A stretch of DNA of 64,000 bases from an archaeon (GTDB taxonomy: Archaea; Thermoproteota; Nitrososphaeria; Nitrososphaerales; Gagatemarchaeaceae). This document shows, one piece after another, positions 1 through 64,000 of the stretch. Both the position numbers and the translations under genes were made by a program. Below the pieces are notes generated by a model. The model was not told the DNA's origin. It saw nothing but the letters and a program-made list of their open reading frames with translations, and made no database searches. The first letter of the stretch is position 1. Each line of letters begins with the position of its first letter. The stretch is from contig JAJYWC010000004.1 in the NCBI GenBank assembly GCA_021791695.1, forward strand, positions 1-64,000, in the 5' to 3' direction.

Positions 1-673
1 CGAGGTCCATCGGGTCGTCCACCGAAAGGGCGCCGCCTATGAGGTCGTTGTGCCCCCCGATGTACTTCGTGACGCTTTCGAGCGCGAGCCAGGCACCGTC
101 CTCGAGCGGCCTGTAGAGCACGGGCGTTGCGAAGGTGTTGTCCACGACCAGCCTGGCCCCCACCTCCCTGCACCTCTTCGCTATCTTGTGGACGTCGACC
201 ACCCTCAGCAGAGGATTGGTTATCGTCTCCAGCATCACTAGCGAGACGCCCTCGTCCACCTTTTCCAGAAAGTCCTCCGTCTCCGGCCCGGCCAGGGTCG
301 TCTTCACGCCGAACTTGGAGAGGTTCAGCGCGAGGTCCTGGGTCGTGCCGTACGACTCCTTGGTGATGACTAGTTTGTCGCCGGAAGCGAGCGCCGTGAC
401 GTAGACCGCGGCGATCGCGGCCATCCCGCTGCTGAACGCGAGCGCCTCACGGCCGTGCTCGAGCTTCGCCACCACCTTTTCGAAGCCGCGGACTGTCGGG
501 TTCTCCTCGCGAGAGTACTTCTGCTCGAAGCCGCGGTCGCTCTTCCGCGTATCTCCCGTCCTGCGGTCCGGGTGCTCGAATATCGTCGACAGGTAGAGCG
601 GGACCTTGAACGTCCCTGTCTCCACGTCGTAGTACCCGTGACCGTGGACGGCGTCTGTGGAGAGCCTCGCCAA
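1..673 (-). CDS. Cys/Met-metabolism PLP-dependent enzyme (MetB/MetY type), 3' end cut
   Basis: The first ~224 residues are visible; the gene runs off the window. The start is a TTG at 673 (LARLSTDAVHGHG...), typical of trans-sulfuration enzymes. Seen: YSREENPT near the N-terminus, the cofactor-loop motif EALAFSSGMAA, substrate region LETITNPLLRVVD, the PLP-aspartate stretch LVVDNTFATP, and the Schiff-base lysine in SVTKYIGGHND. The family contains cystathionine gamma-synthase/lyase and O-acetylhomoserine sulfhydrylase; the visible part cannot separate them. A TATA-like TATTATTTC at 715-723 (minus) suggests its own promoter. It lies directly downstream of a sulfur-carrier/activator fusion and a JAMM protease, which makes a sulfhydrylase fed by a protein thiocarboxylate attractive (inference). 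Confidence 0.85.
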   Translation of the reverse strand, partial: MARLSTDAVHGHGYYDVETGTFKVPLYLSTIFEHPDRRTGDTRKSDRGFEQKYSREENPTVRGFEKVVAKLEHGREALAFSSGMAAIAAVYVTALASGDKLVITKESYGTTQDLALNLSKFGVKTTLAGPETEDFLEKVDEGVSLVMLETITNPLLRVVDVHKIAKRCREVGARLVVDNTFATPVLYRPLEDGAWLALESVTKYIGGHNDLIGGALSVDDPMDL

Positions 674-747
674 GAGTGAAATTCCGGGCCGCCCTGGGCG
701 TTCATAAGGCTAGCGAAATAATAATTCCTCAAGGAATTCTGGCGCGC

Positions 748-2178
748 TCAGCGGGTCCTTGCGCCGCTGTCGAGCTGCTCCATCCATGCCACTATGCCAC
801 CTTTGAGGTTCTTGGCCTTCTTGAATCCCATGCCGCTCAGCAGGTGGACCGCCTGCGCGCTCCTCTGGCCCGAGTGGCAGTAGACGACGATGTCGTCGGC
901 GGTGTCTAGCTCATTGATCCTCTGAGGGAGCTCCCCGAGAGGTATCAGCCTGGCCCCCTCTATGCGTGCCATCTCGTACTCCGATGGCTCCCTTACGTCG
1001 AGCAGGAAGACGTCATCCCCCGCGTCGATCAGCCGCTTGAGCGCTCCGGCGGTCATCTCCTTCACCTCGTCGCTCTCATCCTTCACCCCGCAGAAGGCCT
1101 CGTAGTCGATGAGCGCCTTCACGGTCGGGTGCTCTCCGCACACGGGGCAGTCGGGGTTCTTCCGGAGCTTGAGCTCCTTGAACTTCATGTCCAGAGCGTC
1201 GAAGAGTAGAAGCCTGCCGATCAGAGGGGTGCCCTTTCCGAGGATCAGGTCGATGGCCTCGGCGGCCTGGATGCTCCCCATTATCCCAGGAAGCACACCG
1301 AGGACCCCTCCCTCGGCACACGAGGGGACGAGACCCGCCGGCGGCGGTTCGGGGTACAGGCACCTGTAGCATGGCCCCTCCTTGGCGTAGAAGACAGACG
1401 CCTGTCCCTCGAACCTGAATATGCTAGCGTAGACGTTCGGCTTACCGAGCAGCACGCACGCATCGTTCACGAGATACCGGGTGGGGAAATTGTCGGTCCC
1501 GTCCATGACGATGTCGTAGTCCTTCAGGATGTCCAGCGCGTTGGACGAGTCAAGCCTGAGCTTGTGCAGCTCTATGCTCACGTTGGGGTTTACCTTCAGC
1601 AGCCTCTCCTTCGCGACCTCGGACTTGCTCCTGCCGACATCCTCCTCGGAGTAGAGTACCTGCCTGTGCAGGTTGCTCTTCTCGATGTCGTCGAAGTCCA
1701 CTATCCCTACCCTGCCGACCCCCGCAGCGACGAGATACATCGCGGAGGGCGTGCCGAGGCCGCCCGCCCCGACGATCAGGACGCTCGAGTTCTTCAGAGC
1801 CTTCTGGCCCTCGAGCCCGACCTCTGGCATTATCAGGTGTCTGCTGTACCTGGCGAACTCGCTGGGGGAGAAGCTCGGGCCCTGGTAATCATGACCCGGT
1901 GCGCCCCCGGCAACAGCGGGCACTATCATAAGGACGTCTCCGTCCTTCAGTGTCGTCTCCTCCCCCTGCAGGTACCTTACGTCCTCCTCGTTCAGGTACA
2001 GGTTGATGAAGTTCCTCAGCCTCCCGTTGTCCGAGTATAGGTAGCTCCTCAGGTCGGGGAAGGCTGTCACCAGCTCCTGCAGGGCGCTCTTGACGTCCTT
2101 GGAGTTCAGCTGGAGTTCGTCCTTATCGTCAGTGTGCTGCCTCAGGGCCGTCGGTATGATTATCTTGACTGACATCAT
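748..2178 (-). CDS. Fusion: MoaD/ThiS sulfur carrier + ThiF/MoeB adenylyltransferase + rhodanese
   Basis: 476 residues with three domains. Residues 1-92 are a beta-grasp carrier (MMSVKIIIPT...) ending in PAVAGG, the diglycine normally at the very C-terminus of MoaD/ThiS/SAMP proteins. A ~12-residue linker leads to a ThiF/MoeB domain (about 105-365): ATP loop VGAGGLG (137-142), DFDDIEKSNLHRQ, zinc cysteines C270/C273 and C344/C347, and the PSCAEGG cysteine C287. Residues 375-476 are a rhodanese with active-site VVYCHSGQRS (C434). The reaction would be adenylation and thiocarboxylation of the diglycine, with rhodanese relaying sulfur. The start ATGATG (2178 or 2175) overlaps the JAMM stop as ATGA, so the two genes look translationally coupled. 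Internal placement of the carrier GG is the odd feature. Confidence 0.9.
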   Translation of the reverse strand: MMSVKIIIPTALRQHTDDKDELQLNSKDVKSALQELVTAFPDLRSYLYSDNGRLRNFINLYLNEEDVRYLQGEETTLKDGDVLMIVPAVAGGAPGHDYQGPSFSPSEFARYSRHLIMPEVGLEGQKALKNSSVLIVGAGGLGTPSAMYLVAAGVGRVGIVDFDDIEKSNLHRQVLYSEEDVGRSKSEVAKERLLKVNPNVSIELHKLRLDSSNALDILKDYDIVMDGTDNFPTRYLVNDACVLLGKPNVYASIFRFEGQASVFYAKEGPCYRCLYPEPPPAGLVPSCAEGGVLGVLPGIMGSIQAAEAIDLILGKGTPLIGRLLLFDALDMKFKELKLRKNPDCPVCGEHPTVKALIDYEAFCGVKDESDEVKEMTAGALKRLIDAGDDVFLLDVREPSEYEMARIEGARLIPLGELPQRINELDTADDIVVYCHSGQRSAQAVHLLSGMGFKKAKNLKGGIVAWMEQLDSGARTR

Positions 2179-2594
2179 CCCACCACCACCTGTATCTCTT
2201 CTTCCACAGCCGCCCTGTGGTCGTCCGAGGGCAGCCACGCCCTGGTATCGCCGGCCCGTCCCTTGGGGACCGAGGTCACCACGTACGAGTACCAAGTGAA
2301 GGAATGGTCAAGGTCGAACCGAGACAGCGTGGCCGGGTAGTCGGGGTGCGAGTGATAGATGGCCGCGATCCTAAGCCCTCTGGCGGCCACGGACCGGTCC
2401 GCCCTGAACAGCTCAAGCGGGTCGATATCGTATCTGTCGTGCCTCGGACCAGAGAAGACGTTCCTCATCTTCACCGACTCCAGGATCTCCTTCTTCCCGT
2501 CCGCGACGAGGAGACCGCAGCACTCCTCCGGATAGGTCGCCTCTGCGTGGGCTCGCATCTCGTCAAACGCTTTCTTTGCAATCCGGATTGTCAT
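2175..2594 (-). CDS. JAMM/MPN+ zinc metalloprotease (desampylase/HcyD-like)
   Basis: 139 residues, the usual size of a minimal prokaryotic JAMM domain. The complete signature is present: catalytic Glu in YPEECCGLLV (E23/E24) and HSHPDYPATLSRFD, i.e. H81-S-H83-x7-S91-x2-D94. Family members (archaeal JAMM1, Mec+, HcyD) cleave after the diglycine of ubiquitin-like or sulfur-carrier proteins. The start ATG at 2594 follows a purine-rich GAAAAGAG. It is first in the operon and overlaps the carrier-activator fusion by 4 nt, so its natural substrate is probably that protein: cutting after the internal GG, or removing amino acids loaded on the carrier (inference). Confidence 0.92.
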   Translation of the reverse strand: MTIRIAKKAFDEMRAHAEATYPEECCGLLVADGKKEILESVKMRNVFSGPRHDRYDIDPLELFRADRSVAARGLRIAAIYHSHPDYPATLSRFDLDHSFTWYSYVVTSVPKGRAGDTRAWLPSDDHRAAVEEEIQVVVG

Positions 2595-2739
2595 CTCTTT
2601 TCACGAGCGGATTCTCGGAGGTGGGACAAGGGAGCAGCGACCTGTTCATAAGCTTGACGAAAGTAATATTCGTGGAGGAATCGGCCCCCGCGCGAGACGC
2701 GCGCAGGTTAATAGCTGGCGCCGTCTCCGCGTTCGAGGG

Positions 2740-3303
2740 ATGGTATCGGTGCCGTTCGCGCTCACCGGGACGCCCGGGACTGGCAAGAAGACGGTCGCGC
2801 CCCTCCTCGCCCACGCACTCGGTCTTAGGCTTCTCGCGCTCAACGACCTCGCCGGGAGGGAGCACGCGGTTGACACGAAGAAGCTCAGGGCCAGGATGCT
2901 AAGGGAGGATCTCTCCGGGACGCTCCTGACCGGTCACCTGCTCCCCGAAGTGCTCCGGAGGGGTGAGGCCGGGTTCGTCGCCGTGCTAAGGTGCGAGCCG
3001 TCCAGACTCAAGAAGAGGCTCCAGGCGAGGGGCTATACCGGGGAGAAGGTGGTCGCCAACGTGGAGGCGGAGCTAATCGGGGTCGTGCTCGACGCTGCGC
3101 TCAGGGCCTTCGGCGAGACAGCGGTCCGCGAGTACGACGGCACGAGCGCCACTCCCGTCTCGCTCGCGAAAAGGATCGCGCACGACTACGGGAGACGCGT
3201 CGTTCACACGGGAACATGGACCGACTGGACGCTCCGCTACGACTCTTCGACCAGGCTGAGGTCCCTTCTCTCGACCCCGAGGACCGAGCCTGCGTCGACC
3301 TGA
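2740..3303 (+). CDS. AK6/Fap7-type adenylate kinase-like NTPase
   Basis: 187 residues. The P-loop GTPGTGKKT is at the N-terminus, then LNDLA in the AMP-binding part, TGHLLPE, and the AK6 lid region RLKKRLQARGYTGEKVVANVEAEL, a strong family hallmark. AK6/Fap7 proteins act in small-subunit rRNA maturation as dual adenylate kinase/ATPase. The lysine after the P-loop (GKK instead of GKS/T) is slightly unusual. A TATA-like GGTTAATAGC lies about 30 nt before the ATG. The last 67 nt overlap the convergent HerA-like gene; the conserved part ends before the overlap, so the tail may be an extension. Confidence 0.85.
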   Translation: MVSVPFALTGTPGTGKKTVAPLLAHALGLRLLALNDLAGREHAVDTKKLRARMLREDLSGTLLTGHLLPEVLRRGEAGFVAVLRCEPSRLKKRLQARGYTGEKVVANVEAELIGVVLDAALRAFGETAVREYDGTSATPVSLAKRIAHDYGRRVVHTGTWTDWTLRYDSSTRLRSLLSTPRTEPAST

Positions 3304-4997
3304 ACGAGCACGGGCTGCTGCAGCCTCGTCAGGCTGAGCACCGCCTCGCCCACCCCCAGGTTCGCGACGTGCGCGACCTGTTCTTTGTTCAGGTTCAGCG
3401 CCTCACCTATCAGCTTCAGGTCCTCCGCCCATGACACGCGGTGGACTATCCTCACCCCTGAGTTCTTTATCACCTCGGGCGCCACCTGGGTCGGAAACTG
3501 AGCCACGAACACGATGGCTTCTCCGAACTTCCTGAGCTCGGAGATCATCCTCTCGCCGACGCTCGGCGGGTCCTCCTCCCGCCTCACAGGGGCTATATTC
3601 CTCGCCTCCTCGACCAACAGCAGGTGCTCCATCTTGCCCTTCCTGCTCACCCTGTACTCGTAGACCATCTTCAGGAGTATGTCGACGAAGACGGTCCGCG
3701 TCTGGATGTCTCGGATGTGGCCCAGCTCGACCGAGAGCACCTTGTCGAGGAGCTCGTCCACGGTGTGGCTCGAGGGCCCATTCAGCGCCCTCCCTACCTG
3801 CCCCTCCGTGAGCGGGACCAGCCTTCGCAGCAGAGCGACCTTCGTCTCGTTGTCGTAAGCTGACTTCAGGGGCCACGACTCGATAACTTTGACCAGGGAG
3901 GACAGGGTGGGTACCTGAGTCTCGGTCGCCTCCCCCAGGCATCTCTGCAGCGTGTTCCTGAACATGTACGCCTGCGGGTGCGTGAAGTGATAGATGTCCG
4001 AGAAGATGTCGGTGATCATGGCGATGTGCTCTATGGGGTCGGAGGTCGCGGTCATGTCCAGTGGGTTGACAGTGAACTGGTCCTTTCCCGGGGCCAGGAC
4101 CTGACCGCCCACCGAGCGCACGAGGTCCCCGTGTTCGTTGTGCCAGTCGAGCACCATCACCGGAAGGCCCATCGCCGCGACCTGCCGTACCAGCACAGAA
4201 GCCGTCGTCGACTTGCCGGCGCCGGTCATCCCGATTATGGTGGCGTGCCTCTTGAGGTCGTCGAGCTGAAGCCTGAAGTCGTGCGAGGTACCCGTCCTGG
4301 TCCTCACCCTCCCCACCAGGATGCCACCGGTCCCCGACTCGGCTGAGTTTGGCACGTAGAAGTCAGGGGCGTTGCCGGCGCTCTGCACCATAGGGCTGCG
4401 CCTGTCGAACGAGTGGAGCCTGCTTATCGTGGAGGCATCGGCGACCTGCGTGAGCTTGGTCTCCATGGGCATGAGCAGGCTCTGGGCGAAGTCCTTCAGC
4501 TCGTTCCGGGTGAGCCTCCTAACCGATGAGTTGGGGACTCCCACCGCGAGCGTGGCCGCGAGGACGCTCGCGTTCTGTTCTAGGACGGGCATGGAGGCCT
4601 GCGCCTCCTTCGCCTTCACATCGAGCCACGTCCCGACCACGAGGTCGAACTCGAAGACCTGATTCTCCTCCTCTCCCTTCTCGTCCGGCTTGACCAGGAC
4701 CAGGTAGATGAACGGGACCCTGGACCGGTGGAGCCCGTCGAAGAGGCCCTTCATCCGCTGCTGCTGCAGCGTTATCCTCACCGCCGTCGAATAGTCGAGC
4801 TTCGAGTCGTCGACGTCCTCCCCCAGTCCCACCCTGAGCAGCGAGAGCAGCCGGGCGCTGTCGCCCTTGAAGACCGTGAGGTACCGTCCCTCGACTATCC
4901 CGACCGAGTCGATCCTGAGAGGGACGGCGCTGCGCAGCTTCCACTTCAGCCTGGAGAAGACGCCGCCGGTCTCTGGCTCCGACCCCACCGTGGTCAC
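3237..4997 (-). CDS. HerA/VirB4-like (DUF87) ATPase of the pilus locus
   Basis: 586 residues from a GTG at 4997 that overlaps the stop of the upstream pilin (GTGA). Reading further upstream in frame only shadows that pilin. A N-terminal ~250-residue domain of unknown role precedes the ATPase core: Walker A GMTGAGKSTTA (about 256-266), DWHNEHGD, Walker B LLLVEEARN, and a C-terminal arginine-containing strand IVHRVSWAEDLKLI. HerA/FtsK-type ATPases translocate DNA or drive secretion. There is no NurA nuclease next door and the gene is coupled to pilin and Tad genes, so a pilus or secretion role is more likely than end resection (inference). It overlaps the AK6 gene tail-to-tail by 67 nt. Confidence 0.85.
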   Translation of the reverse strand: MTTVGSEPETGGVFSRLKWKLRSAVPLRIDSVGIVEGRYLTVFKGDSARLLSLLRVGLGEDVDDSKLDYSTAVRITLQQQRMKGLFDGLHRSRVPFIYLVLVKPDEKGEEENQVFEFDLVVGTWLDVKAKEAQASMPVLEQNASVLAATLAVGVPNSSVRRLTRNELKDFAQSLLMPMETKLTQVADASTISRLHSFDRRSPMVQSAGNAPDFYVPNSAESGTGGILVGRVRTRTGTSHDFRLQLDDLKRHATIIGMTGAGKSTTASVLVRQVAAMGLPVMVLDWHNEHGDLVRSVGGQVLAPGKDQFTVNPLDMTATSDPIEHIAMITDIFSDIYHFTHPQAYMFRNTLQRCLGEATETQVPTLSSLVKVIESWPLKSAYDNETKVALLRRLVPLTEGQVGRALNGPSSHTVDELLDKVLSVELGHIRDIQTRTVFVDILLKMVYEYRVSRKGKMEHLLLVEEARNIAPVRREEDPPSVGERMISELRKFGEAIVFVAQFPTQVAPEVIKNSGVRIVHRVSWAEDLKLIGEALNLNKEQVAHVANLGVGEAVLSLTRLQQPVLVQVDAGSVLGVERRDLSLVEES

Positions 4998-5209
4998 CAG
5001 TGGAACGCGGAGTTGAACAGGCTGTTCAGCGTTGACGAGATGGATGTCCAGATGCCCGAGGTGAAAGTCCCTGCCTGTTTCAGTATCGAGTCGATGCCCC
5101 CGACAAGGAGAGAGAGGGCCACCAGTGCGACCGACAGGAGCAGGGCCTCTTCGATCAGCTGCGCCGCCCTTCTGTCTCTGTTGAGTCTCCTGAATATCTT
5201 CTCGATCAT
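4994..5209 (-). CDS. Flp/type IV pilin-like protein
   Basis: 71 residues. A basic start MIEKIFRRLNRDRRAAQLIEE precedes a single hydrophobic helix (ALLLSVALVALSLLVGGI), then a short polar tail rich in Ser/Thr. The R-A-A-Q-L-I-E-E junction resembles the class III signal peptide/Flp prepilin cleavage region, in which Glu sits five residues into the mature helix. It lies between tadC and a HerA-like ATPase, with its stop overlapping the ATPase start. A TATA box sits ~23 nt upstream of the ATG, so the mRNA is probably leaderless. This is the likely structural (major) pilin of the minus-strand operon. Confidence 0.75.
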   Translation of the reverse strand: MIEKIFRRLNRDRRAAQLIEEALLLSVALVALSLLVGGIDSILKQAGTFTSGIWTSISSTLNSLFNSAFHW

Positions 5210-5227
5210 CGCGATACATGCGCTTAT

Positions 5228-5236
5228 GATATTTAA
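5228..5236 (-). promoter_or_regulatory. TATA box for the pilin/HerA unit
   Basis: TTAAATATC on the minus strand, centred about 23 nt before the pilin ATG at 5209, as expected for a leaderless archaeal transcript. It suggests pilin and HerA-like ATPase can be expressed separately from the upstream tad genes. Confidence 0.5.
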
Positions 5237-5248
5237 CGACCCATCCGC

Positions 5249-5866
5249 TCAGACAGGAGCCACTAGCGGCGCGAAGAGATAGACGGTCAGGGCGAAGGCG
5301 GCCGTCGCGACGGCGAGGTTCAGCACCGCCCTCATCGGCGAGAAGAACAGGCCGAGGAAGAAGGAGCTCGGTATAACGAAGAGTATCCCCAGATACTGGA
5401 CCGATGGCGGAGGGGGGACCTGCTGCGTCAGGGCGAGCTGGAACGACGAAAGGACTGGCGCCAGCGAGGCAACCATCGCCGTCACTCCTCCGACCACCGC
5501 CGAGACCATGAGGCTCCTCGTCTCCATTATGCGCCTGTCGACCAGTCTCTCCTGCTCCGCCCTGACCCAGCGCTCGAAGAGGGCTGAGAGCTTCTCGGCC
5601 CTTCTGCTCGCCTCCGGTGCATCAAGCTTCGCCTGCTCCACCAGGAAGGAGAGGAGCTCGTCGCCGTGGCCCTTCGCTCCCGTCATCAGCCTCGTCGATT
5701 CCTCGACAGACCTCCCCAGCAGGATGGACCGGACCGCCTCCCTCTCGCGCCAGGCCGGGCTGTCCCTGAACGTCTCCACTATGGAAGCGGCCATCCCTTT
5801 TCCCCGGGCAGAGAGCCTCATGACCTGGCGGAGCCTGTCCATCCTCCGTAGCTCCGCGGACTTCAC
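5249..5866 (-). CDS. TadC-like pilus platform membrane protein (T2SSF domain)
   Basis: 205 residues starting with GTG at 5866, overlapping the preceding stop as GTGA. A cytoplasmic helical N-terminal part (FRDSPAWREREAVRSILLGRSVEESTRL is the typical four-helix T2SSF region) is followed by three hydrophobic segments (VSAVVGGVTAMVASLAPVL, YLGILFVIPSSFFLGLFF, VLNLAVATAAFALTVYLF). T2SSF proteins form the inner-membrane platform on which the secretion ATPase acts. Archaeal ArlJ/PilC-type proteins usually carry two such domains in one chain; here they are two separate genes, as in Tad systems. Confidence 0.8.
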   Translation of the reverse strand: MKSAELRRMDRLRQVMRLSARGKGMAASIVETFRDSPAWREREAVRSILLGRSVEESTRLMTGAKGHGDELLSFLVEQAKLDAPEASRRAEKLSALFERWVRAEQERLVDRRIMETRSLMVSAVVGGVTAMVASLAPVLSSFQLALTQQVPPPPSVQYLGILFVIPSSFFLGLFFSPMRAVLNLAVATAAFALTVYLFAPLVAPV

Positions 5867-6561
5867 GAGGACAGCCTCCTACGCTCAACCGAGGAGAAGG
5901 AGAGCGCGAGGTCGAGCACGACGCACTCCACGAAGGCCAGGCTCGCCATCGACACCGGGTCGTCGTGGTGTCCGATCGCAGCCACCAGCATCAGCATTAT
6001 GGGCAAGAAGAACGACACGGTCAGGAACACCGGGAACTTGGTCTCCTCCGACGAGGCCGAGGCTCTTACCATCCCTTCAAGCTCCTCCCCTCCGTCGTAC
6101 AGTCCGTCCCATTGCGCCCTCTCTACCGCAGAGACGATTCTCGAGACCGAGTCCGTGCCGACCGCACCGCCATCGTTCAGCGCGGTCTTGGCGTCGAAAC
6201 CCCGGAGGGTCGACCTCTTCGCGCGCTCCAGCAGGGCGGCTAATCTCTGCTCCTCGGAGCGCAGCATAAGGATGGTCTTCGACCGCGAGCCCGTGCTCTG
6301 CAGGTAGACTGCGACCGCCGCGGCGAGCGCCGGCGCTTCCCTAGCCTGGACGACGGCTGACCGGTCCAGGGACCTCTTGGGAGAGCCTGCTACGAGGTAC
6401 GCGGCCATGGCGCCGACCGCGGCAGCGAGGAGTACTGCTGTGTCCCCAAGGATGAAGAACGTCGCCGCGAAGATGCAGACGCCCGCGATCGCGCCCGCGA
6501 GCGCCGATAGGGCCGCCATCCTCCTCCGGGCGAGCCCGCAGGTGTCCCAGGCGGAGATCAA
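5863..6561 (-). CDS. TadB-like pilus platform membrane protein (T2SSF domain)
   Basis: 232 residues. The start is best placed at TTG 6561, which overlaps the ATPase stop as TTGA; in-frame codons further upstream only shadow the ATPase. Order: two N-terminal hydrophobic segments (AALSALAGAIAGVCIFAATFF, AVLLAAAVGAMAAYLVAG), a cytoplasmic helical region (SVSRIVSAVERAQWDGLYDGGEELEGMV), then two C-terminal segments (FPVFLTVSFFLPIMLMLVAAIG, LAFVECVVLDLALSF). It overlaps the TadC-like gene by 4 nt, so the two half-size platform proteins are coupled and probably dimerise. Confidence 0.8.
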   Translation of the reverse strand: MISAWDTCGLARRRMAALSALAGAIAGVCIFAATFFILGDTAVLLAAAVGAMAAYLVAGSPKRSLDRSAVVQAREAPALAAAVAVYLQSTGSRSKTILMLRSEEQRLAALLERAKRSTLRGFDAKTALNDGGAVGTDSVSRIVSAVERAQWDGLYDGGEELEGMVRASASSEETKFPVFLTVSFFLPIMLMLVAAIGHHDDPVSMASLAFVECVVLDLALSFSSVERRRLSS

Positions 6562-8015
6562 GGTAGCCTCGCGCCCGTATTCTGCGCATCGAACGAATAC
6601 TGTAGCAGCTCGAGCTTCTCCAGGAACGTCTGAGGAGCCACCGAGGCTCCCCGTATCTGGAGCCTCTCCCACGCGACGACCCTCTGCAGGACTCCGTTCT
6701 TTCCCACTGCGTAGGCCTCTCGGAGACGCGGCTCGCCGTCTTCCTCGACCACCAGCGAGATGGCCTGGACGCGGCGCCGCGACTCCAGTCTGTCGGGTCT
6801 GCTCATCTGCACGATGATGTCGAGGTCGAGCAGGCTGGTCCTGGAGATGCCGTGCATCTCCCGCCATCTCCTGACCGCCTGCGTGGAAGACGAGGCGTGG
6901 AACGTCTGCAACCCCCTCACGCCTGCGGTCAGCGCGTGGAAGAACGCGCGGCTGTGCTCCTCTGACTGAATCTCGCCGAGGATGACGAGGTCGGGCGACC
7001 TATGGAGTATCTTCGTGATCTCCTCGGACTTGGTCCTGGAACTCTCAGCACCCCTTTCGAACGGGTCGACACGGAGCTTCATCTGGTGATAGCCCCTCGC
7101 TAGGAGGTCCTTGGTCTCAACCGCATCCTCCACGTACACCCTGCGCAGCCTGGGGTCCAGGGCTTCGTCCAGAGCGTTCAGCAGCGTCGTCTTTCCGGTC
7201 CCCGTCTCCCCGACTATCGTGACGTTCAAACCCATTTCCAGCCCAGAGAGCAGGAATGCGGCGCTCTCCGAGGTGAGCACCCCCATCCGCACGAGGTCGA
7301 GCAGAGTCAGGTCGTTCGAGGTGAGCTTCCGGACGTCGAGCGAGAACGAGTTGACAGCGAGGGGCGCCAGATCGAGCGAAATGCGGAGCCTGCGGCCGAA
7401 GATGTCGAACTCGTTCTTGAGCGAGGGGTTCGAAAAATCCATCGTGTACCCCTTGAACGTGTCGAGGTGGGTCTCGACCGCCCTCCTCTCGCGTTCGGTC
7501 AGGGTGATGGATGTCTCGCACCTCCCATACCTGACATGGTCGAGGTACACTGCCGTGTTCGCCGCATCCACGTAGAACTCCGTCACGGAGTCGTCGAGGG
7601 AGAGCGCGTAGATGGTTGGGATGCCAACGGCCTCGAAGGCCGCCAAGCGCGACAGGGCCCGCACCCGCTCCGCGTCGCGCAGCGGCGCCAGCCTGGACAC
7701 CCCCGACTGGCTGAGGACCTCGATGAGGCGCGTGAATGTCAGAGGGACGACCGAGGAGACCCTGAACGAGGCGGTCATCTCGAAGACTGCGTCGCGAAGC
7801 AGCGTCACCTCGGACGTGCTCAAGTCTGGGAGGACCTGATAGCTGGTTATCTCCCCGTCCCTCCTGATACTGTACCTGAACGGCGGGACGCCATAGGACT
7901 CCACCTCTGCACCCTCGGCCCCCTGGAGCAGTTCGAGCATTAGTGGCTCTGCCCCCCGCACAGCCGCCTTCTTCCTCGCCAGTCTGTGTAGCGTCCTTGT
8001 GATGGGTCCTTCCAA
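6558..8015 (-). CDS. TadA/VirB11-family secretion ATPase
   Basis: 485 residues with all hallmarks of the type II/IV secretion ATPase superfamily: N-terminal domain to ~250, Walker A VGETGTGKTT (268-277), Asp box VEDAVE (295-300), Walker B PDLVILGEIQ, and His box TFHASS. It powers pilus assembly at the cytoplasmic membrane face. The start is a TTG at 8015 with TATA-like TTTTCTATCC about 25 nt upstream, compatible with a leaderless transcript. It heads the minus-strand pilus operon and is divergent from the minor-pilin chain. No prepilin peptidase is encoded nearby. Confidence 0.92.
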   Translation of the reverse strand: MEGPITRTLHRLARKKAAVRGAEPLMLELLQGAEGAEVESYGVPPFRYSIRRDGEITSYQVLPDLSTSEVTLLRDAVFEMTASFRVSSVVPLTFTRLIEVLSQSGVSRLAPLRDAERVRALSRLAAFEAVGIPTIYALSLDDSVTEFYVDAANTAVYLDHVRYGRCETSITLTERERRAVETHLDTFKGYTMDFSNPSLKNEFDIFGRRLRISLDLAPLAVNSFSLDVRKLTSNDLTLLDLVRMGVLTSESAAFLLSGLEMGLNVTIVGETGTGKTTLLNALDEALDPRLRRVYVEDAVETKDLLARGYHQMKLRVDPFERGAESSRTKSEEITKILHRSPDLVILGEIQSEEHSRAFFHALTAGVRGLQTFHASSSTQAVRRWREMHGISRTSLLDLDIIVQMSRPDRLESRRRVQAISLVVEEDGEPRLREAYAVGKNGVLQRVVAWERLQIRGASVAPQTFLEKLELLQYSFDAQNTGARLP

Positions 8016-8060
8016 CAGAGACGGATGTTTCCCGGATAGAAAACCACCACTGGTTGCCGC

Positions 8061-8085
8061 TTAAATCACATCTCGGCGTTTATAC
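8061..8085 (+). promoter_or_regulatory. Promoter region of the pilin-like gene chain
   Basis: Two TATA-like boxes lie here: TTAAATCA at 8061 and TTTATACC at 8079. The second is ~25 nt before the ATG at 8106 and the first ~30 nt before a TTG at 8094, so the first pilin-like gene is leaderless from one of these starts. Confidence 0.45.
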
Positions 8086-8105
8086 CGAAAAACTTGGTCG
8101 AGCTG

Positions 8106-8456
8106 ATGGAATATCTGCTGGTCTTCGGGGTGACTGCCGCGCTCGCCGGTTTCAGCGTCATGACCTTCTCCGGTTTCCTGCCTGCCCTCCACCAGACTCA
8201 AGGTCAGTCCGAGGTGGAACAGTTGGCAGGGGCCGCCGAGCTGGCCGCTCAGAACGGGAGTGCAACCATCATCCTGCCACTCGCCAACGCCACAGTGTCT
8301 TGCTCTGCCGGCCTGCTCAGCCTACAGACCGCCGGGATGGGCTATTCATCGAGCATCGGGGCGGCGTGCGCTTTCCGTGCAACCGGCCTCAACGGACTCT
8401 GCAAACTCGTTTTCGCCAGGACGGAGACGGGCGTCACGATGGAGGTTCAGGGCTGA
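8106..8456 (+). CDS. Pilin-like protein 1
   Basis: 116 residues from the ATG at 8106 (a TTG at 8094 would add VELM-type residues). The N-terminus MEYLLVFGVTAALAGFSVMTFSG is one hydrophobic helix, as in type IV pilins, with little charged leader. The rest is a small Ala/Gly/Ser/Thr-rich domain with three cysteines (SCSAG, ACAF, LCKLVF). It is the first of five consecutive overlapping genes that all start with a membrane helix, divergent from the pilus ATPase operon. A minor pilin or pseudopilin role is inferred from architecture and context only. Confidence 0.65.
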   Translation: MEYLLVFGVTAALAGFSVMTFSGFLPALHQTQGQSEVEQLAGAAELAAQNGSATIILPLANATVSCSAGLLSLQTAGMGYSSSIGAACAFRATGLNGLCKLVFARTETGVTMEVQG

Positions 8457-8827
8457 TGCCCGCCTCCAGCGTCTCGGGCCTGCTCTCCACCTCGGTGTAC
8501 TTCGCTGCGGTCATCCTGCTGATGGCGGTGATAATGTCTCCAGTCGCGTCCCTCTACAGGGTCGCCAGCCTGGACTCGGCGACCCTGCTCGCGAGGGGTG
8601 TCGCGTCTCAGGTGGACAACCTCTCTCCAGGGATGGTCACGAGCGTCGAGTTCGAGTCCCCTCCCGGCGCGGCCGCCTCTGTCTCATTCGCCGGCAGCAG
8701 CGTGACTGCCACCGTGAACGGCTTCTCCGCCACCATGAACGTGGACTTGCCCCTATCGACGGCGACGCTCGACTCGGGGGTCACTTACGACATCTCGCTC
8801 GTCGACGGGGAGGTAAGCGTTGTCTAG
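8456..8827 (+). CDS. Pilin-like protein 2
   Basis: 123 residues; the ATG overlaps the previous stop (TGATG). A short leader MPASSVSGLLSTS is followed by a hydrophobic helix (VYFAAVILLMAVIMSPVASLY) and a beta-rich Ser/Val/Thr domain (VSFAGSSVTATVNGFSATMNVDLPLS). No recognisable family beyond the pilin-like layout. Tight coupling to its neighbours argues that it is translated and works in the same complex. Confidence 0.65.
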   Translation: MPASSVSGLLSTSVYFAAVILLMAVIMSPVASLYRVASLDSATLLARGVASQVDNLSPGMVTSVEFESPPGAAASVSFAGSSVTATVNGFSATMNVDLPLSTATLDSGVTYDISLVDGEVSVV

Positions 8828-8933
8828 ATCTGGGATGGTCGACGTGTACATCGACCTGATCATCGAGTCCGCCCTGATGCTCGCGCTGAGCGCGGTCTGC
8901 CTCTCGGTCCTGGCCTCTCACGTGGGTGCATAG
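8820..8933 (+). CDS. Tiny single-helix pilin-like peptide (37 aa)
   Basis: A very short frame: TTG at 8820 (overlapping the preceding stop by 8 nt) or ATG at 8835, ending at TAG 8931-8933. It reads LSRSGMVDVYIDLIIESALM then LALSAVCLSVLASHVGA, i.e. a charged start with a Glu just inside one membrane helix and almost nothing after it. It sits exactly between two overlapping pilin-like genes, with the next start inside its end. It resembles a pilin reduced to its assembly helix. Supported by position and hydrophobicity only. Confidence 0.5.
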   Translation: MSRSGMVDVYIDLIIESALMLALSAVCLSVLASHVGA

Positions 8934-9294
8934 TGTGAGAATACTCGACATCGGGATCGCGACAGGATACGCGCTGCTCTGTCTCTCTCTGGTCTCGGTC
9001 ATGTCACCCTACGGGAGCCAGATACAGGCTGCCGACAGCGTAGCGGATGCCCACGCCAGTGAGGCTGTCTTCGAGTACGTCCAGCACGTAGGGCTGGTCT
9101 TCCTGGCCGATGCTACCCCATCACAGGTCTGCGCCTCCCTGCAGCAGTACAGCAACTCGACCCTGACCCTCGGTGGAGTCATCGCAGGGCAGCCTTGCCC
9201 TGGGGCGCCCGCGACGTTCGAGGGCGAGTACACCCTCGACCTGCCCCTGTCTGGAAGGGAGGACACGCTAAGGGCATGGACAGAAGTGGCGTAG
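8926..9294 (+). CDS. Pilin-like protein 3
   Basis: 122 residues from GTG 8926 (or 119 from GTG 8935, directly after the tiny gene). RILDIGIATGYALLCLSLVS forms the N-terminal helix; the remainder is an extracellular-type domain with two cysteines (VCASLQQYS, QPCPGAPA) and a beta-strand-rich end (YTLDLPLSG). Overlaps the following gene by 19 nt. Function inferred from the cluster. Confidence 0.6.
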   Translation: MHSVRILDIGIATGYALLCLSLVSVMSPYGSQIQAADSVADAHASEAVFEYVQHVGLVFLADATPSQVCASLQQYSNSTLTLGGVIAGQPCPGAPATFEGEYTLDLPLSGREDTLRAWTEVA

Positions 9295-10079
9295 CTGCTA
9301 CCCTGGCCTCGGTCGTTATCTTCACGACCATGCTAGTGGCCAACTCCGCGGTCTACTCCGCGCAGAACGGCTACCTCAGCGCCGCGCACCTCTCCACTGC
9401 GCAGTCGCAGGAACGCGGCTACGCCTCGGTCCTCCTCGGACTCTCATCCTTCTCGGCGCTAGTGAGCGCGCAATCGCTCCTGGAGTCCACGCCGATGGAT
9501 TGCTATTCGTCGTCGGCCTACCTGAGCTCGGTGGCCGGGAGTGCAGCGGGACACGGGAGCAACGGCGGCCTGCTGTTCTCGACCAGCTCATCCTGGTCTT
9601 ACGTCGCCGGCCCCTCTCCCGAGGATGCCAGCGCCCTGCTGCCGTCGGAGTTCGGCGGCTACTCGGCAGGGGACCTCAACATCGAGCTCGAGACGTCGGT
9701 TGCCGAGTCGTACGCTGGCGGTCTTCCCTCGTACTCGGTGGAGCAGTCGCAGGTGGTCCACCTCGGGGTCCACCCCGAGGCGATGGCAGCCGCGTGTCAG
9801 TCTGCTCTCTCGGGGCTTCGCGGCTCTCTCGCTGCCGCCCACACCTGTGACCCGAAGGTCGTCGCGGGGCTGGCATCCTCCGGGGGCCTCTCGAGTCCCG
9901 GTTCACTCGGCGACGGAGCCAGCGTCAGCGGCTCGGCCGGCAGATGCACGATATCCTACTGGGTCAGGATGACCCAGACAGGGATAGAAGGGGTATCGGG
10001 TACGTTTCAGTGGAGTGTCTTTGGGAGTGGCTCTCTCGAGACCTCACTGCTTCCTGGATCAACCCCATCCGGGACTTGA
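9276..10079 (+). CDS. Pilin-like protein 4, large (possible tip or adhesin subunit)
   Basis: 267 residues from ATG 9276, inside the previous gene's end. MDRSGVAATLASVVIFTTMLVANSAVY is the N-terminal helix; the ~240-residue remainder is very rich in Ser, Gly and Ala (e.g. SSAYLSSVAGSAAGHGSNGG, ASSGGLSSPGSLGDGAS) with four cysteines. It is last and largest of the chain, as is common for tip or adhesin subunits (inference). Its 3' end overlaps the convergent TFB gene by 116 nt. Confidence 0.6.
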   Translation: MDRSGVAATLASVVIFTTMLVANSAVYSAQNGYLSAAHLSTAQSQERGYASVLLGLSSFSALVSAQSLLESTPMDCYSSSAYLSSVAGSAAGHGSNGGLLFSTSSSWSYVAGPSPEDASALLPSEFGGYSAGDLNIELETSVAESYAGGLPSYSVEQSQVVHLGVHPEAMAAACQSALSGLRGSLAAAHTCDPKVVAGLASSGGLSSPGSLGDGASVSGSAGRCTISYWVRMTQTGIEGVSGTFQWSVFGSGSLETSLLPGSTPSGT

Positions 10080-10968
10080 AGATCTCGACGTACTGCTCCC
10101 TCACGGTGTACTCGGCAACCTCGGAGCATGCGGCGACCTCTCTCTGCGAGAAGACCTTCTTCCTGCCTTCGGTCTCCGAGAGCGCGACCTCGGCTGCGTA
10201 GACCGCCGTCGCAGCGAGACCCCTTGGATTGTGTCCTCCCCTCGACGGTCCGTCGACCCGCTCCAGCGCGAGCTTCGCCGTCTCAAGGAGCCTGTTGGTG
10301 TAGCCGGCGGGCATCCCGCCGCTCTTGACCAGGGCTCTGGGGAGGTGCGCGAGGACCCTCCCGAGATACTCCTCTGCCCTCCTCGGCCTCGTCTTCACGG
10401 GAGAGTCGATGGAGATCTGGATTATGGTCGACGCCTTCACGCGGTAACCCAGATTCCTGTGAGCCTCCATCACCTCTCTCACGCCCGCGCTGGTCACGCC
10501 AAGCCTCTTGCAGGCGTTGATTATCGCAAAGGCCGAGACCGACGCTATCGTCACCTCGCCCCTCTCCTTCCGCATCTCAATCACCTCGCGCGCTATGTTG
10601 ACCGACTCGCCGACGACCATCCTCGGCAGACTCAGCTTCTCGCAGACGCGCTCGACCAGCTTCGCGCAGGTGTACAGCGAGGCGCCCTCCCTGTATGAAA
10701 AGTCCGAGATCGTCTTCAGGTACTTGAAGGTGGACGCAGACTTGGAGAACCCCGTAGAGAAGCGCTCCTCATACCCATAGTCCATCGGACCCAGGTAGCT
10801 CCCCAGGGAGTGTGCCGTGTAGTCTATCGCCTGCGGCACCCTGTTCTCACCCGTCTCAACGACCTCCTTGTCGGTCACCATCCCACACGAGGAACAGACG
10901 AGCTCCTCACCAACGTCGACTATCCTCCCCGAGCACTGGACACACCCGTCTTCACGCGAAGCAAGCAT
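9964..10968 (-). CDS. tfb: Transcription initiation factor IIB (TFB)
   Basis: 334 residues from the ATG at 10968; in-frame sequence further upstream is not TFB-like. Zinc ribbon C9-V-Q-C12...C25-S-S-C28, a B-reader/linker, and two cyclin repeats (YTCAKLVERVCEKLSLPRMV...; RLLETAKLALERV...RGLAATAVYAAEVAL). The C-terminal recognition helix region SEVAEYTVREQYVEIFKSRM matches the usual TFB end. TFB recruits RNA polymerase to TBP/TATA. About 25 extra residues follow the second repeat, in the stretch overlapping the pilin-like gene, so the true stop is as written but the tail is poorly conserved. Confidence 0.93.
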   Translation of the reverse strand: MLASREDGCVQCSGRIVDVGEELVCSSCGMVTDKEVVETGENRVPQAIDYTAHSLGSYLGPMDYGYEERFSTGFSKSASTFKYLKTISDFSYREGASLYTCAKLVERVCEKLSLPRMVVGESVNIAREVIEMRKERGEVTIASVSAFAIINACKRLGVTSAGVREVMEAHRNLGYRVKASTIIQISIDSPVKTRPRRAEEYLGRVLAHLPRALVKSGGMPAGYTNRLLETAKLALERVDGPSRGGHNPRGLAATAVYAAEVALSETEGRKKVFSQREVAACSEVAEYTVREQYVEIFKSRMGLIQEAVRSRESHSQRHSTETYPIPLLSLSGSS

Positions 10969-11138
10969 GGCGCAAGACCGGTCAAGTCGGCTAATCCGCT
11001 GGCCCCGACACCCAGGCACCACATGACGACGCCCTGCGAGGCGGCTTGCTATGTCCATGGCGCGGAGAGAGGTGGGTACGCTGAAACTGATGCCCGAACC
11101 CTTAAGTCATCCGGCACAGGCCGCCGCACAGACCCGAG

Positions 11139-12080
11139 TTGAAGCCCAGGAAGGTCGTCGACATCCGGCTCGCTCCCTCGCGCGAAGTGGTCGCGCTGGT
11201 CAACCAGATGGACAAGGCTGGCGGCTTCATGGGCAAGGACCTCGCCGAGGTCGCGCAGATCTACGTCGATATGCTCTCGGACAAGTCCTGCACCAAGTTT
11301 CTCTCGTTCCCGGCAGCGCCGATGGCGACGGGCATGAGGGGGGTGATCGTCGACATGGTCAAGGAGCACATGGTCGATGTCATCATAACCACGTGCGGCA
11401 CGCTCGACCACGACCTCGCGCGCTCTATGGGCGACTACTACCACGGCAGCTTCAACATGGACGACGCCAAGGTGCAGAAGATGGGGTACCACAGGCTGGG
11501 GAACATCCTAGTCCCGCTCGACGATTATGGCCCCGCGATCGAGCGAAAGATGCAGCCCTGGCTCGAGGACGTCTACGAAAGCGGAACGAAGAGCCTCAGC
11601 ACCGAAGAGTTGTGCTCGGAGCTCGGACGGTCCGTCGAAGACGAGGAGAGCCTGCTCTACTGGGCCAGCAAGAAGGGCGTGCCCATCTTCATCCCGGGGC
11701 CGATGGACGGTGCGGTCGGCTCCCAGGTCTGGCTTTTCGCCAACAAGCACCCCGACTTCGGTATAGACGTTATCAAGGACGAGAAGAGGCTCTCCGACAT
11801 CGTCTTCGAGTCAACCAGAACAGGGGCGCTCGTGATAGGCGGAGGCATAAGCAAGCACCACACCATCTGGTGGAACCAGTTCAAGGGCGGCCTGGACTAC
11901 GCGTGCTACGTGACGACGGCGGTCGAGTACGACGGCTCGCTGAGCGGCGCCCAGGTCAGGGAGGCAGTCTCCTGGGGGAAGGTGAAGGAGAAGGCGAGAC
12001 AGACGACCCTCTACTCCGAGGCCACGATTGCCCTCCCGCTCATCGCGACGTACGCGCTCACGAAGACGAAGCGCCGATGA
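11139..12080 (+). CDS. dys: Deoxyhypusine synthase
   Basis: 313 residues, normal for an archaeal enzyme. It transfers the aminobutyl group of spermidine to a lysine of aIF5A. Motifs: TTCGTLDHDLAR, YYHGSFNMDD, PIFIPGPMDGAVGSQVWLF, GGGISKHH, and the catalytic lysine in EAVSWGKV (K281). The start is a TTG at 11139 (LKPRKVVDIRLAPS); no nearer ATG keeps the N-terminus. A weak TATA-like CTTAAGT lies ~35 nt upstream. Divergent from TFB. Confidence 0.95.
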   Translation: MKPRKVVDIRLAPSREVVALVNQMDKAGGFMGKDLAEVAQIYVDMLSDKSCTKFLSFPAAPMATGMRGVIVDMVKEHMVDVIITTCGTLDHDLARSMGDYYHGSFNMDDAKVQKMGYHRLGNILVPLDDYGPAIERKMQPWLEDVYESGTKSLSTEELCSELGRSVEDEESLLYWASKKGVPIFIPGPMDGAVGSQVWLFANKHPDFGIDVIKDEKRLSDIVFESTRTGALVIGGGISKHHTIWWNQFKGGLDYACYVTTAVEYDGSLSGAQVREAVSWGKVKEKARQTTLYSEATIALPLIATYALTKTKRR

Positions 12081-12112
12081 CCGATGTCTTTGGACCGTAT
12101 CGCGCCCGTTAG

Positions 12113-12156
12113 TTTATAACGGGTTCCCAAATCCCCCGATGGGCAAGGTAGACTAA
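12113..12156 (+). promoter_or_regulatory. hppA promoter with a 5-codon upstream ORF
   Basis: TATA box TTTATAAC at 12113-12120 places transcription start near 12140, exactly at an ATG that begins ATG GGC AAG GTA GAC TAA (12139-12156). The pyrophosphatase start TTG follows 5 nt later at 12162. The transcript would be leaderless for the mini-ORF, which could feed ribosomes to hppA or be chance. Confidence 0.4.
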
Positions 12157-12161
12157 CCGCA

Positions 12162-14315
12162 TTGGGTATTGACTATGGGTTAATCGCCGCCGGCGTTTCT
12201 GCGGTGGCACTTCTGTATGCTCTCGTCCTCTTCTTCGCCGTGAGAAGGCAGGACCCCGGAACGGCAAAGATGACGGAGATAGCGATGGCAGTAAGGGTCG
12301 GCGCCAACGCCTTCCTGCGCAGGGAATACACCGTCATCGCGCCCGTCGCGATAATCATCGCGGTCCTGATCTACGTCGGCATCGACATCCCCCTAAAGAC
12401 GGGAGGTGTGACGGCCGTGGGGTTCCTCGTCGGTGCGGCCCTTTCTGCGCTCGCCGGATACATCGGCATGGCCGCGACCGTCAGGACAAGCTCGAGGACG
12501 GCCCAGGCAGCAAGGAAGGGGCTCGGACCCGCTCTGACCCTAGCATTCAGGGGCGGAGGGGTCATGGGCATGGCCGTTGTCGGGTTCGGCCTTCTCGGCG
12601 TCTCGCTCTTCTACCTAGCCTACCAGTCCGTGATAGTATCGACGCCCGCGGTCATCGCGGGCCTCGGATTCGGCGCGTCGCTGATCGCCATGTTCATGAG
12701 GGTCTCAGGCGGCATCTACACCAAGGCGGCGGACGTGGGTGCGGACCTCGTCGGCAAGACCGAGGCGGGCATCCCCGAGGATGACCCGAGGAACCCGGCA
12801 GTGATCGCTGACAACGTCGGCGACAACGTGGGGGACTGCGCAGGAATGGGCGCGGACGTCTACGAGTCCTTCGTCGTGACCTCCATAGCCGCCCTCATCT
12901 TGGCCGCCCTCATCACCTCGAAGGCGTCGACCTTCGGCTCGCTCACCTCCCTCATCTCCTCCAACGAGCTTCTGATCTACCCGCTCATGCTCGGAGCCGC
13001 GGGGATCATCGGCTCGATACTCGGCGGGCTCTACATCCGCAAGTCGATCAAGAAGAACCCGATGGGGGCACTCAACATCGCCCTCATTATCTCTGCGGTC
13101 ATCGCGGTGGCCATCGACGCGGCGATATCCACGAGCGTCTTCGGCGGTAGCGAACTCGGCTACGGACTGCTCGCCAGCGCGATCGTCGGCATCGTCGTCG
13201 TGATCGTGATAGAGCAGGTCGCCGACTACTTCACGTCCTACGAGCACAAGCCGGTGCAGTTCGTGGCCGAGGCGAGCCAGACTGGTCCTGCGACGAACTT
13301 CCTGGCGGGCTTTTCGAGTGGGCTCCAGAGTACCGCGCCTTCTGCGGTGGTCCTCGTGCTCGCGATAGCCATCTCCTACTTCATCGGCTACTACGTCTCT
13401 GGCGAGAACGTTCTCTTCGGAGTCTACAGCACGGCCGTGGCCACAATGGCTGAGCTCTCCCTGACCGGTGTCATCATGTCGATCGACTCGTTCGGGCCCA
13501 TCACGGACAACGCCAACGGCATCGTCGAAATGGCGGGTCTCGAGGCGGGCGTGAGAGAGGTGACCGACGAGCTGGACGCGGTCGGGAACACGACCAAGGC
13601 GACGACCAAGGCATTCGCGGTGACATCTGCGGCGCTGGCGGCAGTGGCAATCTTCTTCGCTTTCCAGAGCGAGGTCAACACCCAGATAGTGGGCAACCTC
13701 AGCCTCATGTCCAAGTATGGTCTCGTGCCCGGTGAGAGCCTGGCGTTCGCGCTCTCTGACCCGAGGGTGATCATAGGCCTCTTCATCGGGAGCCTCCTAC
13801 CCTTCTACTTCTCGAGCTTCCTGATCCAGGCCGTCGGCAGAGCCGCCATCAAGATGGTGAACGAAGTCAGGCGCCAGTTCAAGGAAATACCGGGAATCAT
13901 GGAAGGCACGGCCAAACCCGACTATGCCAAGTGCGTAGACATCAGCACGACCGCCGCGCTCCGGGAGCTGGCCAAGCCCGCCCTGCTCGCAGTGGGGACT
14001 CCGCTCGTCGTTGGGTTCATCCTAGGGCCCGTGGCCCTCGGAGGACTTCTCATAGGAAGCGTGGTCACAGGGGTCTTCCTCGCATTCATGATGACGAACG
14101 GAGGCGCTGCTTGGGACAACGCGAAGAAGTACATAGAGATGGGCAACTTCGGCGGGAAGAAGACCCCCGCTCATGCGGCGGCGGTGATGGGGGACACGGT
14201 GGGAGACCCGTTCAAGGACACGGCCGGCCCCGCGATCAACTCGCTGATCAAGGTCCTGAACACGATATCCATCGTCTTCGTCTCGGCTATAGTGCTGCTC
14301 GCGCTTTTCGTCTAA
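12162..14315 (+). CDS. hppA: Membrane-bound proton-translocating pyrophosphatase
   Basis: 717 residues with ~16 hydrophobic segments. Signature GGIYTKAADVGADLVGKTE and the pyrophosphate-binding DNVGDNVGDCAGMGADVYES are complete, and the second acidic cluster near the end reads GDTVGDPFKDTAGPAINSL. The enzyme couples PPi hydrolysis to ion pumping. At the K+-dependence site the sequence is GNTTKATTKAF: Lys where K+-dependent enzymes have Ala, which indicates the K+-independent, H+-pumping class. The start is TTG 12162. Its stop overlaps that of a tiny convergent zinc-ribbon gene. Confidence 0.96.
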   Translation: MGIDYGLIAAGVSAVALLYALVLFFAVRRQDPGTAKMTEIAMAVRVGANAFLRREYTVIAPVAIIIAVLIYVGIDIPLKTGGVTAVGFLVGAALSALAGYIGMAATVRTSSRTAQAARKGLGPALTLAFRGGGVMGMAVVGFGLLGVSLFYLAYQSVIVSTPAVIAGLGFGASLIAMFMRVSGGIYTKAADVGADLVGKTEAGIPEDDPRNPAVIADNVGDNVGDCAGMGADVYESFVVTSIAALILAALITSKASTFGSLTSLISSNELLIYPLMLGAAGIIGSILGGLYIRKSIKKNPMGALNIALIISAVIAVAIDAAISTSVFGGSELGYGLLASAIVGIVVVIVIEQVADYFTSYEHKPVQFVAEASQTGPATNFLAGFSSGLQSTAPSAVVLVLAIAISYFIGYYVSGENVLFGVYSTAVATMAELSLTGVIMSIDSFGPITDNANGIVEMAGLEAGVREVTDELDAVGNTTKATTKAFAVTSAALAAVAIFFAFQSEVNTQIVGNLSLMSKYGLVPGESLAFALSDPRVIIGLFIGSLLPFYFSSFLIQAVGRAAIKMVNEVRRQFKEIPGIMEGTAKPDYAKCVDISTTAALRELAKPALLAVGTPLVVGFILGPVALGGLLIGSVVTGVFLAFMMTNGGAAWDNAKKYIEMGNFGGKKTPAHAAAVMGDTVGDPFKDTAGPAINSLIKVLNTISIVFVSAIVLLALFV

Positions 14316-14434
14316 GTCTTTAGCCGGACGTCTGACAGGCCACAGGAGGGACAGCGATCGATGGCCTTCGCCTCTGTCTCCTCCCTCTTCATCTCGGCCC
14401 CGCAGCACGGGCAGGATTGACCTACGCTCCGCAT
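14312..14434 (-). CDS. Tiny zinc-ribbon protein (40 aa)
   Basis: A 40-residue frame: MRSVGQSCPCCGAEMKREET then EAKAIDRCPSCGLSDVRLKT. Two CxxC pairs (C8/C11 within CPCC, C28/C31) form a rubredoxin-like zinc ribbon. The start ATG at 14434 lies 28 nt downstream of the RidA stop, so it probably belongs to that transcript; its stop TAG shares CTAA with the hppA stop. Similar mini-ribbons occur widely in archaea as RNA- or protein-binding modules; no specific function can be assigned. Confidence 0.6.
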   Translation of the reverse strand: MRSVGQSCPCCGAEMKREETEAKAIDRCPSCGLSDVRLKT

Positions 14435-14461
14435 GCGGGGTGCCTCGAGTCCTCGGGATAC

Positions 14462-14836
14462 CTACTGGACGGCTACCACGTCTATCTCGACCAGCACGTC
14501 ATCCCTTGCGAACCCCGTCGCGACGGTGGTCCTGCAGGGCTTGTGCGCGCCCATGACGCCCGAATAGACCGCGTTCATGTCCTTGAAGTGCCCGCCGTCC
14601 TTGAGGAAGACAGACGCCTTCACGACTTTGTCGATGCTGCTCCCGGCCGCTTCCAGCACCGCCTTGATGTTCTCGAGGGTCTGTTTGGTCTGCTCGTTGA
14701 TACCTCCAGACACCATCATCCCCGTCTTCGGGTCGATGCCTACCGTGCCCGAGACGAACACGAAACCGTTCGCGACTATCCCCTGTGAGTACGGACCCTG
14801 CGGCTTGACCCCTTTAGGAGTCTCTATGATCTTCAT
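14462..14836 (-). CDS. ridA: RidA-family enamine/imine deaminase
   Basis: 124 residues, standard length. Family motifs: GPYSQGIVANGFVFVSGTVGIDP, NIKAVLEAAGSSIDKVVKASVFL, and the catalytic arginine in KPCRTTVATG (R102) with a conserved E117. RidA hydrolyses reactive 2-aminoacrylate-type intermediates released by PLP enzymes. TATA-like AGATAATAGC on the minus strand lies ~29 nt upstream. Followed closely by the tiny zinc-ribbon gene. Confidence 0.93.
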   Translation of the reverse strand: MKIIETPKGVKPQGPYSQGIVANGFVFVSGTVGIDPKTGMMVSGGINEQTKQTLENIKAVLEAAGSSIDKVVKASVFLKDGGHFKDMNAVYSGVMGAHKPCRTTVATGFARDDVLVEIDVVAVQ

Positions 14837-14931
14837 GGCCGCGCTGATGCAGCACCGTGCTATTATCTTTGCGCCGTCGGGTCGGCGGGTTCACAACCCT
14901 TAAGATTCGACCAGAAGCGGTCGGCCCGGTT

Positions 14932-16005
14932 TTGATAAAGCTCCCGCGCAATGTCATCATCGTCCTCGCGGTGGTGCTCATCGCCCTCGTGGCGCTGACG
15001 TTCTACCTCCAGTACAACGCGGGCCAGAGCGGCGGGCCGTGGACGGCCACCACTCCCTACCCACTCTCCACCGGAGGAACGCCTGGGGTGTTGGGCCAGT
15101 CTTGCGTGACCGCCTCGGCGACGGTCTACTGCGTCGGCGGGGAGGACGTGAGCAACTCTCCCCGAGACTCGGTCTACTACGCGTCACTCTCCCCCTCCGG
15201 GATCGGCAACTGGACGCTCGACCAGTACTCCTACCCGCAGCCCATAATGTTCGCCTCTTGCGTGACGTACTCCGGCTACGTCTACTGCGTCGGAGGAACG
15301 CACACCAGCACTGGCAACGACACATCGTCGTCATACTTCGCCCCGGTCCAGGCATACGGGCTGGGTAACTGGACGGCGACCTCCCCCTATCCGATTCAGA
15401 CCGACAGCCAGTCGTGCGTCACCGCGACCGGATCGATCTTCTGCATCGGCGGCGAGAACGAGACTGCCGGCTCCGGTTCCTCGGCGACCGACAGCATCTC
15501 GGTCTGGTACGCCAGCCTCTCAGACTCTGGGATTGGCGTCTGGGCCAGGACCACGGCCTATCCCGGCGTCTTCTTCCCGTCTTGCTCCGCTCTGGGGGGC
15601 TACGTCTACTGCGTCGGCGGACAGACCAGCTCCGGCACTCCCGTTTCCTCGTCCTACTACGCCCCTGTATCTCCCTACGGACTCGGACAGTGGGCCGCGA
15701 GCAGCACCTACCCAGCCGATACGATAGCGCAGTCCTGCGCAGTCGCATCCACGACGCTGTACTGCGTGGGAGGACTCGTGACCGGGGGTTCGTCCACGAA
15801 CAGCGTCTACTACGCCGGCCTCTCTCCCTCGGGGGTGGGGTCATGGCAGCAGGGTGGGAGCTACCCGATGGGGCTCGCAACCCAATGCGTGGCGTCCTCA
15901 GGCTATGTGTACTGCATCGGCGGCTATGACCCGAGCGCCGGTCCTACTCCGGATTCGTTCTACGCTCCGGCGGTCTCTGCGACGGCCTCGAGCTCCACAG
16001 GCTAG
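14932..16005 (+). CDS. Membrane-anchored Kelch-like beta-propeller with six cysteine pairs
   Basis: 357 residues from TTG 14932; TATA-like CCTTAAGA lies ~30 nt upstream. An N-terminal anchor (LPRNVIIVLAVVLIALVALTFYL) is followed by about six Kelch-type repeats. Each has a core such as SCVTASATVYCVGG, SCVTYSGYVYCVGG or SCVTATGSIFCIGG, and a linker such as YYASLSPSGIGNW. Every repeat has two cysteines in adjacent strands, 9-10 residues apart, giving 12 Cys in total and suggesting one disulfide per blade. It is an extracellular protein; ligand unknown. It ends with a stop shared (CTAG) with the convergent coiled-coil gene. Confidence 0.75.
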   Translation: MIKLPRNVIIVLAVVLIALVALTFYLQYNAGQSGGPWTATTPYPLSTGGTPGVLGQSCVTASATVYCVGGEDVSNSPRDSVYYASLSPSGIGNWTLDQYSYPQPIMFASCVTYSGYVYCVGGTHTSTGNDTSSSYFAPVQAYGLGNWTATSPYPIQTDSQSCVTATGSIFCIGGENETAGSGSSATDSISVWYASLSDSGIGVWARTTAYPGVFFPSCSALGGYVYCVGGQTSSGTPVSSSYYAPVSPYGLGQWAASSTYPADTIAQSCAVASTTLYCVGGLVTGGSSTNSVYYAGLSPSGVGSWQQGGSYPMGLATQCVASSGYVYCIGGYDPSAGPTPDSFYAPAVSATASSSTG

Positions 16006-16865
16006 GCTTCTTCGGGCTCTTCGAGCTTCAGCCCGCCAGCGAGCTTGCGGAGCTCCTCGGCTGCCTTCTCCCTCTCTTCCTTCAGCTGCAGCTTCACCTC
16101 CCTCGCCGCATCCAGCTCGACGAGCTTCGACTCGATGTCGCCGAGCCTCTTCCAGAGGTCCTCGTAGATTCCGCCCGCTGCGTCCTTCGCTCCCTCGATC
16201 GACCTGCGTACAGTCTGAAGGTTCAGCGTCTCCTCCTCGAGCATCTTCAGAGCGCCCTCGAGCTCCCTGACCTTCTTCTGCTGAGGTTCGGTGGAAGGCC
16301 CGGACCTTCCCATGAGCTTCGAGAAGAACGAGACTGACTTCCTTTCCTCCTCCATCTGGTGGAGCTTCTTCCTCTCCTCCTCGAGGTCAAGGCTCTTGCT
16401 CGTCTTCTCCCCACCGATGGCGCTCAGCCTGGAGGAGATTCTCTCCTCCTCCTCCTTCAGCCTGGCCCTGATCTCTCCCTCCTCCTTCCTCACCGCCTCT
16501 ATCTCAGAATCGACCTGCGACGAGTCAGCATACTTCGAGAACTCGACGCCTATCTCATTCCCTTTATCGTGCAATTCCCTAGTCAGCGCGGTCTTTCCCA
16601 CCTTCTCCTCGAAGTCGTCTAGGGACCTCTTCAGGCTCTTGAGCCAGCTCTGCAGGTCGTAGCCACCGGGTTCAGTGGACAGTTTCTGATGGCCAAGGTG
16701 CTCCAGTGACTCGACCAGCCTCTTCCTAGCATCCTCCTTACTCGATTCCTTCGAAGGCGCTATCCGTCTCTTGGGGGCGTGGAACTCGCCCTTGGCCCTC
16801 TTGGGCTTCTTGGGCGACCTTGCCTTCCCTCCGCTGCGGGGACTGCGGGATCTGCCGGCGCTCAA
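16002..16865 (-). CDS. Basic-tailed coiled-coil protein, unknown function
   Basis: 287 residues from TTG 16865, with TATA CTTAAATCG ~34 nt upstream. The first ~45 residues are strongly basic (GGKARSPKKPKRAKGEFHAP), resembling a nucleic-acid-binding tail. The rest is charged helix: long Glu/Lys/Arg heptad-like stretches (EEGEIRARLKEEEERISSRL, EKTSKSLDLEEERKKLHQME), interrupted by a small hydrophobic patch VSFFSKLMGRSG. No family recognised; a structural or chromosome-associated role would be a guess. Confidence 0.7.
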   Translation of the reverse strand: MSAGRSRSPRSGGKARSPKKPKRAKGEFHAPKRRIAPSKESSKEDARKRLVESLEHLGHQKLSTEPGGYDLQSWLKSLKRSLDDFEEKVGKTALTRELHDKGNEIGVEFSKYADSSQVDSEIEAVRKEEGEIRARLKEEEERISSRLSAIGGEKTSKSLDLEEERKKLHQMEEERKSVSFFSKLMGRSGPSTEPQQKKVRELEGALKMLEEETLNLQTVRRSIEGAKDAAGGIYEDLWKRLGDIESKLVELDAAREVKLQLKEEREKAAEELRKLAGGLKLEEPEEA

Positions 16866-17048
16866 GGTTTCGCTGCCAAGGCCCCGGCTCCAGTCGATTT
16901 AAGGATGGATGATGGACGCTAGCGATCTTCTGGAGGAATTCAGCGCTCGCCGTGGACGGTGCAAGACGCCAAGCTAGAGCTGTCCGATGACGAAAGGACT
17001 CGGTTCCCCTCTGCGGATACAGACGGCTGCGTCCAGCTAACCCATCAG

Positions 17049-17136
17049 AGGTGGGAGTGGGAATCGAACCCACTTGAATGCGCTCGCTGCGACGAGGTCC
17101 CTGCAGGCGCACGCGTAGCCACTCCGCCATCCCACC
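17049..17136 (-). tRNA. tRNA-Cys(GCA) with a 16-nt canonical intron
   Basis: Minus-strand cloverleaf. Acceptor GGTGGGA/TCCCACC, D-stem GCG/CGC, anticodon stem TGCGC/GCGCA, variable loop TTCAA, T-arm GTGGG-TTCGATT-CCCAC, discriminator U (typical of tRNA-Cys); mature length 72 nt. The spliced anticodon loop is CTGCAGA (GCA). The intron at 17085-17100 sits between positions 37 and 38 and forms a full bulge-helix-bulge: central helix CTGC/GCAG, 3-nt bulges AGG and CGA, and an inner GAC/GTC hairpin. The CysS gene lies 2.4 kb away. Confidence 0.9.
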
Positions 17137-17191
17137 GCAAAGCGCCGTTCATCGCGCGGCTAATTATGCGTTAACAGCCCGCGTCTCTTTT

Positions 17192-17371
17192 ATGAACGGA
17201 GGGCGCGCCCTCGTCGTCATGGCTGGGTTGCTCACCGATGAACAGCTGGTCAGGGAGCTCAGGGTCCTCTACGCTAACAGGCCGATGCAGTTCAACAAGC
17301 TGGTCTTCAAATACTACAAGGGCGAACGCGCGAAACAGATTGTCGATACGCTGAAGACCTGGCCAAAGTAA
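17192..17371 (+). CDS. Small hypothetical protein (59 or 50 aa)
   Basis: The body MAGLLTDEQLVRELRVLYAN then RPMQFNKLVFKYYKGERAKQ is a compact charged helical protein. The start may be ATG 17192 (about 28 nt after TATA-like TAATTATGC, leaderless) or ATG 17219. Amino-acid composition and helix periodicity look real, but no family is recognised. It lies between tRNA-Cys and the COX2-like gene. Confidence 0.55.
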   Translation: MNGGRALVVMAGLLTDEQLVRELRVLYANRPMQFNKLVFKYYKGERAKQIVDTLKTWPK

Positions 17372-17457
17372 AGCGCGCTTAGACTCTTCTGCGGATAAGG
17401 TCAAGCCTGACTTCAAGAATCTTTATATCGAATATTCGTGGCAGCGGCTGTGCTCTC

Positions 17458-18450
17458 ATGTTTCCGGTGGTGCTCGCTGTGGAGGCTCCAACGACGGCCA
17501 TATGGTTTACTCTTCTGCGATATTACCTGTTCTTGGGTTTCGCGGCTGGAGCTATCGTCGTCGTTTGGATGCTGTACTTTGTGGTCAAGTACAGAGAGAG
17601 GAAGGACGTAAAGTCCGCCCCTGTGTACCATCACGAGGAGGAGACCGGCTGGGGTAACTGGAAGACCGTCGTGTTGACCCTGCTCATCACGGGTGGCGTA
17701 CTAGCCTTCGTCGAGTACGAGACCTTCGCGTCGACCGGGCTCATAGTCCCGCCAGTCACGAACGGAGACCCTGTCTACATCAATGTCACCGGTCAGCAGT
17801 TCCAGTGGAGTTTCACCTACTCCAACGGTTACACCTCGATCGGCAATCTTACCGTCCCGGTCAACCAGATAGTCATCCTTAACATTACATCGATAGATGT
17901 GGACCATTCATTCTCTATCCTCTCACTGAACGTAGCTAAGGACGCCCTGCCCGGCATCCACAACTTCGTGTGGTTTAACGCCACACAGACGGGCTTCTTC
18001 AAGGACGACATCAGGTGCAAGGAGCTGTGCGGGGTGGGGCACGCCCTCATGATAGCGGACTTCAACGTGACGACGGCGGCCGGGTTCAACGCCTTCCTGG
18101 CGGCGCACGCCCCTTCCACTGCGCATACCACCTCTACCTCGATAACGGGACCCACCCAGACGGTGTACCTTCCCCTTGGTGCAGGAGGACCCCAGCAGCT
18201 TAACTTCTCACCGGCGACTTTGACGGTCGCCGCGGGTACTACGATAACCTTCGTGGACCAAGACACGTATGCACCTCACGACGTCTACTTCACGAGCGTG
18301 CCGGCAGGCGCGAGCGTCCCGACGAACCCATCGCCGGTCCTGACCAACGGAGACACTTTCACAGTAACGCTGACGACTCCCGGCACGTACCACTATGAGT
18401 GCCAGTTCCATCCACTCTGGATGCAGGCCACGATCGTGGTGACAGGCTGA
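17458..18450 (+). CDS. Cytochrome c oxidase subunit II with a C-terminal blue-copper domain
   Basis: 330 residues. Two N-terminal membrane helices (YYLFLGFAAGAIVVVWMLYFVV; TVVLTLLITGGVLAFVEY) precede a COX2 cupredoxin domain with an intact CuA site: H150, C187, E189, C191, H195, M198 (CKELCGVGHALM). After a Thr/Ser linker a second cupredoxin has type-1 copper ligands: His in APHDVYF, then C315, H318 and M322 in YECQFHPLWM. The oxidase subunit would receive electrons at CuA, and the extra domain may be a built-in electron donor. TATA CTTTATATC is ~33 nt upstream. No subunit I in the window. Confidence 0.9.
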   Translation: MFPVVLAVEAPTTAIWFTLLRYYLFLGFAAGAIVVVWMLYFVVKYRERKDVKSAPVYHHEEETGWGNWKTVVLTLLITGGVLAFVEYETFASTGLIVPPVTNGDPVYINVTGQQFQWSFTYSNGYTSIGNLTVPVNQIVILNITSIDVDHSFSILSLNVAKDALPGIHNFVWFNATQTGFFKDDIRCKELCGVGHALMIADFNVTTAAGFNAFLAAHAPSTAHTTSTSITGPTQTVYLPLGAGGPQQLNFSPATLTVAAGTTITFVDQDTYAPHDVYFTSVPAGASVPTNPSPVLTNGDTFTVTLTTPGTYHYECQFHPLWMQATIVVTG

Positions 18451-18485
18451 GCGCCTAGCGTAAATCTTGCTCACATCAGTACTCG

Positions 18486-18984
18486 GTGAGGAACAACGCC
18501 AAGTCGAAGTCTCCCTGATTCACCCGTCCGCAAGACCGCGACCCCGCCCAAGACGAGGGGGAATCGGACTTTCTCGATCTCGACCATCGTCATCCTAGTT
18601 CTCGCCGCGATTGCGGGCATTACGTACTACGTCGGGACGCCCCCTGCCCTACCGAGCGTCCACAGCGCAACTTCGTGCCCCAAAGGAGCGCCGCAGGTGA
18701 CGATACCTCAAGGTGTGGGCACCAACTCGAACATCCACTTCCAGCCGCCGAGTCTGACCGTCGTCATCGGAATCAATAACACCGTTGGATGGAATGACTT
18801 GGACACGACGACGGCGCACATCGTCTCTTCAGTCTCGGTGCCGCCCAACAGCATCCAGTGGAACCTCAACATGACGGGCGGCAACAGTTACTGCGTGACT
18901 CTCTCCATCCCCGGTACTTACAGCTACGAACTAAGACTTCCGGCGGTCGTCGTCGGGATAATCATCGTTAAGACGGCAGGATGA
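18486..18984 (+). pseudogene. Membrane-anchored cupredoxin, frameshifted and missing copper ligands
   Basis: From GTG 18486 the frame reads VRNNAKSKSP and stops at TGA 18516. Shifting one base gives an uninterrupted continuation DSPVRKTATPPKTRGNRTFS, a membrane helix (ISTIVILVLAAIAGITYY) and a cupredoxin domain to 18984. This frame has no start codon before 18697. The first copper His is kept (TTAHIVSS), but the C-terminal ligand loop is degenerate: YSYELRLPAVVVG where YxYxC..H....M is expected. Frameshift plus lost ligands indicate decay of a COX2-adjacent cupredoxin gene; a sequencing error could explain the shift but not the ligand loss. Confidence 0.6.
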
Positions 18985-19294
18985 AAAATCCACCATGATC
19001 TCTTGCGCGGTTTTTTCGGCCGTTTTGATTCATCGGCCCAACGCGCGCCGCATTGGATGAGTTAAAGGGTTCTGATTCCGGCCTCTTCTAGGGGGGTTAA
19101 CCGGACGGCCGGGGCATTTTCTCGGATAACGGGAGAAATCTGAGAACTGCAGATTAATCTTCGAATGGCGAATAGCTCCTATAATTTTTCAGGGCAGTAA
19201 AATGTCTCTGTTTTCCGAAATAACCCCATTTTTTCCTCTTCTACCATGAGCTTAAATACAAAAGAATACTCTGTCTCGGCGAGGAAAACAAGCC
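18985..19294 (+). other. Gene-free stretch with promoter of the next gene
   Basis: About 310 nt, clearly richer in A+T toward the 3' side. No convincing frame in either strand. A good TATA box, CTTAAATACA, lies at 19251-19260, about 40 nt before the DUF5679-like GTG. Nothing else recognisable. Confidence 0.5.
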
Positions 19295-19444
19295 GTGGTC
19301 ACCGGCTACTGCGTCTACGAGAAGAAGAAGAATAGGGAGATCAAGAATCCAAAGCAGATCAAGCTCAAGAACGGGAGAGCTGCGATCAAGGGCACCTGTG
19401 GATCCTGCGGAAAGCCAATATTCAGAATCGGTAAGCTCAAGTAG
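19295..19444 (+). CDS. DUF5679-like mini zinc-ribbon protein (49 aa)
   Basis: Starts at GTG 19295: VVTGYCVYEKKKNREIKNPK then QIKLKNGRAAIKGTCGSCGK and PIFRIGKLK. The layout (YC, Lys-rich strand, NGR-A-x-KG-x-C-x-x-CG, hydrophobic end) matches the small archaeal DUF5679 family. In that family the first motif is normally CxxC; here it reads C-V-Y-E, so one zinc ligand is replaced by Glu while the second pair (CGSC) is intact. Followed by a T-rich terminator. Confidence 0.65.
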   Translation: MVTGYCVYEKKKNREIKNPKQIKLKNGRAAIKGTCGSCGKPIFRIGKLK

Positions 19445-19454
19445 GAAACTCTCC

Positions 19455-19471
19455 CTTTCCTTTTTATTTTA
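19455..19471 (+). terminator. T-rich terminator after the DUF5679-like gene
   Basis: A pyrimidine tract with runs of T (TTTCCTTTTTATTTT) starts 10 nt after the stop, matching the oligo-T terminators used by archaeal RNA polymerase. Confidence 0.55.
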
Positions 19472-19518
19472 TCCAGAGAGAAGAGCTTATCACGCCTGAG
19501 GCGGGAGCTCTCCTCTCG

Positions 19519-20913
19519 ATGCTCCGCCTCTACAACAGCCTCGGGAGAAAGCTGGAAGCCTTCCAGCCCATCCGGGTCGGAGAGGTGCGGATGTACACGT
19601 GCGGCCCGACGGTCTGGAACTACGCGCACATCGGAAACTTCAGGACCTTCACATTCGAAGATATCCTGAGGAGATACCTAGCCTACAAGGGGTACAAGGT
19701 CACTCAGGTGAAGAACCTGACCGACGTAGAAGACAAGATAATCAGCGGAATGAAGAGCAGCGGTAAGAGTCTAAACGAGCTGACGGACTATTACAGCGAG
19801 GCCTTCATGCGGGACATGGACGCCCTCAACTTCCAGAGGGCCGAGTACTACCCCCGTGCGACCGAGCACATCCCCGAGATGGTCGCGATGATAGAGAAGC
19901 TTATCTCCAAGGGTCACGCATACAAGGCCGACGACGGTTCCGTCTACTATGCCATAAGGACGTTCGAGAGATACGGCGCGCTCTCAGGCGTGAAGCCCGA
20001 CGAGCTCAAAGAGGGGGCGCGGGTCAGCGCCGACCACTACGAGAAGGCTGGGGCGCACGACTTCGCCCTCTGGAAGGCATGGGACCCCGACGACGCGGAC
20101 GTCTTCTGGGAGACGAGTCTGGGCAAGGGTCGGCCCGGTTGGCACATAGAGTGCTCGGCCATGGCGGTCCGGTACCTAGGGGAAAGCTTCGACATACACA
20201 CCGGAGGGAAGGACCTCCGCTTCCCGCATCACGAGAACGAGATAGCCCAGTCGGAGGCGGCCACGGGGAAGAAGTTCGCGAGGTACTGGCTCCACGCAGA
20301 GTTCCTCAACGTCGAGGGCGAGAAGATGGCCAAGTCAGCGGGCAATTTTGTCACCGTCAGGGAGATGCTCGAGCGGGGATTCAACCCCCGGGCGATACGG
20401 CTCTTCTTGATAGGCGCACACTACCGCGAGGAACTGAACCTTTCAGACGATTCGCTAGCGCAGGCGGGAAAGAACATAGAAAGGATGGATGAGCTCGTCA
20501 GCCGTTTGGCGACGGCGAGAACTTCTCTCGGAGACGACCTAGCGGAGGGGCTCGCCCTCTCCTTCCAGAGAGAGTTCGAGACCGCGATGGACGATGACCT
20601 GAACGTCCCGAGGGCTCTCGCAGCCTTCTTCACCTTCCAGCGGTCTCTCAACTCTGCGATCGACTCGGGCAGGGTCTCCTCGCAGGGCCGGCAGGTGGCC
20701 CTCGACGTGCTCAGAAGGGTCGACTCGGTGCTAGGTATAATGAAGTTCGCTGAGGATGTCCTCGCCCCGGAGCTTATGGCTCTGATCAGGTCCCGAGAGG
20801 CGGCGAGAGCGGAGGGCGACTACAAGAGGGCTGACGAGCTTCGTGCGCAGCTCAGGGCCAAGGGGATACTGGTCCAGGACACCGCTTCCGGCTCGCAGTG
20901 GAGGCGAGCCTGA
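19519..20913 (+). CDS. cysS: Cysteinyl-tRNA synthetase
   Basis: 464 residues, standard for CysRS. Zinc/catalytic Cys in YTCGPTVWNYAH, HIGH motif as HIGN, LTDVEDKII, zinc ligands in WHIECSAM and FPHHENEIAQSE, and the KMSKS loop as KMAKS (about 268-272). Charges tRNA-Cys, whose intron-containing gene lies 2.4 kb upstream. ATG start at 19519. Its presence shows this organism uses direct cysteinylation rather than the SepRS route. Confidence 0.97.
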   Translation: MLRLYNSLGRKLEAFQPIRVGEVRMYTCGPTVWNYAHIGNFRTFTFEDILRRYLAYKGYKVTQVKNLTDVEDKIISGMKSSGKSLNELTDYYSEAFMRDMDALNFQRAEYYPRATEHIPEMVAMIEKLISKGHAYKADDGSVYYAIRTFERYGALSGVKPDELKEGARVSADHYEKAGAHDFALWKAWDPDDADVFWETSLGKGRPGWHIECSAMAVRYLGESFDIHTGGKDLRFPHHENEIAQSEAATGKKFARYWLHAEFLNVEGEKMAKSAGNFVTVREMLERGFNPRAIRLFLIGAHYREELNLSDDSLAQAGKNIERMDELVSRLATARTSLGDDLAEGLALSFQREFETAMDDDLNVPRALAAFFTFQRSLNSAIDSGRVSSQGRQVALDVLRRVDSVLGIMKFAEDVLAPELMALIRSREAARAEGDYKRADELRAQLRAKGILVQDTASGSQWRRA

Positions 20914-20944
20914 GTGCGTCCGCTTGTAAAGAACTGGTTAACAC

Positions 20945-20977
20945 TCGCTCAACTTGAGTGAAGCCAGTGGTATTAGT
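20945..20977 (+). promoter_or_regulatory. Palindrome and TATA box before the glycosidase-like gene
   Basis: A 17-nt near-perfect palindrome TCGCTCAACTTGAGTGA (20945-20961) is followed 8 nt later by TATA-like GGTATTAGT (20969-20977), centred 28 nt before the ATG at 21001, implying a leaderless transcript. The palindrome sits where an activator or TATA-blocking regulator would bind. Confidence 0.4.
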
Positions 20978-21000
20978 CCTCCTTAAGACTGCAAGCGACC

Positions 21001-23316
21001 ATGCAACAGGAAGCCTCCGTAGCGGACGCCAGGGAGTTTTCGGCGTCACAGCTCAAGCGGAGCGTGTTGCTGTCGAGGGGGTACAACCGCCTGAAGGTCG
21101 ACCCTGACGGTTCCATTTCGAACCTGCATTCTCTGAGCGCACGACGCTTGGTCTTCGGCCGCGAGGACATGATGGTCTTCAAGGTACAGGCTGGCATCCT
21201 GGTCTCCCAGCGGGCGAGGGACTTCAGGGTGAGGCTCTCTCCTGGACGCCTCGAGCTCGTCTCGAACGAGAATCATCAATTCTCGGTCTCCACGAGGTTG
21301 CTCGGGGGCGGCTCCGCGGGCTACATCCGCTCGGTGCGTCTGACCAACAGGTCAGATTCCCAGGTGCGACTGAGAGTGGTGGTGCTCCACGACCCGACAT
21401 CGATGAGCTTCAGGCGCGAGCGCGACCCACCCGGCGAGATAGGGGTGAACGCGTTCAACAGAGGGGACCACGTCGTCATGGACGACGCTGGCGACACTAC
21501 CGGCGTCCGCGTCATCGGATTCTCCCCCAGGCCGTCAGCGGTCTACATGACGAAGGACAAGCAGAGGGCGATAGAGCTCCTGAACTCCGGCGAGCTCCCT
21601 GACAGTGTGGCGGGCATGTCTGGGGCGATCCTCTTGTTGACCCAGTGGGAGTTCGACGTCCCTCCGGGCGGCCGCACCGACCTGAGGATAACTGCACTGT
21701 ACCATCCGTCGTCGCTGGAGACCGTGCTCTCCGAACTCGGCGCGCTCTCGACACAGCGCGCGGTGGACAGGGACGACGTCGAGTCTGGAGCTGTGTTCAG
21801 GTGTTCTCTCCCGTCTCTCAACTTCTCATACAGTTGGGCAAAGGCCGCGCTGGGGTCCATCGAAGGCGAGGAAGACCGTCTCGACCGGTTGTCATCCGGC
21901 TTTGGTCTGAGGCTAGCGAGGCCAGACTGGTTCGAGAAGCAGTTCGAGGCTGAAAGAATCTTGATGGGAAAGAACGGCCTCCTACCCCATTCAGGCTTCG
22001 GGGGGGCGGGGGTCCTTGAGACGTCCCTGTTCATCGTCAACGCGTGCGGATACATCAAGACGAAGTGTGACAGGAAGCTGGGGAAGCGGTGGTATCCGTC
22101 TCTGCGGAAGGCCGGCAAGGGGCTGGAGGCTCTGGCCGCTGACGGCCTCATCAGGACCGCCGCGGAGCGGCCGGAGGGATGGAGGCGGCGGTTGGGCTCG
22201 GGCTATCCCACGGGCACGCTCAGCGAAGTCAACCTCCTGGCCGCCAAGGCCCTGGGGGAGCTGGCCGATGTGGCATACCTGGTAGGCAAGGGGGCCGACT
22301 CGGGTGAGTTCAGAGAATCGAACGTGAAGCTGCTGCGCGCCCTGAACGCCTCACTGAGAGACACGGAGAGTGGTAACCTGGCTCTGAACATCGACCCTCA
22401 GGGAAGGCTGCACAAGGAGCTGACCGCGGACCAGATGACGTCGCTTTCGTGCAACCCGTTCGACCACAACCTGGTATCCTCGATGGTCCATCGGATGCTA
22501 GAGCCGGATTTCGAGTCTGGTTTCGGTCCGAGGACGGTGCCGACGAGCAACGCGCTCTACTATAGCCCAAGCTACGGTGACGGGCAGCTTGGCGGCTACT
22601 GGACAAGAGCCGCTCTCGCCCATGCGACGCTCGCGTACGCATCGGGCTATCCGAGCATAGGGGCGATGCAGCTAGAGAAGGTCGCGCGACTCGTCTACAC
22701 AGACTGCGAGAAGCTCGGCGGCGTCCCTGGCGAGTTCCCGTACTGGGTCGACCCCGAGAAGAAGACCATACCCGGCAGCGGGTCAGACCCGGTCGCCGCC
22801 TCAAACTTCATCCAGGCACTTCTTATCGGCGAGGCTGGGCTTGACTTGACTAAAAAACCCCGTCTGAATCCTCCACTCGCGTCAAAGGTACGTTGGTTCC
22901 TGTTCCGTGACATGGACATTGGAGGGAGGGGGTCGCTCTTCGTGGGCAGGTCGGCAAGACAGGTCCTGGGTGTCTCGAGCTACGCACGCCTGGACTGGGA
23001 GGGTGCCAAGTCCTTCCCCAGCTGCGAGCCGCTCGACGTCCATCCCCCGGTCGAGGGGCTGGTCTTCTGGGACCAGTCCTCCGTTCTAGTGTGCCTCGGG
23101 AACACCTCCGGGGTCGACGCGATAGCCAGCGTCTCGATCCCCCTGAACGGCAAACCGGTCTCCCGGGCTCTGTACGCGGACTTTGAGGAGTACAACCAGG
23201 AAAGTTCGACCTGGCAGAAGGTCGAGCGGAAGAGGCTGCTTGAACGGCTGGAGTTCAGGACGGAGCTGAAGGCCGCGTCGTGGAGATGCGTCCGCGCTGT
23301 TCAGATAACGTCATAA
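21001..23316 (+). CDS. Six-hairpin glycosidase-like protein (glucoamylase/debranching type)
   Basis: 771 residues. The N-terminal ~270 residues look like an all-beta domain (FRVRLSPGRLELVSNENHQF, YIRSVRLTNRSDSQVRLRVV), as precedes alpha/alpha-toroid glycosidases. The middle region contains GRENGLLPHSGFGG-like sequence (actual MGKNGLLPHSGFGGAGVLET) and helical repeats with SYGDGQLGGYWTRAALAHAT and GGVPGEFPYWVDPEKKTIPG, resembling toroid glycosidases such as GH15/GH133. The C-terminal part is again beta-rich. No signal peptide. Substrate unknown; the family assignment is by overall look and should be treated as tentative. Confidence 0.55.
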   Translation: MQQEASVADAREFSASQLKRSVLLSRGYNRLKVDPDGSISNLHSLSARRLVFGREDMMVFKVQAGILVSQRARDFRVRLSPGRLELVSNENHQFSVSTRLLGGGSAGYIRSVRLTNRSDSQVRLRVVVLHDPTSMSFRRERDPPGEIGVNAFNRGDHVVMDDAGDTTGVRVIGFSPRPSAVYMTKDKQRAIELLNSGELPDSVAGMSGAILLLTQWEFDVPPGGRTDLRITALYHPSSLETVLSELGALSTQRAVDRDDVESGAVFRCSLPSLNFSYSWAKAALGSIEGEEDRLDRLSSGFGLRLARPDWFEKQFEAERILMGKNGLLPHSGFGGAGVLETSLFIVNACGYIKTKCDRKLGKRWYPSLRKAGKGLEALAADGLIRTAAERPEGWRRRLGSGYPTGTLSEVNLLAAKALGELADVAYLVGKGADSGEFRESNVKLLRALNASLRDTESGNLALNIDPQGRLHKELTADQMTSLSCNPFDHNLVSSMVHRMLEPDFESGFGPRTVPTSNALYYSPSYGDGQLGGYWTRAALAHATLAYASGYPSIGAMQLEKVARLVYTDCEKLGGVPGEFPYWVDPEKKTIPGSGSDPVAASNFIQALLIGEAGLDLTKKPRLNPPLASKVRWFLFRDMDIGGRGSLFVGRSARQVLGVSSYARLDWEGAKSFPSCEPLDVHPPVEGLVFWDQSSVLVCLGNTSGVDAIASVSIPLNGKPVSRALYADFEEYNQESSTWQKVERKRLLERLEFRTELKAASWRCVRAVQITS

Positions 23317-23348
23317 ACCGAGTCCATAGAACCACCTATCAGGGCTTC

Positions 23349-24335
23349 ATGTCGGGTCGGGCAAAGATATCGTTGTACAATGGCATCGTCGTCGAATACG
23401 GCGAATCCACTTACGCCCTCGACCCGAAGGGGCCGTCCAAGTCGCACTACACGTTCGTCTCGCACGCGCACATGGATCACGTGCAGAACCCGGACCCGAA
23501 CTCCCGCGTGCTGGCGTCCCGTGAAACCAAGATGCTCGCCAAGGCTCGGGGCTTCGACCTTGGAAGGACTACCGAGAGCGCTGATGGGGTGAAGCTACTG
23601 GACTCCGGACACATCCTTGGCGCGAGGGCCATCAGCATCGGGGACGAGGTCTTCTACACGGGCGACGCGGCTGGAAGGGACCGGGCGTTCATGGGCAAGT
23701 GCAGAACCCGGAAGGCGAGGGTACTGATAACGGAGACGACCTTCGGCAAGAGTAACTACGTCTTCCCACCGATCGAGCAGGTGGAGAAAGAGGTCAACTC
23801 GAAGATAGGGATGATGTTCGACAAGGGCAGGCCCGTGGTGCTCATGGGGTACGCCCTGGGAAAGTCCCAGGTCCTGTCGCACCTTTTCTCATCCTGGTCC
23901 CCGCTCTACTTCCACGAACAGGTCGCGAAGATGAACGACGTCTACGTCCAGTGCGGCGTATCCCTCAAGTCGGGGAAGAAGGTCTCGGCCGACCTCAGCG
24001 ACCTCCCCAGGGGTCCCTGGGTGATGGTCTCACCGATGATGAGCTCTCGCAACAAGCTCGCGCAGCGCCTGAAGAAGGAGTACCGGGCCGCGTTCATTGC
24101 CTTCAGCGGATGGGCGGCGGACCCGGGATACGCTTACTCCCTGGGCGCCGATTTCGCTTTCGCCGTGAGCGATCACTGCGACTACAAGGAGCTCACAACC
24201 CTGGTCCACGACGTGTCGCCGGAGGTGGTCTACACGACGCACGGGTTCACCCAAGAGTTCGCGGCAGACCTCAGGAGTCAGGGATTCGACGCCAAGCCCC
24301 TGGCCGGCTACCAGACCTTCCTTTCGGAGTACTAG
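23349..24335 (+). CDS. Metallo-beta-lactamase/beta-CASP RNA-processing nuclease
   Basis: 328 residues from ATG 23349, just after the upstream gene. Metal motif SHAHMDH, GHILGARAI, YTGDAAGRDRAF, ETTFGKSNYVFPP, then GYALGKSQVL, SGWAADPGY and SDHCDY in the beta-CASP part. This matches the short archaeal group annotated as mRNA 3'-end processing factor-like exonucleases. It is likely a cytoplasmic RNA (or DNA) nuclease. Stop shared as CTAG with a convergent gene. Confidence 0.85.
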   Translation: MSGRAKISLYNGIVVEYGESTYALDPKGPSKSHYTFVSHAHMDHVQNPDPNSRVLASRETKMLAKARGFDLGRTTESADGVKLLDSGHILGARAISIGDEVFYTGDAAGRDRAFMGKCRTRKARVLITETTFGKSNYVFPPIEQVEKEVNSKIGMMFDKGRPVVLMGYALGKSQVLSHLFSSWSPLYFHEQVAKMNDVYVQCGVSLKSGKKVSADLSDLPRGPWVMVSPMMSSRNKLAQRLKKEYRAAFIAFSGWAADPGYAYSLGADFAFAVSDHCDYKELTTLVHDVSPEVVYTTHGFTQEFAADLRSQGFDAKPLAGYQTFLSEY

Positions 24336-24733
24336 GTCGAAGCGTTCTGGACGGAGGACTTACTTTCGGACTTGAAATCCTTCAGGAACGCCACGAGTGA
24401 GACGAAATTCGGGTTGTTATCGACCTTGCGCAGAGGGACCCTTATGTCCTGGTTGGCGATGTTGACCGCGAAGTGCGTCTGGTAGGGCACCCTTGTGAAG
24501 GAGACCGCGAAGAAATGGATTCTTCCCTCGAGCGCCTCCTTCACGACATCGTCAGTGTCAGCGAACCTCCAGGTCGAGAACGCGATCCCGTCTATCCAGT
24601 TCACTGTCGGAATCATGGTTATCTGCTGCGACAGGTTCTGTCTCATCACCTCCTCGAAGAAGGCCTTGTTATCGTACTCCAGAATCTGGTGGACTACGAT
24701 CTCTTCGACGGGCTCGTACGTGATCTTGGGCAT
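24332..24733 (-). CDS. Conserved-looking hypothetical protein
   Basis: 133 residues from ATG 24733; TATA GTATTTAAC is ~34 nt upstream. MPKITYEPVEEIVVHQILEY, then IPTVNWIDGIAFSTWRFADT and FAVNIANQDIRVPLRKVDNN. Mixed alpha/beta, no cysteines until one in no motif, no membrane segment, polar Ser/Lys tail. No family recognised. Divergent from the half-GtrA gene. Confidence 0.65.
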   Translation of the reverse strand: MPKITYEPVEEIVVHQILEYDNKAFFEEVMRQNLSQQITMIPTVNWIDGIAFSTWRFADTDDVVKEALEGRIHFFAVSFTRVPYQTHFAVNIANQDIRVPLRKVDNNPNFVSLVAFLKDFKSESKSSVQNAST

Positions 24734-24835
24734 TGCTCTGCGAGCGCACCTCAGGTTCCGCCTCGTTAAATACGGCACGGTGGTGGCGCCTGAACATGCA
24801 TGCGGACGTACGGCGCGACCCCGGGTGTGCTTGAC

Positions 24836-25063
24836 ATGAACTTCGGGCAGTTCGTAACGAAGGGGATCAAGTTCGGCCTCGTCGGCGCAGCGGGAACCGT
24901 CCTCAACCTTGGACTACTCTACGCCCTGACCGAGTACGGTCACGTCTACTACCTTTACTCAGAGCTCGCCGCCATCATCATAGTCTTCGCTTTCAACTAC
25001 ATCGGGAACATACTCGTGGGCAACATAAAGCTGGACAAGGAGAAGAAGAACGATGCCGTCTGA
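24836..25063 (+). CDS. Half-length GtrA-like membrane protein
   Basis: 75 residues from ATG 24836. GIKFGLVGAAGTVLNLGLLY matches the start of the GtrA family (KFxLVGxxGTxxNL), followed by a second helix ELAAIIIVFAFNYIGNILVG. GtrA proteins normally have four helices and ~120 residues and help flip polyprenyl-linked sugars; here only the first half is present, with a basic tail KLDKEKKNDAV. It may function as a dimer or be a remnant. Confidence 0.7.
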   Translation: MNFGQFVTKGIKFGLVGAAGTVLNLGLLYALTEYGHVYYLYSELAAIIIVFAFNYIGNILVGNIKLDKEKKNDAV

Positions 25064-25128
25064 CTCGAACCTCAGTTCGGGCGGCCAAGGCTTTTAAAAT
25101 TGTGAGAGTACATGCGAGGCGGCATTGA

Positions 25129-28100
25129 GTGGTTATAAAATCGGGCCAGACTGAGCCTACTGCCGACAATCCGCTGCCGGCCAGCTACGACTGGAGGGCC
25201 GTCGAGGCACGGGTAAGGCGATTCAACTCGGAGGCAGACTTCCATAAGCAGGTCGCTGACGCTCTCGGGATGAACCCCGTCGTGGGCTACGTAGAGGGAC
25301 CGCCCACTCTGAATGGAGTGCCCCATATCGGGCACATACGCGGCCGGATCATGAAGGACCTGTGGTACCGTTTCGGCACTCTGTCGAAGAAGAATATAGT
25401 CTTCAGGGCCGGATGGGACTGCCAGGGCCTACCGGTCGAGCTTCAGGCGGAGAAGGAGCTGGGTCTCTCGGGGAACAAGTGGGAGGACCTGAAGGCCATA
25501 GGAGAGGAGAAGATGGTGGAGGCGTGCAAGAGGCTCATCTCGAAGTACCTTGCGGCTTGGGAGGAGTCGGACGGCCTGCTGGGTCTGATGCTCGACAGGG
25601 AGAAGGCGTACATGACCTACCGCGACGCGTACATCGAGAAGGAGTGGAAATTCCTCGAGACGGCGTGGACCGACGGGATACTAGGGGAGGGGTTCAAGGT
25701 GGTGCCCTACTGCCCCAGCTGCATGACATCGCTCAGCCACGCTGAGGCGGTGCTGGGCTACGAGACACTCGAGGACCCGAGCCTGTACTACAAGGTGAGG
25801 ATGGCGGACGGCGCCTACCTGGTCATCTGGACGACGATGCCGTTCACCGTGGTCACTGACGAGCTGGTCGGCGTGAAGCCTGACGCTGACTATGATTACG
25901 TCAGGGTCGACGACGAGATATGGGTGCTAGGGCACCAGAGAAAGGAGGCTCTCGCCAAGGAGCTGAACCTCGAGCTCGGCGCGACCGTCAAGACCGTGAA
26001 GGGGAGAGACCTGGAGGGCCTGGGGTACCAGCACCCGCTGGTCTCGATGATACCCGGCCTCGAGAGGCTCGCCAAGGAGGGGAAGATACACAAGGTCGTC
26101 GCCGAGGAGTTCGTCGACACCGCGACGGGGACCGGCCTCGTCCACCTTGCGCCTGGGAACGGAGAGGAAGACTTCCAGGTGGCCATGAGGAGGAAGATAC
26201 CTATCTTCGCACCGATAGACGACAGGGTGAGGTTCACGGAAGAAGCCGGCAGGTTCTCGGGACTGTTCGTGCGTGACTCTGACAACGTAGTGGCCAAGCT
26301 CCTCGAGGAGAGCGGGAACCTCGTGAGCAACGGGAGGCTGGAGCACGAGTATCCAACCTGCTGGCGGTCCGGCCATCCGCTGGTCTGGGTGGCGAGACGC
26401 GAGTACTTCTACTGGATAGACCGGATAAAGGACAAACTGGTGGAGGCCGCCGAGAAGGTCGAATACTACTTCGACCAGCCGCGCAACCGCTTCCTCGAGT
26501 TCATCAGGCAGTCGCCTCCATGGTGTATCTCGCGGGAGAGGATATGGGGGACTCCCCTCCCGATATGGGCCTGCACCTCGTGCAAGGAGAAGGTCCCGGC
26601 TTTCTCAAGGAAGAGCATCGTTGAGCAGGCCGTCTCGCTCCCCGATGGACCGGACTTCGAGCTTCACAGGCCCTGGATAGACCGCGTCGTCCTGAAGTGC
26701 CCCAAGTGCGGTTCGGAGGCCCGGAGGGAGCCATTCGTCCTCGACACGTGGCACAACAGCGGGTCGGCGCCCCTGGCTTCCTTCACCGACGACGAGAGGG
26801 CGCGGCTCGTGCCGGTCGAGCACCTCACCGAGGGGATAGACCAGACTAGGGGATGGGCGTACACGTTGCTAGTTCTCAACGTGATCTACCAGAGGCAGCC
26901 CGCAGCGCCGTACCGGGCTTTCCTCTTCCAGGGGCACGTGCTAGACGAAAAGGGGCGCAAGATGAGCAAGAGCCTGGGTAACGTGCTCGACGCGCTCGGG
27001 ATGCTCCAGAACGACTCGGTAGACCTGCTCCGATACTACATAATGTGGAAGAGTTCCCCGGTCGACGCGGTGAGCCTCGACGTCAAGGAGATGAAGACGC
27101 GGCCCTACCAGGTTCTCAACACGCTCTACCACCTGCACGTCTACCTCAAGCAGAACGGTCAGCAGGATGGCTTCGACCCCACAGTGAACACGGTCGCGTG
27201 GGCCCGGGACAAGGGGCTCCTGACCTCAGTCGACAGGTGGCTCATAGCGAACCTCACCGAGGGCGCGGATGCCGTCAAGAGAGCCTACAGAGACTGCCGC
27301 TACAACGACGCTTGTAAGCAGCTCGAGAGGCTCGTCGTAGAGGTGCTGAGTCAGACCTACATCAGGATGGTCAGGAACGAGCTCTGGAGCGACGACCCTG
27401 GGACAAAGGACAGGCGGCTCGCCATCTACTCGCTCGTGACCTTCGCGCTCGAGACGCTCGACATGCTGCTCCATCCGGTGTCGCCCTTCGCGACCGAGTA
27501 TCTCTATCAGGAGACCTTCCTTTCAGGCGAGTGGAAGCAGCCCATCCTGCTCAGAAACTTCCCGGTGGCCACTCTGCCCGAGGACCCGAAGCACGACCGT
27601 GACCTGGTCGACCTCGCGCTCGAGGCCGAGAGCGCGTGCAACGCCGCCAGGATGAAGGCAAAACTGAAGAGGCGCTGGCCGCTGAAGGCGCTCAAGATAC
27701 GCGTCCCGGACGACTCCTTCTCCCTGGCCGAGGAGGCCAGGGGTCTGGTCGCACTCCTCTGCAACGTGAAGGAGGTGGAGGTGGTCAGGTCGGTCTCCGA
27801 CCTTCCGATCGTCTTTGAGCTCACCCCCAACCGTTCCAGGGTCGGAGCCCACTACAAGGAAAAGTCCAACTCGGTGTCGCGTGCGCTCAAGCCGATTCAG
27901 GGAGACGAGGCATGGGATGTTCATCAGGGACGCAGGTCTCCCATGGTTACGGTCGAGCAGCAGCAGATGGAGATACCGGTGGAGATCTACGACCTCAACA
28001 TCAAGGGGACGGGTGACTGGGAGGCGGTCGCCAAGGGGCGGGTACTGATCGCCGTCGAGAAGGTTCGTGACGACGGCCTCATCGCTGAGGGGTTGATGCG

Positions 28101-28344
28101 CGACGTCGCAAGGAGGCTTCAGGCACTTAGGAAGGTCAGAGGATACTCGCCAACTGAGGTTCTGGGTACCGCGAGCGTGGCCGGCCTCGAAGAGGAGATG
28201 ACCGCACTGCTCAAGCCCCTGGAGAAGGAGCTCGCCTTCCTCGTGCGCGTCAACAAGGCAAGAGTCCTGCAAGAGAAGACGGAGGACGCCGAATGGGAGG
28301 AGGACGAGCTGGATGGCCGACCCATCTACATCGACGTATCGTGA
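25129..28344 (+). CDS. ileS: Isoleucyl-tRNA synthetase
   Basis: 1071 residues. Class I HIGH motif PHIGHIRG (about 65-72), GWDCQGLPVE, large CP1 editing domain (VIWTTMPFTVVTDELVGVKP... GLVHLAPGNGEEDF), DQTRGWAYTL, KMSKS at KMSKSLGN (~610), then anticodon-binding and C-terminal domains. Length and the PYCPSCMTSLSHAE zinc-like motif fit archaeal IleRS. GTG start at 25129; TATA CTTTTAAAATTG lies ~35 nt upstream. Confidence 0.95.
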   Translation: MVIKSGQTEPTADNPLPASYDWRAVEARVRRFNSEADFHKQVADALGMNPVVGYVEGPPTLNGVPHIGHIRGRIMKDLWYRFGTLSKKNIVFRAGWDCQGLPVELQAEKELGLSGNKWEDLKAIGEEKMVEACKRLISKYLAAWEESDGLLGLMLDREKAYMTYRDAYIEKEWKFLETAWTDGILGEGFKVVPYCPSCMTSLSHAEAVLGYETLEDPSLYYKVRMADGAYLVIWTTMPFTVVTDELVGVKPDADYDYVRVDDEIWVLGHQRKEALAKELNLELGATVKTVKGRDLEGLGYQHPLVSMIPGLERLAKEGKIHKVVAEEFVDTATGTGLVHLAPGNGEEDFQVAMRRKIPIFAPIDDRVRFTEEAGRFSGLFVRDSDNVVAKLLEESGNLVSNGRLEHEYPTCWRSGHPLVWVARREYFYWIDRIKDKLVEAAEKVEYYFDQPRNRFLEFIRQSPPWCISRERIWGTPLPIWACTSCKEKVPAFSRKSIVEQAVSLPDGPDFELHRPWIDRVVLKCPKCGSEARREPFVLDTWHNSGSAPLASFTDDERARLVPVEHLTEGIDQTRGWAYTLLVLNVIYQRQPAAPYRAFLFQGHVLDEKGRKMSKSLGNVLDALGMLQNDSVDLLRYYIMWKSSPVDAVSLDVKEMKTRPYQVLNTLYHLHVYLKQNGQQDGFDPTVNTVAWARDKGLLTSVDRWLIANLTEGADAVKRAYRDCRYNDACKQLERLVVEVLSQTYIRMVRNELWSDDPGTKDRRLAIYSLVTFALETLDMLLHPVSPFATEYLYQETFLSGEWKQPILLRNFPVATLPEDPKHDRDLVDLALEAESACNAARMKAKLKRRWPLKALKIRVPDDSFSLAEEARGLVALLCNVKEVEVVRSVSDLPIVFELTPNRSRVGAHYKEKSNSVSRALKPIQGDEAWDVHQGRRSPMVTVEQQQMEIPVEIYDLNIKGTGDWEAVAKGRVLIAVEKVRDDGLIAEGLMRDVARRLQALRKVRGYSPTEVLGTASVAGLEEEMTALLKPLEKELAFLVRVNKARVLQEKTEDAEWEEDELDGRPIYIDVS

Positions 28345-28346
28345 GC

Positions 28347-29024
28347 CTAGTCTCCCGTCGACAGTCGCTTCGCGAGCACTTCGGGCAGGCCCGCCTCCAC
28401 TATCTTCCTCGCGCTTGCCGCGATGTCGTACTCCACCCTCCGGTCCTCGACCGTCGTCCGCGTGCCGTCAACCGACACTATCGCGTACGAAGCCCGCGGG
28501 TCGCCGTCGCGGGGCTGCCCGACCGACCCAGGGTTGAATACCGTTCCCTCGCTGCCCGACCAGGTGAATGGTACGTGAGTGTGTCCCAGCGCGATCAGCC
28601 CTACCGATAGTCTCTTCAGGTAGAAGCCGAAAAGGTCGGAATGCGTGGCCTCGTACACATACTCCCACAGGTTGTCATCGGGGCTGCCGTGGGCGATGTA
28701 CGCCTCGAGGCCAGCAAGGGAGACCCTCCTGTTCTTTGGCAGCTCGGAGAGAAACCGCCTGTTCTCACTGCTGAGGTTTCTGGAGGTCCAGACGGCGGCG
28801 ATGGCCGCCTTCGAATTGAACCCGGTGGGCTCCCCCGAGAGCGCCGCAAAGTCGTGGTTGCCGAGCGTCATTGTCGCACCCCTCTCCTTCAGGAGCTCGA
28901 TGACCTCGTTCGGTGAGGCTCCATAGCCCACCGCGTCACCGAGACAGTAGACTTCCTTCTCTCCCGCGTCCGCGAGTACGGCCTGTAGGGCCTCCAGGTT
29001 CGAATGGATGTCCGAGATGAACAT
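28347..29024 (-). CDS. Calcineurin-like metallophosphoesterase (YfcE/MJ0936 type)
   Basis: 225 residues from ATG 29024, which has an AGAGGAGA ribosome-binding site 5 nt upstream; a GTG at 29045 would add seven residues. Metal motifs: SDIHSN, GDAVGYG, GNHDF, AHGSPDD, GHTHVPF, NPGSVGQPRDGDP. Such enzymes are small phosphodiesterases; natural substrate unknown. Ends 2 nt after the ileS stop on the opposite strand. Confidence 0.88.
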   Translation of the reverse strand: MFISDIHSNLEALQAVLADAGEKEVYCLGDAVGYGASPNEVIELLKERGATMTLGNHDFAALSGEPTGFNSKAAIAAVWTSRNLSSENRRFLSELPKNRRVSLAGLEAYIAHGSPDDNLWEYVYEATHSDLFGFYLKRLSVGLIALGHTHVPFTWSGSEGTVFNPGSVGQPRDGDPRASYAIVSVDGTRTTVEDRRVEYDIAASARKIVEAGLPEVLAKRLSTGD

Positions 29025-29146
29025 GAACTCTCCTCTGGCCAACACCCTTCAGCGGGACGGCTTGTCTGTTAAGAGTTCCTGCGACGGACGGGGTAACCCA
29101 GCATTTCTTATATACCTAACCGGCCTTGCTCTTCAAAAGTAAGAAG

Positions 29147-29347
29147 ATGGGCAGGAAGACGGTTCTGCTAGGTTTCGCGCTGTTCGGTTACGTCCTCGGC
29201 TTCTTGGCGTGGCTGCTGCGTTCCTCCGTGGTCAACCTCGTCGACGACCTGGGAGTGAATCAGGACATCGCCGGGGCCATACTGGCGGGGATAGCCGGCG
29301 GCTTCCTGATGGTACTTGCGGCCCTAGTCTGGGCTGCGGTCGACTAG
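29147..29347 (+). CDS. Small two-helix membrane protein
   Basis: 66 residues from ATG 29147, about 35 nt after TATA CTTATATACC. Two hydrophobic segments, TVLLGFALFGYVLGFLAWLL and IAGAILAGIAGGFLMVLAAL, linked by an acidic loop. No family recognised. Stop shared as CTAG with the convergent TrmB-like gene. Confidence 0.6.
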   Translation: MGRKTVLLGFALFGYVLGFLAWLLRSSVVNLVDDLGVNQDIAGAILAGIAGGFLMVLAALVWAAVD

Positions 29348-30630
29348 TTCGTAGCTGCGAACTTCCTCTGGATTATGCGGTTCCTCGCCTCCGGGAACGG
29401 CATGTCGTGCAAGAGTTCGTTCTTGATTCCGGAGTTCTTGAGAAGGCCCGCCAGGGCGAAGTACCAGGCGGATGTCGGCGTCCCCTCCTGGTAGCCCGGG
29501 AGCTCGAGCCTGAATATCCTGGTCAGCGGGTCGTACTCTGCCGTCGTCTCCTCACCCAGGTCCTCCTGCATCAGCGCGACGATGAGACTCACCGCGTTCT
29601 CGAAGCTCTCCTGCTTGATCTTCGGGTCGACGCGTTCACCGAGTATGTTCAGGAACTCCTGGCCTATTCGCTCGATGTCCTTCTCGTCGCGGACCGCCTT
29701 CGACACCGCCTCGACGAACGCCTTGCCCATCTTCTGGCCGTCGATAAGGAACGGGAGGTTGTCCGTATGAGAGACCGATGCCAGGGTCCTGCTCCCGGTC
29801 GAGCTCCGCCAGTATTCGGTGAACAGATCCTCGCCTATGGCGCCCTTCAGCTCGCCGAGCATGAACTGGAATCCCCTTCCGGTCTGCGTGTTGACTATGA
29901 TGACCTCGGTGCTGTCTATGATGAACGCACTCCGCCCCTGCATGTGCCTGCCGTAGCGGATCTTTAGCTTCGAGGAAGCGAAGGGAAAGGTTGGAAGCGC
30001 CGGTGGGACAGATGAGATCACCCTCACGTCCACGTCCTGCCTGCAGGCGGTCTCGAGCTCCTCCGTGCACTCCTGGACCAGGTGCAGCCCCCAGCTGTCC
30101 ACGATGCACCTCATGCTCTGCTGGGACCGCAGTATGGCCTCCTTGAGCTTGAGCAGTACGCTCTGGGAGCCGAGCGAGAGATATCTCTCCTCTATCGAGT
30201 CTTGGGGCATGATGTTCCTCTCCCTCACCTTCTTGAGAGAGCTCATGACCCTCCTGAGCGACTTTATGCTCCTCTCCCTCTCACTGAGTACGTTCTGGAA
30301 CACCTCCGGGGGAAGGGCTTCGAACTTCACCGGTTTGCCCTCCAGCTCCTTGAGGGCTCCCTTCTTCGCGAGCTGCAGGGATACCTGGTACACCTTTGTC
30401 CTGGGCACTCCGGCCGCGTACTGGAGCTGGTTTACGGTGCTGGGACCGTTCGACAGAAGGGCGATGTAGACCCTGGCCTCGTACTCGGTCAGACCGAACG
30501 CCTGGAGCCCCAGCGCGAGGTCTCTCGACTCGTCCGCGAACCTCAAAACTTCGACGGCTCCTGCGCCCCCAAGGACACTCTGCACATGACGTGCAATTGG
30601 TACGATAAGGTCTGGAGTCAGCTTCGGCAA
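29344..30630 (-). CDS. TrmB-family transcriptional regulator
   Basis: 428 residues from TTG 30630. After a ~45-residue lead, GLTEYEARVYIALLSNGPST then PRTKVYQVSLQLAKKG is the typical TrmB winged helix. A coiled region (SERERSIKSLRRVMSSLKKV) leads to a large C-terminal domain (QQSMRCIVDSWGLHLVQECT; AFIIDSTEVIIVNTQTGRGF) resembling the PLD-like/effector part of the family. The ~160-residue extreme C-terminal extension is unusual. It faces cdvB1 across a ~100-bp region containing palindromes, so it may regulate itself and the ESCRT-III gene. Confidence 0.85.
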   Translation of the reverse strand: MPKLTPDLIVPIARHVQSVLGGAGAVEVLRFADESRDLALGLQAFGLTEYEARVYIALLSNGPSTVNQLQYAAGVPRTKVYQVSLQLAKKGALKELEGKPVKFEALPPEVFQNVLSERERSIKSLRRVMSSLKKVRERNIMPQDSIEERYLSLGSQSVLLKLKEAILRSQQSMRCIVDSWGLHLVQECTEELETACRQDVDVRVISSVPPALPTFPFASSKLKIRYGRHMQGRSAFIIDSTEVIIVNTQTGRGFQFMLGELKGAIGEDLFTEYWRSSTGSRTLASVSHTDNLPFLIDGQKMGKAFVEAVSKAVRDEKDIERIGQEFLNILGERVDPKIKQESFENAVSLIVALMQEDLGEETTAEYDPLTRIFRLELPGYQEGTPTSAWYFALAGLLKNSGIKNELLHDMPFPEARNRIIQRKFAATN

Positions 30631-30666
30631 ACAACAAGGTCAAAAAATCTTGTCGCCGCGACCTCA

Positions 30667-30709
30667 GTCACCGCGGTGACGCGGACCTCGGTGACACCGG
30701 CGATTTATC
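30667..30709 (+). promoter_or_regulatory. Palindromic operator candidates and TATA box of cdvB1
   Basis: GTCACCGCGGTGAC (30667-30680) is a perfect 14-bp palindrome. CGGTGACACCG (30689-30699) is a second inverted repeat sharing the CGGTGAC half-site. TATA-like TTTATC at 30704-30709 lies 27 nt before the cdvB1 ATG. The sites lie in the divergent gap next to a TrmB-type regulator, which typically binds such palindromes. Confidence 0.5.
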
Positions 30710-30732
30710 TTCATCCCGTGAACCTGTGGCCC

Positions 30733-31377
30733 ATGAGCACTTTTTCAAGCAAGTGGGAGAAATCCAACAGCCAGGGATTCACGACAAGAATGCGTGAGTC
30801 CGTAAAGAACCCAGGTCCACTCAAGCCGAGGTTGGACCTAGCCATCAGACAGATCCAAGTCCAGGTAGCAAAGCTCGACGCGACCACCGCCAAGCTGAGG
30901 GAGAGGGATGCCTCGATCTTCAACAAGGTCGTCTCATCCATCCAGAAGCATGACTCGCAGCACGCTTCAGTCTACGCGAATGAGCTCGCGGAGGTAAGGA
31001 AGATGAACAGAATGGTCACCCAGGCCAAGCTGGCCCTCGAGCAGATCACCCTCAGACTCAACACCATCACCGAACTCGGCGACATTGTCGTCACCCTCAC
31101 CCCAGCGATGTCAGTCATCCGCAGCGTGAGACAGGGACTCGTCAGCGTGCTCCCGGAGGCAGAAGGAGAGATCGGAGAGATATCCGGCCTGCTGAGCAGC
31201 ATCCTCGTAGATGCCGGCACAGTCGGTGGATACTCGCTGAACTTCGAGGCTGCCAACGAGGACGCGGAGAAGGTCCTTGCCGAGGCCGCGGCAGTGGCAG
31301 AGCAGAGGATGAAGGAGAAGTTCCCAGAGATCCCCTCTGGACTCCCCTCTGTGGAAGGATCCGCAGAAACGTCTTAG
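30733..31377 (+). CDS. ESCRT-III-like cell-division protein, CdvB1/B2 type
   Basis: 214 residues from ATG 30733 (an in-frame GTG at 30718 is possible). The helical ESCRT-III core is clear: KPRLDLAIRQIQVQVAKLDA, HDSQHASVYANELAEVRKMN, LALEQITLRLNTITELGDIV, LTPAMSVIRSVRQGLVSVLP. An acidic C-terminal part EDAEKVLAEAAAVAEQRMKE ends without a winged helix. It polymerises at the membrane neck during division or vesicle budding. It is the paralog without CdvA-binding domain and is followed by a hairpin terminator, so it is a separate transcript from cdvB-cdvC. Confidence 0.9.
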   Translation: MSTFSSKWEKSNSQGFTTRMRESVKNPGPLKPRLDLAIRQIQVQVAKLDATTAKLRERDASIFNKVVSSIQKHDSQHASVYANELAEVRKMNRMVTQAKLALEQITLRLNTITELGDIVVTLTPAMSVIRSVRQGLVSVLPEAEGEIGEISGLLSSILVDAGTVGGYSLNFEAANEDAEKVLAEAAAVAEQRMKEKFPEIPSGLPSVEGSAETS

Positions 31378-31400
31378 GAAGAAACCAGGAGGCGGGTACG

Positions 31401-31456
31401 TCCCGCGAGACCCTCGGGTCCCGCGGGAGTCGCACCCCCTCTACTCCCCTTTTTCC
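31401..31456 (+). terminator. Strong hairpin and T-run after cdvB1
   Basis: TCCCGCG-A-GACCC-TC-GGGTC-C-CGCGGGA (31401-31428) folds into a 12-bp stem with one A-C mismatch and a very tight loop, followed by CCCCTTTTTCCC (about 31445-31456). It looks like an intrinsic-type terminator or 3'-end stabiliser. Confidence 0.55.
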
Positions 31457-31600
31457 CGGAAACTAGTGAGCTAAGATTGTCATCTTCAGCCTCGTCGACC
31501 GCGAAGTTCGTTGGTCGTTCAGTCTTTTGTTTCTATTTGTTGACTAAGATAGTGATTATTCGTTTTACATCCAACTCGCTCAGAAAGTGGTTAGTGAGGA

Positions 31601-32461
31601 TTGGGAACGATTAGCTCCTTGAAGCTACTCGCCGGGAGAAAGGAAGGCGAGTACAAAGGCAAGATCGTCACTGCCCTCAAAGAAATAGAGATTCAGAGAA
31701 GAGAGCTCGAGACGCTCCGCGGCCGCCTGTCGGAAAGGAGGCAGAAGCTCTTCGATTCCACGGTCCGTGCGCTTCAGGAGAAGAACAAGTCCAAGGCCAG
31801 CGTGTACGCCAACGAGCACGCCGAGGTCCGCAAGACAATGAAGGTGGTGGAGGCGAGCGAGCTCGCGCTGATCCAGGTGACCCTCAGGCTCCAGAGCATA
31901 ATGGAGATAGGCGACGCGATGGCCCACATGACGACCGCCTTCAAGTCTCTGAAGGTCGTCAGCAAGACGATGGAGGGCTTCGTCCCTGCGTTAGATGCCA
32001 CGTCGGAGAGCATCAACAGCACGCTCACGGAGACTATGGCCCAGATGGGCCAGCTCTCGCCGGGCATCCAGGTTGACATCCACAACGAGAACGCCGAGGA
32101 GCTGGTCGAGCAGGCTCGAAAGTTCGCAGAGGAGCAGGCGGAGAAGCTCAAACAGAGCCTGCGCGTGATGCCGAGCCGGTTCGAGTCCGAAGTCTCACAT
32201 TCAGACGACCGCATCCCGATACTTGCTACGGGAGACGATTTCGAAGAAGAGGAGAGCCCGATTCTTGGGACACTGTTCTCCAGCAGGACCGACCCGAAGG
32301 TCGAGAGCGAGGTGCTCAGGTATGCGACCGCGCACAACGGGGTCATCGACGTCACAGAGACGTCGTCCCGTCTCGGGATACCCCAGGACGAGGTGGAGCT
32401 GTCAATGATAAGGCTCGTCGCCCAGGGAAAGGTCAGGTCAGGGAGTGAATCATCGCGATGA
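31601..32461 (+). CDS. cdvB: CdvB, ESCRT-III protein with C-terminal winged helix
   Basis: 286 residues from TTG 31601. ESCRT-III core (EIEIQRRELETLRGRLSERR, KSKASVYANEHAEVRKTMKV, LALIQVTLRLQSIMEIGDAM) and acidic helix NENAEELVEQARKFAEEQAE. A linker (EEEESPILGTLFSS) may bind the CdvC MIT domain. The C-terminal winged helix DPKVESEVLRYATAHNGVID...GIPQDEVELSMIRLVAQGKV is the part that recruits CdvB to CdvA in Sulfolobales. The stop overlaps the cdvC start (ATGA). No cdvA in the window. Confidence 0.92.
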   Translation: MGTISSLKLLAGRKEGEYKGKIVTALKEIEIQRRELETLRGRLSERRQKLFDSTVRALQEKNKSKASVYANEHAEVRKTMKVVEASELALIQVTLRLQSIMEIGDAMAHMTTAFKSLKVVSKTMEGFVPALDATSESINSTLTETMAQMGQLSPGIQVDIHNENAEELVEQARKFAEEQAEKLKQSLRVMPSRFESEVSHSDDRIPILATGDDFEEEESPILGTLFSSRTDPKVESEVLRYATAHNGVIDVTETSSRLGIPQDEVELSMIRLVAQGKVRSGSESSR

Positions 32462-33708
32462 GCGTAGTAGCTGCCAGAGAGCTCGAAGAAGATGCCAGGA
32501 AGTACGCCGGAGAGGCGATCCGCCTCGACTCACAGGGTGCACACGGCATGGCGATCCAGATGTACCAGAAGGCCATCTCGACGCTCATCAAGCTAGTCCA
32601 CCTCTACCCGGACTACAAGCTGAACCGCCACTACATGGAGCGTGCCGGGCTCTACCAGGAAAGGGTCAAGGCCATCCAGCAGGCTCACGGCCTCGTACCT
32701 CGTGATATGCAAAGCGATGAATCGACCTTCACGCCGGTCGCCATAGCCGGCGGCAACTCGGGGGACGGCAACGGTCACGCTCCGGAGAACGGCAACGGCG
32801 GGGCAAAGGGACCCCAGATGGTCCAGCAGCTCAAGTCCACGTTCAACGAGCTCGTGGTCAAGGAGAAGCCCAACGTCAAGTGGGACGACGTCATCGGCCT
32901 GGAGGACGCGAAGAGGGCGATCCGCGAGTCGATCGTCTTCCCATTCGAGAGACCAGACCTGTTCCCGCTGGGCTGGCCGAGGGGTATGCTTCTCTACGGG
33001 CCTCCAGGGTGCGGCAAGACCATCCTCGCGGCCGCGACGGCGGCCGAGATCAACGGGTACTTCATCTCGATCGATGCCGCTTCGATAATGTCCAAGTGGC
33101 TCGGGGAGGCCGAGAAGAACGTCTCGAAGCTCTTCAACGAGGCCAGGAAGCTGCTCGAGAAGGGCGACCCCGTTATAATATTCATCGATGAGCTCGATTC
33201 GCTTCTAGGCTCGCGCTCCAACGAGGTCGGGGGCGAGATAAGGGTTAGGAACCAGTTCCTCAAGGAGATGGACGGGATCCAGGACAAGGGCAAGCACACC
33301 CACCTCTACACCATCGGCGCCACCAACAAGCCCTGGGCGCTCGACTGGCCGTTCCTCAGACGCTTCGAGAAGCGCATCTACGTCCCGCTCCCCAACTTCG
33401 AAGGCAGGATCTCCATGTTCAAGAACTACACAGCTCCGATAAACGTCGACCCGAGCATCAGCCTGGAGGACTTGTCAAGAATATCGGAGGGCTACTCCGG
33501 GTCGGACATCCGCGACATATGTCAGGGCGGGCAGCTGAGGGTGGTACGCGAGCTCTTCGAGAGCGGACGAGCGGTAGACAAGACCGTGCAGCCCAGGCCC
33601 ATAGTCATGACGGACTTCAAGGAGATTATGAAGGCAAGGCGACCGAGCGTCTCGCCCGAGATGCTCCGAGCATACGCCAACTGGACCGAGCAGTTCAAGG
33701 CCCTCTAG
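32458..33708 (+). CDS. cdvC: CdvC, Vps4-type AAA+ ATPase
   Basis: 416 residues. N-terminal MIT helices (ARELEEDARKYAGEAIRLDS ... AIQMYQKAISTLIKLVHLYP), a Gly/Asn-rich linker, then the AAA+ module: Walker A GPPGCGKT, Walker B IIFIDELDSLLG, sensor GATNKPWALD, arginine finger region LRRFEKRIYVPLP and Vps4-type C-terminal helix. It extracts ESCRT-III subunits to remodel the division ring. Start coupled to cdvB by a 4-nt overlap; ends 4 nt from a convergent ABC gene. Confidence 0.95.
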   Translation: MSVVAARELEEDARKYAGEAIRLDSQGAHGMAIQMYQKAISTLIKLVHLYPDYKLNRHYMERAGLYQERVKAIQQAHGLVPRDMQSDESTFTPVAIAGGNSGDGNGHAPENGNGGAKGPQMVQQLKSTFNELVVKEKPNVKWDDVIGLEDAKRAIRESIVFPFERPDLFPLGWPRGMLLYGPPGCGKTILAAATAAEINGYFISIDAASIMSKWLGEAEKNVSKLFNEARKLLEKGDPVIIFIDELDSLLGSRSNEVGGEIRVRNQFLKEMDGIQDKGKHTHLYTIGATNKPWALDWPFLRRFEKRIYVPLPNFEGRISMFKNYTAPINVDPSISLEDLSRISEGYSGSDIRDICQGGQLRVVRELFESGRAVDKTVQPRPIVMTDFKEIMKARRPSVSPEMLRAYANWTEQFKAL

Positions 33709-33712
33709 TCGC

Positions 33713-34459
33713 TCAGTAAAGGCCGTCCATAGTCGCGCGCTGGCTGTCCGCGAACCTGCTCCCCTCCCCTTTCGGTATCTCGCGAACGACCCTGCCGTCC
33801 CTCAGAGACAGCGACCTGTCGCAGCGGGCTACGACTATCGGGTCGTGGGTCACGAGCACGAAGGTGGTCTTCTGTTCGTCCCTGAGCGATACTATCAGTT
33901 CCATCAGGGCCTCGGCGGACTTGGAGTCGAGGTCTCCTGTCGGCTCGTCCCCGAGTATGACAGCCGGGTCGTTCGACAGGGCCCTCGCAACGGAGACCCT
34001 CTGCTGCTCGCCCCCACTAAGCTGGTCGGGTGTGTGGTCCAGCCTCGCCTCCAGCCCGACCCTCTCGAGCAGTGACCTGGCCCTCTCGATCCTCTTCCTC
34101 TTGTCCATCCCGGCTAAGCTCAGCGGCAGCTCGACGTTCTCGAGAGCAGAAAGCGTAGGGATGAGGTTGTAGAACTGGAAGATGAATCCCACCTTCTTCA
34201 GCCTGTATTCCGCGAGCCGTCTTTCATCTAGGCGACCGAGCTCTATCCCGTCGACTACGATGGACCCGCGTGACGGTCTGTCAATGCCACCTATCATGTT
34301 CAACAGCGTAGACTTTCCTGAGCCCGATGGCCCGACCACTCCGACTATCTCCGACCTTCTGACAGCCAAGTCGACCCCGTTCAGGGCAGCCACGGGAAAG
34401 TCGCCGTGCCGGTACTCCCTTGCCAGGCCCCTGACTTCGACCATCAGGGGGTCAGACAT
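33713..34459 (-). CDS. ABC transporter ATPase, LolD/MacB type
   Basis: 248 residues. Walker A GPSGSGKST, Q-loop FIFQFYNLIPTLSALENVEL (typical of the MacB/LolD group), signature LSGGEQQRVSVARAL, Walker B ILGDEPTGDLDS, and H-loop THD. It works with the FtsX-like permease whose 3' end overlaps its start by 8 nt. Such pairs use ATP for mechanotransmission or export across the membrane rather than classical transport; substrate unknown. Confidence 0.93.
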   Translation of the reverse strand: MSDPLMVEVRGLAREYRHGDFPVAALNGVDLAVRRSEIVGVVGPSGSGKSTLLNMIGGIDRPSRGSIVVDGIELGRLDERRLAEYRLKKVGFIFQFYNLIPTLSALENVELPLSLAGMDKRKRIERARSLLERVGLEARLDHTPDQLSGGEQQRVSVARALSNDPAVILGDEPTGDLDSKSAEALMELIVSLRDEQKTTFVLVTHDPIVVARCDRSLSLRDGRVVREIPKGEGSRFADSQRATMDGLY

Positions 34460-35657
34460 GGCGTAGGGCCTCCGCGGGGTCCATCCGAGATGCGCGCCAG
34501 GCTGGGTAGATTCCGGCTACCACTCCGACTCCTATGCCCAGGGCGAGGCTGAGCAGGACCAGCTCGGGTGTTATGGCTGGCGCGAGCACCCCTGAGAACA
34601 GCCGCGCCCCCCTGCCAAGACCGCCCGCTCCCGCGCCCCCGCCCAGGGATGAGAGGAGCAGGGAGGTCGCCGCGCCGATCGCGACGCCCGCGGCCCCTCC
34701 GACGACCCCGATTAGGAAGGCTTCACCAATGAATATCTTCAGGACCTGGCTCGACCTCGCCCCGATTGCCTTCAGGGTGCCGATCTCCCTGGTCCTCTCC
34801 GCGACCGACATTATCATGGTGTTGGCGACCCCGAACCCTCCAGCTAGCAACGCCACAAACCCGATAACGGCAAAGACCGTCGTAAGGGTCCCCGTGAGAC
34901 TCGAGACTGCTGTCGCTATGTTGGTCGAAGTTACAACCCTCACGCCCGCCACCTTATCCTGTATCTCGGCGGCCACCGTGCTCGCGTTCTCCTGCGGCAC
35001 GACCTTCACATAGACCTCGCTGACCTTCCCCTGTTCTCCGGCTATCCCCTGTGCGTTCGAGAGGGGGATGTACACCGACCTGTCCAGGAAGGTCGTGCTC
35101 GATGAGAAGGTGCCGACGACCGTGTAGGGGGCTCCACCTGTGGAGTTTGGGCCGAGAGTGACCCGCGAGCCCACCGAGATGCTGAGCTGGCCTGCAAGGG
35201 TGTCGCTGATGACCACCTGGTCGCTCGGGGCGGTGCTCAGCGAGGTCCCGCTCTGGATGCTGAGGCCGTTCGTCGCAAGGGGGTAGCTGCTCGGGTCGAT
35301 TCCGGCCAAAAGGACCGTCTGTCCGTTGAGGTAGGCGGTCGAGGAGAGCTGTCCGGTCGCCGCGTAGACTCCACCGAGGCCTGCGATCTCGGCGACGGTG
35401 GACTGGTTCAGGTTGTAACCTGAGCTGAACAGCGCGCGGATCCCGGCGCCGCTGCCTGTGGGGGTGGTGGCGTTCACTATGGTGACCTGGGCGGGGAGGA
35501 TCTCCCGGATCAGGCCGTTCGTCTGTGTGGCCGTGCCCTCGGTAAGAGCGAGCAGGACCATTATCAGAGCGACGCCCACTACTATCCCAGATACGGTCAG
35601 GATGGTCCTCGCCTTCCTCCTCCTGAGGTTGCGAGACGCCATGCTGAGAGAAGACAT
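34452..35657 (-). CDS. FtsX/MacB-like ABC permease
   Basis: 401 residues. N-terminal helix ARTILTVSGIVVGVALIMVL after the RNLRRRKAR motif, a ~200-residue extracellular MacB periplasmic-core-like domain (VTIVNATTPTGSGAGIRALF ... VTLGPNSTGG), then three C-terminal helices (VFAVIGFVALLAGGFGVANT, AFLIGVVGGAAGVAIGAATS, ELVLLSLALGIGVGVVAGIY) with the FtsX ARTREIGTLKAIGA-like motif (ERTREIGTLKAIGARSSQVL) and PAWRASRMDPAEALR end. ATG start; divergent from aspS. Confidence 0.93.
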   Translation of the reverse strand: MSSLSMASRNLRRRKARTILTVSGIVVGVALIMVLLALTEGTATQTNGLIREILPAQVTIVNATTPTGSGAGIRALFSSGYNLNQSTVAEIAGLGGVYAATGQLSSTAYLNGQTVLLAGIDPSSYPLATNGLSIQSGTSLSTAPSDQVVISDTLAGQLSISVGSRVTLGPNSTGGAPYTVVGTFSSSTTFLDRSVYIPLSNAQGIAGEQGKVSEVYVKVVPQENASTVAAEIQDKVAGVRVVTSTNIATAVSSLTGTLTTVFAVIGFVALLAGGFGVANTMIMSVAERTREIGTLKAIGARSSQVLKIFIGEAFLIGVVGGAAGVAIGAATSLLLSSLGGGAGAGGLGRGARLFSGVLAPAITPELVLLSLALGIGVGVVAGIYPAWRASRMDPAEALRHV

Positions 35658-35680
35658 ACGACGGCGAGCGCGCTGACCCG

Positions 35681-35690
35681 ACTATATACT
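35681..35690 (+). promoter_or_regulatory. TATA box of aspS
   Basis: ACTATATACT, centred ~25 nt upstream of GTG 35710. The spacing predicts transcription starting at the GTG itself and decides the start in favour of a leaderless GTG over the ATG at 35743. Confidence 0.55.
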
Positions 35691-35709
35691 CTCAGAACCG
35701 CGAGTCCGA

Positions 35710-37077
35710 GTGACGAATCCGAGTTCAAGATTCTTAAGGTCGATGGCGGCAGCATTAGGAGGCTTGGACGATCTCGTGTCCGCGGATGCGCTGAAGGGGA
35801 TGATTGGCCAGCAGGCGAGCGTCTCCGGCTGGGTCCACGACATCAGGCTCTTGGGGGGCATCAATTTCGTCCTTCTCAGGAACAGGGAGGGGGTGATCCA
35901 GGTCACGGTACCGAAGAAAGCCGTCACTCCAGAGCTGATGGCGACCGTCTCCGCGCTCCACCCTGAGGATGTCATCAGGGTCAACGGATTGGTCAAGGAG
36001 TCCAAGCAGGCGCGAAACGGCTTCGAGATAATCCCCGATTCTCTGACTGTGGTCGCGGCTTCGGCGGTGCCGCTCCCCCTCGACCCGAGGGGTGTCACAG
36101 AAGCCAACTTAGACACGAGACTCGAGTGGCGCACCCTGGACCTCAGAAGGCCCGAGAGCGCGGCGGTCTTCAAGGTCGAGGACGCGCTCATCACGGGGAT
36201 GGAGGACTACCTGAGAGAGAGCGGATTCCTCCGTATCTTCACGCCAAGTATCCTCGGCGGAATCTCCGAAGGCGGGTCGGAGGTGTTCAAGCTAGACTTC
36301 TACGGAAAGCCGGCCTTTCTCCGTCAGGACCCGCAGCTCCACCGCCAGCTTGCCATCGCCGGGGGGTTGGGCCGCGTGTACGACCTGGGAGCCAACTGGA
36401 GGGCCGAGCTCTCACACACTCCGAGGCACATGAGCGAGCACAGGACCATCGCCCCGGAGATGTCCTTCCTCTCGGACGAGAGGGACACCATGCGCGTTGA
36501 AGAGGCCATGGTGGTCCGCGGAATCGGGAACGTAATCAGCAAGTGTGGCCGCGAACTGGGCCTGCTGAAGCTCGACCTGGTCGAGCCGAAGACTCCGTTT
36601 CCGGAACTCTCCTTCCCCGAAATATACGGACTGCTCGAGAGGCGCGGTCACAAGCTCCCCGAGAACCAGGACCTCGACAGGGAATCGGAGAAGCTGCTCA
36701 CCGATCTCGTAAAACATGAGTACAATTCCGACTTTTTCTTCGTGAACCGGTTCCCCTCGAAGGTCAAGCCGTTCTATGTCATGCGCGTCGACGAAGAGCC
36801 GCGATACGCGCGGTCGGTCGATATGGTGTTCAAAGGGCTGGAGCTCTCCTCGGGAGGCCAGCGGGAGCACCGGCACGACAAGATAATCGAGCAGATCCGC
36901 GAGAAGGGGATGGACGAGCAGGGGCTCAAGTGGTTCACGGAACCCTTCAGGTACGGGGTGCCGCCTCACGGAGGTTTCTCGTTGGGTATCGAGAGGTTCG
37001 TCGCGACGCTGCTGAACATCCCGAGCGTGAAGGAAGCCGCTCTCTTCCCAAGAGACCCCGAGAGACTGCAACCGTAG
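35710..37077 (+). CDS. aspS: Aspartyl-tRNA synthetase, archaeal type
   Basis: 455 residues from GTG 35710 (444 from ATG 35743). N-terminal OB-fold anticodon domain (VSGWVHDIRLLGGINFVLLR), then class II core: FLRIFTPSILGGISEGGSEV, YGKPAFLRQDPQLHRQLAIA, motif 2 as GANWRAELSHTPRHMSEH, motif 3 GGFSLGIERFVATLL and the FPRDPERLQP end typical of archaeal AspRS. Motif 2 has WRAE rather than FRAE, and SEHRTIAPEM where TSLDxEM is usual. It may charge both tRNA-Asp and tRNA-Asn; this cannot be decided by eye. Confidence 0.9.
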   Translation: MTNPSSRFLRSMAAALGGLDDLVSADALKGMIGQQASVSGWVHDIRLLGGINFVLLRNREGVIQVTVPKKAVTPELMATVSALHPEDVIRVNGLVKESKQARNGFEIIPDSLTVVAASAVPLPLDPRGVTEANLDTRLEWRTLDLRRPESAAVFKVEDALITGMEDYLRESGFLRIFTPSILGGISEGGSEVFKLDFYGKPAFLRQDPQLHRQLAIAGGLGRVYDLGANWRAELSHTPRHMSEHRTIAPEMSFLSDERDTMRVEEAMVVRGIGNVISKCGRELGLLKLDLVEPKTPFPELSFPEIYGLLERRGHKLPENQDLDRESEKLLTDLVKHEYNSDFFFVNRFPSKVKPFYVMRVDEEPRYARSVDMVFKGLELSSGGQREHRHDKIIEQIREKGMDEQGLKWFTEPFRYGVPPHGGFSLGIERFVATLLNIPSVKEAALFPRDPERLQP

Positions 37078-37136
37078 CCGCGGCGCCCAAAGCTCCCATC
37101 TGAAACAGTTATAGGCCCGCGACCGGTGTTCCATCC

Positions 37137-37517
37137 GTGAGCTACCGCCCCCGCTTCCTGCTTGCCTTCGACGCTGACTGCGGTCAGTGCACGAGCTTCA
37201 AGGGCCTAGTCTCCTTCCTCGACCTGAGACACAACTTGGACTACATCTCGCTGAGCGACGCTGACGAACGAGGCGTCCTGCAGAGGCTCCCTGAGCGCAA
37301 GCGCTACTCCTCTGCGCACCTTGTGTCGCCGGACGGCACGATATTCAGCGGAGCAGACGCGATCCCCCGTATACTCGGTCTGCTGCCCGGAGGATGGCTG
37401 TCTTCCAGGTTGACGGGCGGCTGCGGATTGGGTAGGACATGCGTGCGGTTCCTCTATCGAACTGCCTCGAGGCTGCACGATACAGGAGACTGTGGGACCG
37501 GCAAAAAAGGCGGCTAG
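37137..37517 (+). CDS. DCC-family (DUF393) thiol-disulfide oxidoreductase-like protein
   Basis: 126 residues. LLAFDADCGQCTSFKGLVSF carries the family CxxC (C15/C18) in FDxDCxxC; later YSSAHLVSPDGTIFSGADAI matches the A-L-x-D-G-G-A region. Three more Cys near the C-terminus. DCC proteins are small thioredoxin-like proteins of uncertain redox role. GTG start. Stop shared as CTAG with the convergent NusA-like gene. Confidence 0.8.
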   Translation: MSYRPRFLLAFDADCGQCTSFKGLVSFLDLRHNLDYISLSDADERGVLQRLPERKRYSSAHLVSPDGTIFSGADAIPRILGLLPGGWLSSRLTGGCGLGRTCVRFLYRTASRLHDTGDCGTGKKGG

Positions 37518-38044
37518 AGTCTCAGCGTAGCTTCTCTTTCGAACTCCACCATGAGCTCGATGCCCTTGACCTGCCGGACGATCTTCTTCAGGGTCTCTAT
37601 CTCGGCGGACAGGCGTTCTACCCTCCTTCCCGGGATGATCGCCTTGGTGAGCTTGGAGCCGTCCGGAAGCCACACCGTGTTCACCGTGAGCAGCCTTATC
37701 GGATAGAACAGGTCTTCAAGGAAACGCCTGTCGGAGTTGGAGGCGGCAATCACCCAGACCTTCCCCTTCAGCTGCTCCTCGAGCTTCTGCTTGATTTCGG
37801 GCTTGGACCTGACGATGGCCGCGTCGGCCTGCTCGACCTCAAGAACATAGTTGCCATCCACCTGGAAGCTGCGCAGCAGCGTCATCTTGTTCACCTCGGG
37901 GATCTTCTCGGCCAGCTTCACCAGGGCCTTGGAGACCTGGATGTCAGCCTCGGTGATCTGCCCGGCCGTGAGTTTGGCCTGGCATTTGGCACAAAGGATG
38001 CCCGTCTTTGCGTCAAATGCGCAAATAGGAATCCTCGGTGGCAA
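37514..38044 (-). CDS. NusA-like transcription/translation factor with zinc and KH-type domains
   Basis: 176 residues from TTG 38044, ~28 nt after TATA TTTTTATATT (leaderless). N-terminal PICAFDAKTGILCAKCQAKL with Cys residues, then ITEADIQVSKALVKLAEKIP, a hallmark of the archaeal NusA-related family found beside ribosomal operons, and a KH-like region (VWVIAASNSDRRFLEDLFYP ... SKLTKAIIPG). It is probably an RNA-binding cytoplasmic factor. Confidence 0.82.
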   Translation of the reverse strand: MPPRIPICAFDAKTGILCAKCQAKLTAGQITEADIQVSKALVKLAEKIPEVNKMTLLRSFQVDGNYVLEVEQADAAIVRSKPEIKQKLEEQLKGKVWVIAASNSDRRFLEDLFYPIRLLTVNTVWLPDGSKLTKAIIPGRRVERLSAEIETLKKIVRQVKGIELMVEFEREATLRL

Positions 38045-38127
38045 GATCTCAGAAAGCCACGCGCCGCATGCAATATAAAAATTGCGGCGGTCTGCTCTCG
38101 AATCTAGGACTCGGATGAATCAGAGAC

Positions 38128-38412
38128 TCACTTACAGAGGTGAATTTCCATAGAACTGACGCTGTTCGTCGCGCCGGACTCCAGGTTCTTCACCAGCTCG
38201 GTGGCGATGTCGACGCTCTTGACGGTGACTCCTGGGACGAACCGCTTGGTGATTATCTGCGCCGCGTCGACCGCTTTCGATATGGCTCGGCCGCGCGCCT
38301 TGATCGTGATGTCAGGGGTCCCGTTTTGGAACAGGGTCAGGCACGCCATGACGTAGCTCATCACTGGTTTCTTCCCGACGAAGATGGTGTTGTTCTGTTT
38401 TTGCGCGCTCAA
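38128..38412 (-). CDS. albA: Alba chromatin/RNA-binding protein
   Basis: 94 residues. NTIFVGKKPVMSYVMACLTL, ITIKARGRAISKAVDAAQII and VKSVDIATELVKNLESGATN are diagnostic of Alba; the lysine in GKKPVMSYV is the site of acetylation in Sulfolobus. TTG start at 38412 with TATA ATAAATAACG ~30 nt upstream. An abundant nucleoid and RNA-binding protein. Confidence 0.96.
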   Translation of the reverse strand: MSAQKQNNTIFVGKKPVMSYVMACLTLFQNGTPDITIKARGRAISKAVDAAQIITKRFVPGVTVKSVDIATELVKNLESGATNSVSSMEIHLCK

Positions 38413-38536
38413 TTCTCTTCTGGAAAATGAGAGGCGCTTTACGTTATTTATGTCTAATGGGCATCCAACCGCGGAGACCTCTTCGTAAAGTGGACCCCTC
38501 CGCTAGCTTTATGCCGACAGGCGGGCGAGCCCAGGC

Positions 38537-39634
38537 GTGCGACTGCTCGAGTATCAGGGAAAGGAACTTTTCGAGAAGTACGGGATCCCCATTCCTCTTT
38601 CGCGCCTGGTAAGGTCAGCTTCTGACGTTTCCTCCGCTCTCAAGCGGGTCGGGTTGCCCGCCGTGATCAAGGCCCAGGTGCTCGCCGGAGGCAGGGGCAA
38701 GGCTGGAGGGGTAGTTGTGGTTAGCTCGGAAGGCCAGGCAGAGCGGGAGGCAGGCAGGATAATGGACCTGAGGATAGGGGGCGAGAAGACCAGCGCGCTC
38801 CTGGTCGAGAGGGCTTCGACCCATACGGGCGAGATGTACCTCTCGGTGACCCTTGACCGCAGCAGGAGGAGCTTCGTCCTGATAGCAACGAGTTCGGGCG
38901 GCATCGAGGTCGAGTCGACGAAAGACCAGGTCCTCGAGCCGATCCCAGTGTCGGGCCTTACGAAGGCCGCAGCGGAGTCGGTAGCCGACCGTCTCGGACT
39001 CTCCGGGAGCAGCAGGGACGGCTTTGTGAACGTAGCCATGAGCCTGGAGCGGCTCGTCAGAGAGGAAGAGTGCGAGCTCGCTGAGATCAACCCGCTGGCG
39101 ACCCTTCCGGACGGGTCTCTCCTGGCGCTCGACTCGAAGGTCATCTTGGACGACAACGCTCTCTTCAGGCATCCGGAGTTCTCTCAGCTTCCCCCGGAGG
39201 ACCCTCTCGAGGGAGAGGCTGCGAAGGAAGGATTCGCGTTCGTGAGGCTCGACGGCAACATAGCGGTCGTCGGCAACGGGGCGGGCCTGGTCCTCTCGAC
39301 ACTCGACCTGGTCGCCGACGCCGGTGGCAAGCCCGCCTGTTTCCTGGACCTCGGCGGGGGTTCTCAGCAGTCGAGGGTCGAGGCCGCGCTCAGGCTCGTC
39401 AAGAAGCTCCCCAGCGCGGAACGCATCCTGGTCAACATCTTCGGTGGCATCACCCGGACCACCGACGTCGCGGCGGGGCTGAAGAACGTGGTCAACGAAG
39501 GACCGACCGCTCCCGTCTACGCGAGGATTAGCGGAGCAGAGGAAGAAGAGGCCCGAAAGCTCCTCGCGGACACGCCGGTGAAGCTCTATTCGACGGCTCC
39601 GGAGGCGGTGAAGGCGGTGGTGGGACTCGCATGA
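38537..39634 (+). CDS. sucC: Succinyl-CoA synthetase (ADP-forming) beta subunit
   Basis: 365 residues. ATP-grasp: LLEYQGKELFEKYGIPIPLS, VIKAQVLAGGRGKAGGVVVV, LAEINPLATLPDGSLLALDS, and the C-terminal CoA-ligase part KPACFLDLGGGSQQSRVEAA ... NIFGGITRTTDVAAGL. TCA-cycle enzyme making ATP from succinyl-CoA. GTG start; overlaps sucD by 4 nt. Confidence 0.96.
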   Translation: MRLLEYQGKELFEKYGIPIPLSRLVRSASDVSSALKRVGLPAVIKAQVLAGGRGKAGGVVVVSSEGQAEREAGRIMDLRIGGEKTSALLVERASTHTGEMYLSVTLDRSRRSFVLIATSSGGIEVESTKDQVLEPIPVSGLTKAAAESVADRLGLSGSSRDGFVNVAMSLERLVREEECELAEINPLATLPDGSLLALDSKVILDDNALFRHPEFSQLPPEDPLEGEAAKEGFAFVRLDGNIAVVGNGAGLVLSTLDLVADAGGKPACFLDLGGGSQQSRVEAALRLVKKLPSAERILVNIFGGITRTTDVAAGLKNVVNEGPTAPVYARISGAEEEEARKLLADTPVKLYSTAPEAVKAVVGLA

Positions 39635-40506
39635 TTCTACCCGAGCAGGGCGAACCGATAGTCGTCCAGGGTATCACGGGCAAGTTCGGCAGTCTCCATG
39701 CCGGGCTCATGCTCCAGTACGGGACGAACGTTGCGGCTGGCGTTACGCCGGGTAGGAAGGGCGAGAAGGTGGTGGGCGTTCCGGTCTACGACAAGGTCGC
39801 TCAGGCGGTCGCCGAGACGGGTGCGAGATGCTCCATCGTCTTCGTGCCGGCGCCCTACTTCTACTCAGCGGTCGAGGAGGCGATCCTCGCGGGGATCAAG
39901 CTGGTCGTGGCGATAACTGAGCACGTCCCGATAAGAGACGAGCTGAAGATGATAGACCTCGCCAGGGCCCACGACGTGACGGTGGTGGGTCCTAACACGC
40001 CAGGAGTGATACTCCCCTCGCGCAAGATAAAGATGGGCATCATGCCTGCACCCTCGTTCAAGGCCGGCAGGGTCGCGCTGTTCTCCCGCAGCGGTACGCT
40101 GATGTACGAGATAGCCAACCAGCTCACGCTAGGAGGACTCGGTCAGACCATTGCCCTGGGGATAGGAGGAGACCCCGTGAACGGTACCACGATGATAGAC
40201 TGGTTTGACTGGGTTCGCACGAGGAACGACATCGAGGGAGTGGTGGCTGTGGGAGAGATAGGCGGAGACTCTGAAGAGCGGCTCGCGCGCTACATCTCTG
40301 AGACGAAGTTCCCCAAACCGATCTTCTCGTACGTCGCCGGCCGCGCCGCGCCCAGAGAGAAGAGGATGGGCCACGCCGGCGCGATAATCTACGGGGATCT
40401 TGGCACGGCGGACTCCAAGATCTCCGCATTCAGGTCAGCCGGCGTGCAGGTGGCGATGACTCCGAGCGAAGTCGCGACGCTCGTCGGCAGGACACTCAAC
40501 CGCTAG
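39631..40506 (+). CDS. sucD: Succinyl-CoA synthetase alpha subunit
   Basis: 291 residues. CoA-binding Rossmann part VQGITGKFGSLHAGLMLQYG, VGVPVYDKVAQAVAE, GPNTPGVI, SRSGTLMYEIANQLT, and the phosphohistidine loop RMGHAGAIIYG (His ~247). Forms the heteromer with the preceding beta subunit, start overlapping its stop. Confidence 0.97.
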   Translation: MILPEQGEPIVVQGITGKFGSLHAGLMLQYGTNVAAGVTPGRKGEKVVGVPVYDKVAQAVAETGARCSIVFVPAPYFYSAVEEAILAGIKLVVAITEHVPIRDELKMIDLARAHDVTVVGPNTPGVILPSRKIKMGIMPAPSFKAGRVALFSRSGTLMYEIANQLTLGGLGQTIALGIGGDPVNGTTMIDWFDWVRTRNDIEGVVAVGEIGGDSEERLARYISETKFPKPIFSYVAGRAAPREKRMGHAGAIIYGDLGTADSKISAFRSAGVQVAMTPSEVATLVGRTLNR

Positions 40507-40515
40507 ATATCATGT

Positions 40516-40977
40516 TTACCTGAGCCCGAGCGCGTCTTTGAGGTCTATCTCGTGGTCCTGCTCCTCGGCGATGATATCGCGCAGCGCCTCCGACAGCGCG
40601 AATTCTCCCGCGGCTTCCGCCTGCCTTATCCTATCGCGGTAGTTCCTTATGGTTTCACGTTCCCCACTGAGGTCTATCTCGAGCATCTTCTTCGAGCTTG
40701 TGGAGAACTCCGCAGGCTTCGGCGTCACCGTTGGGTTGCCCCCCAGATAATCGATCTGCCTGGCCACTTCGAGCGCGTGCGATAGCTCCTGAGCCGCGTG
40801 TTTCTTCAGCTGGTCGGCGATGTCGTAGTATTCGCCGCCTTTCAGTGCCGCGCTGAACACCACGTACTGGATGATCGCTTTGTACTCCCGCGCAAGGTCT
40901 CCGTTCAAACCCTCGAGCATCTCTTTCCTTCCAGGATTCGACAGGTCCCCTGCATCTGCAGAATTGGACTTCGTCAT
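40516..40977 (-). CDS. Ferritin-like di-iron protein
   Basis: 153 residues, four-helix bundle. LAREYKAIIQYVVFSAALKG (first Glu ligand), HAAQELSHALEVARQIDYLG (ExxH), ERETIRNYRDRIRQAEAAGE, and IIAEEQDHEIDLKDAL (second ExxH) give the two-metal site of ferritin/Dps-like or bacterioferritin-like proteins. A polar N-terminal ~20 residues precedes the bundle. Iron storage or peroxide protection is likely; no heme Met can be assigned. Confidence 0.85.
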   Translation of the reverse strand: MTKSNSADAGDLSNPGRKEMLEGLNGDLAREYKAIIQYVVFSAALKGGEYYDIADQLKKHAAQELSHALEVARQIDYLGGNPTVTPKPAEFSTSSKKMLEIDLSGERETIRNYRDRIRQAEAAGEFALSEALRDIIAEEQDHEIDLKDALGLR

Positions 40978-41038
40978 GACGCATGGGCTGGCGTCGGAGA
41001 CCTCTTAGCACTACGCTAACAATGTACGAGGAGCAGCC

Positions 41039-41236
41039 TCAGACCGAGAAGGTGTAAGTTCCCGCGGCGAAGCCGCATACTCTACCTCCCGTGACACCGG
41101 CGGCTGTGCCCAGGAATGCGCGGACGTGCCAGTCCTGACCCTGTGGAAAGCACTCTCCTACCATCCCTATGAAGTTATACGAAGTGCATTCATAGCGGAC
41201 GAAGCCACCCGGAGCGGCCCCGCCCGCTGCAACCAT
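41039..41236 (-). CDS. Doubtful small protein in a 410-bp gene-poor gap
   Basis: 65 residues beginning MVAAGGAAPGGFVRYECTSY and ending GGRVCGFAAGTYTFSV, with three cysteines. It looks like the C-terminal piece of an exported beta protein rather than a complete gene. TATA-like ACATATACAG overlaps too closely to serve this start. The surrounding 40978-41387 holds no better candidate. Confidence 0.25.
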   Translation of the reverse strand: MVAAGGAAPGGFVRYECTSYNFIGMVGECFPQGQDWHVRAFLGTAAGVTGGRVCGFAAGTYTFSV

Positions 41237-41387
41237 ATGTTCATTCGTAACTGTATATGTTTCTTAGAGTTTCATGGTCTTTAAATTGCAGCTATATGTC
41301 TTACCTCGAAATTCGTTCTGCCCAGAGGACAGGCGAACGATGGTCCTCGTTGCACCCGGTTCCGGTCCATTTGCCTTCCCTAGCGAA

Positions 41388-42908
41388 CTATGTGACGACC
41401 ACGTCAAAGTAGACGGTCCGGTAGATGCTCCCGTTCGTGACGGTCGCGGCGGCGACGTAGGTTCCCGGCACGATTGAACTTGATGCCGACACTGTAAGTG
41501 TGAAGCTGCTGTCTCCGGCCGAAGTAGTAATGGTACCTGGACTGAACGTAAGCAGCTTCGCAGTGCCGTTGTAGAACTCGTTGTCCTCGAACTGCAGGGA
41601 AAGGTTCGCTCCTGGCAAGTTGCCCGTGTACCTGATGTCTGTTTGCGTCGAGCCTCCCGGCGCGAGGCTCAGAGAGGTGGAGGACGTCGCAATCGAGAAG
41701 GGAGGCGAGTAGGACCCGTTAACAAAGCCGACTATTCCAGCTGTCGCCGCGGCGAACCACGCCCCATCAGCAGCCAGCCCCATCGTGACCATGTTGTAGT
41801 TCTCAAGGATCGTCGTTATGTTGAACAGTGGTGGGTTCGTTATGCTGTACTCGGTGAGGTATCTTCCGCCTCCGGTTATCACGCCCATCCTGTTCGAGTA
41901 ATGCTCGTTGAACCATACTGCGGTGCCATTGGAACCGTCGAAGTACGTCAGGACAGTCGGGACGTAGGGCACGGTCGACGTGGGGTAGATTGTCCACCGG
42001 TCGGTGGTGAAGTTGAGGAAAGCCATCGCTGAGGCCGAGTGTTCTGTCGCCCAGATGCCCCCGTCTGCTAAGGCGATTCCGCTGGGCTCGTAGAGTGTCT
42101 GGTTGCCACCGACGGGCGTGAATGTAGGATTAGCGGAGCTCGGGTTGAAGGAATAGAGGGCTGCCTTGAAGTTAAGTGGGTCAGCCGTAAGGACGAAGGC
42201 TCGTGTGTCGTTCTGGAAGAGAATATACTCAGAAAGCGCGTTCTTACTGTTCGGAAGGGTGTAGTACTGCACCACCGTACTGCTCGGGGTCAGCTTCCCG
42301 ATCGTACCAGGCGCGATGTTGTCGGTGAACCACAGGTCCCCCGCCCCCACGGCGAGGGTGTAAGGGAAGATTCCGCTAGTCAGGTTGACTTCCTCGGTCT
42401 GTCCCGTGGCCGGATTGACGGAGACAAGCCGGGAATAGAGGTTGTCCGCTCCCCACACGGTACCGTTCCACAACGCGACGCCCCATATCTGCGTCTCCTG
42501 TCCGCACAGACTAACCGCCGAGCTGTCCGGGTATGGCCATCTGTACTCGGTTAGGGTACCGTTCGGCAGAAGATGCCCAACCCCCGGCAGACCCCATTCG
42601 CCGAACCACACAGACCCGTCGGGCGCGACAGCGAAGCCCGCTGGAGTCCTGTTCGCGGAGAGCGTGTACTCGGTTATCGCGCCGAAGGTCGTCGGGGTGA
42701 GCCTCGCTCCGTTGGCTGGGGGAGCGGAGACGCAGCTGCTCCCGGTCGAAGTGCTCGAGGTCGTCGTGGAAGAGGTCGCCGTAGTGCCTGAAGCCTGAAT
42801 CCCGTAGGAGTAGTAGCCGGCTAGGGCCGCGCTGACGAAGAGGACTATCGCCAGCGCCGCGAGATACTTCGGGGAGACCGCGCGTCGTCTCCTGCAGAAC
42901 CGCTCCAT
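41388..42908 (-). CDS. Exported Vgb/streptogramin-lyase-like beta-propeller
   Basis: 506 residues. Basic start MERFCRRRRAVS, one membrane anchor (PKYLAALAIVLFVSAALAGYY), a Ser/Thr linker (SGTTATSSTTTSSTSTGSSC), then propeller repeats of Vgb type: ITEYTLSANRTPAGFAVAPD then GSVWFGEW, GVALWNGTVWGADN, TLAVGAGDLWFTDN, GIALADGGIWATEHSASA, GTAVWFNEH. A C-terminal Ig-like domain (SLSLAPGGSTQTDIRYTG ... VPGTYVAAATVTNGS) ends it. Many Asn-x-Ser/Thr sequons. A surface-bound protein, enzymatic role unproven. TATA GCTTAACGTG ~27 nt upstream. Confidence 0.8.
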   Translation of the reverse strand: MERFCRRRRAVSPKYLAALAIVLFVSAALAGYYSYGIQASGTTATSSTTTSSTSTGSSCVSAPPANGARLTPTTFGAITEYTLSANRTPAGFAVAPDGSVWFGEWGLPGVGHLLPNGTLTEYRWPYPDSSAVSLCGQETQIWGVALWNGTVWGADNLYSRLVSVNPATGQTEEVNLTSGIFPYTLAVGAGDLWFTDNIAPGTIGKLTPSSTVVQYYTLPNSKNALSEYILFQNDTRAFVLTADPLNFKAALYSFNPSSANPTFTPVGGNQTLYEPSGIALADGGIWATEHSASAMAFLNFTTDRWTIYPTSTVPYVPTVLTYFDGSNGTAVWFNEHYSNRMGVITGGGRYLTEYSITNPPLFNITTILENYNMVTMGLAADGAWFAAATAGIVGFVNGSYSPPFSIATSSTSLSLAPGGSTQTDIRYTGNLPGANLSLQFEDNEFYNGTAKLLTFSPGTITTSAGDSSFTLTVSASSSIVPGTYVAAATVTNGSIYRTVYFDVVVT

Positions 42909-42966
42909 GGATGCTGGCTCGCAGGAATCACGTTAAGCTTTGTGGTTCAGTCTCCGTCCTTTAAGC

Positions 42967-43677
42967 TCAGGGAGTGCTCTGTATGGTGACGCTGATCAGC
43001 ATGGCCGATTGAGCGTTGATGGGCTGGTCGAAAGTGAAAGAGTTCGAGTTGGTGTACACAGGTAGCGCTGCGATTGCGTCAACGACGTTCATGCCCTGGA
43101 TAACCTTGGCGAAGACGGTGTACTGGCCGTTGAGCTCGCTGTTGTCTGCGAGGTTGATGTAGAACTGTGATCCTCCCGTGGTGGTCGCCGATGTGTGGGC
43201 AATTGCGACATAACCGACGTTGTTGGGATAGTTCGAGTTCGCTTCGAGTGGTTCGGTGTCTGGGCCCTGACCCTGACCCCATGTGTTCCTCGTGCTGTTG
43301 ACTGCATCTCTGGTGTTCGGGTCGCCTGTCTGAATCACAAATCCGGACACGATCCTGTGCCAAACTAGGTTGTTGTAAAAGCCGGAGTTCGCGAGACTCT
43401 CGAAGTTCGAGACCGTGACGGGAGCGACGTTCGGGAATAGTTCGATGACTATCGTGCCTTGGCTCGTGTCGAGAACGGCGTAGGGTCCGGCTCCGGAAGA
43501 GCTCGAGCTGGTCGACGAGCCCGTGCTGGAAGCGGTGCTCGACTGGCTCGGCTTGGCGGAGTTCTCATAGACGTAGAAGCCGCCGACAGAGATGATCAGT
43601 ATCGCTGCTATGAAGATGCTAAGATAGACATTCAGCCTTGGGGTCTTTTTCCCGCTCCTTCTCGACCGACGCGACAT
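42967..43677 (-). CDS. Membrane-anchored extracellular cyclophilin-type peptidyl-prolyl isomerase
   Basis: 236 residues from ATG 43677; TATA AGTATTAATCG is ~30 nt upstream. Basic MSRRSRRSGKKTPRLN, anchor VYLSIFIAAILIISVGGFYV, Ser/Thr linker, then cyclophilin: GTIVIELFPNVAPVTVSNFE, FYNNLVWHRIVSGFVIQTGD, GYVAIAHTSATTTGGSQFYI (active-site region), FAKVIQGMNVVDAI. It would fold proteins outside the membrane. Divergent from the L40e gene. Confidence 0.93.
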   Translation of the reverse strand: MSRRSRRSGKKTPRLNVYLSIFIAAILIISVGGFYVYENSAKPSQSSTASSTGSSTSSSSSGAGPYAVLDTSQGTIVIELFPNVAPVTVSNFESLANSGFYNNLVWHRIVSGFVIQTGDPNTRDAVNSTRNTWGQGQGPDTEPLEANSNYPNNVGYVAIAHTSATTTGGSQFYINLADNSELNGQYTVFAKVIQGMNVVDAIAALPVYTNSNSFTFDQPINAQSAMLISVTIQSTP

Positions 43678-43780
43678 CCGAAGCCGCCTGACCCCGGTCA
43701 CGATTAATACTGTTCGGTGTTTCTCTCCTCGAAAAGTCCTTAAGGGAGAATCGAAGGGGCAGAAAAAGACCGGATAGCTC

Positions 43781-43948
43781 ATGCCAATTGCTGATGTTAC
43801 AAAGAAGCAGATAGCACAGAAGAAGCGGCTCTTCCTCAAGGTCTGCCTGAAATGCGGTTCCAGGAACGCGCTAGCGGCGACGAGGTGCAGGAAGTGCCAT
43901 GCCTCAGACCTGAGACTGAAGAACAGGTCAGTGGGCCTGAAGAAGTAG
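43781..43948 (+). CDS. rpl40e: Ribosomal protein L40e
   Basis: 55 residues: MPIADVTKKQIAQKKRLFLK, then VCLKCGSRNALAATRCRKCH and ASDLRLKNRSVGLKK. The four-cysteine zinc finger C22/C25/C36/C39 (CLKC...CRKC) and basic tail are diagnostic of archaeal L40e. ATG at 43781. The 43949-44104 stretch downstream contains no convincing gene. Confidence 0.95.
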   Translation: MPIADVTKKQIAQKKRLFLKVCLKCGSRNALAATRCRKCHASDLRLKNRSVGLKK

Positions 43949-44104
43949 GGCTTTACCCTCGGCAGGGCTTTCGTCGTGTTTGTCTACGCGCAGTTGCGCA
44001 CAATCTCGGGGACGAGATGGCTCGTGCTGGCCGAGTCATTGCAATGAGCCCAGCTCGAGAAGCCGAAGAAGTCGCGAGCGATACCCGTCAGGGCTGATGT
44101 CCTG

Positions 44105-44812
44105 TCACTCCGCGTGCGTACGGTCTTCGTATCCCAGCCTGAGCGGTCCATCCCTGAGTACCGTCACGGCCGCGGCCGCGAATCTCTTCAAAAGTGGCTC
44201 AGCGTATCTCTCGAGGACGAAGAGCCCGACTCCGACTATCCCGATCCCGAGAAAGACCCCTCCCACCACATCGAGAGGGTAGTGCATCCCGGTGTAGATG
44301 CGGGAGTAACAGACGAGTGCAGCTTCGACGACCAATAGCAGACTGACGACCCTGTACCTGAATCTCGCGACCGCGAAAGTGGCGCCTATCGAGACGATGA
44401 GCGCATGTCCCGACGGGAACGAAGAGTCCGTGTCTATCGGAAGACGTCTCACGATTCCGGAGACAACTTCATAGGGTCTGGCTCTATAGGCCACGAACTT
44501 CAGAATCTCCCCCGCTACGATGCCTGCAACGAACAACGCGCCCAGCTCGATTGCCAGAAGCTTCGTATCCCTGTTGCCGAGGAGCAGCATCACAGCGACT
44601 ATCGGGATCCAGAAATACTCTCTTCCATAGTCGGAGAAGAAGACCATGAGCGCCGTGAATGATGCGCTCGATGCCGTGTGGTTGATTGCAAGCGCGAGTT
44701 CTGCATCGGCGCTCTGTGTGATTTGCGAGAAGACCAGTATGGTAGTCACTAGAAAGATAAGAAGGCAGACTGCGCCACCAATCAGCGAACCGAGGAGGGA
44801 CCTTCGTGCCAT
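44105..44812 (-). CDS. PAP2-family membrane phosphatase
   Basis: 235 residues, about six helices. Full PAP2 signature: KFVAYRARP (KxxxxxxRP), FPSGH, and SRIYTGMHYPLDV (SRxxxxxHxxxD). Such enzymes dephosphorylate lipid or polyprenyl pyrophosphates at the outer membrane face. ATG start; TATA CCTAAATACG about 40 nt upstream. Confidence 0.92.
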   Translation of the reverse strand: MARRSLLGSLIGGAVCLLIFLVTTILVFSQITQSADAELALAINHTASSASFTALMVFFSDYGREYFWIPIVAVMLLLGNRDTKLLAIELGALFVAGIVAGEILKFVAYRARPYEVVSGIVRRLPIDTDSSFPSGHALIVSIGATFAVARFRYRVVSLLLVVEAALVCYSRIYTGMHYPLDVVGGVFLGIGIVGVGLFVLERYAEPLLKRFAAAAVTVLRDGPLRLGYEDRTHAE

Positions 44813-45056
44813 GATCTCTTCCTTCGACGGACCAGCGAGAAATCCGGGCGTATTTAGGGGCCCCTATGCGCGCTTGGTCGACTCTCATTTACGGTCCGTT
44901 CATCAGCCAACCGCATCCCCGGTCTGCGAGGAGGTCTCGGTAAGAGATGAAGCCCAAGGGACCCATCGTTAACGGGATAACATTCAACACGCCTCCCGGG
45001 CTCCCCTGACACTTTCGGCAGCAACATTAAATCCGATGGCAATGGAGCGCCGGGCA

Positions 45057-45146
45057 GGGCCGGTCGTCTAGCCTGGTCAGGACGTCAGAGCGATCCGTCA
45101 AGCTCTCACACAGCGAAGGTCGGTGGTTCAAATCCGCCCCGGCCCA
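45057..45146 (+). tRNA. tRNA-Val(CAC) with a 15-nt intron at noncanonical position 28/29
   Basis: Acceptor GGGCCGG/CCGGCCC, D-arm GTC..GAC, T-arm GGTGG-TTCAAAT-CCGCC, variable loop AGGTC, discriminator A. As written, the anticodon stem cannot form. Removing AGAGCGATCCGTCAA (45087-45101) joins TC to GCT and gives stem TCGCT/AGCGA around CTCACAC, anticodon CAC, with a 75-nt mature length. The junctions form a bulge-helix-bulge: central helix GACG/CGTC, bulges TCA and AAG, GCGA tetraloop inside. TATA ACATTAAATCC is ~28 nt upstream. An integrase follows. Confidence 0.88.
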
Positions 45147-45411
45147 CCTTATACTATCAAGAGAATCCTGTGTCTATTTGTCCTTCCAATAGCGCGCTAC
45201 ATCCCTTGGGAGCAAGTACACATACATTCTCGATTATCAGGACGCCCGCAGAGGGCATGAGAACCTCGAAGCCGGGTCCGTCATAACCGCGACGTTCTTC
45301 CTGGGGACGCTGGGGCTGTATTCCGACCTCGCAAAGACTACGCCGAGGGAGATACTGGAGGAAGCGCGATCAAAGAGGTTCAGGGACGAGTTTACGGGCT
45401 TTGTCAGGAGG

Positions 45412-46488
45412 ATGGAGAAGGACGGGAAGGCAGGCTCCTACATCGAGCGATTCAGGAAGGTCATTCTCTCGTGGACTTCCTACAACAACCTCGACGTGAA
45501 GCTGAAGGTCAACATCAAGGGCAGTTCGGATACCCCGACGATAGCCAGCGAAAGGGTCCCGAGCAAGGACGAGCTATCAAGAATACTCAGGATGGCGTCA
45601 CCCAGAGGAAGAGCCTCTGTCGCCCTGATGGCGTTCAGCGGTCTCAGGCCTGAGAGCCCCGGCGACTATCTCGGGACGGATGGGATACGATTGGGAGATT
45701 TCGCCGAGGCGAAGATAAGAGACGACGGAATCGAGTTCGAGAATGTCCCTACGATTCTGCTCGTGCGGCGGGCGCTGAGCAAGGCGAGGCACCCCTACTT
45801 CGCGTTCGTCAGCGGCGAGGCAATCACCTACATCCAAGAACACATTCAGGAGAGGGTCAAGCAGGGAGAGAAACTGACCGCCGAGAGCGCGCTCCTCGCG
45901 TTCGACCCGAGAGGCGTCAGGAAGAACCAGTTCCTGAGGACAACCCTCGTAACGAGAGACGTGAAGGAAGCGATTCTCAAGGCAGGTTTCGCACGGAGAC
46001 CCTATGTCCTCAGGGCCTACTGCGATACCAACATGATCGTTGCGGAATCGAAGGGCTTCATCTCGCACCCTTACCTCCAGTTCCTGATGGGGCACAAAGG
46101 AGATATCGAGGCCAGGTATTCGACGAACAAAGGGCGTCTTCCTCCAACGATGATCGAGGAGATGAGGGAAGCCTACAAGAAGTGCGACTCTCTCCTCTCC
46201 ACAAAGGCGGAGTCAGCCACCGAGAAGCAGATCAGTAAGGCGTTTAACGAGCGGTTTCTCGTCGTTGCAGGATTTAAGAAAGAAGAGCTTGAGAAGATGA
46301 ATCTCGACGATATGACGAATGAGGAACTTCAGAGCCTCGTAAGGCAGCGGCTCGTTGGGATGATGAACAGCAACGGGTCGAGGCAGAAGGTCATACCCGT
46401 TAAGGAGGTCAAGTCATACATCAGCCAGGGCTTCGAATATGTGGCGTCGCTATCGGACGGGGAAGCGATAATGAAGCTCCCGTTCTAA
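45412..46488 (+). CDS. Tyrosine recombinase/integrase, 5' end unclear
   Basis: 358 residues from the first ATG. Catalytic set: R79 in SGLRPESP, a probable Lys in SKARHPYF, R201 in YVLRAYCDT, H228 in FLMGHKGD, and nucleophile Y236 in ARYSTNK. The frame stays open upstream to a TAG at 45188 and reads core-binding-domain-like sequence (TATFFLGTLGLYSDLAKTTP, REILEEARSKRFRDEFTGF), but with no ATG, GTG or TTG. So the visible gene starts inside its N-terminal domain: it is either truncated by integration, decayed, or uses a rare start. Confidence 0.85.
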   Translation: MEKDGKAGSYIERFRKVILSWTSYNNLDVKLKVNIKGSSDTPTIASERVPSKDELSRILRMASPRGRASVALMAFSGLRPESPGDYLGTDGIRLGDFAEAKIRDDGIEFENVPTILLVRRALSKARHPYFAFVSGEAITYIQEHIQERVKQGEKLTAESALLAFDPRGVRKNQFLRTTLVTRDVKEAILKAGFARRPYVLRAYCDTNMIVAESKGFISHPYLQFLMGHKGDIEARYSTNKGRLPPTMIEEMREAYKKCDSLLSTKAESATEKQISKAFNERFLVVAGFKKEELEKMNLDDMTNEELQSLVRQRLVGMMNSNGSRQKVIPVKEVKSYISQGFEYVASLSDGEAIMKLPF

Positions 46489-46491
46489 AGC

Positions 46492-46518
46492 GCTCATCAG
46501 TGTCTATTTGAGATGAGC
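46492..46518. terminator. Inverted repeat between integrase and DUF2283 gene
   Basis: GCTCATC (46492-46498) pairs with GATGAGC (46512-46518) across a 13-nt loop, exactly between the two convergent stops. It may act as a two-way terminator; no T-run follows, and it overlaps the end of the DUF2283 gene. Confidence 0.3.
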
Positions 46519-46698
46519 CTTCAGACCCACGATCGTAATGCCTACGAGCTCACCCTTCCTGGTCCTCATCACAACACCCTCCTGCGGCTCGATTGAGTCG
46601 TCCGCCTCCTTCGGCTTGCCAACCGAGATATAGAGGATGTCGCTCTTCTCGTCATAGTCTATATCCAGTTTCTCAGGCTTCACGACTAGGCTTTCCAT
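46504..46698 (-). CDS. DUF2283-family small protein (antitoxin-like)
   Basis: 64 residues. IDYDEKSDILYISVGKPKEA, then GVVMRTRKGELVGITIVGLK follows the DUF2283 layout (YDxxxDxLYI...G..x..GxxVGIxI). Its start overlaps the end of the upstream nuclease-like gene by 13 nt, an arrangement typical of toxin-antitoxin pairs, where DUF2283 proteins often occur second. Confidence 0.75.
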   Translation of the reverse strand: MESLVVKPEKLDIDYDEKSDILYISVGKPKEADDSIEPQEGVVMRTRKGELVGITIVGLKAHLK

Positions 46699-46967
46699 AT
46701 TGGCTCACCCTTGATTCTCTTCAAATCTGAAGTGAAGTAAGCAGTTATTATAGCCTTCTGGCCGCTCGCCTTTTCCCTGTATACAACGACGAGATACTTC
46801 GGCCCGAGATGCGTCTCCTTCACGTATCGGACTGCCTTTCTCTCCTCCCGGTTACCCTTCAGGATGAATTCGGGGTTCGCCAGAACGTCTTTGATCAACT
46901 CTTCATATCGCGAAACCTCGGGATGTCTATCGCGGATGTGCTTCCTGGCTTCTTCAGACAGTGTCAA
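46686..46967 (-). CDS. RelE/barnase-like (DUF4258/PBECR-type) putative toxin
   Basis: 93 residues. LSEEARKHIRDRHPEVSRYE, LANPEFILKGNREERKAVRY, LGPKYLVVVYREKASGQKAI, ITAYFTSDLKRIKGEPIW. The H-x3-RHPE start, nPd-like loop and terminal ITAY strand resemble small nuclease toxins of the DUF4258/phage-barnase group. Coupled to DUF2283. Activity is inferred from family likeness. Confidence 0.65.
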   Translation of the reverse strand: MTLSEEARKHIRDRHPEVSRYEELIKDVLANPEFILKGNREERKAVRYVKETHLGPKYLVVVYREKASGQKAIITAYFTSDLKRIKGEPIWKA

Positions 46968-46992
46968 GGGTGCTTATCATAGCCCCTGGTTG

Positions 46993-47559
46993 TCATCCGG
47001 CATTTTGCCTAGGCCTCTCTTTTGCGGCGGATTCCTTCCTTCCAAACTCTTCCTTGGCCTGTTGGAACGCGCTCTTCCTGTCACTTATCACAACGAAGGA
47101 ACTTTCGTCATTGACCTCCTCTCCTTCTTCCGTCGATTCATGGCTCTCAGTCTGAGCGATGAAGTGCTTGGTCCAAGAAGCTGAGGAGAGTCCAAAATCC
47201 AGCAGCACGGCGGTCTTGGGAAGCGCTAGGGCCCTCAAATACTCTTCATAGACTCGCTTTTTCTTCCCCTTGAACAGGGTTGCCCTCAACTTTCCAAGCT
47301 GCTCTGTGGTCACTGCTCCGAGTTCGTCGTCTGCTTTGGGAAAATCCTTGTGACGCTTCTCCAGCTCCTCTTCCGTGATGTGATACCTGATCAAAAGCCA
47401 GTCTATGCCATGCGAGTTCTCGACTATGTCCATAGGGTCAACGAGGTTGTAAGAGCCCTGGTAAGGATGTCCGTTCGATGTAGCCGGCGCCCATCTCTTC
47501 AACTGGCAACGGAATAAGAGCAGATACGTTGCAAGCGCCTTTTCATAGCGCTTCACCAC
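46993..47559 (-). CDS. Unrecognised island protein A
   Basis: 188 residues. MVKRYEKALATYLLLFRCQL, IVENSHGIDWLLIRYHITEE, LGKLRATLFKGKKKRVYEEY, then a charged, low-complexity C-terminal tail (HESTEEGEEVNDESSFVVIS ... GRKESAAKERPRQNAG). Mostly helical, soluble. I know no family. It is directly downstream (30 nt) of island protein B on the same strand, so the two may be one transcript. Confidence 0.55.
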   Translation of the reverse strand: MVKRYEKALATYLLLFRCQLKRWAPATSNGHPYQGSYNLVDPMDIVENSHGIDWLLIRYHITEEELEKRHKDFPKADDELGAVTTEQLGKLRATLFKGKKKRVYEEYLRALALPKTAVLLDFGLSSASWTKHFIAQTESHESTEEGEEVNDESSFVVISDRKSAFQQAKEEFGRKESAAKERPRQNAG

Positions 47560-47589
47560 GTTAAGATGCTTAACGTTGTGATTCTGCCA

Positions 47590-48180
47590 TCAGTAATCCA
47601 GCCATGCAGAGACAATGCACTGCGCCGCATCCAAAAGCTTTCTCCCAAGATCCTCGTTCTTTCTGAGGCTGCTCAACGGAGAGTTTGCGCCGGTCGCCAG
47701 GGCGGCCGATGGATATATGCCGCTAGTCGCAAAGGGCGGGGCGACAACGGAAAGAGGCGTCAATGCAGTTTCCTTGGAGAGCAAGAATTCAGCCATATCG
47801 TTTCGGAAGGCGGCTTCGGCAGAGATCGCCGTTGATTTGTACAACGCATGCGCCCCGTTCATCTTGCCTATGGCGTCTTTGTAGATGAATCCCTTCGCTT
47901 GAAGGCTCTTGAGAGCGTCGGCAAGACCTTGGTGCGACAATCTGTCTCCCAGACCCTTCGCAAGTTCCCTGTTTGACACGCCAATGCTCCCGGACTTGAG
48001 AATGTCCCTGAGAACTATGAACTCAGACCGTGAGTTTCGTGGGTGCTGAACGCTTCTCCCACTATATGACGGTGTGCTTGACTTCGGACTGAGTGGTTCG
48101 TACGGGGGTGGAGGGTTTCTTATCCAGTCCGGCGCTGATACCTTTTCGCAATGCAATGCTGGGTCCCAAACTTGTAACAC
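47590..48180 (-). CDS. Unrecognised island protein B with winged-helix-like part
   Basis: 196 residues from the longest start; the N-terminal ~50 residues (PPPPYEPLSPKSSTPSYSG) run antisense through the G1-peptidase remnant, so the true start is uncertain. FIVLRDILKSGSIGVSNREL then HQGLADALKSLQAKGFIYKD resembles a winged-helix domain. The C-terminal half (FRNDMAEFLLSKETALTPLS ... LGRKLLDAAQCIVSAWLDY) is helical and unfamiliar. TATA-like TCATATAG at ~48060 would fit a shorter protein. Confidence 0.5.
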   Translation of the reverse strand: MLQVWDPALHCEKVSAPDWIRNPPPPYEPLSPKSSTPSYSGRSVQHPRNSRSEFIVLRDILKSGSIGVSNRELAKGLGDRLSHQGLADALKSLQAKGFIYKDAIGKMNGAHALYKSTAISAEAAFRNDMAEFLLSKETALTPLSVVAPPFATSGIYPSAALATGANSPLSSLRKNEDLGRKLLDAAQCIVSAWLDY

Positions 48181-48660
48181 TCCAACATACTCAGCATGGT
48201 GGGAGTATTGTTGCAGTTACCCGCCATACTCTTATGGTGGCACATTGTATACATCCGACTATGTAACTCCTCAAGAGGAGAATATGTACTATACTGGAGG
48301 GAGTTTGAATACATACGAGGCAAATTTGATTGATTGGACGCAAAACTGGGTGGGTTGAGCGGAAATCAGAACGTTGGCTCGAGTGCATACTGGGCACAAT
48401 CGGAATTTGAGATCTCATCTCTTGGCACCGCCGCCCTCCCCACGTTCAGCTCGGTCACTCTATCGTCGGTGGACCTCTGCTGGAGCACTACCAATTGCGC
48501 TTTTTGGGGGAACGCTGCGAATATCGTGATAAATTCACCAGCGGACACGATGGTGAATTACTGTTATCCCACAAGCTCCTATGTCGAGAACATACTTCTT
48601 AGCTCGGTAAGTTCCTCTGGCGATTACACACAGACGTATAATTCGAACTGCGGAACCTGA
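48074..48660 (+). pseudogene. G1 (eqolisin-type) glutamic peptidase remnant, truncated and frameshifted
   Basis: Frame 1 (48074-48358) reads FGLSGSYGGGGFLIQSGADT, then PTYSAWWEYCCSYPP, then YVTPQEENMYYTGG and YEANLIDWTQNWVG. This follows the G1 peptidase pattern WxGLDG...QxG...Y.AWYEMYP...V.PGD. Frame 3 (from ~48346) continues LSGNQNVGSSAYWAQSEFE then LPTFSSVTLSS, like the second half with the AEWIxE and LP.F.xVxF regions. The signal peptide and start are missing and a -1 shift near 48350 breaks it. G1 peptidases are secreted acid proteases. Confidence 0.55.
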
Positions 48661-48749
48661 CCATGCTATCTTCTGATCAGGTGCGAACGGATGACTAGAC
48701 CGATTCGGACAAAACGATAAAGCGGTGAGGGTCCAAACAAGCTCTGGCC

Positions 48750-49667
48750 ATGATTCCTCGGAGGCGTGGGGGTGGAACTGCAATTATCCTTATTGTCATG
48801 GCGGCAGTCATTATGACGGGGATGGGCTCACTCGAATCCAGGTCGACGCCTCAGGCAGCATCGACCGCTTCGAGCACGACTGCCGAAACGCTCTAAGGAC
48901 TAGGACTTAATGCGTCCATCAGTGCCACAGGTATCCTCGTCGGACAGAACATCACTGTCAGCATTGCTATTTTCAACACGCTACCTAATGTCAATGATGT
49001 CCCTACCGCTAACGACTGGCAGTTCCAAGGAGTGAACGTTGCACTATGGGGTGGCTGTGTGATTGGATACCCCTTGGAGGTTGCGGTTGTCAGAGGCGAC
49101 TATTCAGTCCAAAACATTTCTTTGGTCGCACGTTCCGTTCTCCAGTATGTCTGCTTCGGGGACATTAACGTCGACCACGTCGTTTTCCAACCTGACAGTG
49201 ACATGGCGAACATTACAGGAACAGGCCCTGCGCCGAACCTCAACCAAACACTGGGGCCGATGTCGCAAAAGCTGAGCTTCTCAACGGACGGCTACTGGAA
49301 CCTCACGAGCCTTGCGCGGGAGCAAGCAATCGACATACCAATCATAGGGCCATCAGATAATCCTGTCCCTGCAACTGTGTTCGTCCCGGGGACCTACACC
49401 GTCGCCGTGGAGGATGAATGGGGGCAAGCTCTGGTACTGCACTTCGTGGTGCAGGGCCCAACACCGAGCACAACCTACTCAAGTTCTAGCTATGCGTCCA
49501 GCACGACTTCGACAAAGACAGGTCTTGCATCGAGCGCGTCTCTCCCTAGTTCATATGCACTGCAATTCGCGATAGCAACAGGAGTGATTCTATTGGCAGC
49601 TTTGGCAGCGACGAGAGCCGGGAACTATCGGATCAGATCGAAGACCTCAATCTTGGGCCAGAACTAG
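48750..49667 (+). pseudogene. Double-anchored surface protein interrupted by one in-frame TAA
   Basis: From ATG 48750: MIPRRRGGGTAIILIVMAAV then IMTGMGSLESRSTPQAASTA, i.e. basic start, membrane anchor, Ser/Thr linker; a TAA stands at 48894-48896. The same frame resumes at once as GLGLNASISATGILVGQNIT and runs to 49667 through an Ig-like domain (PATVFVPGTYTVAVEDEWGQ) and a C-terminal Ser/Thr stretch plus helix LQFAIATGVILLAALAATRA. No start codon lies between the TAA and GTG 49032. One nonsense change in an otherwise intact gene, or readthrough. Confidence 0.6.
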
Positions 49668-49868
49668 CTGTGCTGTACTTACCGAAGGGATTCGCTTAAT
49701 CAATTAATTGCATACCTTCCGGCCCGCTCATTCTCAACCTACTGTCGTCTCCAATCTCCCAGAATGGCCGGGACCGAGGCGCCTGTGCTAGCCTGAGCAG
49801 AGGCAAATCGCTGCAATCGATACGCTCTGGTTAAATGCAGCCTGCACCATTGCAAAAATCGCAATTTC

Positions 49869-50681
49869 TTGAAGATAATCCAGGCCTTCCCAAAAATCAT
49901 GCAGACGCAGTATCCAACTGTCAAAGCAGGGTATCCTCTGCTCACCATACTCTACCTCCTCCGGATGACTGACGTCGACGCCGTTCCCATTCTGCCCCTG
50001 GCTGAGAAGGGTTCGAGGGCGGTCTTCGGTTTCTCCAGTCTGCAACTCTTCATGAAGCTGAGCCCCCGGCACTTCGGAGAGGTCCTCAGGGGCCCATGCG
50101 AGGCGGCCTCCGACGAACTGCCGGTTGTGAGCGCCGGGGCCGAGCTGGAGTCGCTCTTCGAGGCGTTCAGGTCGCGACAGCTGGGTTTCGCAATCGTCCA
50201 TGACGGCACCCGGACGTCCAGACCGGGACTCATCGGTCTCTGGGATGTGCTGAGGCTCTACGGCACTGGGGCTCTTCGCACGGAGCTGAGGACTGAGGAC
50301 CTTGGGACAAAGATTCTCATCACTTCCGGCGCGATTACCATAAGGGATGCGCTTCGGACCATGTTTCGAAGCAGGCACCGACGAATATTCCTGCCGGGAG
50401 GCCGTTCGTACGTCTCGGACCGGAGCGTCATGAACTATCTCTTCAGCCCAACCGTCCTCGAGGAGATTGGACGCGACGGGGGAAGGGACGCTCTCGCGAC
50501 TCCGATAACACAGCTCCATGCCTCCGCCCCAATCGCGGTCAGCCAGAGGATGCCTGCGAGGAGCGCCGCTTTGAACCTGAGGAAAGACAGGGGAGGCTGC
50601 CTTGTGGCCGGCAGAAAGGTCGTTACGGCCTGGGACGTAGTTATGAAGCCTTGGCTGACCGGGAAACTGACGATCGCCTAG
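49869..50681 (+). CDS. Four-CBS-domain-like regulatory protein
   Basis: 270 residues from TTG 49869 (or 260 from ATG 49899); TATA GTTAAATGC lies ~35 nt before the TTG. Four CBS-like repeats: TILYLLRMTDVDAVPILPLA; FEAFRSRQLGFAIVHDGTRT then GLIGLWDVLRLYG; ALRTMFRSRHRRIFLPGGRS; RGGCLVAGRKVVTAWDVVMK. CBS pairs bind adenine nucleotides. Sets of stand-alone CBS proteins are frequent in Thaumarchaeota. Stop shared as CTAG with a convergent gene. Confidence 0.75.
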   Translation: MKIIQAFPKIMQTQYPTVKAGYPLLTILYLLRMTDVDAVPILPLAEKGSRAVFGFSSLQLFMKLSPRHFGEVLRGPCEAASDELPVVSAGAELESLFEAFRSRQLGFAIVHDGTRTSRPGLIGLWDVLRLYGTGALRTELRTEDLGTKILITSGAITIRDALRTMFRSRHRRIFLPGGRSYVSDRSVMNYLFSPTVLEEIGRDGGRDALATPITQLHASAPIAVSQRMPARSAALNLRKDRGGCLVAGRKVVTAWDVVMKPWLTGKLTIA

Positions 50682-51016
50682 GCCTGCCAACCCGAAGGAG
50701 GTGAGCCGACTCCGGTGTGACCCGTCGACTCGGCGTGGGAAATGACAACGAACATCGCGGAGTTGTAGACCATACTCGCCAGACCTGCGACCGCTATGAT
50801 GACAAGAATCAGAGCGCCGATGTCGTTGTTCACCCACAAGAATGCGAACTGGACAGAACGCGGCAGGAGGTCTGCCCGCTGCGTGAAATCGAACGGAAAG
50901 ACCGCCAGGAACCAGAAGGTCGCAACCGCCATCAATCCGTCCCGGAGCGCTTGGAGCGGTCTGACCGCGTTCTTCCTACCGTAAGCGGCGCGGGCTAGAC
51001 TCACTGCGAATTCCAC
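50678..51016 (-). CDS. Small multi-helix membrane protein
   Basis: 112 residues from GTG 51016. Helices at GLMAVATFWFLAVFPFDF, SVQFAFLWVNNDIGALILVI and IAVAGLASMVYNSAMFVVIS; polar C-terminal tail. No family recognised. Upstream 51017-51259 contains an open but start-less frame (EAAEQILATETVQVDWKPPA) that may be a gene remnant. Confidence 0.6.
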   Translation of the reverse strand: MEFAVSLARAAYGRKNAVRPLQALRDGLMAVATFWFLAVFPFDFTQRADLLPRSVQFAFLWVNNDIGALILVIIAVAGLASMVYNSAMFVVISHAESTGHTGVGSPPSGWQA

Positions 51017-51259
51017 TAGTCAGGGACCATAGAACAGGAACTGCTCCTCATCGCCAAACTCGCTCGGCTCAGAAATCGATGGGGCCAACAGGGAGGCGGC
51101 GGAACAGATCCTAGCGACGGAGACCGTACAGGTCGACTGGAAGCCACCCGCTAGTGGGCTCGTCGAAATTCTGAAGCTGCTCTACAAGCTAGGAGCTTGG
51201 ACTTTGCCGGTTGGGATCCGCCCTGCTCAGCGGAACCCGGCGGCTCAATCTCGGCCAGC

Positions 51260-51688
51260 CTACGGCACGAGCACTACGGGCAAGTCCGAGTTCTCCACCA
51301 CCCGCCTGGCAACGCTTCCCAGCGACCTTATGCGGGACAGGTGGTGCAGTCCGAAAACGCCGAGCACGATCATCGTGGCTCGTTTGCTCTTGGCGATGCT
51401 TAGGATCAGTTCGGCGGGATTACCCACGGCCGACGCAGTCTCGAATTTTACGCCCTTTACGCGGTCGGCCATGTTCTCAAGAACGCCGCGGGAGATCTCC
51501 TCGGAGTAGCCTCCCGGGGCCACGCCTTCCTCCTTCGCGTATTCACTGTATCCCTCGGGAACCGGCATATCGGGGGTGACGTTGACAAGAAGAAGACTAC
51601 CGTTGATGGACTCGGCGAGCTGGACCGCAAAGTCGACCACTCTGGGAGAGTGTTTTGAACCGTCGATCGCCACGAGAATCTTGTCCAT
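51260..51688 (-). CDS. Universal stress protein (UspA family)
   Basis: 142 residues from ATG 51688. ILVAIDGSKHSPRVVDFAVQ, LLLVNVTPD, VGNPAELILSIAKSKRATMI, and the nucleotide loop GVFGLHHLSRIRSLGSVARR, which has ten rather than nine residues between the glycines (G-x2-G-x10-GS). Ends VVENSDLPVVLVP. TATA 27 nt upstream gives a leaderless transcript. Confidence 0.93.
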   Translation of the reverse strand: MDKILVAIDGSKHSPRVVDFAVQLAESINGSLLLVNVTPDMPVPEGYSEYAKEEGVAPGGYSEEISRGVLENMADRVKGVKFETASAVGNPAELILSIAKSKRATMIVLGVFGLHHLSRIRSLGSVARRVVENSDLPVVLVP

Positions 51689-51710
51689 GGCAGAATCGAG
51701 GCGAGCCAGC

Positions 51711-51719
51711 ATATTTAAT
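51711..51719 (-). promoter_or_regulatory. TATA box of the UspA gene
   Basis: ATTAAATAT on the minus strand, centred 27 nt before ATG 51688; supports that start over an in-frame ATG at 51712 that would lie inside the box. Confidence 0.55.
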
Positions 51720-52016
51720 CCGATGGCCGATTCTCACATCTGACAATCGTACGCTGCTCGGACCTCGCGCGGAGTGCACCCAGGATGACTGTGATGCCGC
51801 TGACTTCTTGCAGCAAGGAGCCGACAGTCGGGAAGCATGTAATCAAGCCTTGCGATAGACATCAGGACGAAGCTGGCAACTAGGCCGAAGAAGATGCTTC
51901 CTTTGCTATCCTCTGCGCGTGCTGTCCGTCTCACAACTTTGGAGACGGCTTCGTGCAGGTTCTGTAGAGACGAAGCTCGTCCCGCCCTCGTCGCATTAGC
52001 GTGGCCCTGCCTGGAG
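51720..52016. other. Stretch without a supported gene
   Basis: About 300 nt. On the minus strand a frame at 51734-51934 encodes a 66-residue peptide with one hydrophobic stretch (GSIFFGLVASFVLMSIARLD) but lacks promoter or conserved look; it is not called. Otherwise nothing recognisable. Confidence 0.3.
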
Positions 52017-52400
52017 TCAGATCATGACGAGCTTGACGCTCCTTATCGCGTCCTCCTTCTGGAATTCCTCTGCCATTCTCGCGACCGACTTGGCGGGACC
52101 CTCGAGCAGGAAGAGTTCAACGCAGTTGTTCCGCGTTATCTTGTTGTGTATGTGAGTCCGGACTATGTCGTCGAACCTGTGCTTGATCTTGGTGACCTTC
52201 TCCTCGTTCTCCTCGGAGTGCGTGGCTACCACCACGGCGCTAACGTTTCCGGAGAGCCCCTCCTTTTCTTTGACGTCCTGCATCAGGAGCCTGATGGCTG
52301 CCCTCACGAGCTCCGACCTTCCCGTGTACCCCAGGGACTCCTGGATCGTGTCCATCTCCTTCAACATCCCATCGGGAAAAGAGAGACTCACTATGGCCAT
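52017..52400 (-). CDS. NikR-like metal-responsive regulator
   Basis: 127 residues: ribbon-helix-helix N-terminus (AIVSLSFPDGMLKEMDTIQE, GRSELVRAAIRLLM) and an ACT-like effector domain (VSAVVVATHSEENEEKVTKI ... CVELFLLEGPAKSVARMAEE). Compared with E. coli NikR (ligands H76, H87, H89, C95) I read H74, H85 and C93, but the H89 position is K87, while an extra His lies at 83. So the metal site may be altered. Leaderless ATG; divergent from a ZIP-like transporter it probably controls. Confidence 0.88.
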   Translation of the reverse strand: MAIVSLSFPDGMLKEMDTIQESLGYTGRSELVRAAIRLLMQDVKEKEGLSGNVSAVVVATHSEENEEKVTKIKHRFDDIVRTHIHNKITRNNCVELFLLEGPAKSVARMAEEFQKEDAIRSVKLVMI

Positions 52401-52423
52401 TCGAGCTGATTTCTATTATCCTT

Positions 52424-52508
52424 GATTTATATTAGTGCTGCCGTATTAACAGCGCTGAGGCCGCCGGCCAAAGCGAATTCCTCGAAACTTGAGCCACAAA
52501 GCTTAACG
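52424..52508. promoter_or_regulatory. Divergent promoter region with operator-like inverted repeat
   Basis: Minus TATA TAATATAAATC (52424-52434) lies 28 nt before the NikR-like ATG; plus TATA GCTTAACG (52501-52508) lies 27 nt before the transporter ATG. Between them AGTGCTG-N9-CAGCGCT (52434-52456) is an imperfect inverted repeat touching the minus TATA box, well placed for autorepression. Confidence 0.5.
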
Positions 52509-52531
52509 TTCTTCTGCGGCTCCTCCCTATC

Positions 52532-53341
52532 ATGATAGGTTTCGCTGAGACCTTCGGGGCCACCCTCGCTTCCTTCATCGTGCCGGCGTTCGTCGGGCTC
52601 GGGGTTCTCTCGCTGCTCGCCAGGTATCTCAGCGCCAAGTATCTCGCGGCTTTTGCTATAGGACTGTATCTCTGGTTCTTCTCGGACACCATCGCGGGCG
52701 CCTCTTACCTCTCGGTGGATTCTGGCTTCTCCGGAGGGTTCTTTCACATCATGTACTGGGTCCTCTTCGCTGCAGGGGTTCTGGGCATCTTCGCCCTCGA
52801 CCGAGGGCTTTTCTCATCGGGAGAGGGTGAGGGCGGCTTAGCCTTCATGATCCCTCTCCTCGCGGCGGTCGGAATCGGGATACATGGCGCGGCGGAAGGC
52901 GCCGTAATAGCAGGGACAGCGGTCACCGCCCCGAACGGTAACCTCCTGGCCGCCTTTGGTGGGTTCGTCCCCGGTGTCGCCTTCGTGCTCCATAAGGCCC
53001 TCGAGCCGATGATCGTAGGCGCCACCTACTGGATATTCGCGAAGAGCAGGGCCACGAGCGGGCGGGCGGTCCTGAGGGATATCTCGATTCTCACAGTCGT
53101 CTTCTCGCTGCCGGGGATAATCGGATCCTCGGTAGCGTACTATCTCGTCCAGCTCTACCCGGCTGCAGACTTCTCCTACATCTACGCCCTCGGGCTCGGT
53201 ACCTCGATCTATGCCCTGGCGCGGCTCGGGAGACCGCTCTACTCTGGAAGGGGACTCCAGGTCTCCGACTCGCTCAAGGTCGGGGCGATGATCATCATAG
53301 GTTTCACAGCGCTCTACCTCGCCGCGCTGCTTCACTCGTAG
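52532..53341 (+). CDS. ZIP-family-like metal transporter
   Basis: 269 residues, about eight helices. Metal-site motifs in consecutive helices: GIGIHGAAEGAVIAG (H..AEG, cf. ZIP HN-x-x-EG) and VLHKALEPMIVG (H-K-x-x-E). A cytoplasmic acidic/Gly loop SSGEGEGGLA precedes them. ZIP proteins import Zn, Fe, Mn or Ni. Leaderless ATG, divergent from a NikR-like regulator and followed after 9 nt by a cupredoxin gene; the natural metal could be Ni, Cu or Zn. Confidence 0.75.
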   Translation: MIGFAETFGATLASFIVPAFVGLGVLSLLARYLSAKYLAAFAIGLYLWFFSDTIAGASYLSVDSGFSGGFFHIMYWVLFAAGVLGIFALDRGLFSSGEGEGGLAFMIPLLAAVGIGIHGAAEGAVIAGTAVTAPNGNLLAAFGGFVPGVAFVLHKALEPMIVGATYWIFAKSRATSGRAVLRDISILTVVFSLPGIIGSSVAYYLVQLYPAADFSYIYALGLGTSIYALARLGRPLYSGRGLQVSDSLKVGAMIIIGFTALYLAALLHS

Positions 53342-53350
53342 GAGAAAGCC

Positions 53351-53839
53351 ATGGACCAGAACAAGCGGATAGTGGTTGCAATCGTCATCGTTGCGCTTCT
53401 GGGCGCCGGGGCGACAGCGTCCCTATACTACCTCAGTTCAATGAGGGGGGTTTCGACCTCCACGTCCTCGACTTCATTCAACGGATACCCTGCAGGGTGC
53501 ACGAAACCAGCCGGAGGCTTTCTCATCATCGCGAGCCACCTCGGGTGGAATGATAGCGAGTTGCACGGAGCAGGGGTCACAGCCGGGGTCGTCTGGCCTA
53601 TCATGAACGTCGCACAGGGCTCGACTGTCAACATCACCGTGTGCAACACCGATATCCAGGCTCACAGCTTCAACATCGAGTACTACCTCTCGCAGCCCGT
53701 CAACACCATCCACCCCGGTCAGGTTCTCCACTTCTCCTTCGTAGCGACCCAGGCGGGTACCTTCCAGGTCTATTGTGAGATACCCTGCAGCATTCACATC
53801 TACATGATTAGCGGGCAGCTCAGGGTCCTCCCTTCCTGA
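53351..53839 (+). CDS. Membrane-anchored cupredoxin with a shortened CuA-like loop
   Basis: 162 residues. Anchor RIVVAIVIVALLGAGATASL, Ser/Thr linker, then a COX2-like cupredoxin: CNTDIQAHSFNIEYY (H105) and QVYCEIPCSIHIYMISG. The metal loop has C142, C146, H149, M152. Canonical CuA is C-x3-C-x3-H-x2-M; here only two residues separate the second Cys and the His. This could be a binuclear site with changed geometry or a mononuclear copper site. Co-transcribed with the ZIP-like transporter, which may supply metal. Confidence 0.78.
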   Translation: MDQNKRIVVAIVIVALLGAGATASLYYLSSMRGVSTSTSSTSFNGYPAGCTKPAGGFLIIASHLGWNDSELHGAGVTAGVVWPIMNVAQGSTVNITVCNTDIQAHSFNIEYYLSQPVNTIHPGQVLHFSFVATQAGTFQVYCEIPCSIHIYMISGQLRVLPS

Positions 53840-53900
53840 GTGTGGCTCAAGAGTCGAATTCGCGCCAATCTTAAATCCGGCGCGTCGCCAATGCGCTATC

Positions 53901-54233
53901 GTGTCCAGCACCCTTCCCTCGGACCTATTTTCACCGGTGAATGTCCAGGGCATCGATATTCTACATCTACTCTTGGCAATACTTTCGGTGGTCGTCCTGG
54001 TGATATCGGTCGGCGCCTTCATCCGAAGGCGAGAGTCGCGCTACTTCTTCCTGATGGTAGCCTTCTTCTTCTTCTGCGCGGACCAGATGATAACCCTCTA
54101 TCAGGAGCTCTACTTCTACGGTCTGCTGATAGTCATCCCCATCGTCGGGCTCCATCTCGTGCACGTCCTGGAGCTCATGATGCTCCTCAGCCTGATAGCA
54201 GCGCTTCTTCCACTAAGGGGGCTAAGGTCCTGA
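53901..54233 (+). CDS. Three-helix membrane protein paired with a DNA-binding regulator
   Basis: 110 residues from GTG 53901. Helices DILHLLLAILSVVVLVISVG, YFFLMVAFFFFCADQMITLY and LLIVIPIVGLHLVHVLELMM. No family recognised. The next gene, 11 nt downstream, encodes a double winged-helix regulator; small membrane protein plus HTH pairs are common in archaea and may sense membrane or redox state. Confidence 0.65.
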   Translation: MSSTLPSDLFSPVNVQGIDILHLLLAILSVVVLVISVGAFIRRRESRYFFLMVAFFFFCADQMITLYQELYFYGLLIVIPIVGLHLVHVLELMMLLSLIAALLPLRGLRS

Positions 54234-54244
54234 GTCTGACGAAT

Positions 54245-54739
54245 ATGAACCGGCTCAGGGCGAAGAGGCTCGTCGCGCTCTTCCCGGGCATCCATCTCAG
54301 GAAGCTCCAGCGCGTCATGAATACATCGTTCAACACCACCCGGTACCACGTGGATAACCTCGAACGATCCGGAGAGATCGTCTGCGCGGTCGAGCATGGG
54401 CGGAAACGGCTGTATCCGGCGGGGTTTGACGGCAGGGCCCGGGAGGTGCAGACCGTCCTTCTCGACAACGCGTCTAGGAAGATCCTGTGCGCTCTGCTCG
54501 GGGACGGCACGCTGGGCAACGCCGGAATATCTGAAGAGACCGGTCTTCCCAAGTCTACAGTCAGCGAGCACATCGAGACTCTGCGGAGGCTTGGCCTGGT
54601 GAAGAGGAACGTCTCGCTTGAGGGAGTGGCGTCCTATGAGTTGCAGGAGAGGGAGGAGGTCGCACAGCTCATCGCAGACTTTCGCAGGAATCTCATGGCC
54701 AGCGCGGCTGACCGGTTCATCGACCTGTGGGACTTTTAG
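54245..54739 (+). CDS. Double winged-helix transcriptional regulator
   Basis: 164 residues from ATG 54245. First wing-helix: ALFPGIHLRKLQRVMNTSFN then TTRYHVDNLERSGEIVCAVE. Second: SRKILCALLGDGTLGNAGIS then GLPKSTVSEHIETLRRLGLV. It resembles archaeal tandem wHTH proteins of the ArsR/MarR-like kind. Probably senses through or with the membrane protein encoded just upstream. Confidence 0.82.
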   Translation: MNRLRAKRLVALFPGIHLRKLQRVMNTSFNTTRYHVDNLERSGEIVCAVEHGRKRLYPAGFDGRAREVQTVLLDNASRKILCALLGDGTLGNAGISEETGLPKSTVSEHIETLRRLGLVKRNVSLEGVASYELQEREEVAQLIADFRRNLMASAADRFIDLWDF

Positions 54740-54849
54740 ATGGCAAAATCGGTCTCAGCGGAGTCCTGTTCCACCGCAGTCACAGAGCGCGGACTGGGAA
54801 ATAGGTTCAAGTACCTTAACTAGCTCGAGCGGGCCGGTATCGATTAGCC

Positions 54850-55761
54850 ATGGGAAGACGTGCGAAGGTCAACGCCAAGAAGAGGAACCGTCGCATAGTC
54901 ACGGCATCTATCGTCTTGACGATAATCGCTGTCGTGGTCGTCCTCGCGCTTGTGATCGAGGCGAGCCAGAACGACCCCTACGCCAACTACATCGGGCAGC
55001 CTGTCTCGACGTCGGTGATGCAGCAACTCACTGGCGTGAGCGACTCGACCCTGAAGACAATCGGTCTCCCTTCGAGCGTAACCCCTCCTACGTCCATATC
55101 CGGAAGCCTCCTCACTTCGGGAGGCAAGCCTGAGGTGCTGTACATAGGCGGCGAGTTCTGCCCCTACTGCGCGGTCGAACGCTGGAGCATCATCGTCGCC
55201 CTCTCACACTTCGGGACGTTCTCCGGCGTCGAATACATGCAATCCTCCTCTACCGACGTGAACCCCAACACCCCAACGTTCACCTTCGTGAACGCCACGT
55301 TCACCAGCGAATACATCACGTTCGTCCCCGTGGAGCACTGGGACAGGAACACACAGACCCTCGTGACGTACAACAGCGCCGAGTCGAGCATCTACAATCA
55401 GTATGGCACGTGCCCGAGCAACAATCAGCAGGGCATCCCATTCGTCGATATTGCGAACCAGTATGTCGTCAACTGCGGGGCTCAGTTCGCCCTTGGCCAG
55501 ATAGCGGGGGACAACTGGACCACGGTCGCGTCCCAGCTAAACAGCCCTGGCACCACCGTCGCGCAGGAGATCGACGGCGCCGCCAACTCGCTGATAACCG
55601 CGATCTGCAAGGTGGACGGCGCGCAACCCTCCTCGGTCTGTTCTCAGTCGTATGCGGCCGTAACCCTGGCATTCGTGCCTCCAGCAGGTACGAGCCCAGG
55701 AAGTCAGCAGATGCTCTCGCTTCTGCCGCAGGTCCGAGAGGATCACCGATGGACAGGCTGA
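54850..55761 (+). CDS. DUF929-family membrane-anchored thioredoxin-like protein
   Basis: 303 residues. Basic start [20 protein letters not shown], one anchor ([17 protein letters not shown]), then [20 protein letters not shown] with CxxC at C104/C107, as in archaeal DUF929 proteins that resemble DsbA/G. Further Cys (GTCPSN, VVNCGAQ, AICKVDG, SVCSQS) lie in the C-terminal part. It faces outside and probably oxidises or isomerises substrate cysteines. Overlaps the VKOR gene by 13 nt. Confidence 0.88.
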
Positions 55762-56189
55762 ACAAGCTCTTTATCATAATCGCTGCCGTCGGGATCGCTG
55801 ACGCCGTCTACCATGGCTATGACGAGATCACGAGCTACTCCGCCCCGGGTACGAATATCTGCAACATCAACAACATCTTTTCCTGCGGCACGGTCTTCAG
55901 GAGCGGCTACACCACCTTCCCCCCTCACGACGGGCTTTCGATGTGGGTCTACGGAGTCATCTGGTTCCCTCTGATGCTGGGGCTGGGCATCTGGTTTGCC
56001 AAGGACAGGGGCGGAATAAACGGGGTGCTGATGCTCCCCATCCTTATGGTGGGGAACATCTTCACACTCTATCTGTGGTATCTCGAGCTCGGGGTTATTC
56101 ACGCGATATGCCCGGTCTGTGTCAGCCTCTACTGTCTGAACTACGCTATGACCGCGATAGCAGTCGTGATAGCCCTCAGACAGGACTGA
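55749..56189 (+). CDS. Vitamin K epoxide reductase-like (VKOR/DsbB-type) protein
   Basis: 146 residues, four helices. The four VKOR cysteines are present: C38 and C46 ([15 protein letters not shown]) and the redox motif C121-P-V-C124, plus the conserved Ser/Trp region [13 protein letters not shown]. It reoxidises a DsbA-like partner with quinone. Start lies inside the DUF929 gene end, so partner and oxidase are coupled. Confidence 0.92.
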
Positions 56190-56371
56190 CCGATACCCTC
56201 GCTCGGCTGACTGGAGCTGCTCGGGAAAGATGCTCGCTTCCCGTGCGTGAATCGGAAAGAAATGAGCTGTTGCGGAGGATTCGGGCGCATTTCAGGGCGT
56301 CCCGCTTGGGATTCTCGGGGCAACTCTTATTAATGCACATTCGTCGATGGTCGAATTCACCGGTGAATGGT

Positions 56372-56668
56372 ATGGCTAGATTATTGGTGTTCGTCGACAT
56401 CTTCGTGGAGTCTGCGGCGATGGATGACGTTGTTGCGTCACTTAAGAAGCTGGACAACCTTGAGGAACTTTACGAGGTCACCGGCGAGTTCGACATTGTC
56501 ACTCTGCTCTCTGCCGCCGACATAGAGGAGTTCAGGGACGTCCTCAAGAACAGGATAATGAAGATCAAGGGGGTAAAGAGCACCGTAAGCTCAGTGGTAC
56601 TGATGTCTCACAAGGGTCCTCGCTGCGCCGAGGAAACCGGCAAAGTCAGACAGTTGGCGCGCCAGTAG
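56372..56668 (+). CDS. Stand-alone Lrp/AsnC effector (RAM) domain
   Basis: 98 residues from ATG 56372 (GTG 56363 possible). ARLLVFVDIFVESAAMDDVV, LDNLEELYEVTGEFDIVTLL, RDVLKNRIMKIKGVKSTVSS: the beta-alpha-beta-beta-alpha-beta ligand domain of Lrp/AsnC without the DNA-binding part. Such proteins bind amino acids or other small ligands and may modulate full-length Lrp proteins. Upstream of kdpA, possibly by chance. Confidence 0.85.
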   Translation: MARLLVFVDIFVESAAMDDVVASLKKLDNLEELYEVTGEFDIVTLLSAADIEEFRDVLKNRIMKIKGVKSTVSSVVLMSHKGPRCAEETGKVRQLARQ

Positions 56669-56726
56669 GCTGGGCTCTTCCGGCTCCAGGTGAGGAAGAC
56701 CATCGGCGATTTGGATTCTGGGATAG

Positions 56727-58382
56727 TTGATAGACGCGATCCAGGCTGCGTACGTCGTAGCGATTCTCGGCGCAGCAATATTCTCCGGATGGCTCCTGGC
56801 GCCCTACGTAGTCGGGGTCTACAACCGGTCTCCCGGCAGGCTGGACCGGTTCCTCGACCCTCTGGAGAACCTCATCTACCGCGTCGTCGGCGCCGACCCC
56901 GCGCACACGATGGACTGGAAGCAGTATTTCCTCGCCGCGCTCTTAGTTAACATCGTCCAGATGGCGATAGCCGCATTCATCCTCCTCTTCCAGGGTTCTC
57001 TCCCCCTGAACCCCCAGGGATTCTCCGGACTCTCCTGGGACCTGACCTTCAACACGGTAGTCTCGATAGCCACCAACACCAACCTCCAGCACTACAACGG
57101 GGAGACCACGCTGTCTTACCTAAGCCAGATGTCGGCCATCCAGTTCCTGCAGTTCACGTCGGCGGCCACCGGTCTATGTGCAGCCGTCGCCTTCGTCCGT
57201 GGCCTGACCAACGGGTCCAGGGACATGGGTAACTTCTACGTCGACTTTGTAAGGTCAATCACCCGCATCCTGATACCACTCTGCTTCGTCGCGGCGCTCG
57301 TCTTCGTCGCCCTCGGCGTCCCCCAGACGCTTGGGGGCTACGTCACCGTCAAGACCATCGAGGGCGCTTCGCAGACGATATTAGTCGGCCCGGTGGCCTC
57401 GCTCGTCTCTATAATGCAGATCGGTACGAACGGGGGCGGCTACTACGGGGCGAACTCTGCCTATCCTTTCCAGAATCCCAACCCCCAGTCGGATATTCTG
57501 GAGATCTTCCTGATGCTCCTGCTCCCGACGACCCTCTGCTTCGTCTACGGCCTCATGCTCGGCAAGAAGAGAGAGACGCGCCCCGTCCTTTTCGGCGCCT
57601 ACGCCCTCTTCGCCATAGACCTGATCATCGCCTTCATCCCCACCTCGACCCTGAACTCCGGGATGGAGGTGAGGTTCGCGGGATTCTGGTCTGCGTTCTG
57701 GACGGTCGTGACCACGGCGGTCACGACGGGCTCTGTGAACAGCACGCTGGCGAGCCAGCACCCGCTGGTCGTCCTTTCTGCCTTCATGGGTATGCTGATT
57801 CAGTCGACGCCGGGAGGGATTGGCGCCGGTCTGATGTATATGGTCATGTACGCCGTCATCACAGTCTTCATCGTCGGGCTCATGTCAGGAAGGACTCCCG
57901 AGTACCTGGGCTTCAAGATCAGATCAAGGGATGTACTCCTCGTGATGAGCGCATTCCTGATCCACCCTCTGATAATACTGGTGCCTACAGTCCTCGCGTA
58001 CGCGACCGGGGCTGCCTCGACGATAGGACTGGGGACGAACTCTCTGGGCTTCACTCAGGTGCTCTACGAGTTCACGTCGGCCGCTGCGAACAACGGCTCA
58101 GATTTTCTCGGCTCGATGGCCGACACTCCCTTCTTCAACGTCTCGACCGGAGTGGTGATGTTCCTGGGCCGTTACGCTCCGATGGGCCTTCTTCTCGCTC
58201 TGTCCGGGTCGGTGATAGGCAGGAAGAGGTCTCCCGAATCTGGCCTGAAGACGGACACGATCGCCTTCACGGCGGTCCTCGTCGGCAGCATCATGATACT
58301 CGTCGTGCTCACCTTCTTTCCCTTCCTCGCCCTCGGTCCGATCTTGTCATACTTCCAAGGCAACGTGAACGGACTGGGATAG
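56727..58382 (+). CDS. kdpA: Potassium-transporting ATPase KdpA
   Basis: 551 residues, normal length, ~10 helices with four selectivity-filter loops, e.g. TFNTVVSIATNTNLQHYNGE, MQIGTNGGGYYGANSAYPFQ, EFTSAAANNGSDFLG. KdpA is the K+-conducting subunit of the high-affinity Kdp pump. TTG start at 56727. The operon is kdpABC; no kdpF or KdpDE two-component genes are seen. Confidence 0.97.
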   Translation: MIDAIQAAYVVAILGAAIFSGWLLAPYVVGVYNRSPGRLDRFLDPLENLIYRVVGADPAHTMDWKQYFLAALLVNIVQMAIAAFILLFQGSLPLNPQGFSGLSWDLTFNTVVSIATNTNLQHYNGETTLSYLSQMSAIQFLQFTSAATGLCAAVAFVRGLTNGSRDMGNFYVDFVRSITRILIPLCFVAALVFVALGVPQTLGGYVTVKTIEGASQTILVGPVASLVSIMQIGTNGGGYYGANSAYPFQNPNPQSDILEIFLMLLLPTTLCFVYGLMLGKKRETRPVLFGAYALFAIDLIIAFIPTSTLNSGMEVRFAGFWSAFWTVVTTAVTTGSVNSTLASQHPLVVLSAFMGMLIQSTPGGIGAGLMYMVMYAVITVFIVGLMSGRTPEYLGFKIRSRDVLLVMSAFLIHPLIILVPTVLAYATGAASTIGLGTNSLGFTQVLYEFTSAAANNGSDFLGSMADTPFFNVSTGVVMFLGRYAPMGLLLALSGSVIGRKRSPESGLKTDTIAFTAVLVGSIMILVVLTFFPFLALGPILSYFQGNVNGLG

Positions 58383-58386
58383 AACC

Positions 58387-60510
58387 ATGAACAATGACAT
58401 CCCCCGAACTCAGTATGCGGCCCTCAACGGTAGCGTCGTAGTAGACTCTATTCTCAGGCTCAGCCCCGTTTCGCTGCTCTCGAACCCCGTCATGTTCATC
58501 ACCGAACTTATGTTCTTCATCGTCGCTGCGATGGCGATATACCCGCAAGGTTTCGCCCCGGCCGCCTCGGTGGGCGAGAGGGCCTACTACGTCGAGATAG
58601 CCTCCATCCTCCTCATCACCGTATGGTTCAGCACCCTCTCAGACGCGCTCGCAGAGCAGCAGGCCAAGAACACGGCCGGCAGCCTCCGTAAGCTCAAGAC
58701 AAAGGTCATCAGCAAGAAGGTCCTGAGGGAGGCCTTCTCTAGTACGGTGGTCCCCACATCCTCGGATGAGCTCAGTAAGGGGGACCTGGTTCTCCTCGAG
58801 GACGGTGACGTCGTACCCATCGACTCCGAGGTGCTGGAGGGGATCGCGATGGTCGACGAATCACTCCTCACCGGAGAGTCGGCACCGGTCAGGAAGGCCC
58901 CCGGAGATGTCCTCATCGGCGGCTCCAGGATAGTGAGCGACACCCTGACCGTCAGGATATCCGTCAACCCCGAGGAAGGTTACATCAACCAGATGATCCG
59001 GATGGTCGAATCATCGAAGAGGCCGAAGACGCCGAACGAGCAGGCGGTGACGATAGTCCTCATCGGACTCACGGGGATCTTCACGATAATCATCCTCGCC
59101 CTGCTCGGTCTCTCCGTAACGCTGGGTCTGGGCGCAGACCTCTCGGTGCTCATCGCGCTCTACGTCTGCCTGCTGCCGACCACGATAGGGGCGCTCCTCC
59201 CGGCCATCGGTCTCTCGGGCATCTCCAGACTCTATCAGAGGAAGATAGTCGCCAAGTCGGGCAGGGCGGTCGAGACGGCCGGAGACGCCGACGTGGTGCT
59301 CCTCGACAAGACGGGCACGATCACGGTCGGAAACAGGGCCGCCATCGAGTTCATCCCGTTCGAGGGCTACTCTGAGAGGCAGGTGGGGGAGGCCGCGTTC
59401 CTGTCCTCCTGGTACGACGACACTCCCGAAGGCAGGAGCATCATCGCCCTATCCTACAACAAGGGCTTCGTGCCGAAGAACCTGAACTCGCTCCCGCTCT
59501 CCGAGGTCTTCGAGTTCTCTGCGGTCACGCGCACGAGCGGGGTCAAGATAGGCAGGGCGCAGGAGTTCATGCTCCCGAAGGGCCGGTCGAGGGGAAGGAT
59601 GAGAAGGAAGTTCTCGAGCGACAGCGTCGCATCCGACGACGACCAGAGCCCGGACCTCGAGATAATCAAGGGCGCCCCAGATTCGATAAAGAGGGCGCTC
59701 ATCTCGCCGCCGCAGGACTTCGACGCGGTGGTGGACGCAGTTGCAGCGGCAGGAGAGACCCCAATGGCCATATCCCAGAATGGCGAAGCGCTCGGCGTCA
59801 TCCGGCTCAAGGACGTGCTGAAGCCGGGCATCAAGGAAAAGATCCAGGGGATCAAGACCATGGGCATCCGGCCCGTCATGATAACCGGGGACCAGCCCCT
59901 CACGGCCAAGAGTATAGCGGGCGAGGTCGGCATCGACGAGTACGTCCCGCGGGCCAAACCCGAGGACAAGTTCGCTATCGTCCAAAAGGAACAGGCCCAG
60001 TCGAGGGTAGTAGCCATGATAGGCGACGGGACGAACGACGCGCCTGCTCTGGCGGTCGCCGATGTGGGCCTCGCGATGAACTCGGGGACCGAGGCGGCCA
60101 AGGAAGCCGCGAACATGGTCGACCTGGAGTCCAACCCGGCCAAGATAATCGACGTCGTCCTCCTAGGAAAGCAGCTCCTCATGACGAGGGGGGCTGTGAC
60201 GACCTTCAGCATCGCGAACGACGTCGCCAAGTACTTTGCGATAATGCCGGTCATCTTCAGCGCGACGGTACCCCAGCTTGAGGCGCTCAACATCCTCCAC
60301 CTCGGCCTGCACAGCGCGGTCCTGTCGGCGCTGATATTCAACGCCCTCGTCATCCCGATGCTGATCCCCCTTGCCATGAGAGGGGTCAGGTTCAGGCCGT
60401 CGGGCACGATGTCGCTCTTCCTGAGGAACGCCTTCGTCTACGGAATCGGAGGAATCGTCGTCCCGTTCATCGGAATCAAGCTGATCGACATACTGCTGTC
60501 TGCGATATAG
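58387..60510 (+). CDS. kdpB: Potassium-transporting ATPase KdpB
   Basis: 707 residues. P-type ATPase motifs: TGES in LLTGESAPV, phosphorylation site DKTGT (Asp ~307), nucleotide-domain KGAPDSIKRAL, MITGDQPLTAKSIAGEVGID and hinge AMIGDGTNDAPALAVADVGL. It hydrolyses ATP to drive K+ through KdpA. A ~25-residue basic insertion (KGRSRGRMRRKFSSDSVASD) lies in the N domain. Starts 4 nt after kdpA. Confidence 0.97.
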   Translation: MNNDIPRTQYAALNGSVVVDSILRLSPVSLLSNPVMFITELMFFIVAAMAIYPQGFAPAASVGERAYYVEIASILLITVWFSTLSDALAEQQAKNTAGSLRKLKTKVISKKVLREAFSSTVVPTSSDELSKGDLVLLEDGDVVPIDSEVLEGIAMVDESLLTGESAPVRKAPGDVLIGGSRIVSDTLTVRISVNPEEGYINQMIRMVESSKRPKTPNEQAVTIVLIGLTGIFTIIILALLGLSVTLGLGADLSVLIALYVCLLPTTIGALLPAIGLSGISRLYQRKIVAKSGRAVETAGDADVVLLDKTGTITVGNRAAIEFIPFEGYSERQVGEAAFLSSWYDDTPEGRSIIALSYNKGFVPKNLNSLPLSEVFEFSAVTRTSGVKIGRAQEFMLPKGRSRGRMRRKFSSDSVASDDDQSPDLEIIKGAPDSIKRALISPPQDFDAVVDAVAAAGETPMAISQNGEALGVIRLKDVLKPGIKEKIQGIKTMGIRPVMITGDQPLTAKSIAGEVGIDEYVPRAKPEDKFAIVQKEQAQSRVVAMIGDGTNDAPALAVADVGLAMNSGTEAAKEAANMVDLESNPAKIIDVVLLGKQLLMTRGAVTTFSIANDVAKYFAIMPVIFSATVPQLEALNILHLGLHSAVLSALIFNALVIPMLIPLAMRGVRFRPSGTMSLFLRNAFVYGIGGIVVPFIGIKLIDILLSAI

Positions 60511-60521
60511 GTGATGGAGAC

Positions 60522-60980
60522 ATGGAAACGAACCCAGAGAACAAGCAAAAGGCGAGCTACCGCCCGGTCGTGGGCATCGCCATCGTGTCCCTGCTCGTGT
60601 GTGGGCTCTTCTTCCCGCTGCTGGTAACCGCGGTGGGCCAGGTTGTGTTCCCGCACCAGGCTGGCGGGAGCTTGGTCAAGCTCGACGGTAGGACGGTTGG
60701 TTCCGAGCTCATAGCGCAGGGTTTCAGCCAGCGGGTCTTCTTCCATCCGAGGAACGCGTCCGCCTCGGGGGTCGACCCCGACATCACAGTGCAGGACGCC
60801 ATGTCCCAGGTCGCGAGGATAAGCGAGGCCAGCGGAATCCCGGTCTCTGTGCTGCAGCAGCTGGTGGACGCTAACATCGACGCTTCTGGGAGGCTCGTCG
60901 AGGTCCAGTACGTCAACGTCCTCTTGTTGAACATCCAGCTCGTCCAGGACTACCCCTCAGTCTACTCTGCGTACGCCTGA
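60522..60980 (+). CDS. kdpC: Potassium-transporting ATPase KdpC, short form
   Basis: 152 residues; bacterial KdpC is ~190. N-terminal anchor PVVGIAIVSLLVCGLFFPLL, VVFPHQAGGSLVKLDGRTVG, FFHPRNASASGVDPDITVQD, YVNVLLLNIQLVQ. The usual segment SGGSNLGPTNPxLxxRV between the FHPR motif and the SGxDPxI motif is missing: here FHPRNASASGVDPDI runs straight through. Similar short KdpC occurs in some archaea. Completes the kdpABC operon. Confidence 0.93.
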   Translation: METNPENKQKASYRPVVGIAIVSLLVCGLFFPLLVTAVGQVVFPHQAGGSLVKLDGRTVGSELIAQGFSQRVFFHPRNASASGVDPDITVQDAMSQVARISEASGIPVSVLQQLVDANIDASGRLVEVQYVNVLLLNIQLVQDYPSVYSAYA

Positions 60981-61045
60981 GACTCATGTCGAGTATATTT
61001 TGTATAGCCTTAAAGCGACGAGAGACCGCACCGTAGCCGAAAGCA

Positions 61046-61450
61046 ATGACCGAAGAACCGATAGTGCCAACGGTCCCCTTCAGGAGCTGCCCGATCCAGA
61101 CCAGCCTTGGCGTGCTGGGCAGGAAGTGGACCATGCTCATCCTGCGCGACATCGCCTTCCTCAGGCTCTACCGCTTCAACCAGATTCTCCGCGCGACGCC
61201 GGGCCTCACGCCGCGCGTCCTCTCCCTCAGGCTGCGCGAGCTCGAAGCAGGCGGCTTCATCAGACACACGGAACTGAGGACAAATCCGAGACTCGTCACC
61301 TGGTCGCTCACGGAGAAGGGTACGGACACACTCCCCCTCCTGATGGGCTTCATAGACTTCGGTTCCAAGTGGTACTCAGAACAGGTCTTTGCGGACAAGG
61401 CTCCTCGCACGGCGAAAGAGCTCTTTCCTGATTTCTACGCGAGCAGATAA
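61046..61450 (+). CDS. HxlR-family transcriptional regulator
   Basis: 134 residues. CPIQTSLGVLGRKWTMLILR, RFNQILRATPGLTPRVLSLR, LRELEAGGFIRHTELRTNPR and SLTEKGTD define the HxlR winged helix, with the usual N-terminal Cys. TATA-like CCTTAAAGCG ~30 nt upstream. It sits between kdpABC and an ABC exporter that starts 2 nt after its stop, so it most likely controls the exporter. Confidence 0.92.
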   Translation: MTEEPIVPTVPFRSCPIQTSLGVLGRKWTMLILRDIAFLRLYRFNQILRATPGLTPRVLSLRLRELEAGGFIRHTELRTNPRLVTWSLTEKGTDTLPLLMGFIDFGSKWYSEQVFADKAPRTAKELFPDFYASR

Positions 61451-61452
61451 CC

Positions 61453-62244
61453 ATGCCGGCTGCGCCATTGATCGACGCGGTCGGGCTCGTGAAGGACTAT
61501 GGCGACGTCCGGGCGCTGGCGGGACTTGACCTCAGGGTGGCACCGGGCGAGATCTACGGTCTGCTCGGACCGAACGGAGCGGGGAAGACCACGACTCTCC
61601 GGATCCTCGCGGCGCTCGACAGACCCACTTCCGGGAGGCTCATGGTCGCGGGGTTCGACCCCTCCGATGACGCCATCGAGGTGAAGAAGCGTGTCGGATA
61701 CGTGGCGGAGACGGCCATCCTCTACGAGTCGCTCACGCCGAGAGAGTACTTCGAGTTCGTCGCATCCACGCGGCGGCTGGACAGAGGCGTTGTGAAGCGC
61801 GCGTCCACCCTCGCCGACGCGTTCGACCTGGGCTCGCACTACGACGTCCCGATAGGAGCTCTCTCACTGGGCACCAAGCAGAAGATAGCCATCATAGCGG
61901 CCGTGATGCACTCTCCCCCTCTGCTCCTGCTGGACGAGCCGCTCAACGGCCTCGACGCGAAGAGCGGTAGGATCCTGAAGGAGGTGGTATCCCTCCACGC
62001 GCGCGGAGGCGGAGGGGTCGTCTTCTCGTCACACATCATGGAGGTCGCCGAAGCGATGTGCACGAGGATCGGGATCGTGAACGAAGGGAGGGTCGTGGCC
62101 GAGGGCACGATGGAAGAGCTCCGCGCCCTATCGGGAAGGAGAGACTCTTCACTCGAAGAGCTCTTCCTGAAGCTCACCGAGGAGGAGGGGTTCGTCGCGG
62201 AGACCATCGGCAGGCTCAGAGAGGACGCTAGCCGTGGACCTTGA
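61453..62244 (+). CDS. ABC transporter ATPase (drug/lipid exporter type)
   Basis: 263 residues. Walker A LLGPNGAGKTTTLRIL, Q-loop region VGYVAETAILYESLTPREYF, signature LSLGTKQKIAI (LSxGxKQ variant common in ABC-2 exporters), Walker B LLLLDEPLNGLDA, H-loop SSHIMEV. Works with the membrane protein encoded next, whose start overlaps its end by 11 nt. Confidence 0.95.
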   Translation: MPAAPLIDAVGLVKDYGDVRALAGLDLRVAPGEIYGLLGPNGAGKTTTLRILAALDRPTSGRLMVAGFDPSDDAIEVKKRVGYVAETAILYESLTPREYFEFVASTRRLDRGVVKRASTLADAFDLGSHYDVPIGALSLGTKQKIAIIAAVMHSPPLLLLDEPLNGLDAKSGRILKEVVSLHARGGGGVVFSSHIMEVAEAMCTRIGIVNEGRVVAEGTMEELRALSGRRDSSLEELFLKLTEEEGFVAETIGRLREDASRGP

Positions 62245-63868
62245 GGAGGAGTGGAGGGCGAGCGCAGTCGCCTACGCAGAGCTCGTCTATCGGCCGATAA
62301 TCAGGTCCGGCTACACGTCGAGGGACATTGGCTCGATCAAAGCTGTCAGAAGGGCGCTGACGGGTGCCTCGGTCAACAAGGCGATATTCGCACTCTTCAC
62401 GATGGCGGGCGCCCTCTTCCCCTTTGTCATCTACGCAACGGGCCTCGAGAGACTCTCGCTGACCGTCACGGTCTCCCTCAGCATTCTCCTCGTCTTCGGC
62501 TACGTCGTCCTGTACTGCGTCCAGGTGCTGCCTTCATTCGTGAGCAGCGGGTCGTTCGCGCCCCTGTCGACGATGCCGCTCTCCTCCCTTGAAGTCTCGC
62601 GGGTCGCAGGCCTGACCCTCTGGCGCACTCTCGACTACATACTGCTGGCCAGCCTAATCAGCCAGATTGGCGCCGTGGCCTTCTTCACGAACTCGCCGGC
62701 AGGAACGCTCCTTGTAGCCTTCGCGTCGGTGCTGAGCACGCTGCTCGCCGTGGGCCTCTCGTTCTGGCTGACCTCCGTCTTCCAGAGGAGGCTCGAGGGT
62801 GGCAGCCTCACTGGCATACGGGCGTTCTTCCGACCCCTCTACTTCGTCCTCTGGGGACTCGGCGTGATGAGCGCTGTCTTCCTCTTCAGTCTGATATCCT
62901 ATGTGGCTCCTCCTCTCCAGGCCGCTCTGACGGACCCGGCTTCCCCGGCAGGTTTCGTCCTCTCTCTCATACTCCCGTTCTCTGCCGGGATAGTCTCGAC
63001 CCACTTCCAGGGCGAGCCGGTCTCGCGGCTGTCGCTGACGCTCGGTCTTGCCGGGCTGGTCGTCGCAGGGTTGGCTACCGCTGCGGCCACGCGCGTGACC
63101 CTGGGCGTCGTGACCGGGGTCGTGCTCCCGACGAGGGAGCTCTCGAGCCACGCTGCCAAGACGGGGCTCAAGTTCCGCATCCACGGGCCTCTCTTCGCGT
63201 ACGTCCTGAAGGACCTGCGCGTCTCGTCCCGGAACCCTGCCACGGGATTCCTCTTCGCCCTCCCATTCTTCGAGATAATCGCGGTGGTCGTCCCTCTCAC
63301 AGCCGCCTCGGTGGTGAAGATGTCGGTCGTCCTGGTCGGCGCGCAGGTCGGCGGAGGCTTCGCTCTCTTCGTCGCGTTCCTGCTCGTGACCGTGGAGGAC
63401 CTCGGGGTGGAGAGGCGGACCGCTCTGCCCTTCAGCGATTCGGTGCGCACGCTCTCAAAGGTCGTGGTCTCGGCCGCAGCATTCCTCCCTGTCCCAGTGG
63501 CGTTAAGCCTCGTACTCGCGGGCAAGCCAACCACGTTCTGGGGGTCGGAAGCAGTGCCTGCGCTCGCAGCCGTCTCGGTCTTCGCCGCGTGCGTCTTCGA
63601 GGTCTCTGTGCTGAAGGCGCTTGCCGAGAACGGACGCGGAATGGCTATGAAGTTCGCGGCCGGCATCGGTACAGGGGAGTTGCTCCTCATCCTTCCCGCC
63701 TTCGTCTACGCGATCGTATTCGTAATGTCCCGCGACCACGTCGCCGCCCTGACCGCGCTCTCAGTCTCGACGGCACTCGAGCTCGCGGCGGCCTGCTTCG
63801 TTCTCGAGCCGAAGGGCGCGATACGGCGAAGGGTCGGCTCAGGCCCGTCGGAGCGAGTTGTCCCTTGA
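62234..63868 (+). CDS. ABC exporter membrane subunit
   Basis: 544 residues from GTG 62234 with ~12 hydrophobic segments in two halves (AIFALFTMAGALFPFVIYAT, VSLSILLVFGYVVLYCVQVL ... LLILPAFVYAIVFVMS) and a central cytoplasmic part (FAYVLKDLRVSSRNPATGFL) typical of large ABC-2-type permeases. Coupled to the ATPase gene and, through a TTGA overlap, to the next gene. Substrate unknown. Confidence 0.8.
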   Translation: MDLEEEWRASAVAYAELVYRPIIRSGYTSRDIGSIKAVRRALTGASVNKAIFALFTMAGALFPFVIYATGLERLSLTVTVSLSILLVFGYVVLYCVQVLPSFVSSGSFAPLSTMPLSSLEVSRVAGLTLWRTLDYILLASLISQIGAVAFFTNSPAGTLLVAFASVLSTLLAVGLSFWLTSVFQRRLEGGSLTGIRAFFRPLYFVLWGLGVMSAVFLFSLISYVAPPLQAALTDPASPAGFVLSLILPFSAGIVSTHFQGEPVSRLSLTLGLAGLVVAGLATAAATRVTLGVVTGVVLPTRELSSHAAKTGLKFRIHGPLFAYVLKDLRVSSRNPATGFLFALPFFEIIAVVVPLTAASVVKMSVVLVGAQVGGGFALFVAFLLVTVEDLGVERRTALPFSDSVRTLSKVVVSAAAFLPVPVALSLVLAGKPTTFWGSEAVPALAAVSVFAACVFEVSVLKALAENGRGMAMKFAAGIGTGELLLILPAFVYAIVFVMSRDHVAALTALSVSTALELAAACFVLEPKGAIRRRVGSGPSERVVP

Positions 63869-64000
63869 GCCGCAGGAGGTCGAGGAGGGAGAGGCCCCGG
63901 AGGACTTTGGTGGTCGTCGCTGCGGTGCTGCTCGTCGCCGCCGCGCTGGGTTCGGTCGTCCTCCTCTACCACCCGGCGTCCTCGCCTCATGCCTCCTCCC
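63865..64000 (+). CDS. Membrane-anchored protein, 3' end cut
   Basis: Starts with TTG at 63865 overlapping the permease stop (TTGA). Very basic LSRRRSRRERPRRT followed by a membrane anchor LVVVAAVLLVAAALGSVVLL and the start of a Pro/Ser-rich region. Only 45 residues are visible. Its coupling suggests an extracellular partner of the ABC exporter. Confidence 0.55.
   Translation, partial: MSRRRSRRERPRRTLVVVAAVLLVAAALGSVVLLYHPASSPHASS

What the first reader, a model, noticed from the sequence alone, without database searches (positions are those of the whole stretch)
45057..45146. tRNA-Val with a 15-nt intron inside the anticodon stem (28/29)
Deleting AGAGCGATCCGTCAA restores a 5-bp stem and a CAC anticodon loop; junctions fit a bulge-helix-bulge with central GACG/CGTC helix. 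Noncanonical intron positions are known in some Crenarchaeota and Thaumarchaeota but are scarce, and this one coincides with an integrase neighbour. Introns may protect tRNA genes from, or result from, element integration.
Basis: seen in the sequence. Interest (0 to 1): 0.6.

Follow-up and report, generated by a model that had tools for sequence, protein, structure and literature searches.

The report
Conserved noncanonical intron in tRNA-Val
A soil archaeon's valine tRNA gene is interrupted by a 15-base intron inside the anticodon stem; relatives keep the same intron with compensating base changes, so it is real, probably spliced by a known enzyme type, and unrelated to the neighbouring integrase.

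Summary
Window 45057-45146 (+) is a tRNA-Val(CAC) gene with a 15-nt insertion, AGAGCGATCCGTCAA (45087-45101), between nucleotides 28 and 29. Removing it gives a sequence with 4 mismatches in 77 to an intronless tRNA-Val(CAC) of another family. The source is a Nitrososphaerales MAG, most likely Gagatemarchaeaceae (group I.1c). The same site is occupied in 34 tRNA-Val genes of 26 genomes (three families, all three Val isoacceptors). The introns differ in sequence but keep a bulge-helix-bulge: the inner helix forms 77 of 87 possible pairs, against 53.4 +/- 3.3 when strands are re-dealt (0 of 10,000). The genome has a catalytic and a His-less EndA paralogue (alpha2beta2 type, with the crenarchaeal-loop lysine) and an RtcB ligase. 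The link to the integrase is not supported. The orthologous locus of Ca. Gagatemarchaeum stordalenia has the identical intron and no integrase. The integrase family often sits 3' of tRNA genes, mostly without this intron. A ~16-bp repeat in this genome places its target at the tRNA 3' end, outside the intron. The window's integrase has lost its start codon. This is a well-conserved new member of a known kind, noncanonical BHB tRNA introns. No RNA data were available.

The parts
45057..45146 (+). precursor tRNA-Val(CAC) gene
   Evidence: Rfam RF00005 39.8 bits; spliced form called tRNA-Val(cac) by ARAGORN
45087..45101 (+). 15-nt noncanonical intron AGAGCGATCCGTCAA at position 28/29
   Evidence: comparison with intronless alleles; coordinates
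45081..45084 (+). 5' strand of central BHB helix (GACG, tRNA nt 23-26; overlaps the 3' strand of the D stem)
   Evidence: compensatory GACA/TGTC in G060
45085..45087 (+). 5' bulge TC^A (cut after second nt)
45088..45095 (+). inner hairpin of intron, GA-GCGA-TC
   Evidence: the inner helix covaries among relatives
45096..45099 (+). 3' strand of central BHB helix (CGTC)
45100..45102 (+). 3' bulge AA^G (cut after second nt)
45107..45109 (+). anticodon CAC
45147..45192 (+). element-derived 3' flank (..AAGAGAATCCT..), shared with other integrase-bearing tRNA loci
45193..46488 (+). tyrosine-recombinase (integrase) open frame; homologues' ATG start is ACA here (45199-45201), next in-frame ATG is 45412
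45147..51960 (.). approximate extent of DNA absent from the orthologous Gagatemarchaeum stordalenia locus (right edge approximate, no attR recognised)

Best explanation
The gene encodes a tRNA-Val(CAC) precursor whose anticodon stem is interrupted after nucleotide 28 by a short BHB intron. In the precursor, nt 23-26 (GACG) pair with CGUC near the 3' end of the intron, opening the D stem and leaving 3-nt bulges UC^A and AA^G on opposite strands. The heteromeric (alpha2beta2) splicing endonuclease cuts both bulges and RtcB joins the exons; the D stem and a 5-bp anticodon stem then form. Shown here: gene, borders, conservation and covariation of the BHB, presence of both endonuclease subunits and the ligase. 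Inferred: the splicing reaction itself. The integrase next door belongs to a degraded element that used the tRNA 3' end as its target, as its relatives do, and has no causal link to the intron.
For: tRNA and intron. Paralogue tRNA-Val(UAC) in the same genome with an 18-nt intron at the same bond. 34 intron-bearing genes in 26 genomes, families f1, f12 and f13, 31 distinct; inner pair 2 occurs as AT, GC, CG, TA and TG and is paired in all 31; 77/87 inner pairs against 53.4 +/- 3.3 re-dealt, 0 of 10,000; central GACG/CGTC with compensatory GACA/TGTC. EndA paralogues: L028 keeps Tyr/His/Lys and aligns Lys40 to A. pernix Lys44 in the crenarchaeal loop; L029 lacks the His (loop function from PMC6379350). 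RtcB. Orthologous locus with identical intron and no integrase. Integrase homologues 46-162 bp downstream of tRNA genes at 16 loci, including tRNA-Val genes without the 28/29 intron. ~16-bp repeat of the tRNA 3' end before a sister integrase in this genome.
Against: No RNA evidence. The BHB of the window copy is weak on its own: two inner pairs, two outer pairs, and not the minimum-energy fold. The BHB excludes the D stem in the precursor. Three of 31 distinct introns have an A.C mismatch in the central helix. Conservation counts are of related sequences, so the shuffle number is not an independent-event probability.
Confidence: 0.93

Rival explanations
1. The insertion is debris or a by-product of the element's integration (intron gained through integrase/att recombination, as proposed for Caldiarchaeum tRNA-Thr).
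For: An integrase frame starts 46 bp after the tRNA, and this family targets tRNA-Val among others. The Sugahara 2012 model exists (PMC3293823).
Against: Identical intron at the orthologous, integrase-free locus. 24 named intron loci searched, none with this integrase in the up to 8 kb held. Integrase next to tRNA-Val genes without a 28/29 intron in G042, G069 and G096. The target repeat is the tRNA 3' end, outside the intron.
Confidence: 0.03
2. The intron protects the tRNA gene from integration.
For: Proposed for Sulfolobus tRNAs by Randau and Soll (cited in PMC4090602).
Against: This very gene carries an integrated element. The tRNA-Val(UAC) paralogue with the same intron also carries the element flank. 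The intron lies outside the ~16-bp target. Thaumarchaeal elements were already found in 10 intron-containing tRNA genes (PMC6563490).
Confidence: 0.03
3. The gene is a tRNA pseudogene and another tRNA-Val(CAC) does the work.
For: The assembly is 72% complete, so another copy cannot be excluded.
Against: The spliced product is a complete cloverleaf, nearly identical to intronless genes of relatives. The BHB is under compensatory selection across genomes. One gene per Val anticodon was found in the held genome.
Confidence: 0.04

Closest known systems
Noncanonical BHB introns of archaeal tRNAs (Thermoproteales, Thaumarchaeota)
   Same: Short intron, BHB at both borders, cut after the second bulge nucleotide, alpha2beta2 endonuclease, sometimes several introns per gene. 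tRNAscan-SE 2.0 counts 107 noncanonical introns in Thaumarchaeota (PMC8450103).
   Different: The positions listed in the text of the review PMC4090602 are 20/21, 22/23, 25/26, 29/30, 30/31, 45/46, 53/54, 56/57 and 59/60 'etc.'; 28/29 is not named there, though its figure could not be read. Here one site is shared by all three Val isoacceptors across three families.
Split tRNA-Ala (29/30) and tRNA-Glu (25/26) of Caldivirga, split tRNA-Lys (30/31) of Nanoarchaeum and Staphylothermus
   Same: Disruption in or near the 5' strand of the anticodon stem, resolved by a BHB (PMC4090602, PMC3218864).
   Different: Cis-intron within one gene, not trans-spliced halves.
Integrated elements of Thaumarchaeota using tRNA 3' ends (PMC6563490)
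   Same: Tyrosine recombinase beside a tRNA, short att (median 17 bp), intron-containing tRNA genes also used.
   Different: The window copy has no recognisable attR and its integrase has lost the start codon.

Membership tests
Noncanonical archaeal BHB tRNA intron | tRNA gene interrupted at a site other than 37/38; removal restores a cloverleaf | tested here: met
   insertion after nt 28
Noncanonical archaeal BHB tRNA intron | 4-bp central helix flanked by two 3-nt bulges, cut after the second bulge nucleotide | tested here: met
   GACG/CGTC, TC^A, AA^G; covariation 77/87 against 53.4 +/- 3.3. The cut itself was not tested.
Noncanonical archaeal BHB tRNA intron | host has a broad-specificity splicing endonuclease (alpha2beta2 with specific loop, or epsilon2) | tested here: met
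   two EndA paralogues, one catalytic with the loop Lys, one lacking His
Noncanonical archaeal BHB tRNA intron | spliced RNA observed | not testable with these tools
   no RNA data
Tyrosine-recombinase integrated element in a tRNA gene | tyrosine recombinase with R, K, (H/Y)xxR, H, Y | tested here: met
   invariant R152, K197, Y271-x-x-R274, Y309 and the GHKG motif (His301 is Ala in one homologue) in A1; 2 of 9 relatives match PF00589; profile matches a XerC-like tyrosine recombinase chain, E 3e-7; the window protein alone matches no Pfam family
Tyrosine-recombinase integrated element in a tRNA gene | direct repeat of the tRNA 3' end at the far border | tested here: not met
   none in window or genome at up to 3 mismatches; best local match no better than shuffles. 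A sister copy on C60 does show a ~16-bp repeat
Tyrosine-recombinase integrated element in a tRNA gene | intact integrase start | tested here: not met
   homologues' ATG is ACA in the window

The most novel reading that the evidence does not exclude
The 28/29 introns of the three tRNA-Val isoacceptors are exchanged between paralogues (intron transposition or gene conversion) rather than only inherited. In G011 the UAC and GAC genes carry an identical intron, and introns within one genome are closer (edit distance 0-0.38, mostly below 0.3) than same-isoacceptor introns of different genomes (mean 0.34). This would extend tRNA intron transposition, described for Thermoproteales, to soil Thaumarchaeota.
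Probability: 0.3. Interest if true: 0.5.

Novelty: new member of a known kind. Interest (0 to 1): 0.35.

Why it matters
It gives a clean comparative series (intronless, one-intron and two-intron alleles of the same three tRNA-Val genes) in soil Thaumarchaeota for studying gain, loss and spread of tRNA introns. It argues that, here, introns and integration at tRNA genes are independent. It also shows that tRNA finders without noncanonical-intron models miss or misname such genes (ARAGORN missed it).

Tried and rejected
Search for a second attachment site of the window element: none. Integrase in viral contigs and phage records: no relatives. PHROGs, NCBIfam and single-sequence PDB search of the integrase: uninformative. 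Thermodynamic folding as support for the BHB: unhelpful, alternative hairpins score better. A phylum-wide pattern gave nothing in 299 other genomes, mostly ammonia oxidisers and other classes, but the pattern is tuned to this tRNA-Val sequence, so absence there is weak evidence. Whether 28/29 appears in the figures or tables of Sugahara 2008/2009 could not be checked.

Full report
Observation. Rfam places a tRNA at window 45057-45146 + (39.8 bits). Numbering by the cloverleaf (acceptor GGGCCGG, D stem GTCT/GGAC, G26, T27 C28) puts a 15-nt insertion AGAGCGATCCGTCAA at 45087-45101, before G29-C30-T31 and the loop CTCACAC with anticodon CAC. The spliced sequence is called tRNA-Val(cac) by ARAGORN; the unspliced one is missed, or misread as tRNA-Leu when introns are allowed. 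The spliced sequence has 4 mismatches in 77 to the intronless gene of G049, a different family (L042).

Organism and splicing machinery. The window is contig 45 of a 1.81-Mb, 72%-complete MAG. The family is therefore most likely Gagatemarchaeaceae (group I.1c; PMC10640624). The genome has two EndA paralogues. L028 is closest to an EndA chain recognised as the A. pernix enzyme from its residue numbering and sequence (my own knowledge), keeps Tyr, His and Lys, and has a lysine aligned to Lys44 of the crenarchaea-specific loop; PMC6379350 describes that loop and its Lys as conferring broad specificity. L029 lacks the catalytic His. That is the alpha2beta2 pattern. An RtcB ligase is present.

Conservation. 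A pattern search over 400 genomes of the order plus the similarity search gives 84 tRNA-Val genes that could be parsed. Of these, 34 genes in 26 genomes carry an intron at exactly 28/29, 14 to 21 nt long. They fall in family f1 (CAC 14 of 19, UAC 11 of 26, GAC 3 of 14), f12 and f13; genes of f4, f11, f14, f16 and f17 in the set are intronless there. In this genome the tRNA-Val(UAC) gene on contig 60 carries AGAGCAAGACTCCGTCAA at the same bond. All 31 distinct cases fit one register: central helix GACG/CGTC (GACA/TGTC in G060; G.U in four; A.C mismatch in three), both bulges 3 nt, and an inner helix whose second pair occurs as AT, GC, CG, TA or TG and is always paired. Inner pairs: 77 of 87 against 53.4 +/- 3.3 after re-dealing the 3' strands, 0 of 10,000 reaching it. 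Relatedness inflates such tests, but five pair types at one position are hard to explain otherwise. The borders obey the rule of cutting after the second bulge nucleotide (PMC4307357).

Weak points. In isolation the BHB of this copy is not the lowest-energy fold, and its central helix uses nucleotides 23-26, so it must form instead of the D stem. No RNA data exist here, so splicing is inferred.

The integrase. The open frame 45193-46488 is a tyrosine recombinase by its relatives: invariant R152, K197, YxxR, Y309 and a GHKG motif, PF00589 in 2 of 9 relatives, and a profile match to a XerC-like structure. It alone matches no Pfam family. Two closer copies (85% and 81%) are in the same genome. 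At 16 loci members of this family start 46 to 162 bp after a tRNA gene on the same strand (tRNA-Ile, -Val and others), many with a shared flank resembling TTAAGAGAATCCTTTAT; two loci with ~80% identical copies (L113, L114) showed no tRNA. Upstream of the contig-60 copy, a 16-bp repeat ATCCCTTCCGGCCCAC of the tRNA-Val(UAC) 3' end lies 3.7 kb from that tRNA, which fits published thaumarchaeal att lengths (median 17 bp, PMC6563490). The window copy has ACA where relatives have the ATG start, and no attR was found, so the element looks degraded.

Are intron and integrase linked? No. In G001/L106 the order PAP2 gene, tRNA-Val(CAC) with the identical intron, NikR-like gene (named from its sequence, not from a family search) is collinear with window 42.6-45.1 kb and 52.0-57.0 kb, without the ~6.8 kb that carries the integrase in the window. 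None of the 24 named intron-bearing loci has this integrase in the DNA held. In G042, G069 and G096 the same integrase family sits next to tRNA-Val genes without the 28/29 intron. The target is the tRNA 3' end, so an intron at 28/29 would neither block nor result from it.

Position relative to known cases. The review PMC4090602 lists noncanonical sites 20/21, 22/23, 25/26, 29/30, 30/31 and others; 28/29 is not in that text, but its figure and the original tables were not readable here. I therefore call it a new member of a known kind rather than a new variant.

Verdict.

Noticed in passing
G000:C56:24780-25000 (L142 about 2321-2423): tRNA-Ile(GAU) has a ~22-nt insertion in the D loop (GGGCCGGTAGCTCAG | AACCTCGGCGAGAGGTGGGCAG | CTTGGC), and an integrase 85% identical to the window's follows it directly. 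Rfam trims the true 5' end.
   Followed up: partly
G000:C17:21230-21326 (L013) and G000:C56:23459-23552 (L011): tRNA-Val(GAC) and tRNA-Ala(UGC) carry insertions after about nt 43-44; several relatives' tRNA-Val genes (L035, L047, L054, L106) have both the 28/29 and this second intron.
   Followed up: partly
L049 1439-1545 (G042:C4): tRNA-Val(CAC) of family f7 lacks the 28/29 intron but has a ~31-nt insertion in the D loop; a broken integrase relic and a CRISPR-like repeat array follow it.
   Followed up: no
window 46504-46967 (-): Adjacent small genes in the island: a DUF2283 protein and a PBECR2/RelE-like predicted nuclease, which look like a toxin-antitoxin pair.
   Followed up: no
window 17049-17136 (-): Second tRNA-like hit (46.4 bits in the genome search, ARAGORN 'tRNA-???'), not reported by the default cmscan of the window; unusual anticodon arm.
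   Followed up: no
L143 2700-6600 (G000:C60): tRNA-Val(UAC) is followed by an integrase-like start region, then 3.7 kb later a 16-bp tRNA 3'-end repeat and a complete integrase: possible tandem or nested elements.
   Followed up: partly
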